From IMG/VR virus record IMGVR_UViG_3300033993_000248, positions 1 to 32,403 of that record: DNA of 32,403 nucleotides; one strand, given 5' to 3'. Positions 1 through 32,403 of the stretch are shown here, one piece after another (the first letter of the stretch is position 1; the number at the start of each line of letters is the position of its first letter). The stretch comes from a virus. A program made the position numbers and the translations under genes. Below the pieces are notes generated by a model. That model did not search any database. It had not been told where the DNA came from and saw nothing but the letters and a program-made list of their open reading frames with translations.

Positions 1-298
1 GTGAGGCAGTTTTGCTAGATGGTACAGCTGTATCATATGAGGGTGAACTAGCAGTGGGTACCACTGTATTTATTGTTGCTGATGGTGAGCAGATTCCAGC
101 TCCTGAAGGCACACATGAATTGGGTGGTGAGTTTACTGGAATCAAGATCATAACAGATGCCAATGGTGTAGTGTTAGAGGTTATTGATGAGAGAGCAACA
201 GAACAAGCAGCAAGCTCTGATGAGTTTGAAGCTATTGACATTGAAGAGATGCCAGCAGCACTAGAGAGAGCTACAGAGGCAATCGCAGCAACACTGAA
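1..298. repeat. Terminal overlap, left copy (matches 32106-32403)
   Basis: The first 298 bases align without gaps to 32106-32403 with 11 mismatches (positions 59, 62, 104, 110, 239, 241, 266, 280, 287, 293, 294). Nine of these are silent in the scaffold frame. The two that change the protein are Ile to Thr (codon 240-242) and Ala to Val (codon 279-281). The overlap joins the two halves of one reading frame. I infer a circular or circularly permuted genome of about 32,105 bp whose ends came from different strains of one population. A true gene duplication is the alternative. Confidence 0.9.
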
Positions 299-635
299 CA
301 TTGAAATGGGGCAAGCCTATGACATTGCAACAGCAGTCATTGCAGCTATCAATGCAGAAGAAATGAAACAAGAATCAATGAGTGCTGAGCAAGTAGAATC
401 AATTGTGAATGCAAAGATGTCATCATTCTCTACAGCTGTAGAAGCTATAGGTGAAATGATGCAGACTATTGCTTCAGATAATGAAACACTTCGCACTGAG
501 ATGGCAGCAATGAAAAATGATTTTGAATCATTCAAAGAAATGCCATCAAACAGCATAATTGAAGGCGAGAAATTCGCTAGAACAAATAGTATATTGACAT
601 CACGTCAATTATTCCTTAAATCACAAATTAAATAA
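1..635 (+). CDS. Scaffold-like capsid assembly protein, 3' part (gene continues from 32003)
   Basis: This is the downstream part of a gene cut by the contig ends. It is open in frame from base 3, and joining it to 32003-32105 gives a 245-residue protein. The N-terminal third carries a small beta domain with the motif PAPEGTHEL followed by an ITDANGVV stretch, common in scaffold-like proteins of Bacteroidota phages. The rest is Glu/Ala-rich and predicted helical, with coiled-coil-like heptads (MAAMKNDFESFKEM region). It sits between the prohead protease and the major capsid gene, the usual place for a scaffold. The role is inferred from composition and position, with no catalytic motif expected. 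Confidence 0.75.
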   Translation, partial: EAVLLDGTAVSYEGELAVGTTVFIVADGEQIPAPEGTHELGGEFTGIKIITDANGVVLEVIDERATEQAASSDEFEAIDIEEMPAALERATEAIAATLNIEMGQAYDIATAVIAAINAEEMKQESMSAEQVESIVNAKMSSFSTAVEAIGEMMQTIASDNETLRTEMAAMKNDFESFKEMPSNSIIEGEKFARTNSILTSRQLFLKSQIK

Positions 636-643
636 CAAAGAAA

Positions 644-1615
644 ATGAGCTTAAAAAAGTTTATCAAGCAAAAATTCGACTATGATGTGTCAGGTTTGGCA
701 GCATATGTAGACGAGCAAAGAGAAGATCTAATCACTAGATCAGTAACTGAAGCTAAGACTTTACGTTACATCACAATTCAAGAAGGTATCAAAGGATCTG
801 AAGAGATCAAATTGTTAGATGATACTTTGACTTATCAAGCTGGAGATTGCGAAATGACACCAGCTGGAGATACAGTATTCACTGATCGTGCAATTGCTGT
901 TGAGACTCTTGGATACATGAAGAGATTCTGTCAAAAAGACTTGGCTGGATTTTGGACTCAATTGGCTTTGCGCCCAGGTGCATCTGCTGAGGACAAAGAA
1001 CTTCCTTTTGAAGCACAAATCACTAACTACATCTTGAGCTTACATGCACTTGAGTTAGACAAATTGATTTGGAAAGGTAACAAAGCAACTGGTACTGGTA
1101 ACCTTCAGTGGATGAATGGATATCGTCAATTCTTGAAAACTGCTAACGGATGTGTGAACTTGAACACTTCTGCAACTGCAAGCATTGATGCATCAAACGC
1201 TTATGATGTATTCTATGAGTGTTTCACAAATTCTCCTGAAGCTGTGGCTGAAGCTGCTGATTTTGTATGTTTCGCTGGCCGTGAGAACTTCAACTATTTG
1301 ATGAAGAACTTGGTTGATCTTAATTTCTTCCACTATTCTCCAGCACAAATTGCTACAATGGAAGAGATCATCGTACCAGGTACAGATATGCGAGTGGTTA
1401 AAGTACCAGGATTGAATGGTCTTGACAATATCTACACTGGGAAAGCATCTCACTTTGTATTCGGAACTGACTTATCTTCTGACTTTGACAACTATGATTT
1501 GTTCTATTCTCAAGATGATGATGTTATCTATATCAGATCTAAATTCAGAGCTGGTGTACAAGTACCATTCTTGGATCAGATCGGAGTTTGGAACGGAACT
1601 GGATCACCTAACTAA
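644..1615 (+). CDS. Major capsid protein
   Basis: This 323-residue protein directly follows the protease-scaffold pair, eight bases after the scaffold stop, which is the standard head-gene order. Its length and mixed alpha/beta composition fit an HK97-fold capsid subunit. The N-terminus is basic and helical (residues 1-40), as expected for the arm. A stem-loop follows the gene, and codons are uniform, as for a strongly expressed gene. I identify it from gene order and overall character, since no short diagnostic motif exists for this fold. The start at ATG 644 is preceded by the A-rich stretch AACAAAGAAA, with no Shine-Dalgarno, as is usual in Bacteroidota. Confidence 0.8.
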   Translation: MSLKKFIKQKFDYDVSGLAAYVDEQREDLITRSVTEAKTLRYITIQEGIKGSEEIKLLDDTLTYQAGDCEMTPAGDTVFTDRAIAVETLGYMKRFCQKDLAGFWTQLALRPGASAEDKELPFEAQITNYILSLHALELDKLIWKGNKATGTGNLQWMNGYRQFLKTANGCVNLNTSATASIDASNAYDVFYECFTNSPEAVAEAADFVCFAGRENFNYLMKNLVDLNFFHYSPAQIATMEEIIVPGTDMRVVKVPGLNGLDNIYTGKASHFVFGTDLSSDFDNYDLFYSQDDDVIYIRSKFRAGVQVPFLDQIGVWNGTGSPN

Positions 1616-1626
1616 TTAACAAATAT

Positions 1627-1646
1627 GGGGAGGCTTAGGTCTCCCC
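1627..1646 (+). terminator. Stem-loop between capsid and tail tube genes
   Basis: GGGGAGGC (1627-1634) pairs with GTCTCCCC (1639-1646) around the loop TTAG, giving eight pairs including one G-U. No T-run follows (TAACTTAAAAAA), so it is a poor intrinsic terminator. More likely it is an mRNA processing or stabilising element that sets different capsid and downstream levels. Function is inferred. Confidence 0.55.
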
Positions 1647-1668
1647 TAACTTAAAAAATACAGAAGAG

Positions 1669-2202
1669 ATGGCATGTAATATGACAACTGGGTTTAATGA
1701 CAGAACATGTACCAATGGAAAAGGTGGTATCAAATCTGTTATTTTGTTCCCAATAGGATCAATTGCAACTGGGCCAACATTGACTGGCAATGAGATTACT
1801 ACGTTGACAGTTACTGGTGAGGTATTCCAGTACAAATTGAAATCAAATTTATCTAGCTACACTGCGCCTATCCGAGTAAACAAAGAGAATGGAACTTTAT
1901 GGTATGAGCAATCTTTGAACATGATCCTAGCATCAGATACAAAGGAGCTCCGTGCTGAGATTCACTTACTTGGACAGAATGAAGTGGTAGCAATTGTTGA
2001 GAAAGCTGATGGTACTTATGTAGCATTAGGACTTGACGAAGGTCTACAAATCAATGATGGATCAGAATACACTTCAGGTGTTATCAAATCAGACAGAAAT
2101 GGACATTCAATTGTCTTGGCTGGTCTTGAAAACAATGAAGTGCCTGATGTAGCAGCTGGTATTGTAGCAACTTTGTTGACTCAACAGTCTCCAGTAGTTT
2201 AA
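1669..2202 (+). CDS. Virion structural protein, probable major tail tube protein
   Basis: A 177-residue, beta-rich protein beginning MACNMTTGF. It lacks enzymatic motifs and has the alternating pattern and late segments (VAIVEKADGTYVALGLDEG) seen in tube-like proteins of Bacteroidota phages. No other gene in the genome looks like a major tail protein, yet the phage has a tape measure and tail chaperone. This gene, isolated between a stem-loop and a strong terminator next to the capsid gene, is the best candidate. A head decoration protein is the main alternative. The ATG at 1669 lies shortly after an A-rich leader. Confidence 0.55.
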   Translation: MACNMTTGFNDRTCTNGKGGIKSVILFPIGSIATGPTLTGNEITTLTVTGEVFQYKLKSNLSSYTAPIRVNKENGTLWYEQSLNMILASDTKELRAEIHLLGQNEVVAIVEKADGTYVALGLDEGLQINDGSEYTSGVIKSDRNGHSIVLAGLENNEVPDVAAGIVATLLTQQSPVV

Positions 2203-2227
2203 TCTACCTAATCAAACCAAATACTAG

Positions 2228-2261
2228 AAGGGAGAGGATGAGTATTCCTTTCCCTTTTTTT
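2228..2261 (+). terminator. Intrinsic terminator after the capsid/tube genes
   Basis: AAGGGAGAGGA (2228-2238) pairs over 11 positions, one of them G-U, with TCCTTTCCCTT (2246-2256). The loop is seven bases and the T-run spans 2255-2261. It lies 26 bases after the stop at 2202 and 15 bases before the next ATG. It probably limits transcription from the abundant capsid genes into the connector genes. Confidence 0.85.
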
Positions 2262-2275
2262 ATTAAATTAGAGCC

Positions 2276-2515
2276 ATGAAAATAGATCAGAAGTTTATTG
2301 GAGCCAAAGTCAAGAGTAATCTATTGAATAGATACTTTGTGATTGAGGAGGGCAATGAGGAGTTATATATTAAACTAGGACTTTTGCATATCTTTGTAAA
2401 TAGTGAGCCTAAAATAAAAATAATAAATGTTAAGACTCGAGAGATATCAGACATCAACACTGATAGTGACAGTAACGGAATATCAGACTCTGACAGCCCC
2501 TTATTGGCTCCTTGA
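2276..2515 (+). CDS. Small head-region protein of unknown function
   Basis: A 79-residue protein. The first 50 residues look like a folded small domain with alternating hydrophobic positions (RYFVIEEGNEELYIKLG). The last 25 are Ser/Asp-rich, where the reading frame overlaps the next gene by 89 bases, so the tail is probably constrained by the other frame. It follows the terminator and lies in a head-connector operon. I do not recognise the family; a small head-completion protein is a guess from position only. Confidence 0.55.
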   Translation: MKIDQKFIGAKVKSNLLNRYFVIEEGNEELYIKLGLLHIFVNSEPKIKIINVKTREISDINTDSDSNGISDSDSPLLAP

Positions 2516-2795
2516 GTTTACGCATGAGCAGAGCTTTGAATCTGTGACTTGCATACTTCCAAACATCAGTACAAGCACATCAAGATTTGATGAGTTTGTG
2601 ATTGAGGATTTGGTGGATGTGACTTTCCCATATGCTGGCTTTTACACATACAGAATATTTGAGCAGACATCTAGCAGTAACTTAGATCCTGATCTAGCTG
2701 ACAATCTATGTGAAGAGGGCAGAGCACATGTGTATGAGATTGACTCACCATCAAATGAATTTTCGACAACAATATTAAATAACATATATGAGTAA
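2427..2795 (+). CDS. Head-connector region structural protein, unknown function
   Basis: A 122-residue beta-rich protein overlapping the preceding gene by 89 bases in another frame and the portal gene by 8 bases. Strong runs such as YWLLEFTHEQ and FPYAGFYTYRIFEQ look like a beta-sandwich. Similar short proteins lie near the portal in Bacteroidota phages. The assigned ATG at 2427 gives an N-terminus (MLRLERYQTS) that is less certain than the rest, and a later start is possible. The function is not known. Confidence 0.6.
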   Translation: MLRLERYQTSTLIVTVTEYQTLTAPYWLLEFTHEQSFESVTCILPNISTSTSRFDEFVIEDLVDVTFPYAGFYTYRIFEQTSSSNLDPDLADNLCEEGRAHVYEIDSPSNEFSTTILNNIYE

Positions 2796-4752
2796 GATCA
2801 CCAGCTTGTCATTTAGCAAGCAGTATCAATTGCCAGTAGAAGAGAAAGATTCTCAAAGAGGCTTCATCAAATGGGGAAGAAAGAATGACTATCCTTTCTT
2901 TCTTATTGAGCTTCTGCAAGGTAGTGCCTGGCATCAAGGTATCATTAAGAATAAAACCTACTACATTGCTGGTGGTGGCCTTGAAGCAGTATCAGGTGAT
3001 CTGACTGCTTTCCTTGCCAATCCATTTGCTGATTTTGACATGAATGAGATTGCTCAAAGAATGGCCTTTGATTTTGAGGTGTTTGGTGCAATGGCTGTGA
3101 TAGGTACATGGAACAGAGAAGGTACCAAGGTAGTAAGATGGGAGCACATGGATATTGATCTTATCAGAATCACTGAGGATGAGAGACTTTACTATGTATC
3201 TGATGACTGGTCAGCTTTGCAACAATCAGCAGAAAAGACAAATTACAGAAGCTATCCAGCACTGAATGAGAACAATCGCACTGGATCATTCATTCTGTAC
3301 TATAAGGAGCCATCTAAGCAAGCGAGAGGTGAGAAAGGAATCTATCCTAAGCCTCCTTACTATGGTGGTATTACAGCCATTCAGACAGATGTTGACATCA
3401 GTAAGTTTCACATGTATGAATTGCAGAATGGATTCAAGGCTGGTACACTAATTAACCTGGCATCAGGTGAGCCCGAAACATCTGAAGAGGAAAGAAAGAT
3501 AAAAGAACAAATCAAAGGCCGTACACAATCTGTGGAGGATGCTGGTGAGATCATCATCACATTCAGCAATGGAGCAGACGAAGCTCCTACAGTAATGCCA
3601 TTGAATGGTAATAACCTACATGAGAGATATGCCATGACTGAGAAGTCAGTGCAGCAGAATATTCTTGTGGCGCATTCTGTGGTGGCACCATCCTTGTTTG
3701 GTATTGCTCCGAATGGATCATTCAACGCAGCTGAGACAGATGACTTGTTTGAAATCTATAAGAATACCTATGTGAATTCAAGACAGAAGCAGATTGAATG
3801 GCTGATGAATTACATGGTACAGCTATCAGGGGCCATTGGTACATTGAAGCTAGTTGATGTTAGGCCAATTGTAGCAGCTGCACCAGTGACAGCAACACCA
3901 GTGACAGATGCAAGTGGAGCAACAGAAGCTGCTCAAGTGGATGTAGCTAAATCAGCATTGAATGGTGCACAGATTGCATCACTTGTTGAGGTGGCTGCTA
4001 GTATTAAGTCAGGAATATTGACACCTGATGCTGCATTGCAGATAGTATTGGCATCATTCCCGACAATTGCAGAGGCACAAGCTAGAAAGATTGTAGGATT
4101 GCCTAGCACTACACTATCCAGCTGTGATCATAAGCATGAATTTAGTGCTGATGAAATTACAATATTCTCAGAATATGGTGTTGATGCATCTGAATACAAG
4201 GTCCTAAAGACAAATATCATTGAATGGGATACACCATCTGATGAGGTATTCAGCAAAGAACAGATGATGTTTGCCACTATTGGCGAGGTCAAAGCTAATA
4301 TTTCAGCACTAGAGAAATCAATCCTATCAATGCTTATTGCTGGAGAGGATGCATCATCTATTGCATCAGCAACTGGTGCCAGTGTAGAAGAGATTGCCAA
4401 GTCAACTGAGAGACTTATTGACTTTGAATTACTTGTTGATGGGGAGGTGTCTGACTTGGGAAAGCAATTGCTGGATGAAGCTCCAGCTCCTATTGATCAA
4501 TTCATGGTGGTATACAGCTATCAAAAAAGACCAGGTGTACCAAAGGTATTGACTAAATCAAGAGACTTTTGCCTTAGACTATTATCATTGAATAGACTTT
4601 ACACAAGGGATGAAATCAACAATATCAGCTCAAGAGTAGATCGCAATGTATGGAATTACAGAGGTGGGTGGTATACAAATCCTCAGACTAAAGTAAGCAC
4701 CCCATATTGCCGACATATTTGGGTACAACAATTAGTTATTAAAAAACAATAA
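2788..4752 (+). CDS. Portal protein with MuF-like C-terminal extension
   Basis: A 654-residue protein. Residues 1-360 resemble an SPP1/PBSX-type portal: WGRKNDYP near the start, AGGGLEAV, and the helical segment LVAHSVVAPSLFGIAPNGSF. Residues 365-435 form the Ala-rich helical tail with a GILTPDAALQIVLASFP segment typical of portal C-termini. From about 440 come a winged-helix-like stretch (IASATGASVEEIAKSTERL) and then a tail with FCLRLL, GGWY and CRHIW. These resemble the end of SPP1 gp7/Mu F minor head proteins. No separate MuF gene is present, so the portal may carry part of that role. It lies downstream of the capsid gene, far from the terminase. Confidence 0.8.
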   Translation: MSKITSLSFSKQYQLPVEEKDSQRGFIKWGRKNDYPFFLIELLQGSAWHQGIIKNKTYYIAGGGLEAVSGDLTAFLANPFADFDMNEIAQRMAFDFEVFGAMAVIGTWNREGTKVVRWEHMDIDLIRITEDERLYYVSDDWSALQQSAEKTNYRSYPALNENNRTGSFILYYKEPSKQARGEKGIYPKPPYYGGITAIQTDVDISKFHMYELQNGFKAGTLINLASGEPETSEEERKIKEQIKGRTQSVEDAGEIIITFSNGADEAPTVMPLNGNNLHERYAMTEKSVQQNILVAHSVVAPSLFGIAPNGSFNAAETDDLFEIYKNTYVNSRQKQIEWLMNYMVQLSGAIGTLKLVDVRPIVAAAPVTATPVTDASGATEAAQVDVAKSALNGAQIASLVEVAASIKSGILTPDAALQIVLASFPTIAEAQARKIVGLPSTTLSSCDHKHEFSADEITIFSEYGVDASEYKVLKTNIIEWDTPSDEVFSKEQMMFATIGEVKANISALEKSILSMLIAGEDASSIASATGASVEEIAKSTERLIDFELLVDGEVSDLGKQLLDEAPAPIDQFMVVYSYQKRPGVPKVLTKSRDFCLRLLSLNRLYTRDEINNISSRVDRNVWNYRGGWYTNPQTKVSTPYCRHIWVQQLVIKKQ

Positions 4753-4755
4753 GAC

Positions 4756-5271
4756 ATGAACTATTTACTTTCTGTTGAGAATCTCAAGAAGTTAGGATTG
4801 ATTCACATGAACACAGATACAAAGATCCTATCTGTATGCATCAAGAGATCACAAGATATGCACTTACAGCCAGCACTTGGAACACCTTTGTACAAGGCAT
4901 TGCTTCATAGGGTTGAAACAAGTACCTGGACAGCGGACTATCTTACACTGATGAATGACTATGTGATTCCTTGTTTGGTAGCATTTGTTGACTTCAGAGC
5001 AGCTGCAATGCTGAATGAGAAGCTAACTAATAAAGCTGTGGGCCGCCAGTCAGATGAGACAATGACAGCTAATACAGATACAGAAACTGTACACCTTAGA
5101 GATATGCTAAGAAAGGATGCGTATTTTTACAAAGAAAGATTGATAGGATTCTTGAAAGATGACAATGGTGTAAAATATCCTGAGTATTTGGTATGTTGTG
5201 ATGACAATTCATGCAATGAATCTATGACTAAGGATCAGACTGGATATAAACCTTTTGGATGGATAGTATGA
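4756..5271 (+). CDS. Head-tail connector (adaptor) protein
   Basis: A 171-residue, mainly helical protein directly after the portal. Segments such as LQPALGTPLYKALL and PCLVAFVDFRAAAMLNEKL match the all-helical gp6/gp15-like adaptor type, of which Bacteroidota phages have a divergent version (DUF6712-like). Its stop overlaps the next ATG (ATGA at 5268-5271), so the following small gene is probably translated by coupling. Assignment is from helical pattern and position between portal and tail terminator candidates. Confidence 0.65.
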   Translation: MNYLLSVENLKKLGLIHMNTDTKILSVCIKRSQDMHLQPALGTPLYKALLHRVETSTWTADYLTLMNDYVIPCLVAFVDFRAAAMLNEKLTNKAVGRQSDETMTANTDTETVHLRDMLRKDAYFYKERLIGFLKDDNGVKYPEYLVCCDDNSCNESMTKDQTGYKPFGWIV

Positions 5272-5393
5272 AAAAATTCACTGCGAGCAAGAAACAAATT
5301 GACAAATTAAAAAATTATCTAAATGGAAAAAACTCTAAACCAAATCATGCTGGAGCTGCAAGAGATCGCAACACAGCACAGACAAATAAATGA
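5268..5393 (+). CDS. Nested 41-residue basic protein, unknown
   Basis: ATG at 5268 overlaps the connector stop as ATGA, and the frame stays open to TGA 5391-5393. The peptide begins MKKFTASKKQIDKLKNYL and is Lys-rich. Its second half lies inside the next gene in another frame. The 4-base overlap is the same coupling used throughout this genome, which favours it as a real gene. It could also be only a translational bridge to the ATG at 5323. No known family was recognised. Confidence 0.4.
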   Translation: MKKFTASKKQIDKLKNYLNGKNSKPNHAGAARDRNTAQTNK

Positions 5394-5910
5394 GTTTTTT
5401 CAAGGTGACTTCCTTGATGCTATAAGCAGAGACGCTGCACAGTATCCTCTGATGGTGGCAACTTTGCAGCCTAGTGGAATGGGTGCTGGCTATGTGAATG
5501 TGAATTTTGTGATCACCATCTGTGACAAGTACAATCTTTCAAACTATAGACAAATCAATGAGGTCCATTCAGACTGTTTGTTGATATGCAATGATATCAA
5601 GACTACACTACAGCAGTACAGATGGACTGAGTTTTCAGATGTGACAGCTGAGATAGGCACAGATCCATTCATCAATCAAGGTCAAGACATGGTGGCTGGA
5701 TGGACAATGCTGGTATCATTAAGAGTATTTGACAATGAAGATTGGTGTGCCATCCCATACGATGACTATGACTTTGAGAATGGCAATCCTCCAGCTGGCA
5801 ATTGTGGTGATCTGACAACGACTTACAATGTGTATGTTGATGGAGTGCTAGAGCAAACATTCACACAAAATACAACTGAAAATAATACAATCAATATAAC
5901 ACTAAGCTAA
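5323..5910 (+). CDS. Tail terminator/neck-like protein
   Basis: A 195-residue protein. The N-terminal 140 residues have helix-strand alternation (YVNVNFVITICDKYN; AGWTMLVSLRVFDNEDWCA) like tail-terminator and neck proteins, with a downstream DDYDFENG stretch common in Bacteroidota phage homologues. The C-terminal 35 residues (YNVYVDGVLEQTF) look like a short added beta strand repeat. It sits in the connector block after the portal and adaptor, and its stop overlaps the next ATG by one base. Confidence 0.5.
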   Translation: MEKTLNQIMLELQEIATQHRQINEFFQGDFLDAISRDAAQYPLMVATLQPSGMGAGYVNVNFVITICDKYNLSNYRQINEVHSDCLLICNDIKTTLQQYRWTEFSDVTAEIGTDPFINQGQDMVAGWTMLVSLRVFDNEDWCAIPYDDYDFENGNPPAGNCGDLTTTYNVYVDGVLEQTFTQNTTENNTINITLS

Positions 5911-6587
5911 TGGCAACTACAAATATTAACGTGACAAGTACTGCATATAAGACAGTTAAAGATGAAAGCACTGCGCTTCCTCAAAGAAATACCATGGCAT
6001 TCACTGGATCAGGTGTGTCTGCGATCGACAATGGAACTACAACTGTAATAAATATCCCAGGATATCCAGCGACTATTAATTACGGACTATTCGCACAGAC
6101 AGCAAACAGCACAACCATAACCAATACAACAACAGAAAGTACTTTAATAGGGACAGGAGTCGGTAGTTTATCCATTCCAGCAAATGCTTTTCAAATTGGT
6201 GACAGCTTTCATGCTAAGTTGATAGGACATATCTCATGCAATAATTCAGCAACAATTCATTTGAGAGTAAAATCTGGATCAGTTTTGTTGGCAGATACTG
6301 GAGTAATTGCTTTGGATACTACAACCAATAAACATTGGGAGCTAAATGTGTACTTTACAATCAGAGCATTGGGAGCAGCTGGTGTTGCATCAATAGCATC
6401 TGGTGGGATATTTTCATACATTAAGAATTCAGGATTAAACTTTGAAGGAAATAATTTTAGTATTGTAAATAATACAACATTTGATACTACCATTAATAAT
6501 ACTCTAAATATTACAGCACAATGGGGAGCAGCCAATGCAGCTGATAGTATTTATTCTGAAATCTTCATACTCAATAAGATATATTGA
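5910..6587 (+). CDS. Virion fibre/decoration-type beta protein
   Basis: A 225-residue protein. Residues 60-225 match a recurrent C-terminal jelly-roll-like virion domain: ESTLIGTGVGSLSIPANAF, then GDSFHAKLIGHISC, then FTIRALG, then a TFDTT...NITAQWG ending. Such domains occur at the tips of head fibres and tail appendages and in short surface-exposed virion proteins. The N-terminal 50 residues resemble a polar attachment segment. It is located between neck and lysis genes, so a head fibre or neck appendage is plausible. Receptor binding is inferred only. Confidence 0.55.
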   Translation: MATTNINVTSTAYKTVKDESTALPQRNTMAFTGSGVSAIDNGTTTVINIPGYPATINYGLFAQTANSTTITNTTTESTLIGTGVGSLSIPANAFQIGDSFHAKLIGHISCNNSATIHLRVKSGSVLLADTGVIALDTTTNKHWELNVYFTIRALGAAGVASIASGGIFSYIKNSGLNFEGNNFSIVNNTTFDTTINNTLNITAQWGAANAADSIYSEIFILNKIY

Positions 6588-6613
6588 TTTGGAACAAAAT
6601 TGCATAATTTAAC

Positions 6614-6889
6614 ATGGATCCAATTGCAATTGCAGCAGCAATCAAAAAGAATGGGATGGTAGGTTTATTGACTCTCATCCTAGTGTTAATGTTCAATTAT
6701 TTCACAAGTAGACTTGATGCTGTTGAGGGCAAACTTGAAAGAGTAGAAGCAAAGCTATATGATTGCCTAGAGGATCGCATTCAAACAACAGACAATGACA
6801 TGCATTCAGGGGTAAAGTATCCTGATCTGCTTGTTGGTATACTACCTAAAGAATTAAAATATGAGCCTAAAAGAAAGATGGCAGTCTAA
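6614..6889 (+). CDS. Holin-like membrane protein with coiled coil
   Basis: A 91-residue protein with one hydrophobic span at about residues 14-31 (NGMVGLLTLILVLMFNYF) followed by a charged coiled coil (LDAVEGKLERVEAKLYDCL). This plan matches XhlA/BhlA-type holin accessory proteins. It is followed by a second membrane protein and an endolysin, which supports a lysis role. It overlaps the next gene by 29 bases. Confidence 0.6.
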   Translation: MDPIAIAAAIKKNGMVGLLTLILVLMFNYFTSRLDAVEGKLERVEAKLYDCLEDRIQTTDNDMHSGVKYPDLLVGILPKELKYEPKRKMAV

Positions 6890-7070
6890 GACGCCAAAGT
6901 TTTGGAAAAAAGTGCAGCGCATTGGTGTAGCACTTGGTGTGATTGGTGCAACTATTGTGGCTGCTCCAGTGGTATTGCCAGCATCACTTGTCACAGCAGC
7001 TGGATATATGGTGGCAGCTGGTACAGTTACAGCTACATTATCACAACTAACCAAGGAAGATGCTAAGTGA
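6861..7070 (+). CDS. Holin-like small membrane protein
   Basis: A 69-residue protein with a basic amphipathic N-terminus (TPKFWKKVQRIG) and two closely spaced hydrophobic stretches: GVALGVIGATIVAAPVVL at about 22-39 and SLVTAAGYMVAAGTVTATL at about 42-60. Small Gly/Ala-rich two-span proteins of this form stand next to endolysins in many Bacteroidota phages. It overlaps both neighbours (29 and 11 bases), so the three lysis genes are likely co-translated. Which of the two membrane proteins forms the lethal pore cannot be told. Confidence 0.6.
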   Translation: MSLKERWQSKTPKFWKKVQRIGVALGVIGATIVAAPVVLPASLVTAAGYMVAAGTVTATLSQLTKEDAK

Positions 7071-7521
7071 TCACGTTACATTGGCAGAGTTTTGCCATTC
7101 AGATACTGCTAAGCGCAGAGGCATTGATAATACTATCACTGATCCTAAGCATCTAGCAGCTGCAAAGCTCCTATGTGAGAAAGTATTCGAGCCTCTCAGA
7201 TTGCACTTTGGTGTGCCTATTCATATCAGCTCAGGCTACAGAAGTGGTGCCTTAAATCGTGCTGTGAAGGGCAGTGCCAGCTCGCAGCATTGCAAAGGTG
7301 AGGCTTGTGATCTTGATGCTGACAGATATGGCAAGATAACTAATGCACAGATCTTTGAATATATCAAGGAAAACATTACCTTTGATCAGATGATATGGGA
7401 GTTTGGTAATGACTCACAGCCTGACTGGGTACATGTCAGCTACAAAGCAAAAGGAAATAGAGGTCAAATACTTAAGGCCAAAAAGATAAACGGTTCAACC
7501 GTATACCTAGCTTTTTCGTAA
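7060..7521 (+). CDS. Endolysin, M15-family peptidase
   Basis: A 153-residue single-domain peptidase. SSQHCKGEACDLD gives the zinc ligands His77 and Asp84, and WVHVS gives the third ligand His125. ISSGYRSGALNRAV precedes them, as in the M15A/M15-3 (VanY/Ply-type) carboxypeptidases. It should cut peptidoglycan stem peptides in the periplasm. There is no signal peptide, so it needs the holin-like proteins just upstream. It is the last gene before a strong terminator, marking the end of the late operon. Confidence 0.9.
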   Translation: MLSDHVTLAEFCHSDTAKRRGIDNTITDPKHLAAAKLLCEKVFEPLRLHFGVPIHISSGYRSGALNRAVKGSASSQHCKGEACDLDADRYGKITNAQIFEYIKENITFDQMIWEFGNDSQPDWVHVSYKAKGNRGQILKAKKINGSTVYLAFS

Positions 7522-7546
7522 AGCCATCAAATGTGGTAATTAGGTG

Positions 7547-7575
7547 AGAGCAGTCAGCAATGGCTGCTCTTTTTT
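7547..7575 (+). terminator. Intrinsic terminator after lysis genes
   Basis: AGAGCAGTC (7547-7555) pairs with GGCTGCTCT (7562-7570) around a six-base loop, with one G-U pair. A T-run extends through 7575. It separates the late operon from the early promoter 42 bases downstream. Confidence 0.9.
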
Positions 7576-7616
7576 GTGGCCCAATAAAAAAAATGTGAAA
7601 AAAATATGATAACTAT

Positions 7617-7646
7617 TTGCATATATAAAAAAGATACCTATCTTTG
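7617..7646 (+). promoter_or_regulatory. Bacteroidota-type early promoter
   Basis: TTG at 7617-7619 is followed by exactly 19 bases and then TATCTTTG at 7639-7646, a perfect match to the Bacteroidota -33 TTG / -7 TAnnTTTG form. Transcription should start at about 7651-7654. It lies right after a terminator and before the first early gene, and leaves a leader of only about 15 bases that contains AATACCACAAA (7655-7665). This fixes the ATG at 7668 as the start. Confidence 0.85.
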
Positions 7647-7667
7647 ACCATATCAATACCACAAAAG

Positions 7668-7922
7668 ATGAAAGAAAAAATACTAAAAATTGACAAGCTC
7701 ACTGTATTATTAAGTGATCTCAGAAAGCAAATCCAAGATCTTCAGGATGAGCAGATGTGTGAAGAGACATTCTACAAGCAATGCATAGAATTCATATCAC
7801 ATAAAGAATATGAAGATTATCTAGTGAAGCATAATAATATCTCAGATCAAATAAATATGCTTCTCAAGACCTATGCAGTTCTATCAACAGAAATAGCAAG
7901 AGTATGTTTAATTTTAATCTAA
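7668..7922 (+). CDS. Early coiled-coil protein, unknown
   Basis: An 84-residue protein rich in Lys, Glu, Asp and Leu, with heptad-like spacing (LSDLRKQIQDLQDEQ). It probably forms a helical hairpin or coiled coil. It is the first gene of the early operon. I chose ATG 7668 rather than the in-frame TTG at 7644 because that TTG lies within the -7 box. First genes of early operons often encode host-takeover factors, but nothing in this sequence shows a function. Confidence 0.7.
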   Translation: MKEKILKIDKLTVLLSDLRKQIQDLQDEQMCEETFYKQCIEFISHKEYEDYLVKHNNISDQINMLLKTYAVLSTEIARVCLILI

Positions 7923-7927
7923 GTACC

Positions 7928-8083
7928 ATGAAAAAAGCACAGCAAAAAGAGAATGAGTTTGTATCATTCAGATCACCAGTCAACAGAATGATTAAATGGT
8001 GGAAATCTAAAGAATCAGATGATGTGAAAAGTGCATCATTCAATGTAAAGTTATATGAACAATTTTTAAAAGCAAGAGCATGA
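7928..8083 (+). CDS. Small early protein, 51 residues, unknown
   Basis: Opens five bases after the previous stop and closes with an ATGA overlap into the next gene. It has basic and aromatic residues (MIKWWKSKE) and ends LYEQFLKARA. The tight spacing on both sides is the main evidence that it is a gene. No family was recognised. Confidence 0.55.
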   Translation: MKKAQQKENEFVSFRSPVNRMIKWWKSKESDDVKSASFNVKLYEQFLKARA

Positions 8084-8256
8084 AAACAGCAGCAGTATTA
8101 TTTGTCATGGCAGCCACTACAGTATTATTCTGGTGGGGTGTATGGCATTGGTTTGAGTGGGTAGGTGTTTATGTAGCATTAGCCTGGACAGCAATCATGT
8201 TAATTATTTACAAGATAAAAGCAAAGAGAAATGAAGACCTGGAAGATCACATATAA
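8080..8256 (+). CDS. Small two-span membrane protein
   Basis: 58 residues. Hydrophobic stretches at about 4-22 (AAVLFVMAATTVLFWWGVW) and 27-45 (WVGVYVALAWTAIMLIIYK) are followed by a charged tail (KAKRNEDLEDH). It starts with an ATGA overlap and overlaps the next gene by 26 bases. An early phage membrane protein could alter the host envelope or exclude other phages, but that is inference only. Confidence 0.6.
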   Translation: MKTAAVLFVMAATTVLFWWGVWHWFEWVGVYVALAWTAIMLIIYKIKAKRNEDLEDHI

Positions 8257-8383
8257 ATTCAAGCTGAACAGCAAATCTAAATGGCAAGATGCCTATAGAG
8301 TGCTGCAAGCTAACAGCAGAGAGGATGCAATCAAGAAGGCTGACATGTGGCCGCCATTAATTAAAGCAGTGCAAGAGATATGA
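8231..8383 (+). CDS. Small early protein, 50 residues, unknown
   Basis: Begins inside the end of the membrane protein gene and ends with an ATGA overlap. The sequence TWKITYKFKLNSKSKWQDAY followed by an Ala/Asp-rich helix (SREDAIKKADMWPP) looks like a small beta-beta-alpha domain, of the type where a helix carries an xxDAIKKA motif. Function is not known. Confidence 0.55.
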   Translation: MKTWKITYKFKLNSKSKWQDAYRVLQANSREDAIKKADMWPPLIKAVQEI

Positions 8384-8577
8384 AAATACAAGAAGAACAT
8401 TTCGACATAAGAAATGGAGTTCATTATTTTGAACAAATATTCACAACTCAGACATCTAAACAATTATCATTAAAAGATTATGATAGTCTTAAAAATTTTC
8501 TTGAGGTTGTTGTTCAACATATGAGTAATGGTAAAAATATAAGTATATGGTTTAAAGATATGACTGATTTACAATGA
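8380..8577 (+). CDS. Small early protein, 65 residues, unknown
   Basis: Overlaps both neighbours by the 4-base ATGA arrangement. It shows a mixed hydrophobic/polar pattern (EQIFTTQTSKQLSLKDYDSL) and a C-terminal ISIWFKDMTDL. It is richer in A and T than the next genes. No family was recognised. Confidence 0.6.
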   Translation: MKIQEEHFDIRNGVHYFEQIFTTQTSKQLSLKDYDSLKNFLEVVVQHMSNGKNISIWFKDMTDLQ

Positions 8578-8918
8578 AAACAATAAAAATAAAAGCAACT
8601 AAACGAATACCAGTAAAATTCACATTCAATCATCCTGATGGCAGAGTGCTGGAGAAAATAATATACACTAATAACGTAGCAAAATATTTAAAGCTATTCA
8701 ATGGATCTACTGAAGCTGGACTTAAATGGACAATGGTACCATTCAAGAAATATAGAGTTTGGCTAGAGGATTCTGTGGAGCCTGATGGTGGCACATGGTG
8801 GTATTGTTATCAAGATGCTAATGGCTATCTAAGACAAGAGGGGTATGATCATCCAGCTGATGAGCTTGACACATTAGAGCAATACATTGCATGGGGATAT
8901 AAAATTGAAGAGATATGA
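8574..8918 (+). CDS. Early protein, 114 residues, unknown
   Basis: Starts with a Lys-rich strand (KTIKIKATKRIPVKFTF) and has a Trp/Tyr-rich centre (GGTWWYCYQDANGYLRQ) and an acidic end. The pattern suggests a small beta domain. It is coupled to its neighbours by 4-base overlaps and precedes the DnaA-like gene. Function is unknown. Confidence 0.65.
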   Translation: MKTIKIKATKRIPVKFTFNHPDGRVLEKIIYTNNVAKYLKLFNGSTEAGLKWTMVPFKKYRVWLEDSVEPDGGTWWYCYQDANGYLRQEGYDHPADELDTLEQYIAWGYKIEEI

Positions 8919-9334
8919 ACACATCAATGATAATGGACCTAGCTGAGAAGCATGGACTAAAAGTAAGAAACAGAAAGCGAGAGCTGGTGTACAAGAGATA
9001 CTACCTTTGGTCAGAGCTTAGAAGATGGCACAGCCTTGATGCCATTGGGAAGATGTTTGGAATGGATCACTGTTCTGTACTGCATGGACTCAAGCAGCAC
9101 AACATTTGGATGAGGGCCAAAGACTATGAATATCTAAAGACAATCAATGAGCTGCACAAGGAGGTACATGAAGATTATCTGATACAAATGGAAGAGGACA
9201 AAGTGTGGATGTGCGTGGATCATGTATCAGGCAACATGATTACATTGACTCTGAAGCTCAATACAGACGATTCTAGCCACTTTCTTGATAAGAGTGGATA
9301 CATTACTAGGGAGGACTTAAAAGAATTGCTATGA
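8915..9334 (+). CDS. DnaA domain IV-like DNA-binding protein
   Basis: A 139-residue protein. Residues 16-65 closely follow the DNA-binding domain IV of DnaA: a basic segment RNRKRELVYKR, then SLDAIGKMFGMDHCSVLHG, the counterpart of the DnaA signature IG..FG.RDHTTVLHA. The AAA+ ATPase part of DnaA is absent. The remaining 70 residues are unlike DnaA. It lies about 340 bases before an iteron cluster and upstream of the primase-helicase, so it could bind the phage origin or compete with host DnaA. The motif is seen; the role is inferred. Confidence 0.75.
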   Translation: MNTSMIMDLAEKHGLKVRNRKRELVYKRYYLWSELRRWHSLDAIGKMFGMDHCSVLHGLKQHNIWMRAKDYEYLKTINELHKEVHEDYLIQMEEDKVWMCVDHVSGNMITLTLKLNTDDSSHFLDKSGYITREDLKELL

Positions 9335-9585
9335 GGAACAAATTAAGACGAATGTCAGCTATTGTATATTGCCTTCAACAAAGGCCGTACACAATTGCAA
9401 GACTGCATTCCAGGATCAATCATATACTATCCGACAATTACAGCCAGTCATCCATTGAGAAAGATATCTTTATGCTCAGAGAAGAGTTTGATTGCCCAAT
9501 TGAGAAATGTCCAGCTGGACTGGTGATCCTAGAGGACTATGACTTCATTGCTAAGCTCACAGAATGGGTGCAGCTGTATGAATAA
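9331..9585 (+). CDS. Winged-helix DNA-binding protein
   Basis: An 84-residue protein with the plan of an HTH_11/WYL-type N-terminal winged helix: RRMSAIVYCLQQRPYTIARL, then a recognition helix around SQSSIEKDIFMLREEF, then a short wing. It overlaps the DnaA-like gene by four bases and is the last gene before the iteron region, so it may regulate the adjacent origin or promoter. Confidence 0.6.
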   Translation: MRNKLRRMSAIVYCLQQRPYTIARLHSRINHILSDNYSQSSIEKDIFMLREEFDCPIEKCPAGLVILEDYDFIAKLTEWVQLYE

Positions 9586-9801
9586 TCTGATTGCCGATTA
9601 CATCAGCTCCTATTCTATATATATTTTATTTTTAAAGAATGTGGTAAAAAACTTTTTTTTCAAAAAATGTCAAAATAAATCGGATAATCGGCTGTTGCTT
9701 GATTATCAAATAGTTACAATTAAAATAAATCGGCAATAAATCGGATGTTTAAAAATAAATCGGATGTTAAATAACATATCAATATTTGTTTTACATTTGC
9801 A
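9586..9801. other. AT-rich intergenic region, candidate replication origin
   Basis: About 216 bases without a convincing gene. It holds T-rich and A-rich tracts at about 9615-9680 (for example eight T at 9653-9660), the four AATAAATCGG repeats, and a TACATTTG box at 9792-9799. An in-frame ORF across it lacks sense as a protein. AT-rich tract plus iterons upstream of a replicative helicase gene is the standard plan of a phage origin. Confidence 0.55.
9674..9768 (+). repeat. Four AATAAATCGG direct repeats (iterons)
   Basis: Exact 10-base copies lie at 9674-9683, 9724-9733, 9735-9744 and 9754-9763. The last two extend to the 15-mer AATAAATCGGATGTT (9735-9749, 9754-9768). A partial copy AATCGG is at 9686-9691 and an inverted CCGATT at 9594-9599. 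They lie between the DNA-binding genes and the primase-helicase, which fits binding sites of an initiator or repressor. Confidence 0.75.
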
Positions 9802-9912
9802 ATGTCCTATGCAGAGGATTTGAAGAACTTATTAAAGGCTCTTTTGGCGAGTAGTGCTGCATCACGAAAGCTGAAGGGGCCTTTTCATTTAACATACATT
9901 CTAGAAAGATGA
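9802..9912 (+). CDS. Possible 36-residue leader peptide
   Basis: ATG 9802 opens a frame that ends at TGA 9910-9912, overlapping the primase-helicase ATG (9909) as ATGA. The peptide starts MSYAEDLKNLLKALLASSAA and is helical with a basic end. The 4-base overlap suggests translational coupling. A TACATTTG -7-like box ends three bases before the ATG, so such a transcript would be nearly leaderless. It may be a real small protein, a leader or chance. Confidence 0.35.
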   Translation: MSYAEDLKNLLKALLASSAASRKLKGPFHLTYILER

Positions 9913-12284
9913 TCTCAATATACAAATCAGTACAGCAGACATTTGATAAGAACTACATCACTGTAGAAACTGCCATTGAAAGGATAAAAAATAGTAGGTA
10001 CAGAGATCGTATTCTAAAAATGCGGACTCTAAGCAAGGATGAATATACCATTGAGAAAAACAAATTACCAGTATACAGATGGTCAGGAGTTTTTGAGTAT
10101 GGCAATGATGCTGGAATTAAGACTCACAGCGGACTCATATGCTTAGACTTTGACAAGTATCCTAATGATGAGGTGATGGCAGATCATAGAGCAAAGTTAT
10201 GTGCAGATCCTTACACATACATTCTGTTCACATCACCATCAGGCAAAGGATTGAAAGTAGTGGTGAAGATTACAGATGTAATTGAGAATCACAGAAAGCA
10301 CTTTCTATCTTTGAAACAACACTTTGATTCTGAGTATTGGGATAACAGCTCCATCAATATCTCAAGGAATTGTTTTGATTCCTATGATCCTGACATCTAT
10401 GTCAACAACAACAGTGAAGTGTATCTCAGTATCATTGAAGAGGTTGAGGATATTGATGTCACTTATGTGGCTACAATACCAATGAGGTCAACAAATAAGA
10501 TCATTCAGAACATACAAAAATGGTTTGACTCAAAGTACCAGCTCTCAGAAGGAAACAGAAACAATAGCTTTTTTAACCTGGCATCAGCATTCAACAGATA
10601 TGGCATCCAGCAAAGTGAATGTGAAACATACATTCTCAATAATTACATTGATGTACTGGGAAGGGATGAGCTGCTGCAATGCATAAAATCAGGATATAGA
10701 GATAAGGGAGCCTTTGGCACATCACAATTTGAGGACAAAGAGATTATCAACTATGTTAAAAATGAACTGAAGCAAGGTGAAAAGCCTAAGACTATAAAGT
10801 CAAAGCTCAAAGAATACTCAGAGGATGAGGTTGAGATAATCATGGATAAGGCTGAAAGTGAATTAAAAAACTTTTGGAGGAAAAATGATAAGGGCCGAGT
10901 GACACTATCACCTACTTTGTACAGAGATTTTCTAGCAGAGAATGGATTCTTTAAGTATCAGAATTCAGAGCTGTCATATCTGTTTGTCAAGGTTGAGAAT
11001 AACTTTGTAAAAGAAATCAATGAGGATCTAATCAAAGACTTTGTCCTGGATCATGTTGAGAAGCAAGGTGATCATGTAGTGTTTGACTTCATGGCATCAG
11101 TTACTAAGTATTTTAAACGTGACTTTTTGAGCTACATGAAAGCAAAGGATGTAGATTTTATTAGAGATGTCAAAGATAAGGCCTATCTATTCTATAAGAA
11201 TTGTCTAGTAGAGATCACAGCCAAGTCAGTAGAAGAGAAACAATATGTTGACTTTATTCAACATGTTTGGGATAAGCAAGTAATTGATAGAGTTTACAAA
11301 AAATCTAGCAGCAAATGTGATTTTCAACAGTTTATTGTTAATATTAGCAAGACTCAAGATAGATATGATTCATTCAGATCTGTGATAGGTTACATGTTGC
11401 ACACTTACAAGAATCCATATTACTCACCAGCTATAATCTTAAATGATGAGGATATCTCTGACAATCCACAAGGAGGAACTGGAAAGGGAATAATCACTGA
11501 AGCACTAAGTAAGTTTAAAAATACATGCACCATCAACGGAAAGAACTTTGATCCATCTAAGGACTTTGCATTCCAGCGAGTCAGCCTTGATACTCAGATA
11601 CTCATATTTGATGATGTCAATGAAAACTTTGACTTTGAAAAGCTCTTCTCAATTGTAACGGATGGGATGCCAGTCAACAAGAAAAACAAGGATGAATTCT
11701 TTATTGAGAAGGATAGAACGCCAAAGATTGCAATCCCCACAAACTATGTATTGAAAGGTGAAGGGAATTCACATGAACGTAGAAAATTTGAAATAGAACT
11801 ACACAATCACTATGACAAGACCTTCACACCATTCCATGACTTTGGCCGCAATCTATTCTATGATTGGGATGAGCAAGAGTGGAGCAAGTTTGACAACTTC
11901 ATGATTGAATGCATCCAGTATTATTTAAAGAATGGCATTGTCAACTATGCATCAGTTAACCTGGATGAGAAGAGATTGATGTCTGAGATAGGTCATGACT
12001 TCTATAGCTGGATAAATGATAACATGAAATTCAATGAGAGAATGATTCTTAAGGATATGTTTGAGAAATTCTGTGATCAGTATCCTACTTACAGAAAGTT
12101 TAGTCAGAAGTATACATCAGGCAGAATCAGAAAGTATGGAGATTATCTTGTAAAGAAAGGAAAACTTACAAGAGTAGATGCTGGTAAACAGAATGGCTCC
12201 ATTCCTTACATTGAATATGTGACTGAACAAAAGAAAGAATCTGAATGGGATAATTTACAAACAATTGATAAAGCACCTTTTTAA
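9909..12284 (+). CDS. Primase-helicase (VirE-N / DUF5906 type)
   Basis: A 791-residue replication protein. Residues about 50-190 form a VirE-N (BT4734-like) archaeo-eukaryotic-primase-related domain, with GLICLDFDKY and FTSPSGKGLKVVVKI. Residues about 215-290 look like a primase C-terminal helical segment. The C-terminal half is a superfamily-3-like helicase: Walker A GGTGKG near residue 522, Walker B ILIFDDV near 567, and the sensor-like IAIPTNYVLKGEG near 617. It should unwind and prime phage DNA at the origin. It directly follows the iteron region. The family is common in Bacteroidota phages and mobile elements. Confidence 0.85.
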   Translation: MISIYKSVQQTFDKNYITVETAIERIKNSRYRDRILKMRTLSKDEYTIEKNKLPVYRWSGVFEYGNDAGIKTHSGLICLDFDKYPNDEVMADHRAKLCADPYTYILFTSPSGKGLKVVVKITDVIENHRKHFLSLKQHFDSEYWDNSSINISRNCFDSYDPDIYVNNNSEVYLSIIEEVEDIDVTYVATIPMRSTNKIIQNIQKWFDSKYQLSEGNRNNSFFNLASAFNRYGIQQSECETYILNNYIDVLGRDELLQCIKSGYRDKGAFGTSQFEDKEIINYVKNELKQGEKPKTIKSKLKEYSEDEVEIIMDKAESELKNFWRKNDKGRVTLSPTLYRDFLAENGFFKYQNSELSYLFVKVENNFVKEINEDLIKDFVLDHVEKQGDHVVFDFMASVTKYFKRDFLSYMKAKDVDFIRDVKDKAYLFYKNCLVEITAKSVEEKQYVDFIQHVWDKQVIDRVYKKSSSKCDFQQFIVNISKTQDRYDSFRSVIGYMLHTYKNPYYSPAIILNDEDISDNPQGGTGKGIITEALSKFKNTCTINGKNFDPSKDFAFQRVSLDTQILIFDDVNENFDFEKLFSIVTDGMPVNKKNKDEFFIEKDRTPKIAIPTNYVLKGEGNSHERRKFEIELHNHYDKTFTPFHDFGRNLFYDWDEQEWSKFDNFMIECIQYYLKNGIVNYASVNLDEKRLMSEIGHDFYSWINDNMKFNERMILKDMFEKFCDQYPTYRKFSQKYTSGRIRKYGDYLVKKGKLTRVDAGKQNGSIPYIEYVTEQKKESEWDNLQTIDKAPF

Positions 12285-12285
12285 C

Positions 12286-12489
12286 ATGAAACAAACAGCA
12301 ATTATCATGATCCTAGCATGGTCCGCAATCTTTGCCTTATTCATCAGCAAATTGTCAGAGCAGAAGAAAGTAGTACCAGCTGAAGAGCACAAATTTACAT
12401 TTGTAAACGCAGAAGACTGGGCAAGGGATACAACTTTGGCACCAGGTAAAACATTAACACTAGATAGAATCTATGAACAAGGAAAATAA
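12286..12489 (+). CDS. Small single-span membrane protein
   Basis: 67 residues from ATG 12286, two bases after the helicase stop. One hydrophobic span at about 4-23 (TAIIMILAWSAIFALFISKL) is followed by a polar tail that ends inside the nuclease gene. No cleavage site or lipobox is obvious. Its function is unknown; its place within the replication operon is odd for a membrane protein. Confidence 0.6.
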   Translation: MKQTAIIMILAWSAIFALFISKLSEQKKVVPAEEHKFTFVNAEDWARDTTLAPGKTLTLDRIYEQGK

Positions 12490-12937
12490 ACAAAGACTTA
12501 TTGATCTTGAGACAGCACATCTCAAAGAGAAATATCCATCAATGCCTGAATTCGCACTGGCAAAGACCAAGTGGGCAGACTCATCAGCCAATGCTCTGAC
12601 TAAATCAGTGGTGTCATTCATCAACTTATCAGGCTATCAAGCTGAAAGAATCAATACTACTGGAATGTGGAGGCAAGGAGCCAAACTTAAGGTAGGTGAG
12701 GGCACAAGACAGATGCCAGGGAAGTGGACCAAAGGAACTGGCACAAAAGGATCAGCTGACATATCAGCCACAATCAATGGCAGATCAGTTAAGATAGAGA
12801 TTAAGTATGGCAAGGATAGACAGTCTGAAGCACAGATAAGATATCAAGAAATGATAGAGAAAGCTGGAGGAACATATCTAATAGTTAAGTCATTTGATGA
12901 TTTTATTCAATGGTTTGATTTGTTTATCTCATGCTGA
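12473..12937 (+). CDS. VRR-NUC-type nuclease
   Basis: A 154-residue protein ending in a VRR-NUC/Holliday-junction-resolvase-like core: GSADISATINGR with Asp96, KIEIKYG with Glu109 and Lys111, and the following QSEAQIRYQEMIEKAGG helix and LIVKSFDDF strand. That is the PD-(D/E)XK catalytic set. In phages this family is thought to resolve branched DNA during replication or packaging. The N-terminal 60 residues are helical and not part of the core. It overlaps neighbours by 17 and 7 bases. Confidence 0.75.
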   Translation: MNKENKQRLIDLETAHLKEKYPSMPEFALAKTKWADSSANALTKSVVSFINLSGYQAERINTTGMWRQGAKLKVGEGTRQMPGKWTKGTGTKGSADISATINGRSVKIEIKYGKDRQSEAQIRYQEMIEKAGGTYLIVKSFDDFIQWFDLFISC

Positions 12938-13581
12938 CGATAACTAACGAGGATAATATGGAGCTTATGGCTAGGTATCCTGATAATTACTTTGACTTAG
13001 CAATAGTTGACCCGCCTTATGGGATAGGTGAAGATGGTGCTAAAAATCATTCGAGAGGTAAAGCAACAAGACCTACAATGTACACTGCTAAAGATTGGGA
13101 TAGTTCAGCAACTTCAAAAGATTATTTTATTGAGCTTATAAGAGTATCAAAACAAGTTATTATTTGGGGAGCTAATCATTTTATTGAAAATATACCTAAT
13201 TCAAACAGTTCAAGTTGGGTGGTTTGGGATAAGCAAAACGGAGATAATGACTTTGCAGATTGTGAACTTGCATGGACAAACCATAAAACAGCTGTAAGAA
13301 AATTTGAATTTAGATGGGCAGGAATGCTGCAAGGGGATATGAAAAATAAAGAAACACGAATACACCCAACTCAAAAACCCGTTGCACTTTACAAATGGAT
13401 CTTAGACAAGTACGCAAAGGAAGGAGATAAGATACTAGATACTCACTTTGGCTCAGGAAGTATAGCAATAGCTTGTCACGATTACGGATTTGATTTGACA
13501 GCTTGTGAGTTAGATAAAGAATATTTCGATAAGGCAATGTTGAGAATTAATAACCATACAGCTCAACAAAAACTATTCTAA
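12931..13581 (+). CDS. Orphan DNA methyltransferase (N6-adenine or N4-cytosine, beta class)
   Basis: A 216-residue SAM-dependent methyltransferase with catalytic motif IV DPPYG at residues 27-31 and the SAM-binding FGSGS at about 173-177. This order, with IV before I, is the beta class (PF01555). RIHPTQKPVALYKWI precedes motif I as usual. No restriction enzyme lies nearby, so it probably protects phage DNA. The gene is visibly AT-richer than its neighbours (bases 13141-13200 are 25% G+C against 43% at 14521-14580), which suggests recent transfer. It probably gives A or C methylation of a short site that cannot be told from sequence. Confidence 0.85.
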   Translation: MLTITNEDNMELMARYPDNYFDLAIVDPPYGIGEDGAKNHSRGKATRPTMYTAKDWDSSATSKDYFIELIRVSKQVIIWGANHFIENIPNSNSSSWVVWDKQNGDNDFADCELAWTNHKTAVRKFEFRWAGMLQGDMKNKETRIHPTQKPVALYKWILDKYAKEGDKILDTHFGSGSIAIACHDYGFDLTACELDKEYFDKAMLRINNHTAQQKLF

Positions 13582-13583
13582 TT

Positions 13584-13613
13584 TTGTTTATCTCAAAATA
13601 ATAATTATATTTG
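13584..13613 (+). promoter_or_regulatory. Bacteroidota-type promoter of the recombination operon
   Basis: TTG at 13584-13586, exactly 19 bases, then TATATTTG at 13606-13613. The leader contains AATACCACAAA at 13623-13633, the same 11-mer in the same place relative to the start as in the 7617 promoter. The ERF gene ATG follows at 13636. Confidence 0.85.
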
Positions 13614-13635
13614 TTGAAATTTAATACCACAAATT

Positions 13636-14169
13636 ATGGCAACAGTTAAAGAAAAGGAGAGTGCAGCTCCAGTACCTATGTACAAAAAACTGCATAACGC
13701 AAAGCTGGCAATTGGCAAGGTCCACAAGAATGCTCAGTCACATCATTCAAGATACGCAGATCTTAATGCTGTACTAGATGCATGTGAGAATATCCTCATG
13801 GAAAATGGACTGATCATCATGCAGCCTATCATTGACCAAATGGTATATACCAAGATCATAGATGTTGACACTGGTGAGCATGTAGAATCAATGATGAAAC
13901 TGCCTGACCTACAGAATCCCCAGCAGCTAGGTAGTGCCATTTCTTACTATCGCAGATACACATTGACCAGCATCCTATCATTGGCCGCAACAGATGATGA
14001 TGGTAAGGCAGCAGCTAAGGCAACTGAAGATCCAAAGCCAGCAGCTAAGACATCACTTACAGATGAGGCATTTGGTAGGGCACTGGCCAAGATTGGCAGA
14101 GGTGAGTATACAGCAGAGGAGTTGAGAACAAACTATCTATTAACTAAAGATCAGGAGGCAAAACTATGA
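13636..14169 (+). CDS. ERF-family single-strand annealing protein
   Basis: A 177-residue recombinase. It has the ERF plan: YKKLHNAKLAIGKV, RYADLNAVLDACE, then a beta stretch with MKLPDLQNPQQLGSAISYYR, RYTLTSILSLAATDDDG (the family hallmark GSAITYARRY...DDDG). It should coat single-stranded DNA and pair homologous strands. The C-terminal 50 residues, Ala/Lys-rich, are a typical linker with a helical tail. It is first in its operon and is followed by an exonuclease, the usual two-part recombination set. Confidence 0.88.
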   Translation: MATVKEKESAAPVPMYKKLHNAKLAIGKVHKNAQSHHSRYADLNAVLDACENILMENGLIIMQPIIDQMVYTKIIDVDTGEHVESMMKLPDLQNPQQLGSAISYYRRYTLTSILSLAATDDDGKAAAKATEDPKPAAKTSLTDEAFGRALAKIGRGEYTAEELRTNYLLTKDQEAKL

Positions 14170-14372
14170 AACCAATGGCAATAATGAGACTCGCAGAATA
14201 TATGCAGACTGAAGAGTGGACACAATTGAGTGACCACCTAAGAGAGCAATGGATCAAGCATTTCTGTAAAGCATCAGAGCTTGAGATAACAAAAGCCTAC
14301 CTTGATGGTAAGTACAAGTCAGAAGGCTATGAGAATTCAGAAGATTACATCAAAACAAACTTTGAGATATGA
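14166..14372 (+). CDS. Small helical protein in recombination operon, unknown
   Basis: A 68-residue helical protein with 4-base overlaps with both the ERF and exonuclease genes. Segments such as EEWTQLSDHLREQWIKHFCK look like a small helical bundle. Lying between the annealing protein and the nuclease, it may be an accessory of that pair. No known motif was recognised. Confidence 0.65.
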   Translation: MKPMAIMRLAEYMQTEEWTQLSDHLREQWIKHFCKASELEITKAYLDGKYKSEGYENSEDYIKTNFEI

Positions 14373-15001
14373 AATGGCATCCATCAAGTATAGGTAAGAT
14401 TATGACAAATGCTAGAAGCAAGTCAGAGGTCCTATCAGAAACAGCTAAGAGCTACATCAAGTCAATTGCAAAACAAGACTTCTATGGCTACAATATTGAG
14501 CTGAATAACAAGTACATTATCAAGGGCATTGAGCAAGAGCAAGACAGTATTGATCTAGTCAATGCAGTCAGATTCACTGACTACAAAAAGAACAAGGTCA
14601 GACTAGAGACTGAGCTGATGACTGGTGAGTGCGACATCCTACTGGATGATACTATCATTGACATCAAGACATCTTGGTCACTTGAGACATGGCCAGCAAC
14701 AGCAGAGGATGGTGATGAGTCACTTTATGAATGGCAAGGCAGAGCCTACATGTATCTGTATGATAGGCCATCATTTGAGCTCATCTATTGCATGGTGTCA
14801 ACAGATCCTAAAAATGATTTTGGACTGCTTAATCAATGGGATAATATGTCATTGCATAGAGTGGACCATATTGATGCAGCAAAACGTATCACAGTCATCA
14901 GATATGAACGTGACATTGAGCTTGAGCTGGCAATGCTTGAGAGACTCAGACATGCATCAGAATTCTATGTGCAGTATATTAACAAGCTAAATAATAAGTG
15001 A
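14369..15001 (+). CDS. PD-(D/E)XK exonuclease (YqaJ/lambda-exo-like)
   Basis: A 210-residue nuclease. The catalytic set is visible: GIEQEQD (Glu55 region), GECDILL with Asp89, IIDIKTS with Asp98 and Lys100, then the Gln-containing helix YEWQGRAYMYL. This fits the RecB/YqaJ fold that resects double-stranded ends for the annealing protein. It is coupled to the preceding gene by ATGA. Together with the ERF protein it makes a phage recombination system, useful in repair and in exchange with related phages. Confidence 0.8.
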   Translation: MKWHPSSIGKIMTNARSKSEVLSETAKSYIKSIAKQDFYGYNIELNNKYIIKGIEQEQDSIDLVNAVRFTDYKKNKVRLETELMTGECDILLDDTIIDIKTSWSLETWPATAEDGDESLYEWQGRAYMYLYDRPSFELIYCMVSTDPKNDFGLLNQWDNMSLHRVDHIDAAKRITVIRYERDIELELAMLERLRHASEFYVQYINKLNNK

Positions 15002-15183
15002 TGGAAGTAGTACAAGAGCATGTGTATGATATCAAGTCTGAATCAATGTATTGGAGGGTTTATTTTACTCAAATTTCTTTAATACCTTTGACGAATGAGG
15101 AATATCATGAGGTGTCTGCAAAGCTGGATCAAATCCTTGAGGACTTGGAGACCAGGAGAAAATTTATGGGTACTGGTAATTAA
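15001..15183 (+). CDS. Small protein, 60 residues, unknown
   Basis: ATG 15001 overlaps the exonuclease stop by one base (TGATG). An in-frame GTG at 14998 is possible but less likely. The peptide is EVVQEHVYDIKSESMYWRVY followed by an amphipathic helix (EEYHEVSAKLDQILEDLETR). Function is unknown. Confidence 0.6.
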   Translation: MEVVQEHVYDIKSESMYWRVYFTQISLIPLTNEEYHEVSAKLDQILEDLETRRKFMGTGN

Positions 15184-15207
15184 TTTAATCTATAGAAACA
15201 AATAAGT

Positions 15208-15330
15208 ATGGCTTGTGATATTATAACAGCACCACCAATTCAATGTCCAGGAGGGCCATTGAACATCAAGCAAATGATCATAGATATGACCATTGAACAA
15301 ATCAGAAATTATACACCAATATACTTTTAA
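15208..15330 (+). CDS. Small protein, 40 residues, unknown
   Basis: An ORF from ATG 15208 to TAA 15330 that abuts the next gene by one base. It contains two Cys (positions 3 and 13), a Pro-rich start (TAPPIQCPGGP) and a hydrophobic end. The A-rich leader and tight spacing favour it, but its small size leaves doubt. Confidence 0.45.
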   Translation: MACDIITAPPIQCPGGPLNIKQMIIDMTIEQIRNYTPIYF

Positions 15331-15331
15331 A

Positions 15332-15595
15332 ATGGAACAGAAAATCAACAGTGGAGCAATCTTCAAGAATGACAAAAAGACTGCCGACAATCAGCCTGAC
15401 TACAGAGGCAAAATCAATGTAGAAGGCAAGGAGCTTGAGATCTCACTATGGGTGAAGACAGCTCAATCAGGAGTTAAGTACATGAGTGCTGCAATCAAAG
15501 AGCCTTATGTGGCTCCAGCACCAGCACCAGTGCTACAGAATACAAGTGATAAAATAAAAGCAGCAGATGAGTTTGAAGATGACCTTCCCTTCTGA
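15332..15595 (+). CDS. Small single-strand-binding-like protein with acidic DDLPF tip
   Basis: An 87-residue protein from ATG 15332 (an in-frame TTG at 15293 lies in the previous gene). NQPDYRGKINVEGKELEISL and AQSGVKYMSAAIKEP look like an OB-like small beta domain seen in Bacteroidota phage proteins (DUF736-like). It ends with an Ala/Pro linker and the acidic FEDDLPF, nearly the partner-binding tip of bacterial SSB (DDDIPF). It follows the recombination genes, so a single-strand-binding or handling role is inferred. Confidence 0.65.
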   Translation: MEQKINSGAIFKNDKKTADNQPDYRGKINVEGKELEISLWVKTAQSGVKYMSAAIKEPYVAPAPAPVLQNTSDKIKAADEFEDDLPF

Positions 15596-15791
15596 TGTGA
15601 GCCTAAGTGATTGGATGAGAGGAGAGCTTCACAAGAGGCTCTCCAATCGTTACAAGCTGACTCATCTGTCAGAAGATAGTGATCTGAACTATGCACAGCT
15701 GTGGCGGTTTTGTAATAGCAAGCCAGTATCAGAACAATTTCTCAATGAGGTATTCAAATATTTAATAACTTCGGGATGTGTTTTGGAATAA
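15579..15791 (+). CDS. Small helix-turn-helix-like regulator
   Basis: A 70-residue helical protein with a segment SDLNYAQLWRFCNSKPVSEQ that resembles an HTH recognition region of Cro/XRE type. The ATG at 15579 overlaps the previous stop; an in-frame ATG at 15567 lies further into the SSB-like gene. The end overlaps the next gene by 14 bases. No target site is known. Confidence 0.5.
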   Translation: MTFPSDVSLSDWMRGELHKRLSNRYKLTHLSEDSDLNYAQLWRFCNSKPVSEQFLNEVFKYLITSGCVLE

Positions 15792-16278
15792 GGAGGCATA
15801 CAATATCGCTATCAAGATCACTGGAGGATCAGAGCTATACCGTGACCTTGTCTCAGATGTATTCATCATACTCAGTAAGTACGAGATCCAAGAGGCCGAT
15901 CTTCCAAGAACATTTGCAAGGTATGCCTACAATCAGTGGAAATGGCCTGGCAGTGAATTCAACAAGAAATTCAATCCCCCAATACGTCTGCTCCCATTCG
16001 AGACAGATGTTGCCTTCAAAGAGACAGAAGATGATGACCTATCAGAATATCAATGCTATCTTGATAACTACATGCAGAAATCTCCTGAAGATGATCAAGA
16101 GCTATTTTGTAAAGAACTAACTAAGATGCATCTGTATGGGATGACTTATAGAGATATCAAAGCAGAAACAAATCTGCCCCTCAGAGTCATCCATGGTGCA
16201 ATAAAACAATTTAAAAATGATTTATATTCTATTCATACTGGCGAGCCTAGGGATATCAAGAGCAATGATGACCTTTGA
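15778..16278 (+). CDS. Sigma factor-like regulator
   Basis: A 166-residue protein from GTG 15778. The N-terminal YRDLVSDVFIILSKY region resembles sigma-70 region 2, and FCKELTKMHLYGMTYRDIK with VIHGAIKQFKNDL resembles the region 4 helix-turn-helix. The linker is acidic and short, like the ECF type. It could redirect host RNA polymerase to late phage promoters, which would explain why host-type promoters are seen only in the early half. The HTH is seen; the switch role is inferred. Confidence 0.6.
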   Translation: MFWNKEAYNIAIKITGGSELYRDLVSDVFIILSKYEIQEADLPRTFARYAYNQWKWPGSEFNKKFNPPIRLLPFETDVAFKETEDDDLSEYQCYLDNYMQKSPEDDQELFCKELTKMHLYGMTYRDIKAETNLPLRVIHGAIKQFKNDLYSIHTGEPRDIKSNDDL

Positions 16279-16432
16279 ACTGCCTGATCTTAAACCATTA
16301 AACTGCTGGAGCTGCCTATCCTTTTGGACTTCAGTAATCCTATTACTGATGTACGACTGGCACACTGTTGGCATAGCATTCATCACATATTTACTAGCTG
16401 ATATTATACAATCATGGGAGAGCAAGCAATGA
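16217..16432 (+). CDS. Small membrane protein, unknown
   Basis: A 71-residue protein overlapping the sigma-like gene by 62 bases. Hydrophobic spans lie at about 2-14, 33-46 and 50-63, with the motif LNCWSCLSFWTSVILLLMY. The CWSC pair at the membrane edge is seen in small phage inner-membrane proteins of the DUF1360 kind, and it might bind a metal or form a disulfide. It starts with ATG 16217. Confidence 0.55.
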   Translation: MIYILFILASLGISRAMMTFELPDLKPLNCWSCLSFWTSVILLLMYDWHTVGIAFITYLLADIIQSWESKQ

Positions 16433-16563
16433 CTGATCAAGACAAGTATTTTGCCATGATTGGTGCAATACTACTTCGTGAGCTGCACAATAGCAGAGAG
16501 CTCAGACGAAAGATAAAAGGCACAGCCTTAGAGAAGAAACTACTTAAAATTATGAAACCATGA
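16429..16563 (+). CDS. Small basic helical protein, 44 residues
   Basis: ATGA overlaps at both ends (16429 and 16560). The peptide is helical and basic toward the end (RELRRKIKGTALEKKLLK). The double coupling supports it as a gene. Function is unknown. Confidence 0.5.
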   Translation: MTDQDKYFAMIGAILLRELHNSRELRRKIKGTALEKKLLKIMKP

Positions 16564-16913
16564 TATCAAATGAGCTGATGAGCCAGGTGCAGAGATTTAT
16601 GAAGACTAGATCCTTTGCACTGAATGAAGAGCTCAAAGAAGAGCTGTCCATGTGGCTCAAGTTAAACAAGAATATAGTGCTCAATAAAAGATGTGGCACA
16701 TGCCTACGGAATGCAATGAGAGATCTAGCAGCCCACATACAAGAGAACATCAACACAGAGATCAAACCAGCTAAAATTCAGTTTATTGGAACAAAACAAT
16801 ATAACTATGAGAGCATGAGCTATAATGATATGAAGGCACTGGCAAAAGATAGAGGTTTAAACTTAGGAGCAGCACCAAAGAAAGCTGACCTACTTAATGC
16901 ATTGAAATCATGA
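16560..16913 (+). CDS. HeH/SAP-domain protein
   Basis: A 117-residue protein. Residues 1-70 are helical with a CGTC pair. The last 33 residues, SMSYNDMKALAKDRGLNLG and the following KKADLLNALK, match an HeH/SAP-type helix-extension-helix DNA-binding motif (L..LAK.RGL...KKADL...L). Such domains occur in phage small terminases, termination factors and DNA-modifying enzymes. It is coupled by ATGA to the glycosyltransferase, so it might bind DNA for the cassette behind it. Confidence 0.6.
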   Translation: MISNELMSQVQRFMKTRSFALNEELKEELSMWLKLNKNIVLNKRCGTCLRNAMRDLAAHIQENINTEIKPAKIQFIGTKQYNYESMSYNDMKALAKDRGLNLGAAPKKADLLNALKS

Positions 16914-17629
16914 TTGTAGCTCCTATTCCAGTGAATGGCAGAAGGCCACTGCTCAAAATCACAATCACAAGACTTCAGAAGGTAGGAGTTAAAGTCATCT
17001 GCATGGGCCATGATCCTGAAGACAAGGAGCTGTGCATCAAGCTAGGTGCCGAGTGGATAGAGATATCCAATGATCCACTGGGTGCAAAGTGGAATGCTGG
17101 ATTTATGGCAGCTAAGAAATACAATCCTACTGGGGTGCTGTTTGTTGGCTCTTCTGACTGGGTGTCAGATAATTACATCCAAGAGGCTGAAGATAAGCTC
17201 AAAGAGTTTGACATGGTAGGAAAGCTAGGATGTCACTTCATTGATGTGGATGATAAGATCAGACTTGTCAACTGGACTGGATACGGCAAAGGACCAAGAT
17301 CCTATGAGCCTATAGGTATTGGCAGAATGCTATCCAATAGATTCCTTGATAAGATCAACTGGCAGCCATTTGACAAGAGATTGAACAGCGGACTTGATTG
17401 GGCCATGTGGCTCAGAGCAATCATCAGTGATGCATCCATTGGAATATTTGATGCAGATGAGATACAATTCTTGTCAATCAGTACAGATAAGTGGGAGAAT
17501 AAACATAAATTTGAGGATCATTGGACCGGCAAATTAAAGAGTGAACGCATCACCGGCAAAGAGCAGATTGCATTCCTTCAGTCATTCCCTGAAATATATG
17601 ATTTACAAAATGAACTATGCGGAGAGTAA
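16910..17629 (+). CDS. Glycosyltransferase, GT-A fold
   Basis: A 239-residue protein. The opening MIVAPIPVNGRRPLL and the Asp-containing LFVGSSDWVSDNY at about residues 78-90 match a GT-A sugar transferase of glycosyltransferase family 2 type, and the helix around SGLDWAMWLRAII fits its acceptor half. The donor and acceptor cannot be told. It begins a cassette with a SAM methyltransferase and an amidotransferase-like enzyme. It overlaps the HeH gene by four bases and the next gene by 13. Confidence 0.65.
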   Translation: MIVAPIPVNGRRPLLKITITRLQKVGVKVICMGHDPEDKELCIKLGAEWIEISNDPLGAKWNAGFMAAKKYNPTGVLFVGSSDWVSDNYIQEAEDKLKEFDMVGKLGCHFIDVDDKIRLVNWTGYGKGPRSYEPIGIGRMLSNRFLDKINWQPFDKRLNSGLDWAMWLRAIISDASIGIFDADEIQFLSISTDKWENKHKFEDHWTGKLKSERITGKEQIAFLQSFPEIYDLQNELCGE

Positions 17630-18156
17630 AGGATAAAATAAACACCAACAGCATGGTATTTTGGGATGATTACTATGCTAGTGTTGATATTGAAGAGGAT
17701 AGGCTGATAATTTATGAGCAACTGTCTGAGATCCTAAAACAGATAAAATTCAATACTATACTAGAAATTGGATGTGGTACTGGCATAGGAGCTGAATATA
17801 TCAAGAATCAGTTTGATTGCATATATACTGCATCAGACTTCTCAATGATAGCTGTCAACAAAGCTGCTGACAAAGCGGATCACATTCAGCTGCTAGATAT
17901 CAGAACAGATGAGCCATCCAGCCAATACGATGTGATTATCATTGCAGAAACACTAGAGCATCTTGAGAATCCATTTGAGGTGATTGACAAATGCAAGAAG
18001 TATTGTAAATATCTTGTGCTATCTTTGCCACTGGATGAGCCTGAAGATTGTGATGCTGAACATATTTGGTACAATATTAATCCTATAGACTTTGCTGATT
18101 ACAATATACACATAGTCAATACAAACGAAAGCTATTTTCAAATAATTATAACATGA
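17617..18156 (+). CDS. Class I SAM-dependent methyltransferase
   Basis: A 179-residue Rossmann methyltransferase. Motif I is ILEIGCGTGIGAEYI at about residues 48-62; SDFSMIAV and YDVIIIAETLEHLENP supply the second acid and the loop. It resembles small-molecule methyltransferases (Methyltransf_11) rather than a DNA methyltransferase, since no DPPY is present. ATG 17653 (MVFWDDYYA) is an alternative start. It lies between a glycosyltransferase and a PP-loop enzyme, so sugar or nucleotide methylation is plausible. Confidence 0.8.
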   Translation: MRRVKDKINTNSMVFWDDYYASVDIEEDRLIIYEQLSEILKQIKFNTILEIGCGTGIGAEYIKNQFDCIYTASDFSMIAVNKAADKADHIQLLDIRTDEPSSQYDVIIIAETLEHLENPFEVIDKCKKYCKYLVLSLPLDEPEDCDAEHIWYNINPIDFADYNIHIVNTNESYFQIIIT

Positions 18157-19223
18157 AAAAAGAATGTAAAAGATGCCTATTCACTTCTGACTTCGCTGTC
18201 ATAGGTAGTAAGCAATGCAACTATTGTGATCTACATGATGAGCTACAGCAGCAGTCAAATCCTGAAGAGCTTAATGGAGTTATCAACAGAATCAGAGAGC
18301 ATGGCTATGGTGACAAATACGATTGCATCATGGGGATAAGTGGAGGTCTTGACAGCTCAGTATTACTGTACACTGCTGTACGTTACTGGGGCCTCAAGCC
18401 ATTGGTGATCCACTTCGATAATAACTGGAATGCACCACAAGCTGTCCACAATATGCAGCAGCTCATCAAGAAGCTGAATGTGGATGCAATCACATACCAG
18501 GTGAACAAATCAGAATATGACAAACTAAATGAAGCATTCCTTTACGCTGGACTGCCTGATGCAGATATCCCCAATGACATTGCCATGACAAAGCTGATGT
18601 ACGATACTGCACACAAGTACAAGATCAAGTACATTCTCAATGGTCATGACTTCAGAACTGAGGGATCAACACCAGCATCATGGACATACATGGATGCCAA
18701 ATACATCAGATCAGTGTACAAGGCATATACACAAGCGGAGCTAACTAACTATCCACTATTCACATTCAAGGATCAACTGTACTATGCACTGAAGGGCATC
18801 AAGAATGTTAGGCCATTCCACTATGGATTTGACAGAGAGACAATGGAGCTTGAAATGAAACGACTGATCCAATGGCAAGACTATGGCGGCAAGCATTGTG
18901 AGAATGTTTACACTGAGTTTGTAGGGAGCTTTCTATTGCCGAATAAATTTGGCATTGATAAGAGAATAGTATATCTTTCTGCACAAGTCAGATCAGGCAG
19001 ATTGACAAAGCAACAAGCTAGAGAGCTATTCGATATTAAGCCTGAGTTTGACATGACAAAGCTAGGGGAATACGAATCCAAAATAAATGCACTAATTAAC
19101 CTTCGCAAAGGTGATAGAGCCAAATATGAGAAATACAACTTCAAAGCCTATAGGCCACTGATATGGATCCTGGCAAAGATGAAGGTGGTGCCGTATACAT
19201 TTTACACTAAATACTGCAAGTGA
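18153..19223 (+). CDS. PP-loop ATPase, N-acetyl sugar amidotransferase-like (WbpG/PseA family)
   Basis: A 356-residue protein. Residues 5-25 hold a Cys4 set (CKRC, CNYC), and the PP-loop GISGGLDSSV lies at 61-70. LNGHDFRTEG follows at about 162. This order is that of the N-acetyl sugar amidotransferases (TIGR03573), which use ATP and ammonia to turn an acetamido group into an acetamidino group in LPS or flagellar sugars. In those pathways ammonia comes from HisH/HisF-like partners, not encoded here. The start overlaps the methyltransferase stop by four bases. A nucleotide-modifying role is the alternative. Confidence 0.75.
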   Translation: MKKECKRCLFTSDFAVIGSKQCNYCDLHDELQQQSNPEELNGVINRIREHGYGDKYDCIMGISGGLDSSVLLYTAVRYWGLKPLVIHFDNNWNAPQAVHNMQQLIKKLNVDAITYQVNKSEYDKLNEAFLYAGLPDADIPNDIAMTKLMYDTAHKYKIKYILNGHDFRTEGSTPASWTYMDAKYIRSVYKAYTQAELTNYPLFTFKDQLYYALKGIKNVRPFHYGFDRETMELEMKRLIQWQDYGGKHCENVYTEFVGSFLLPNKFGIDKRIVYLSAQVRSGRLTKQQARELFDIKPEFDMTKLGEYESKINALINLRKGDRAKYEKYNFKAYRPLIWILAKMKVVPYTFYTKYCK

Positions 19224-19669
19224 TGCCAATACCTAAACCAAGACCAGCAGAGTCAGAGAATGAATTCATCACTAGATGCATGGCTGATGAGAAGATGAAA
19301 GACGAATATCCATCTACTCAACGCTATCCAGTATGCAAGTCATCATGGCAAAGAGCAAAGCAAGAATTTCAAGATAGCTATAATGACTATCCTGATGCTG
19401 TAGTGAACAACGCTAGACGAGGGATAGAGCTGAATGAAAAGCAAGGCAACAGATGTGCAACACAAGTAGGAAAGGTCAGAGCACAGCAGCTCAGCAATAG
19501 AGAAAAACTATCCATTGATACAATCAAAAGAATGATAAGCTATCTATCAAGAGCTGAGACTTACTATGAAAATGGCACCCCTGAAGATTGTGGATACATC
19601 TCCTACCTTCTGTGGGGTGGCAAGGCAGCAAAGACATGGGCAGAATCTAAAATTAATGAATTGAAATAA
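19223..19669 (+). CDS. Phage protein of the prohead-protease-associated type, unknown
   Basis: A 148-residue protein from ATG 19223 (an in-frame GTG is at 19220). The N-terminus PIPKPRPAESENEFITRCMA followed by RYPVC matches a short Cys-containing module common in phage head proteins. The second half, LNEKQGNRCATQVGKVRAQQ and IKRMISYLSRA, resembles a module found fused to some S78-type prohead proteases. Here it stands alone before the terminase genes. Its job is not known; a head or packaging role is inferred from context. Confidence 0.5.
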   Translation: MPIPKPRPAESENEFITRCMADEKMKDEYPSTQRYPVCKSSWQRAKQEFQDSYNDYPDAVVNNARRGIELNEKQGNRCATQVGKVRAQQLSNREKLSIDTIKRMISYLSRAETYYENGTPEDCGYISYLLWGGKAAKTWAESKINELK

Positions 19670-20070
19670 TGGCATACTCAGATGAATTCATAAAACACCT
19701 TGAGGAACTGGCACATATCTATATCGAAGAGTGCATGTCCCATAAGAAAGAAATGATATCCAATAAAGGAGAGATTGTCCTGGTACTAGATAGGCATATA
19801 CCTACTATAGATTACTTCCTTAGAATATGGATTCCTATTGTGAGGAAAGAAAAGAGTATTGTAAGAGAGACTTATTACACTTGGTTGAATTCTGATGACA
19901 AACTCAAATCTGACACTATTAAAAAAATAGATGAGCTTTTTAAAGGCTTAGCTGTTGATATTGTGGGCAATGAGGGCAAGGGGATATTCTACGCAAAGAA
20001 CAGATTAGGCATGCATGATCGTCAGCAAGTAGAAACTAGAAATGTTGACAACTTTGACTTTGATGAATGA
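19669..20070 (+). CDS. Terminase small subunit
   Basis: A 133-residue protein overlapping the large terminase gene by four bases. It has a helical N-terminus and a DNA-binding-like helix around RETYYTWLNSDDKLKSDTI. GKGIFYAKNRLGMHDRQQVE and the acidic DNFDFDE end recall the small terminases that hand DNA to the large subunit. Function is inferred from position and that pattern. Confidence 0.75.
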   Translation: MAYSDEFIKHLEELAHIYIEECMSHKKEMISNKGEIVLVLDRHIPTIDYFLRIWIPIVRKEKSIVRETYYTWLNSDDKLKSDTIKKIDELFKGLAVDIVGNEGKGIFYAKNRLGMHDRQQVETRNVDNFDFDE

Positions 20071-21269
20071 GTACAATCAAAGGCTACAAGCCTCATCCTA
20101 ATCAGAGGCATATCCACAATGCTATCAATCAAGGCAGCGAGAAATACTATGCTCTGAATATTGGTAGGCAATTTGGCAAGACCTTACTAGGGATCAATCA
20201 GCTTCTGTACTGGGCCATTAATCATCCAGGCTCACAGATTGCTTGGGTGACACCAGTATACAAGCAAGGCAAGAAAGTATTCGCTGAGCTTGAGAGAGCA
20301 GTTAAAAACAGCGGACTATTTGAATTCAACAAATCAGATCTCAAGGTGACTGGCTTTGGATCATCAATAGAATTCTTCAGTGGTGAACGGCCCGACAATA
20401 TCAGAGGGAATACATTCCACTTCATGGTAGTGGATGAGATGGCCTTCACAAGACCTGAGCTGTGGAATGAGGTTCTGTCAGCAACTGTCATGGTCAAGGG
20501 AAAGAAGGTGATATTTATCTCAACACCAAAGGGCAAGAATCATTTCCACACCTTGTGTATGCAGCCTAACTATGATGACAGATACAAGTACATCCACTTC
20601 ACATCCTATGACAATCCAATGATAGCACCACAAGAGCTGGAGGAGAGAAAGCGGTCATTGCCTGATCATATCTTCAGACAAGAATACATGGCTGAATTCA
20701 TTGACAACGCATCCGGACTATTCAAGAACGTGAGGCAGTCAGCTGGAACATGGGAGAGAGGTGGCAAGTGCTACGCTGGACTTGACATAGGTAGGGCAGA
20801 TGACTATACAGTGTTGACAATACTGAATGAGAGAGGTCAGATGATCTATGTTGGAAGGTGGCGCCATGATGAGTGGTCCAAGATCATTGACAAGGTAGCA
20901 GACATCATCAAGCAATATCAAGCAGTCACATTGATAGAGGTCAACAATCAAGGGGATATCTTCTTTGAGATGCTATCCTCAAGGCTGCGTAACCTAGTGA
21001 ATCCATTCACCACTACCAGCAAGACAAAGCCAATAATCATTGAGGATCTAGCACTGGCCTTTGAGCAGTCAGATATCAAGATAATAGAAGAGCAATGGCT
21101 GATAGATGAGCTTGAGAATTTTACTTATATTTACAATCCAAATACCAGGTCAGTACAATACTCTGCACCAAGTGGACTGCATGATGATGGGGTTATCTCA
21201 CTAGCACTGGCATGGCATAGTAAAAAGAACTACAGTAAGAGAGGGCAATACAAAATATTAAGAGCATGA
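20067..21269 (+). CDS. terL: Terminase large subunit
   Basis: A 400-residue packaging motor. The ATPase half has Walker A GRQFGKTL at 33-40, Walker B FMVVDE at 119-124, and the coupling motif STPKG at about 152-156. The nuclease half has GLDIGRADDYT, where Asp240 is the likely first metal ligand, and HDDGVISLALAW near the end. It powers DNA entry through the portal and cuts the concatemer. No fixed end could be seen, and the permuted-looking contig fits a headful mechanism, but that is inference. Confidence 0.95.
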   Translation: MSTIKGYKPHPNQRHIHNAINQGSEKYYALNIGRQFGKTLLGINQLLYWAINHPGSQIAWVTPVYKQGKKVFAELERAVKNSGLFEFNKSDLKVTGFGSSIEFFSGERPDNIRGNTFHFMVVDEMAFTRPELWNEVLSATVMVKGKKVIFISTPKGKNHFHTLCMQPNYDDRYKYIHFTSYDNPMIAPQELEERKRSLPDHIFRQEYMAEFIDNASGLFKNVRQSAGTWERGGKCYAGLDIGRADDYTVLTILNERGQMIYVGRWRHDEWSKIIDKVADIIKQYQAVTLIEVNNQGDIFFEMLSSRLRNLVNPFTTTSKTKPIIIEDLALAFEQSDIKIIEEQWLIDELENFTYIYNPNTRSVQYSAPSGLHDDGVISLALAWHSKKNYSKRGQYKILRA

Positions 21270-21979
21270 AAACCATTGATGTAAACTATCCACAAACAAT
21301 CCAAGAGTGCAGACCTGATCAGCTCACTAAATGGCTGATGCTGGCACCATTCATCCAGCAGACAGATAAGTCACTGATCAACATGCTAGATTTTCAGTCA
21401 CAGCTTGTCAGCATCTTCACCGGACTGCCAATCAACAAGGTCAGAAAGATTCACATTGATGACATCATGAATGCCAGCAGTGTACTTCTGAATATGCTAT
21501 CACAATACAGCACAAAGGAGCCATCTGAATTCATTGAGATAGAAGGCAAGAGATACAGATTTGAAAAGGACTTTAGTGCCATAGAGACTGGTCAGATCAT
21601 TGACATGAAGCTCATTGAGGATGTCAGCTCAACACCATGTGAGGCATTGGCTATCTGCTACATTGAGGAGGGCATGGAATACTGCCAAGAGGATGATAGG
21701 GGCAAGGTCATCAATCCCAATAAGAAGAGGGAAGAGATATTCAAGAGGGCCTTTCCTGGTAATGAATTTCTGAACTTCTTCGCTTTTTTTTTGCGAGAAT
21801 CAGAGAGGCGGAGTCTCGCTATCTTGGGAATACAGACAGCGAGGCTGATGAATCAGAATCAGACAATGCATCAGAGACTCTTAGAGACAGCGAATGGTTT
21901 ACATGGACAAGAATCCTCCTCAAGCTGGCGCAAGAGCTTGGCAAAGATGTGGACACTATCACGCGTCAGCCATACATAA
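21266..21979 (+). CDS. Tail assembly chaperone, zero-frame product (gpG-like)
   Basis: The unshifted product is 237 residues. Residues 1-175 are helical and natural in composition (MLDFQSQLVSIFTGLPINKV). After the T9 run the remaining 62 residues in this frame are Ser/Arg/Gln-rich and unlike a folded protein. The gene lies directly after the terminase, coupled by ATGA. Tail chaperones often make a short and a frameshifted long form. The zero-frame tail may be the short form's end. Confidence 0.6.
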   Translation: MKTIDVNYPQTIQECRPDQLTKWLMLAPFIQQTDKSLINMLDFQSQLVSIFTGLPINKVRKIHIDDIMNASSVLLNMLSQYSTKEPSEFIEIEGKRYRFEKDFSAIETGQIIDMKLIEDVSSTPCEALAICYIEEGMEYCQEDDRGKVINPNKKREEIFKRAFPGNEFLNFFAFFLRESERRSLAILGIQTARLMNQNQTMHQRLLETANGLHGQESSSSWRKSLAKMWTLSRVSHT

Positions 21980-22050
21980 AGACATTGTTTTGGCTGAACT
22001 TCTTTAAGCTGAAAGCGGAACAAGATTACATATTACAAAGACATGGCTGA
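21266..22050 (+). CDS. Frameshifted tail assembly chaperone (gpGT-like), -1 frameshift at 21784-21792
   Basis: Reading to the T9 run in frame 0 and then in the -1 frame gives 261 residues. The -1 frame is open for 85 codons from 21793 to TGA 22048-22050. Its sequence is natural (EWFTWTRILLKLAQELG, TLFWLNFFKLKAEQDY), and its end overlaps the next start (22043). The slippery heptamer is T TTT TTT at 21784-21790, decoded as Phe-Phe. A homopolymer error of one T would also join these frames, so the shift needs checking. Confidence 0.7.
21784..21819 (+). promoter_or_regulatory. Slippery T9 run with downstream stem
   Basis: Nine T at 21784-21792 contain T TTT TTT in the right phase for a -1 shift. 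GCGAGA (21793-21798) pairs with TCTCGC (21814-21819); an alternative stem pairs CTCGCT (21815-21820) with AGCGAG (21838-21843). Either could stall the ribosome. The spacing of the first stem is shorter than usual for such a stimulator. Confidence 0.6.
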
Positions 22051-22573
22051 TGATCTGCAATTTCTTGACTCACTAGGTATATCTCAGACTGAACTTACTC
22101 AGCCTCAGACAGCTTATGAAAAGTTTATTCTAGGTCTTGCCAATGAGGTCACAGCACAATTCCAAGAGTATATATTTACTAACGTAAACAATACTGGAGG
22201 ACTAGCTCAGTCAGTAGTATACTTTCCTACTGGAGCATTGTCATTTGAGATACAAGCGGATGAGTACTACAAGTTCCAAGATGAGGGTGTCAATCCAGTA
22301 GGACAGAATAAATTTCAAACACCTTATAGCTTTAAGTATCCTAATGTTTCAAAGAATCATGCTAAGGCAATACAGCAATGGAAAGGATATGATCTCAGCC
22401 ATGCCTATGCATCAGCATCAGCTACAAAGAACAAGTATGGTATCAAGCCTCGCAATATCACATCCAATGTCATGAGCAATGATGTCCTTGATAAGATAGC
22501 TAATGATCTAGCTGCTGTCACTGGGTTGATGTTTGAAATATCATTCACAAAAAACACAAGAACATGGCAATAA
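22043..22573 (+). CDS. HK97 gp10-like tail completion/neck protein
   Basis: A 176-residue protein. The segment YYKFQDEGVNPVGQ followed by PYSFKYPN and AIQQWKGYD resembles the tail-completion (HK97 gp10-like) and neck proteins with their DEG turn. It overlaps the frameshifted chaperone and the next tail gene by eight and ten bases. Position among tail genes supports the call; it may instead be a tail-tip protein. Confidence 0.5.
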   Translation: MADDLQFLDSLGISQTELTQPQTAYEKFILGLANEVTAQFQEYIFTNVNNTGGLAQSVVYFPTGALSFEIQADEYYKFQDEGVNPVGQNKFQTPYSFKYPNVSKNHAKAIQQWKGYDLSHAYASASATKNKYGIKPRNITSNVMSNDVLDKIANDLAAVTGLMFEISFTKNTRTWQ

Positions 22574-23763
22574 CATTTATAAGTCAGCCTACTGAGTGGG
22601 ATCCCATTTGCAATCCAACAATATTTGTTTTTGAATCAGACAATACTGGGCAAGCTAACTTTTCATTTGTAATAGAGGTCTATCTTAATGCTGGCCTTAT
22701 TTCAACTCATCAAGTATTCCCTGAAGATGGGGATAGTGGAAAGTTTGACTTATCAAGTATTGGTAGAGCTATTATAGTTAATAACTTCCCAGATCCATTG
22801 CTACTAGATCAAGAGCTGATGAATGGCAGTCAAACATTTTCATTATTAGTGTATGAGAGATATGGCACGCCAGCTGAGGTTATCATTGCATCAGCAGAGG
22901 CAAGCAATGGAATTGAATTTTTAAATGCAGCTTTTAGACAAGAGTTTTGGCTGTCATGGAATTATCAAGATTATAATATTGAGCAAGCCTCTGGTACTAG
23001 ATTATTCTTGACTGAATTCCCAAGAGATAAAAGAGATCTTGTAGGATATTATGACTATAAATATCTAAGCATAATCAATAGCACAGGGAACTTAGTGTAT
23101 GGTCAAGCTGTTTTATATGACATAAATAATTCAGTAATTGCATCAGCTTACTTTATAAAAGATCACCGTATTATACCACTTGTTCAAGTAGGTCCTGAAA
23201 ACTTAGTAAATGGTACAACTTTGGTTGTAGGTAATTTTACTAATTGCTACTATTATACGATTGAGATATATCAAAATGCTACACCATCAAAGGACTCTGA
23301 ACTTTATAAGATATACTACGATCAGTCATGTAGCAATTATCCAAGATACAGACTGCATTGGCTTAATAAGTTTGGTGCATGGGATTCATTCACTTTTAAC
23401 TTATTATCAGAGCATTCAACAGATATTGAGGCAACAAGATACAATAGAAGAACTGGTAGATGGCAAGCTGGTGACTATGAATATTCTTTAAGTGATGGCA
23501 ACAGAATGACTGTGAATAAGTCAATGAGTGATAAACTACTATTGAATAGTGATTGGATTCATGAGGACATACAGCAATGGTTAGTTAGAGATCTGTATGA
23601 ATCACCAAGGGTTTATATTCAGAAGGATTTTGGATCATCGGTTCTTGAGCCAGTGAACGTGACCAATGCTAACTATACATTAAAGCAAAGAAGAAAAGCT
23701 GGTCTTATTCAAGAGGCTGTTCAGATAGATAGAACATACACATATCAGACACAATTAGGATAG
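22564..23763 (+). CDS. Tail tip/distal tail protein
   Basis: A 399-residue beta-rich protein without enzyme motifs. YRLHWLNKFGAWDSFTFNLL near residues 258-277 and the Tyr-rich C-terminus match a family of minor tail proteins in Bacteroidota phages. Its N-terminal 120 residues look like a beta-sandwich. It abuts the large hub gene (stop TAG 23761-23763, next ATG 23764), suggesting the two form one tail-tip complex. Confidence 0.6.
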   Translation: MAITFISQPTEWDPICNPTIFVFESDNTGQANFSFVIEVYLNAGLISTHQVFPEDGDSGKFDLSSIGRAIIVNNFPDPLLLDQELMNGSQTFSLLVYERYGTPAEVIIASAEASNGIEFLNAAFRQEFWLSWNYQDYNIEQASGTRLFLTEFPRDKRDLVGYYDYKYLSIINSTGNLVYGQAVLYDINNSVIASAYFIKDHRIIPLVQVGPENLVNGTTLVVGNFTNCYYYTIEIYQNATPSKDSELYKIYYDQSCSNYPRYRLHWLNKFGAWDSFTFNLLSEHSTDIEATRYNRRTGRWQAGDYEYSLSDGNRMTVNKSMSDKLLLNSDWIHEDIQQWLVRDLYESPRVYIQKDFGSSVLEPVNVTNANYTLKQRRKAGLIQEAVQIDRTYTYQTQLG

Positions 23764-26166
23764 ATGGAGCTATACATCAATGACATACTTGTAGACCTTG
23801 ATGATAGGTTGCCATTCCCATTGACATACAATATCAGTGATGTGAAAGATTTGTCTAGTAGGAAGGGGAATAATTCCAAGACTATCATTTTGCCTGGTAC
23901 CAAAAAGAATGTATATCTAATGCATCAGGTGTTTATGACATCAGCTAGTGATCCAGTATTAGATACTCAAAGCGCATTCCTTAACTTTGATCCATCTGTA
24001 AAGTCAACAGCTAGGTATTATGATCAAGGTCTATTGCAGTTCAATGGTATATGTCAGCTGACTGAGTGCAACTGGATGAATGGCATGTGGAGATTTTCTA
24101 TCATCATGATATCAGAAACTGTTGACTACATTGGACTACTATCCAAGATCAGAATCAATGAGCTGTCATGGTCCGAATACACACATACACTAATCAAGGC
24201 CAATCAAGAGAATTCATGGGCTGGAACTATCCAGGTGAATGGTGTACCAACAAGCAACAAGACTGGAGCCAACTGGGATGGACTAGGATACTACTATGGA
24301 CTGATTGACTATGGTTATGATAGGCCAGCAGTGGATGCCTTTGGTGTGGAGCATATTCCGCCACAAGTATTCTGTTATGATATTTTAAAGAGGGCGTTTG
24401 ATTATTGCGGCATCAGCTGGTCATCAGCCTTCCTTGAGAGTCAAACATTCAAGAGAATGCTCATGGCCTTTGAAGGTGGATCATTACCAACAATCACAGC
24501 TGCTGATTCACTTGCCTTGTCAGCCTATACTACAGAGGACAATGGCACCAGTGGTCACATTATCAATGCTGACATTCCACTATCTAGTGGATGGAATCTA
24601 TTATTCGGTGGCAATAGAAGGGCTGACTTACAGAATACAGTCACTACAGATGCATATAATGCTACAGTGACATCTGATCCAGCTGGACAGATTGAGAATG
24701 CTGCTACATTCATGCGCTTTGTATCAGCTACTGAGGGCATCATGAGAATCAATTATGTTGGTGATCATGACTTGAATCTTGACTTTACAATCACTGGAGC
24801 CAATCTTGTGGATACATGGATCAGGTTTAAGCTGGTGCTGAAGATATACAAGAATGGATTTGTAGTATCTCAAGATGCTGTGTACCAAGGATTCTTTGAC
24901 AATGGTACTGGTGACTATTCAGCTACTATCAGCTTTGATTATATCAGAGATGTATTTGTGACCTTCAATGATGAGCTGAAATTTGTTCTAGTGTGGAATG
25001 TTTACGATTCATCTGTTGAGGCTGATGATATTCCTACGGCCTTCTCATTGAATACCAACATCACAAGCAACACAGCGGATCTCAATATCGTATTATCTGA
25101 GCAGTCACTTGAGCCAGGAGGAACTATCTTGATTGATAACTTTCTGCCAACAATGGACTGCGCCACATTCTTCAAAGGAATTACTACGGCATTCAATCTA
25201 TATGTCAAGCCTAATGTGAATGATAACACCATCCTTGAGATTGAGCCAATGGATGACTTCTATAACTCATCAGCTGATGCCTTGAATTGGACTCATCTAG
25301 TTGACTATAGCAGAGATTACAAGGTGACACCTACAATCAACTTTGCTAGCAACACATACAACTTTGTATTTGAGCAAGATGATGACTATTACAACTTCTA
25401 TTATGCACAAGATGTCCGGAAGCAGTATGGTGCCTTCAGCTTAGATTCACAGAATCAATTTGCTAAGAATACCACTGAATTCAAGCTCCCATTCTCACAG
25501 AAGGTGCTGGTGAATATTCCAGTAGATGAGAGTACCTTCACCAATATCATTGTGCCAAGGTCATTCCAAGTCAAGACTGAGCAAGATGGCACATCAGCTA
25601 TAGCTATCAAGAAGGGCAAGCCATTCCTTGTGCAGCTGGGACCAATGACTACAGCTACATGGGAATACATTGATGAGGATGGTATTGCCACTACTGAGGG
25701 ATCATATCCCTATGTGGGCCATCTAAATAGCTTGACATCACCTACCTTTGACTTCAATTTTGGGGTGCCTGAATATGTCTTCTATCAAGATGCGGCCTAC
25801 ACTACCAATAACTTATTCCATTATCATGAGAGATACATCAAGGAGGTTATATCTAGGTTTGGGAAGTTATTAACATGCTACATCAAGATAGATAATAGCA
25901 TGATCAACATGCTTAATTTTAAGGAGCTTATCAACATTGATGGTGTAATTTATAGACTTCAGAAGGTATCAGACTTCGATAGTGGAAAGGATAACACTAC
26001 ATTAGTGGAACTGATTCGCATAATAGAAGGGGAGAGTATCCAAACTTTTGATATAGAGATACCTTATCTCCCTGATAAAACTAACTTCAGAGAGACAGAA
26101 GGCAAGTTTACAGCTGGAGGTCAGACAAGAATAACGGAAGATAATTTAACTAGAATAACAGAATAG
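23764..26166 (+). CDS. Tail hub/baseplate-like protein
   Basis: An 800-residue protein, the second longest in the genome. The start NDILVDLDDRLPFPLTYNIS and the KGNNSKTIILPGTKKN segment (residues about 35-50) are typical of large tail-hub proteins in Bacteroidota phages. Centre and C-terminus are beta-rich and carry no catalytic motif. It ends with RITEDNLTRITE, a short repeat-like tag shared with the small protein at 26437. It probably closes the tail tip and holds the fibres. Confidence 0.65.
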   Translation: MELYINDILVDLDDRLPFPLTYNISDVKDLSSRKGNNSKTIILPGTKKNVYLMHQVFMTSASDPVLDTQSAFLNFDPSVKSTARYYDQGLLQFNGICQLTECNWMNGMWRFSIIMISETVDYIGLLSKIRINELSWSEYTHTLIKANQENSWAGTIQVNGVPTSNKTGANWDGLGYYYGLIDYGYDRPAVDAFGVEHIPPQVFCYDILKRAFDYCGISWSSAFLESQTFKRMLMAFEGGSLPTITAADSLALSAYTTEDNGTSGHIINADIPLSSGWNLLFGGNRRADLQNTVTTDAYNATVTSDPAGQIENAATFMRFVSATEGIMRINYVGDHDLNLDFTITGANLVDTWIRFKLVLKIYKNGFVVSQDAVYQGFFDNGTGDYSATISFDYIRDVFVTFNDELKFVLVWNVYDSSVEADDIPTAFSLNTNITSNTADLNIVLSEQSLEPGGTILIDNFLPTMDCATFFKGITTAFNLYVKPNVNDNTILEIEPMDDFYNSSADALNWTHLVDYSRDYKVTPTINFASNTYNFVFEQDDDYYNFYYAQDVRKQYGAFSLDSQNQFAKNTTEFKLPFSQKVLVNIPVDESTFTNIIVPRSFQVKTEQDGTSAIAIKKGKPFLVQLGPMTTATWEYIDEDGIATTEGSYPYVGHLNSLTSPTFDFNFGVPEYVFYQDAAYTTNNLFHYHERYIKEVISRFGKLLTCYIKIDNSMINMLNFKELINIDGVIYRLQKVSDFDSGKDNTTLVELIRIIEGESIQTFDIEIPYLPDKTNFRETEGKFTAGGQTRITEDNLTRITE

Positions 26167-26168
26167 AT

Positions 26169-26435
26169 ATGGCAGTTTGGGAAGAAATACTGGTGGCAAG
26201 CCAGGGAACATTGATAGTGAATGACACTACAGAAAAGACAATAGTTTATGATGCAATCTTTGTCCTTGAGGACACTATCTTTGCAAGCATCAAGGTGGGT
26301 GGTGTTGACATCAAAGCTGAGTTAATAACTACACCAGGCACAGCGGTAAAAGCTGGAGCAATGATTAGATGTACTGGAGCTCGCAAATTTTCAGCTATTG
26401 ACTTGACATCAGGATCTGTAGCTTTAATCTTGTAA
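26169..26435 (+). CDS. Small tail-associated beta protein
   Basis: 88 residues, beta-rich (AIFVLEDTIFASIKVGGVD; FSAIDLTSGSVALIL). The ending LTSGSVALIL resembles the closing strand of small fibre-attachment or decoration proteins. It is located two bases after the tail hub gene. Function is unknown. Confidence 0.55.
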   Translation: MAVWEEILVASQGTLIVNDTTEKTIVYDAIFVLEDTIFASIKVGGVDIKAELITTPGTAVKAGAMIRCTGARKFSAIDLTSGSVALIL

Positions 26436-26436
26436 G

Positions 26437-26577
26437 ATGTACGGATACGGATTCACAATGATGTTCAATAGTGCAACCGCTGCCATTAAGGCTGTGGCTG
26501 ATGCGCTATTCAATAGACTGTCTGAGGATGGTATCAACAGAATGACAGAAGATAATATACAACGAATAACAGAATAA
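26437..26577 (+). CDS. Small protein with RITED tail, 46 residues
   Basis: Too short for most gene finders. It runs from ATG 26437 to TAA 26575-26577, one base after the previous stop and three before the next start. After an amphipathic helix (NSATAAIKAVADALFNRL) it ends in RMTEDNIQRITE, closely matching the tail hub C-terminus. That shared end argues it is a real gene. The tag may dock fibre parts. Confidence 0.6.
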   Translation: MYGYGFTMMFNSATAAIKAVADALFNRLSEDGINRMTEDNIQRITE

Positions 26578-26580
26578 GAC

Positions 26581-27879
26581 ATGGGAGTAAAGATATCAGG
26601 CTTAACGGCCAAAGGGGCAACAATAGCAGACACTGATTTAGTAGAGGTGTCTCAATCAGCTGGAGCTGGTTTATACACATCACGCAGTGTAACTGGTGCG
26701 AACATCAAGGCATTGGTAACAGATGCGAATATGACTACTTCAGACATCACTACAAATGATGTAAGTACAGCGAAGCACGGATTTGCACCAAAAGCACCAA
26801 ATGATACTACAAAGTTTTTAAGAGGTGATGCAACGTGGGCGGTGCCAGCATCAGGCGGTCTAACCGAATTTACTGAAGCAGAGAATACAGCAGCACCAAA
26901 CGGTACTGTGCCAGTTAATTCATTAACACCAGTAACTGCTACAACGGATGCAGATGTAGCAATAGTTCCTAAGGGTGCTGGGGCTTTTACGTTAGACATT
27001 GCTGATAATACAACAGCAGGAGGTAATAAAAGAGGTGCAAAGGCAGTTGATTTGCAAATGGAGAGAGCAAATGCAAATCAGGTAGCAAGTGGTGAATGGT
27101 CTTTTATTGCTGGTAGAAATAATAGAGCAAGTGCAAATTATGCTACTTCGTTAGGAGTTGAAAATCTTTCTTCTGGTATTTTAGGCTCTTTTTCTTGTGG
27201 TTATTTATCTTCTGCAACTGGTTCTGGTTCTTTAGCACACGGCTATGCAAATACAGCAAGTGGCAGTGATGGTTCAGTGGCAATGGGCTATAACAATACT
27301 GCGAGTGGTACATCTTCAATTGCATTAGGAACCCAAAATCAAGCAACAGGAGCAGCCTCAGTGGCGTTAACTTCTAATGCAATAGCTAATGGTGATTATT
27401 CATTTGCATCTGGATTTTATTCTCGTGTTTTTGGAATTCAAGGCAGAGTAGTATTTGGAAGAGTAATAAGTGCAGCTGGAGATTGTCAGCAGTCTAAATT
27501 TTTTCTTGGAATTAGAACTACTGGAAACACAGCTACTACTGTTACTGTAGCTGGTGGGGCAGCATCTACAACAAACCAAGTAATTTTATCTAACGATTCA
27601 GCATTTAGATTCAAAGGTACAATTATAGGAAAGCAATCAGGAAGCACAAACGTAGCAGCTTGGGATGTAGATGGTATAATTGTCAGAGGAGCCAACGCAG
27701 CATCTACAACATTATCATTAGGTAACGTGACATTGGTACAGAATACACCAGCTTGGGGTACACCAACTTTGGCAGCAGATACAACTAACGGAGGTCTTAG
27801 AGTACAAGTAACGGGTGCAGCAGCAACTAATATTCAATGGACTGCGGCAATAGAAACAACAGAAGTAATTTACGCTTAA
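26581..27879 (+). CDS. Tail fibre with YadA-head-like repeats
   Basis: A 432-residue protein. The N-terminal 80 residues are a conserved fibre-attachment segment with KFLRGDATWAVP, frequent in phage tail fibres. Residues about 185-285 hold head-type repeats of trimeric autotransporter adhesins: SVAMGYNNTASGTSSIALG, then NQATGAASVAL, then GDYSFASGFYS. The C-terminal 130 residues form another beta domain. It should be a trimeric receptor-binding fibre. Codon use in the repeat region is AT-richer than in neighbours, as in fibres exchanged between phages. Confidence 0.75.
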   Translation: MGVKISGLTAKGATIADTDLVEVSQSAGAGLYTSRSVTGANIKALVTDANMTTSDITTNDVSTAKHGFAPKAPNDTTKFLRGDATWAVPASGGLTEFTEAENTAAPNGTVPVNSLTPVTATTDADVAIVPKGAGAFTLDIADNTTAGGNKRGAKAVDLQMERANANQVASGEWSFIAGRNNRASANYATSLGVENLSSGILGSFSCGYLSSATGSGSLAHGYANTASGSDGSVAMGYNNTASGTSSIALGTQNQATGAASVALTSNAIANGDYSFASGFYSRVFGIQGRVVFGRVISAAGDCQQSKFFLGIRTTGNTATTVTVAGGAASTTNQVILSNDSAFRFKGTIIGKQSGSTNVAAWDVDGIIVRGANAASTTLSLGNVTLVQNTPAWGTPTLAADTTNGGLRVQVTGAAATNIQWTAAIETTEVIYA

Positions 27880-27888
27880 TTATAAACT

Positions 27889-28182
27889 ATGGCAATTTAC
27901 AATACATTACACATATTTGGGTACGGAGAGACTCAAGTAATTACAGATAAAGAAAATAAGAAGGTAGCAACTGATTCAATTGTCGGAGTGCAGTTATTAG
28001 TAGATGACCTTTACTCTAAGAAACCATCTGACAATCCAGCAACAACTGAGTATAGAACAATCACTATTTTGAATGAGATATTTGCAGATTATTCAGATGA
28101 ACAAGGCAATAACTTTAGAGTTGACTATTCAGAACTGAATGCAGCACTTATTGATGCAGTAGTTATTGAGGTATTAAAATAA
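27889..28182 (+). CDS. Small tail/fibre-associated protein
   Basis: A 97-residue protein beginning MAIYNTLHIFGYGETQVIT, a family common next to fibre or tail genes of Bacteroidota phages. It is mostly alpha/beta with a helical end (LNAALIDAVVIEVLK). It may help assembly of the fibre upstream. No enzymatic motif is present. Confidence 0.6.
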   Translation: MAIYNTLHIFGYGETQVITDKENKKVATDSIVGVQLLVDDLYSKKPSDNPATTEYRTITILNEIFADYSDEQGNNFRVDYSELNAALIDAVVIEVLK

Positions 28183-28208
28183 TCTATTGTTAAAATATTA
28201 ACTTTATG

Positions 28209-28233
28209 AAGGCTGGGAAACTAGCCTTTTTTT
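28209..28233 (+). terminator. Intrinsic terminator before tape measure gene
   Basis: AAGGCTGG (28209-28216) pairs with CTAGCCTT (28221-28228) around a GAAA loop, one pair being G-U, and T7 follows (28227-28233). It lies 26 bases after the previous stop. No promoter is visible between it and the tape measure, so read-through probably sets tape measure dose. Confidence 0.8.
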
Positions 28234-28243
28234 GAATATAGAC

Positions 28244-30724
28244 ATGGCAAATAAGGAAGCAGTATTTTCACTACGGGTTGACACTGGCAACAGTGTTCAG
28301 GATGTGCAATCATTTGACAAGGCAGTCAACAATCTGAATAAGGATCTGCAAGCAACACAGAAAACTGCTGCCTCAGATGCTGGCACAGATGCCTTTGCTG
28401 AGAAACTAGCGGAGCTAAATGCAAGGGTTGAAGCTGGAGGATTGAGCTTGAGAGAGATGACTCAAGTCATGAAGCAATATCAGACTATTGCAGCTCAAGC
28501 TGGTGTTGAGTCACCAGTGGGTGCTCAGGCCATTCAGAATGCTGCGAATTTAAAGGATGAGATAGGTGATCTAAAGGCACAAACCACAGCTCTCTCCTCT
28601 GACTTTGTGGGCCTTGATACAGCACTAGCTGGGATTGATACTGGAGCAGCTATTTTTGGAGGCTTTCAGTCAGCCATTGCATTGACTGGTGTAGAGTCTG
28701 AGCAATTGGTGCAGACAATGGTGAAGCTGCAAGCTGTGCAAGGTGTGGTGAATGCAGTGAGCACTGTTGCCAACAATTTGAATAAAGAGGCTATTCTAGG
28801 GATTCAACTTAGGAATGTAGCACAAAAGATTCAGAATGCATTCATAGTTGAGAATACAGCAGTCACTACTGGTAATGCTGTTGCCACTACAGCCATGAGC
28901 ACAGCACAGAAAGCTGCTGCTGTTGCTACCAATTTGGGAACATTGGCCATGAAAGCATTGAATGCTGTGATGAAAGCCAATCCAATATTCTTGATTATTG
29001 CTGCACTTGCTGCTATTGCTGGAGCATTCATTGCGTTTGGTGACAATAGTGCTGAAGCTGCTGAGTCAAATGAGAAATTCAATAAGAGTCTTGAGAATGG
29101 CCGTAAAGCTCTTGATGATTCATTCAGTGCATTGCAGAAATATACAAGCAACAGAATAGCTTTGATGAAGGCTGCTGGTGCAACTGATGAAGAGATCACC
29201 AAGGCTGAGATTAAGAATCTTGAGATACTAGCGAAGGCTCGCCAGGATGCAAGAGTCAAAGAGCAGTATGGATTCCAGAACTTACAGAAGAGATATCAGC
29301 AGATGCTGGATCAAGGTAATGAGGATGAAGCTGCCAAGATCAGAGAGCAATTGACTACATCAAGAGAAAGATATGTCAAGCTGGGTCAACAAGCCAAAGA
29401 CTACTATGCAGACATCAAGCAGCAGAGAGCAATTGATGCAGCTGAGAATGTTAAGAAGGTACAAGATAACGCTAAGAAGGTAGCAGAGAACGCTGAGAAA
29501 GTACAGAAGGATCAAGCTGATAAGTCAAAGGCTGCTGCTGATAAGGCAAGAGAGCAAAGAAAGCAAGACCTAGCTAAGATAAAAGAGGTTGAGGATGCCT
29601 TCAATCTGTCAATGCTTTCCAATAAGGAGCAAGAGATTGCAGCAGAACAAAAGAAATTTAACGAGGTTATAGCACTAGCAGTCAAGAATAATCAAGATAC
29701 TACTACATTGAGGCTGGCTTTGAAAAATTCCTTGAATGATATTGAGGCTAAGTATGCACAGATAGAGATTGATCTAGCTGATAAAACAGCCAAAGAAAAA
29801 AGAGATATTGAGATTGAAACATTCAACAAGAAAGAAGCTCTAAGAAGGGAAGAGATTGCAACAGAAGAGGCTTTCTTTGATGAATACAATGCAGCTTTAT
29901 TGACTGCTCAACAGACAGAAGAGCAAGCAGTGACAGACAAATACTTCAAACTGATTGAGGGTGCCAAACAATACGGCCTTGATATCACTAAACTAGAAGA
30001 GCAGCAGCAACAAGAGATCAGTAAGATTCAAAACAAATACAATGCTGAGAGACTTCAAAAACAGCTGGACAATGCTCAGTTTATCTTTGACCAATTCAGT
30101 GCCTTAAATGATGCCTTTAGCTCATTGGAGGATGCAAGGATGCAGAACATGCAAACAAGAGCCAATGATGAGCTGTCTGCATTGGATGCCAAGCATAAGA
30201 AAGAGCTAGAAGGTCAGAACTTAACAGCTGATCAAAAGAAAGCAATTGATGACAACTATGCAGCTGCAAAGTATCAGATTGAGCTAAAGAATTTCAATGC
30301 ACTTGAGGCTATTAAAAAGAAACAATTTGAACGTGATAAGATTCTCAGAATAGGTCAAGCAGCTATAGATACTGCTTCAGCAATTGTGAAAGGGATTGCT
30401 CAGTTTGGGCCGCCGCCATCCCCAGCTGGTATTGCTGCGATTGCATCAGCTGCCTTGATTGGTGCTACACAAATAGCTGCCATTGCTGCAACAAAATATC
30501 AATCAGGAACTGCGCCAACATTTGACACTAGCGGAGGTGTATCTGCTGGAGCTTCAGCCAATGAATTAGGTGGTGCCAATGCTAACACAAATACACAGCA
30601 GACTGATCTTACTGGATTGGCTGCACAGCAATCAGCTGGAATCAATCAAGTGTATGTCTTAGAGTCTGACATCACTGGCACACAGAATAATGTGGCTATT
30701 CAGAACAAGCTCAGTGTGTGGTAA
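28244..30724 (+). CDS. Tape measure protein
   Basis: 826 residues from ATG 28244 (an in-frame TTG at 28232 lies in the terminator tail). It is mainly helical, with long charged coiled coils at about 385-640 and Ala/Gln-rich segments. A hydrophobic stretch PIFLIIAALAAIAGAFIAFG lies at about 246-265, and a Gly/Ala-rich one lies near residues 705-755. It should set tail length and be ejected with DNA. By the usual 1.5 angstrom per residue, the tail would be roughly 120 nm. It is the longest protein here. Confidence 0.9.
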   Translation: MANKEAVFSLRVDTGNSVQDVQSFDKAVNNLNKDLQATQKTAASDAGTDAFAEKLAELNARVEAGGLSLREMTQVMKQYQTIAAQAGVESPVGAQAIQNAANLKDEIGDLKAQTTALSSDFVGLDTALAGIDTGAAIFGGFQSAIALTGVESEQLVQTMVKLQAVQGVVNAVSTVANNLNKEAILGIQLRNVAQKIQNAFIVENTAVTTGNAVATTAMSTAQKAAAVATNLGTLAMKALNAVMKANPIFLIIAALAAIAGAFIAFGDNSAEAAESNEKFNKSLENGRKALDDSFSALQKYTSNRIALMKAAGATDEEITKAEIKNLEILAKARQDARVKEQYGFQNLQKRYQQMLDQGNEDEAAKIREQLTTSRERYVKLGQQAKDYYADIKQQRAIDAAENVKKVQDNAKKVAENAEKVQKDQADKSKAAADKAREQRKQDLAKIKEVEDAFNLSMLSNKEQEIAAEQKKFNEVIALAVKNNQDTTTLRLALKNSLNDIEAKYAQIEIDLADKTAKEKRDIEIETFNKKEALRREEIATEEAFFDEYNAALLTAQQTEEQAVTDKYFKLIEGAKQYGLDITKLEEQQQQEISKIQNKYNAERLQKQLDNAQFIFDQFSALNDAFSSLEDARMQNMQTRANDELSALDAKHKKELEGQNLTADQKKAIDDNYAAAKYQIELKNFNALEAIKKKQFERDKILRIGQAAIDTASAIVKGIAQFGPPPSPAGIAAIASAALIGATQIAAIAATKYQSGTAPTFDTSGGVSAGASANELGGANANTNTQQTDLTGLAAQQSAGINQVYVLESDITGTQNNVAIQNKLSVW

Positions 30725-31352
30725 GAAATTTTACTTGTGTGCTTCCTCTCATCCACTGATCTGAGCATGAGAATGAGCCATAGAGGTCCAGCAATTGTTG
30801 GGCCTTTTTTGTGTCACTGCCTAGCTTGAGATTCTGTCCAGGTGAATGTGGTACCTGGTAGTAATTAAGATAGAGTGATTTCACAAAGTGATTGTGCCCC
30901 TCCCAAGATATTGAGTCAAACAATTCAATGAGCTTCTGACTATCCATCATCACTGGCTGATGACATTCAAAGTTTATTGTGGTGCATCCCATAGCTTTGA
31001 GCACATCCATAGTATTTTGACAAGCCTCCTGATATGTGGGTGCATGAAGGTCATTGATCATCAGATTGCCATTTGATATCACTGTATCCTCATTGAATTT
31101 AGGACCAAGAAAGAAATCATCATTCATGTATAGGAACTTGCCGCCAATGTGCCGGGCAAATGTCAACAGCTTGTGAGTCACATCACATCCTCTGACAGAT
31201 GACCTTGCATCAGGGATGATGTTATTGTATCCTCTGACATGATCACCAATGATATAGACTTCTGCATTAGGATATCTCTTTAAGGCCCAGTTAATGGAGT
31301 GCTGTATTGTGCTGCCTTCCTTGCCTTGTTTATGTGGGTATACTAGAATCAT
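30711..31352 (-). CDS. Stealth-like glycan phosphotransferase/glycosyltransferase, lone minus-strand gene
   Basis: A 213-residue protein and the only convincing minus-strand gene. KFLYMNDDFFLGPKF at about residues 91-105 matches the conserved region 2 (FLY.NDD.FLG) of Stealth capsular sugar-phosphate transferases, and FECHQPVMMDSQKL fits the next conserved His-Pro block. The GDHVRGYNN stretch near 35-43 is also typical of this fold. Its start CATG shares bases with an in-frame ATG for the protease (31351), and its end overlaps the tape measure by 14 bases. It could alter host surface sugars, or a glycan on the virion. A start at 31367 is possible. Confidence 0.7.
   Translation of the reverse strand: MILVYPHKQGKEGSTIQHSINWALKRYPNAEVYIIGDHVRGYNNIIPDARSSVRGCDVTHKLLTFARHIGGKFLYMNDDFFLGPKFNEDTVISNGNLMINDLHAPTYQEACQNTMDVLKAMGCTTINFECHQPVMMDSQKLIELFDSISWEGHNHFVKSLYLNYYQVPHSPGQNLKLGSDTKKAQQLLDLYGSFSCSDQWMRGSTQVKFLTTH
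30784..30810 (+). terminator. Plus-strand terminator embedded in the minus-strand gene
   Basis: AGGTCCAGC (30784-30792) pairs with GTTGGGCCT (30797-30805) with two G-U pairs and loop AATT, then T6 (30805-30810). It lies 60 bases after the tape measure stop. On the opposite strand the same bases encode residues near the C-terminus of the Stealth-like protein (KKAQQLLDLY). Confidence 0.75.
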
Positions 31353-31377
31353 GGAACAAAAATACATATTATCTAAT

Positions 31378-31995
31378 ATGATGAAGGAATTGCCTATTTA
31401 TGAGATCTCAATTGACTTGAATGAAGCAGAGACATCTGTGGAATTTAATTCATTGGTGAGAGATCCAGCGCATGAGATAAGTTTTCAAACATTCTCACAA
31501 GCTAAGAAATTTCAATTCAATGATGAGGAGCAAGTAATCACCGGTGTGGCTATCTCTGCTGATACACCTATCTATAGATTTGATGAGGATAGCAATGAAG
31601 AGTATTATGTGGTATTCACAAAGGCTGCTATCAAGGACATTATCCATGACTATGCTAGGAGAGGCAACTTCAACAATGTAAATATTGAGCACAATTCATC
31701 CAATGTTGTTGATGGGATCTACATGATCCACAGCTATCAGATAGATAATGACAAAGGATTCACAGCTCCTGAAAGATTCCATGATGCAAATGATGGATCT
31801 TGGATTGTCAGCTACAAGGTAACTGATAAAGATGTATGGGAGAAAGCTAAGGAAGGAAAGTTTACTGGCTTTAGTGTTGAGGGATATTTTCAGATCACAG
31901 CAACAGATCGCACCATTGAATCAGAGATGATGGCACAGATATTCAAGGCATTGAATGATCTAAGTGGAACAATTAAACATAGTATAATTAAATAA
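31378..31995 (+). CDS. Prohead protease (XkdF/S78-2 type)
   Basis: 205 residues from ATG 31378. The start MMKELPIYEI is the usual opening of the family; an in-frame ATG at 31351 would overlap the divergent gene's start. Catalytic candidates are His in VNIEHNS and Ser in GFSVEGYF, where W...YKVTDKDVWEKAKEGKFTGFSVEGY is a family signature (positions shown: Trp near 144, Ser near 168). It should process scaffold and capsid during head maturation. It is followed seven bases later by the scaffold gene. Confidence 0.85.
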   Translation: MMKELPIYEISIDLNEAETSVEFNSLVRDPAHEISFQTFSQAKKFQFNDEEQVITGVAISADTPIYRFDEDSNEEYYVVFTKAAIKDIIHDYARRGNFNNVNIEHNSSNVVDGIYMIHSYQIDNDKGFTAPERFHDANDGSWIVSYKVTDKDVWEKAKEGKFTGFSVEGYFQITATDRTIESEMMAQIFKALNDLSGTIKHSIIK

Positions 31996-32002
31996 CAAAC
32001 AA

Positions 32003-32403
32003 ATGAACGAGAACTTCAAAAAAGTAATGGATGCAATTGCTGACATGAAAGCAATGTTTTCAACATCTGCTGAAGCTACTGAAACAACAGAAGCTCAAGC
32101 ATTTGGTGAGGCAGTTTTGCTAGATGGTACAGCTGTATCATATGAGGGTGAACTAGCAGTGGGAACTACTGTATTTATTGTTGCTGATGGTGAGCAGATT
32201 CCAGCTCCGGAAGGTACACATGAATTGGGTGGTGAGTTTACTGGAATCAAGATCATAACAGATGCCAATGGTGTAGTGTTAGAGGTTATTGATGAGAGAG
32301 CAACAGAACAAGCAGCAAGCTCTGATGAGTTTGAAGCTATTGATACTGAAGAGATGCCAGCAGCACTAGAAAGAGCTACAGAGGTAATCGCTGCAACTTT
32401 GAA
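32003..32403 (+). CDS. Scaffold-like capsid assembly protein, 5' part (continues at base 1)
   Basis: ATG 32003 opens the scaffold gene, with MNENFKKVMDAIADMKAMF forming an amphipathic helix. It then enters the PAPEGTHEL domain, runs off the end of the window and resumes at base 299. The joined gene (32003-32105 plus 1-635) gives 245 residues. It is preceded by the A-rich leader AATAACAAACAA. The role is inferred from position between protease and capsid. Confidence 0.75.
   Translation, partial: MNENFKKVMDAIADMKAMFSTSAEATETTEAQAFGEAVLLDGTAVSYEGELAVGTTVFIVADGEQIPAPEGTHELGGEFTGIKIITDANGVVLEVIDERATEQAASSDEFEAIDTEEMPAALERATEVIAATL
32106..32403. repeat. Terminal overlap, right copy (matches 1-298)
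   Basis: 298 bases matching the window start with 11 mismatches and no gaps. The mismatches crowd toward the end: seven of eleven lie in the last 60 bases. This fits a circular unit of about 32,105 bp assembled from a mixed population. Confidence 0.9.

Follow-up and report, generated by a model that had tools for sequence, protein, structure and literature searches.

The virus genome examined here (IMG/VR virus record IMGVR_UViG_3300033993_000248, positions 1 to 32,403; the whole stretch of 32,403 bases that was analysed is termed ‘the window’) carries nearly all of its genes on the plus strand, and its longest non-coding stretch (9586-9908; 323 nt, the second longest being 145 nt) separates two small upstream genes from that of a large primase-helicase. 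The first of the small genes (8915-9334, plus strand) encodes a 139-residue protein resembling DnaA domain IV (Bac_DnaA_C; Pfam PF08299, E 1.3e-5, below the curated cutoff), and the second (9331-9585, plus strand) encodes a putative 84-residue helix-turn-helix (HTH) protein, for which a weak PuR_N match was the only one found. The primase-helicase (9909-12284, plus strand; 791 residues) contains a BT4734/VirE-type N-terminal domain (BT4734-like_N), PriCT-1 (PriCT_1) and DUF5906, followed by a predicted C-terminal winged-helix topology. Its relatives in genome contigs come mostly from Bacteroidota MAGs, and these, together with a TAnnTTTG element that precedes a leader RNA upstream of the gene, point to Bacteroidota as the host phylum.

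Several other features of the record can be set beside this locus. The window’s ends (1-298 and 32106-32403) form a near-identical overlap of 298 nt with 11 mismatches, as if the genome were circular or terminally redundant and had been assembled from mixed strains. A gene with an N6/N4 DNA methylase domain lies shortly after the primase (12931-13581); a methyltransferase-domain gene and a PP-loop ATPase-like gene lie beside a gene of 239 codons lacking a Pfam match (17617-19223), perhaps as a sugar-modification cluster; and a 218-residue open frame on the minus strand (30711-31367; no Pfam match at E 0.01) is possibly the sole minus-strand gene of the window.

A preliminary description of the locus, drawn from its letters alone, had proposed 9586-9801 as a replication origin bearing four exact repeats, two of them extended, next to AT-rich tracts; the repeats themselves were confirmed. 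The sequence AATAAATCGG occurs exactly four times on the plus strand (at 9674-9683, 9724-9733, 9735-9744 and 9754-9763, or 50, 11 and 19 bases from start to start), is confined to 9674-9763, and has no further copy at one mismatch or fewer in the whole window. Such repetition is far beyond chance: when 216-nt sequences of matching composition were simulated, a 10-mer present four times appeared in none of 20,000 under an order-1 Markov model and in 1 of 20,000 under an order-2 model. The third and fourth copies have the 15-mer AATAAATCGGATGTT in common (9735-9749 and 9754-9768), with starts 19 bases apart. The conserved unit, however, is not the 10-mer but its core AATCGG, outside of which close relatives vary; most of them have AGTAAATCGG or ATCAATCGG as their third copy, and the four exact 10-mers are thus particular to this record. 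Two AATCGG sites are found in addition to those within AATAAATCGG: a short core on the plus strand (9686-9691; TTATCGG in many relatives) and one on the minus strand at 9594. The latter belongs to a left inverted iteron at 9590-9599, where ATTGCCGATT is the exact inverse of AATCGGCAAT at 9728-9737.

Counted as a 6-mer, AATCGG has six copies within 330 nt on the 5’ side of the primase (a count reached in 0 of 200 shuffles) and is absent from the rest of the window, so that every site lies 5’ of the primase gene and none 3’. Across 13 aligned rows the iteron cores are 92% invariant, against 66% for the remainder of the stretch, and core sets shifted along the stretch match that invariance in 2% of cases. 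The inverted copy at 9594 lies on one side of an unstable AT-rich tract (9606-9672) and five direct copies on the other (9678-9763), the left set being minimal in that it consists of a single copy. The tract is a candidate unwinding element; the segment 9610-9669 within it is the third least stable of all 60-nt segments in the window.

Between the right-hand copies lies a mid-origin element, TGATTATCAAATAGTTA (9700-9716, plus strand), which contains a match to WATCARNNNNTTR, a consensus that we take to be of the IHF type. The window has 9 sites for this consensus where 5.9 are expected, so that taken alone it does not exceed chance. The motif TGATWATCANNNAGTTA, at one mismatch or fewer, lies within 330 nt upstream of 25 of 74 VirE-type primases, including some only about 42% identical to that of the window; three more loci have a copy displaced outward by an extra gene, about three copies occur elsewhere in 665 kb, and the enrichment is descriptive, because the motif was noticed while the same sequences were being compared. 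Further downstream is TACATTTG (9792-9799, plus strand), of the form TAnnTTTG, which is presumably the -7 element of a Bacteroidota-type promoter; no TTTG is present at the -33 spacing. Matches to TAnnTTTG are a weak signal alone (39 in the window, 28.7 expected); the element keeps its position ahead of the leader in both kinds of relative described below. Scans for sigma-70 promoters and terminators gave nothing clearly above chance, and a blastn comparison of the intergenic stretch with phages returned weak AT-rich matches only. Cumulative GC skew, which had been put forward as a check on the origin, did not serve as one: its detrended extrema fall at 13.4 kb and 25.8 kb, with no signal at 9.7 kb, and it is uninformative here, given that the genes are almost all on one strand.

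The promoter-like element is followed directly by a leader RNA (9804-9884, plus strand) composed of two conserved and covarying hairpins. Hairpin 1 (9804-9819) presents the loop AUGCAG (9809-9814), and the terminator-like hairpin 2 (9834-9884) presents the apical loop CUGCAU (9857-9862), which is complementary to loop 1. A 36-residue open frame over the same region (9802-9912) was considered as a leader peptide and rejected, on account of frame-breaking indels in relatives and of the covariation of the stretch as RNA. A pattern scan of viral contigs, with three chance matches left out and repeats merged, yielded 26 distinct trimmed leaders, in which hairpin 1 was called by its stem alone, independently of hairpin 2. 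All 26 contain the exact reverse complement of loop 2 inside the called hairpin-1 loop, and in 23 the two strings are identical; in L077, L113 and L099 the called loop extends by one base at either end (GAAGCAGA, enclosing AAGCAG). Six loop pairings occur, and when loop partners were permuted among the seven called combinations, the observed exact matches were reached in 2 of 5,040 orders, a figure not corrected for relatedness. Within an alignment of 14 distinct leaders, from which the variable linker was cut out, 97.8% of cells pair, and the covariation score is 0.449, compared with 0.170 for shuffles (none of 500 attained the observed score) and at most 0.131 for slid versions of the structure; the six-pair loop-loop helix is 100% paired and includes three covarying pairs. 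The ‘kissing-loop’ structure is thereby well supported by comparison of sequences. No Rfam family reached its gathering cutoff in the window or in 18 related loci.

Phages that lack iterons have the same leader as well; there a DnaA-like gene precedes it and a DUF6291 or other gene follows. A script located a third loop-1 hexamer of the same variant, 3-4 nt ahead of the following gene’s start codon, in 15 of the 28 distinct leaders; in L096, for which the script had taken an earlier start, it was read by eye (the loci are L070, L075, L077, L079, L080, L082, L083, L085, L088, L091, L095, L096, L099, L111, L113 and L114). No such copy was found in L097 or in any of the 11 leaders followed by one of the two primases or by the inserted small gene. 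For phages with a DUF6291 or other replication gene in place of the primase, we tentatively suggest that loop 2 could pair with either loop-1 copy and so act as a translational or attenuation switch controlling the initiation of replication, with a constant leader family standing beside an exchangeable cassette; we hold this to be a reasonable possibility, somewhat short of an even chance. Two further observations concern leaders. An extra small gene is inserted between leader and primase in L067 (4467-4835) and in L009, with the origin pushed further upstream. Several relatives with the second primase described below have an unrelated leader sequence of apparently like topology, in which a 5’ segment and the loop of a terminator-like hairpin share a complement of 7-10 nt (L145, L146, L148, L149, L168, L175 and L195 by script, L131 and L133 by eye; no chance estimate accompanies these).

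Relatives that possess the same two upstream genes fall into two cassette types. ‘Type A’ combines AATCGG iterons with the window’s VirE/BT4734-type primase-helicase; ‘type B’ (L051, L057-L060 and L065) has no AATCGG and instead combines GTGTGCA/TGTGCAC repeats with an unrelated 742-residue Prim-Pol/DUF3987 primase. The leader and its promoter-like element accompany both. The upstream genes do not follow this division, since their mean identity is 94.0% for A-B pairs, as against 93.0% among type-A and 95.1% among type-B loci, and cassette type shows no clustering on the upstream-gene tree (6 changes, against a shuffled mean of 6.1). Iterons and primase, when these genomes are compared, have thus been exchanged as a unit beside constant genes for DNA-binding proteins. 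In one genome, L068, A repeats come first, then B repeats and the B primase, so that its AATCGG iterons lack their cognate primase; judged by its sequence, it is a recombinant.

These exchanges bear directly on which protein would recognise the repeats. The preliminary description had placed the repeats between the DnaA-like gene and the primase-helicase gene, which is correct except that the HTH gene lies there as well, and had suggested the products of the two upstream genes as initiators. An origin bound by either of these phage proteins, or by host DnaA, has in its favour that both genes are directly upstream of the repeats, that Bac_DnaA_C matches were obtained in 12 of 14 searched records with VirE-type primases (the search missed the window’s own copy), and that DnaA-like genes precede the leader in iteron-free phages too. 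Against it, L050 (type A, AATCGG) and L051 (type B, GTGTGCA) do not differ in their HTH proteins, nor in the DnaA-C segment at residues 14-64, which includes the recognition helix; DnaA-like genes are also present where no iterons lie upstream; and the DnaA box TTATNCACA is absent from 9586-9801, both exactly and at one mismatch, with one site at a single mismatch just outside (9577-9585). Because the same upstream proteins occur with either type of repeat, neither of them fixes the repeat sequence, and we regard this alternative as unlikely. The DnaA-like protein probably does not set iteron specificity, and the primase, or something that travels with it, appears to be the better candidate.

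The AATCGG repeats, whose conservation had been proposed as a further check, are retained in close relatives, whereas more distant ones carry other repeats instead. Significant repeats were found 5’ of the primase in 28 of 33 sampled type-B loci (matched by no more than 1 in 300 shuffles; primase identity 58-97%), and the other five failed the exact-repeat test. A region of 330 nt contains as many as 11 copies, compared with a maximum of 5 in shuffles; since the sub-window was picked for its best score and only that sub-window was shuffled, slight excesses carry no weight. Subgroups differ in the 7-mer that is repeated (TGCACAC, TGTAACA, TTACACA, GTTTACA, TTTCACA, TGGGACA, GGGCACA and others). 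Among type-A relatives, L203 (71% identity in the best segment) has CTTGCAC four times and L205 (66%) has ATTGGCA four times, each reached in 2 of 200 shuffles; L206 (66%) shares the layout of L205, but its repeats are not significant alone (19 of 200, 6-mers). In L205 and L206 the repeats lie between the leader/terminator and the start of the primase, downstream of the promoter, and in L203 the order is repeats, promoter and gene, with no leader. From these positions it follows that the repeats stay with the primase gene rather than with the promoter. Short repeats can be seen by eye immediately ahead of the start codon in many type-A loci at about 42% identity, most of which fail the exact-repeat test. 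Judged from these sequences, repeats are kept just 5’ of the gene in most relatives of both primases, even though their sequence differs.

The architecture of the primase-helicase is compatible with a role as initiator. Its AlphaFold2 model (mean pLDDT 82.1, pTM 0.55) does not give a reliable domain arrangement, and domain-level matches alone are considered. Foldseek retrieved African swine fever virus PrimPol, poxvirus D5/E5 chains and the SaPI5 primase-helicase (PDB 7ola; E 5.8e-11, TMt 0.55), the last of these indicating similarity of fold only; a PDB sequence search with the primase profile returned nothing meaningful. The predicted secondary structure of residues 696-771 (H-E-H-H-E-E) suggests the winged-helix topology of the C-terminus. 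In a partial Mantel scan of type-B primases, variation in the C-terminal HTH was not specifically associated with iteron sequence (partial r about 0). Among type-A proteins at 66-71% identity the C-terminal wing is one of the most divergent domains, but the N-terminal domain is nearly as divergent, so that this proves little.

Several described systems unite comparable components. The SaPI/PICI elements encode a primase-helicase that, to judge from the model, is of similar fold. The C-terminal domain of SaPI Reps binds origin iterons, which are element-specific and adjoin the rep gene (PMC7581432), as the repeats do here, and PICI origins display two sets of short iterons on either side of an AT-rich region (PMC6092414), the left set being reduced in our case to a single copy. 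In contrast, the SaPI/PICI origins are just 3’ of rep and belong to satellites, whereas the block described here is 5’ of its gene in a tailed-phage genome; lacking an origin 3’ of rep, it falls outside the PICI family as that is defined. The alpha protein of satellite phage P4 likewise contains primase, helicase and a winged-helix domain that binds origin repeats (PMC4234260); in the window’s protein, a winged-helix topology is predicted at the C-terminus. Its primase is of the TOPRIM class, rather than BT4734-like_N plus PriCT_1. The P4 iterons are not known to be related in sequence to those of the window. Both pRN1 ORF904 and Bordetella phage BIP-1 resemble the present protein in joining an archaeo-eukaryotic-type primase, an SF3 helicase and a C-terminal winged helix, but a downstream stem-loop without iterons has been proposed for them (PMC4234260), where the iterons of the window lie upstream. 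Iteron plasmid origins of the RepA type share direct iterons near helical-turn phasing and an AT-rich tract, and differ in that the window has no exact DnaA box and that the adjacent replication gene encodes a primase-helicase, not a RepA-type initiator. Most likely the locus is an iteron origin specific to its primase-helicase, akin to those of SaPI/PICI elements and P4 and located 5’ of the gene.

Taken together, the repeats, the AT-rich tract, the mid-origin element and the joint change of repeats and primase support the reading of 9586-9801 as a phage replication origin, as had first been proposed; it is likely, in our judgement, that this origin is paired with, and recognised by, the primase-helicase encoded at 9909, rather than by the two upstream proteins. 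Confidence is higher for the origin itself than for its binding partner. Under the mechanism that we infer, the primase-helicase would bind the AATCGG iterons, probably via its C-terminal winged-helix domain, at the one inverted copy left of the AT-rich tract and the five direct copies to its right, the latter phased by about one, two and five turns of the helix. The conserved TGATTATCAAATAGTTA might act between the right-hand copies, possibly as a bend. The bound protein would then assemble helicase rings and open the AT-rich tract, and would prime both strands.

Iteron plasmids also have autoregulatory and copy-number (‘incompatibility’) sites, and the repeats could be bound by the primase-helicase mainly for such a function, with initiation occurring elsewhere. 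This would account equally well for the linkage of repeats with primase; it is nonetheless improbable, given that the AT-rich, low-stability tract and the mid-origin element sit inside the repeat block and that AATCGG occurs nowhere else in the window. Less probable still is that the repeats are operators for a regulator of the promoter at 9792-9799, and hence of primase expression, with the origin elsewhere: they do lie directly upstream of the conserved promoter-like element and leader, and the HTH gene adjoins them, but they are downstream of promoter and leader in L205 and L206, they are replaced along with the primase, whereas the promoter, leader and upstream regulators are retained, and the DUF6291-type phages have the same leader without repeats upstream.

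If the reading of an origin served by its own primase-helicase is correct, many Bacteroidota-associated phages would initiate replication at origins in which iterons and primase-helicase are swapped as one cassette, with such swaps occurring between otherwise similar genomes and with iteron sequences diversifying within a single layout. These loci would then constitute a natural series for the study of how self-loading primase-helicases read DNA, and would offer a short test plasmid for a group without phage origins described in the literature searched. The kissing-loop leader RNA, absent from Rfam, is in turn a testable candidate regulator of phage replication.
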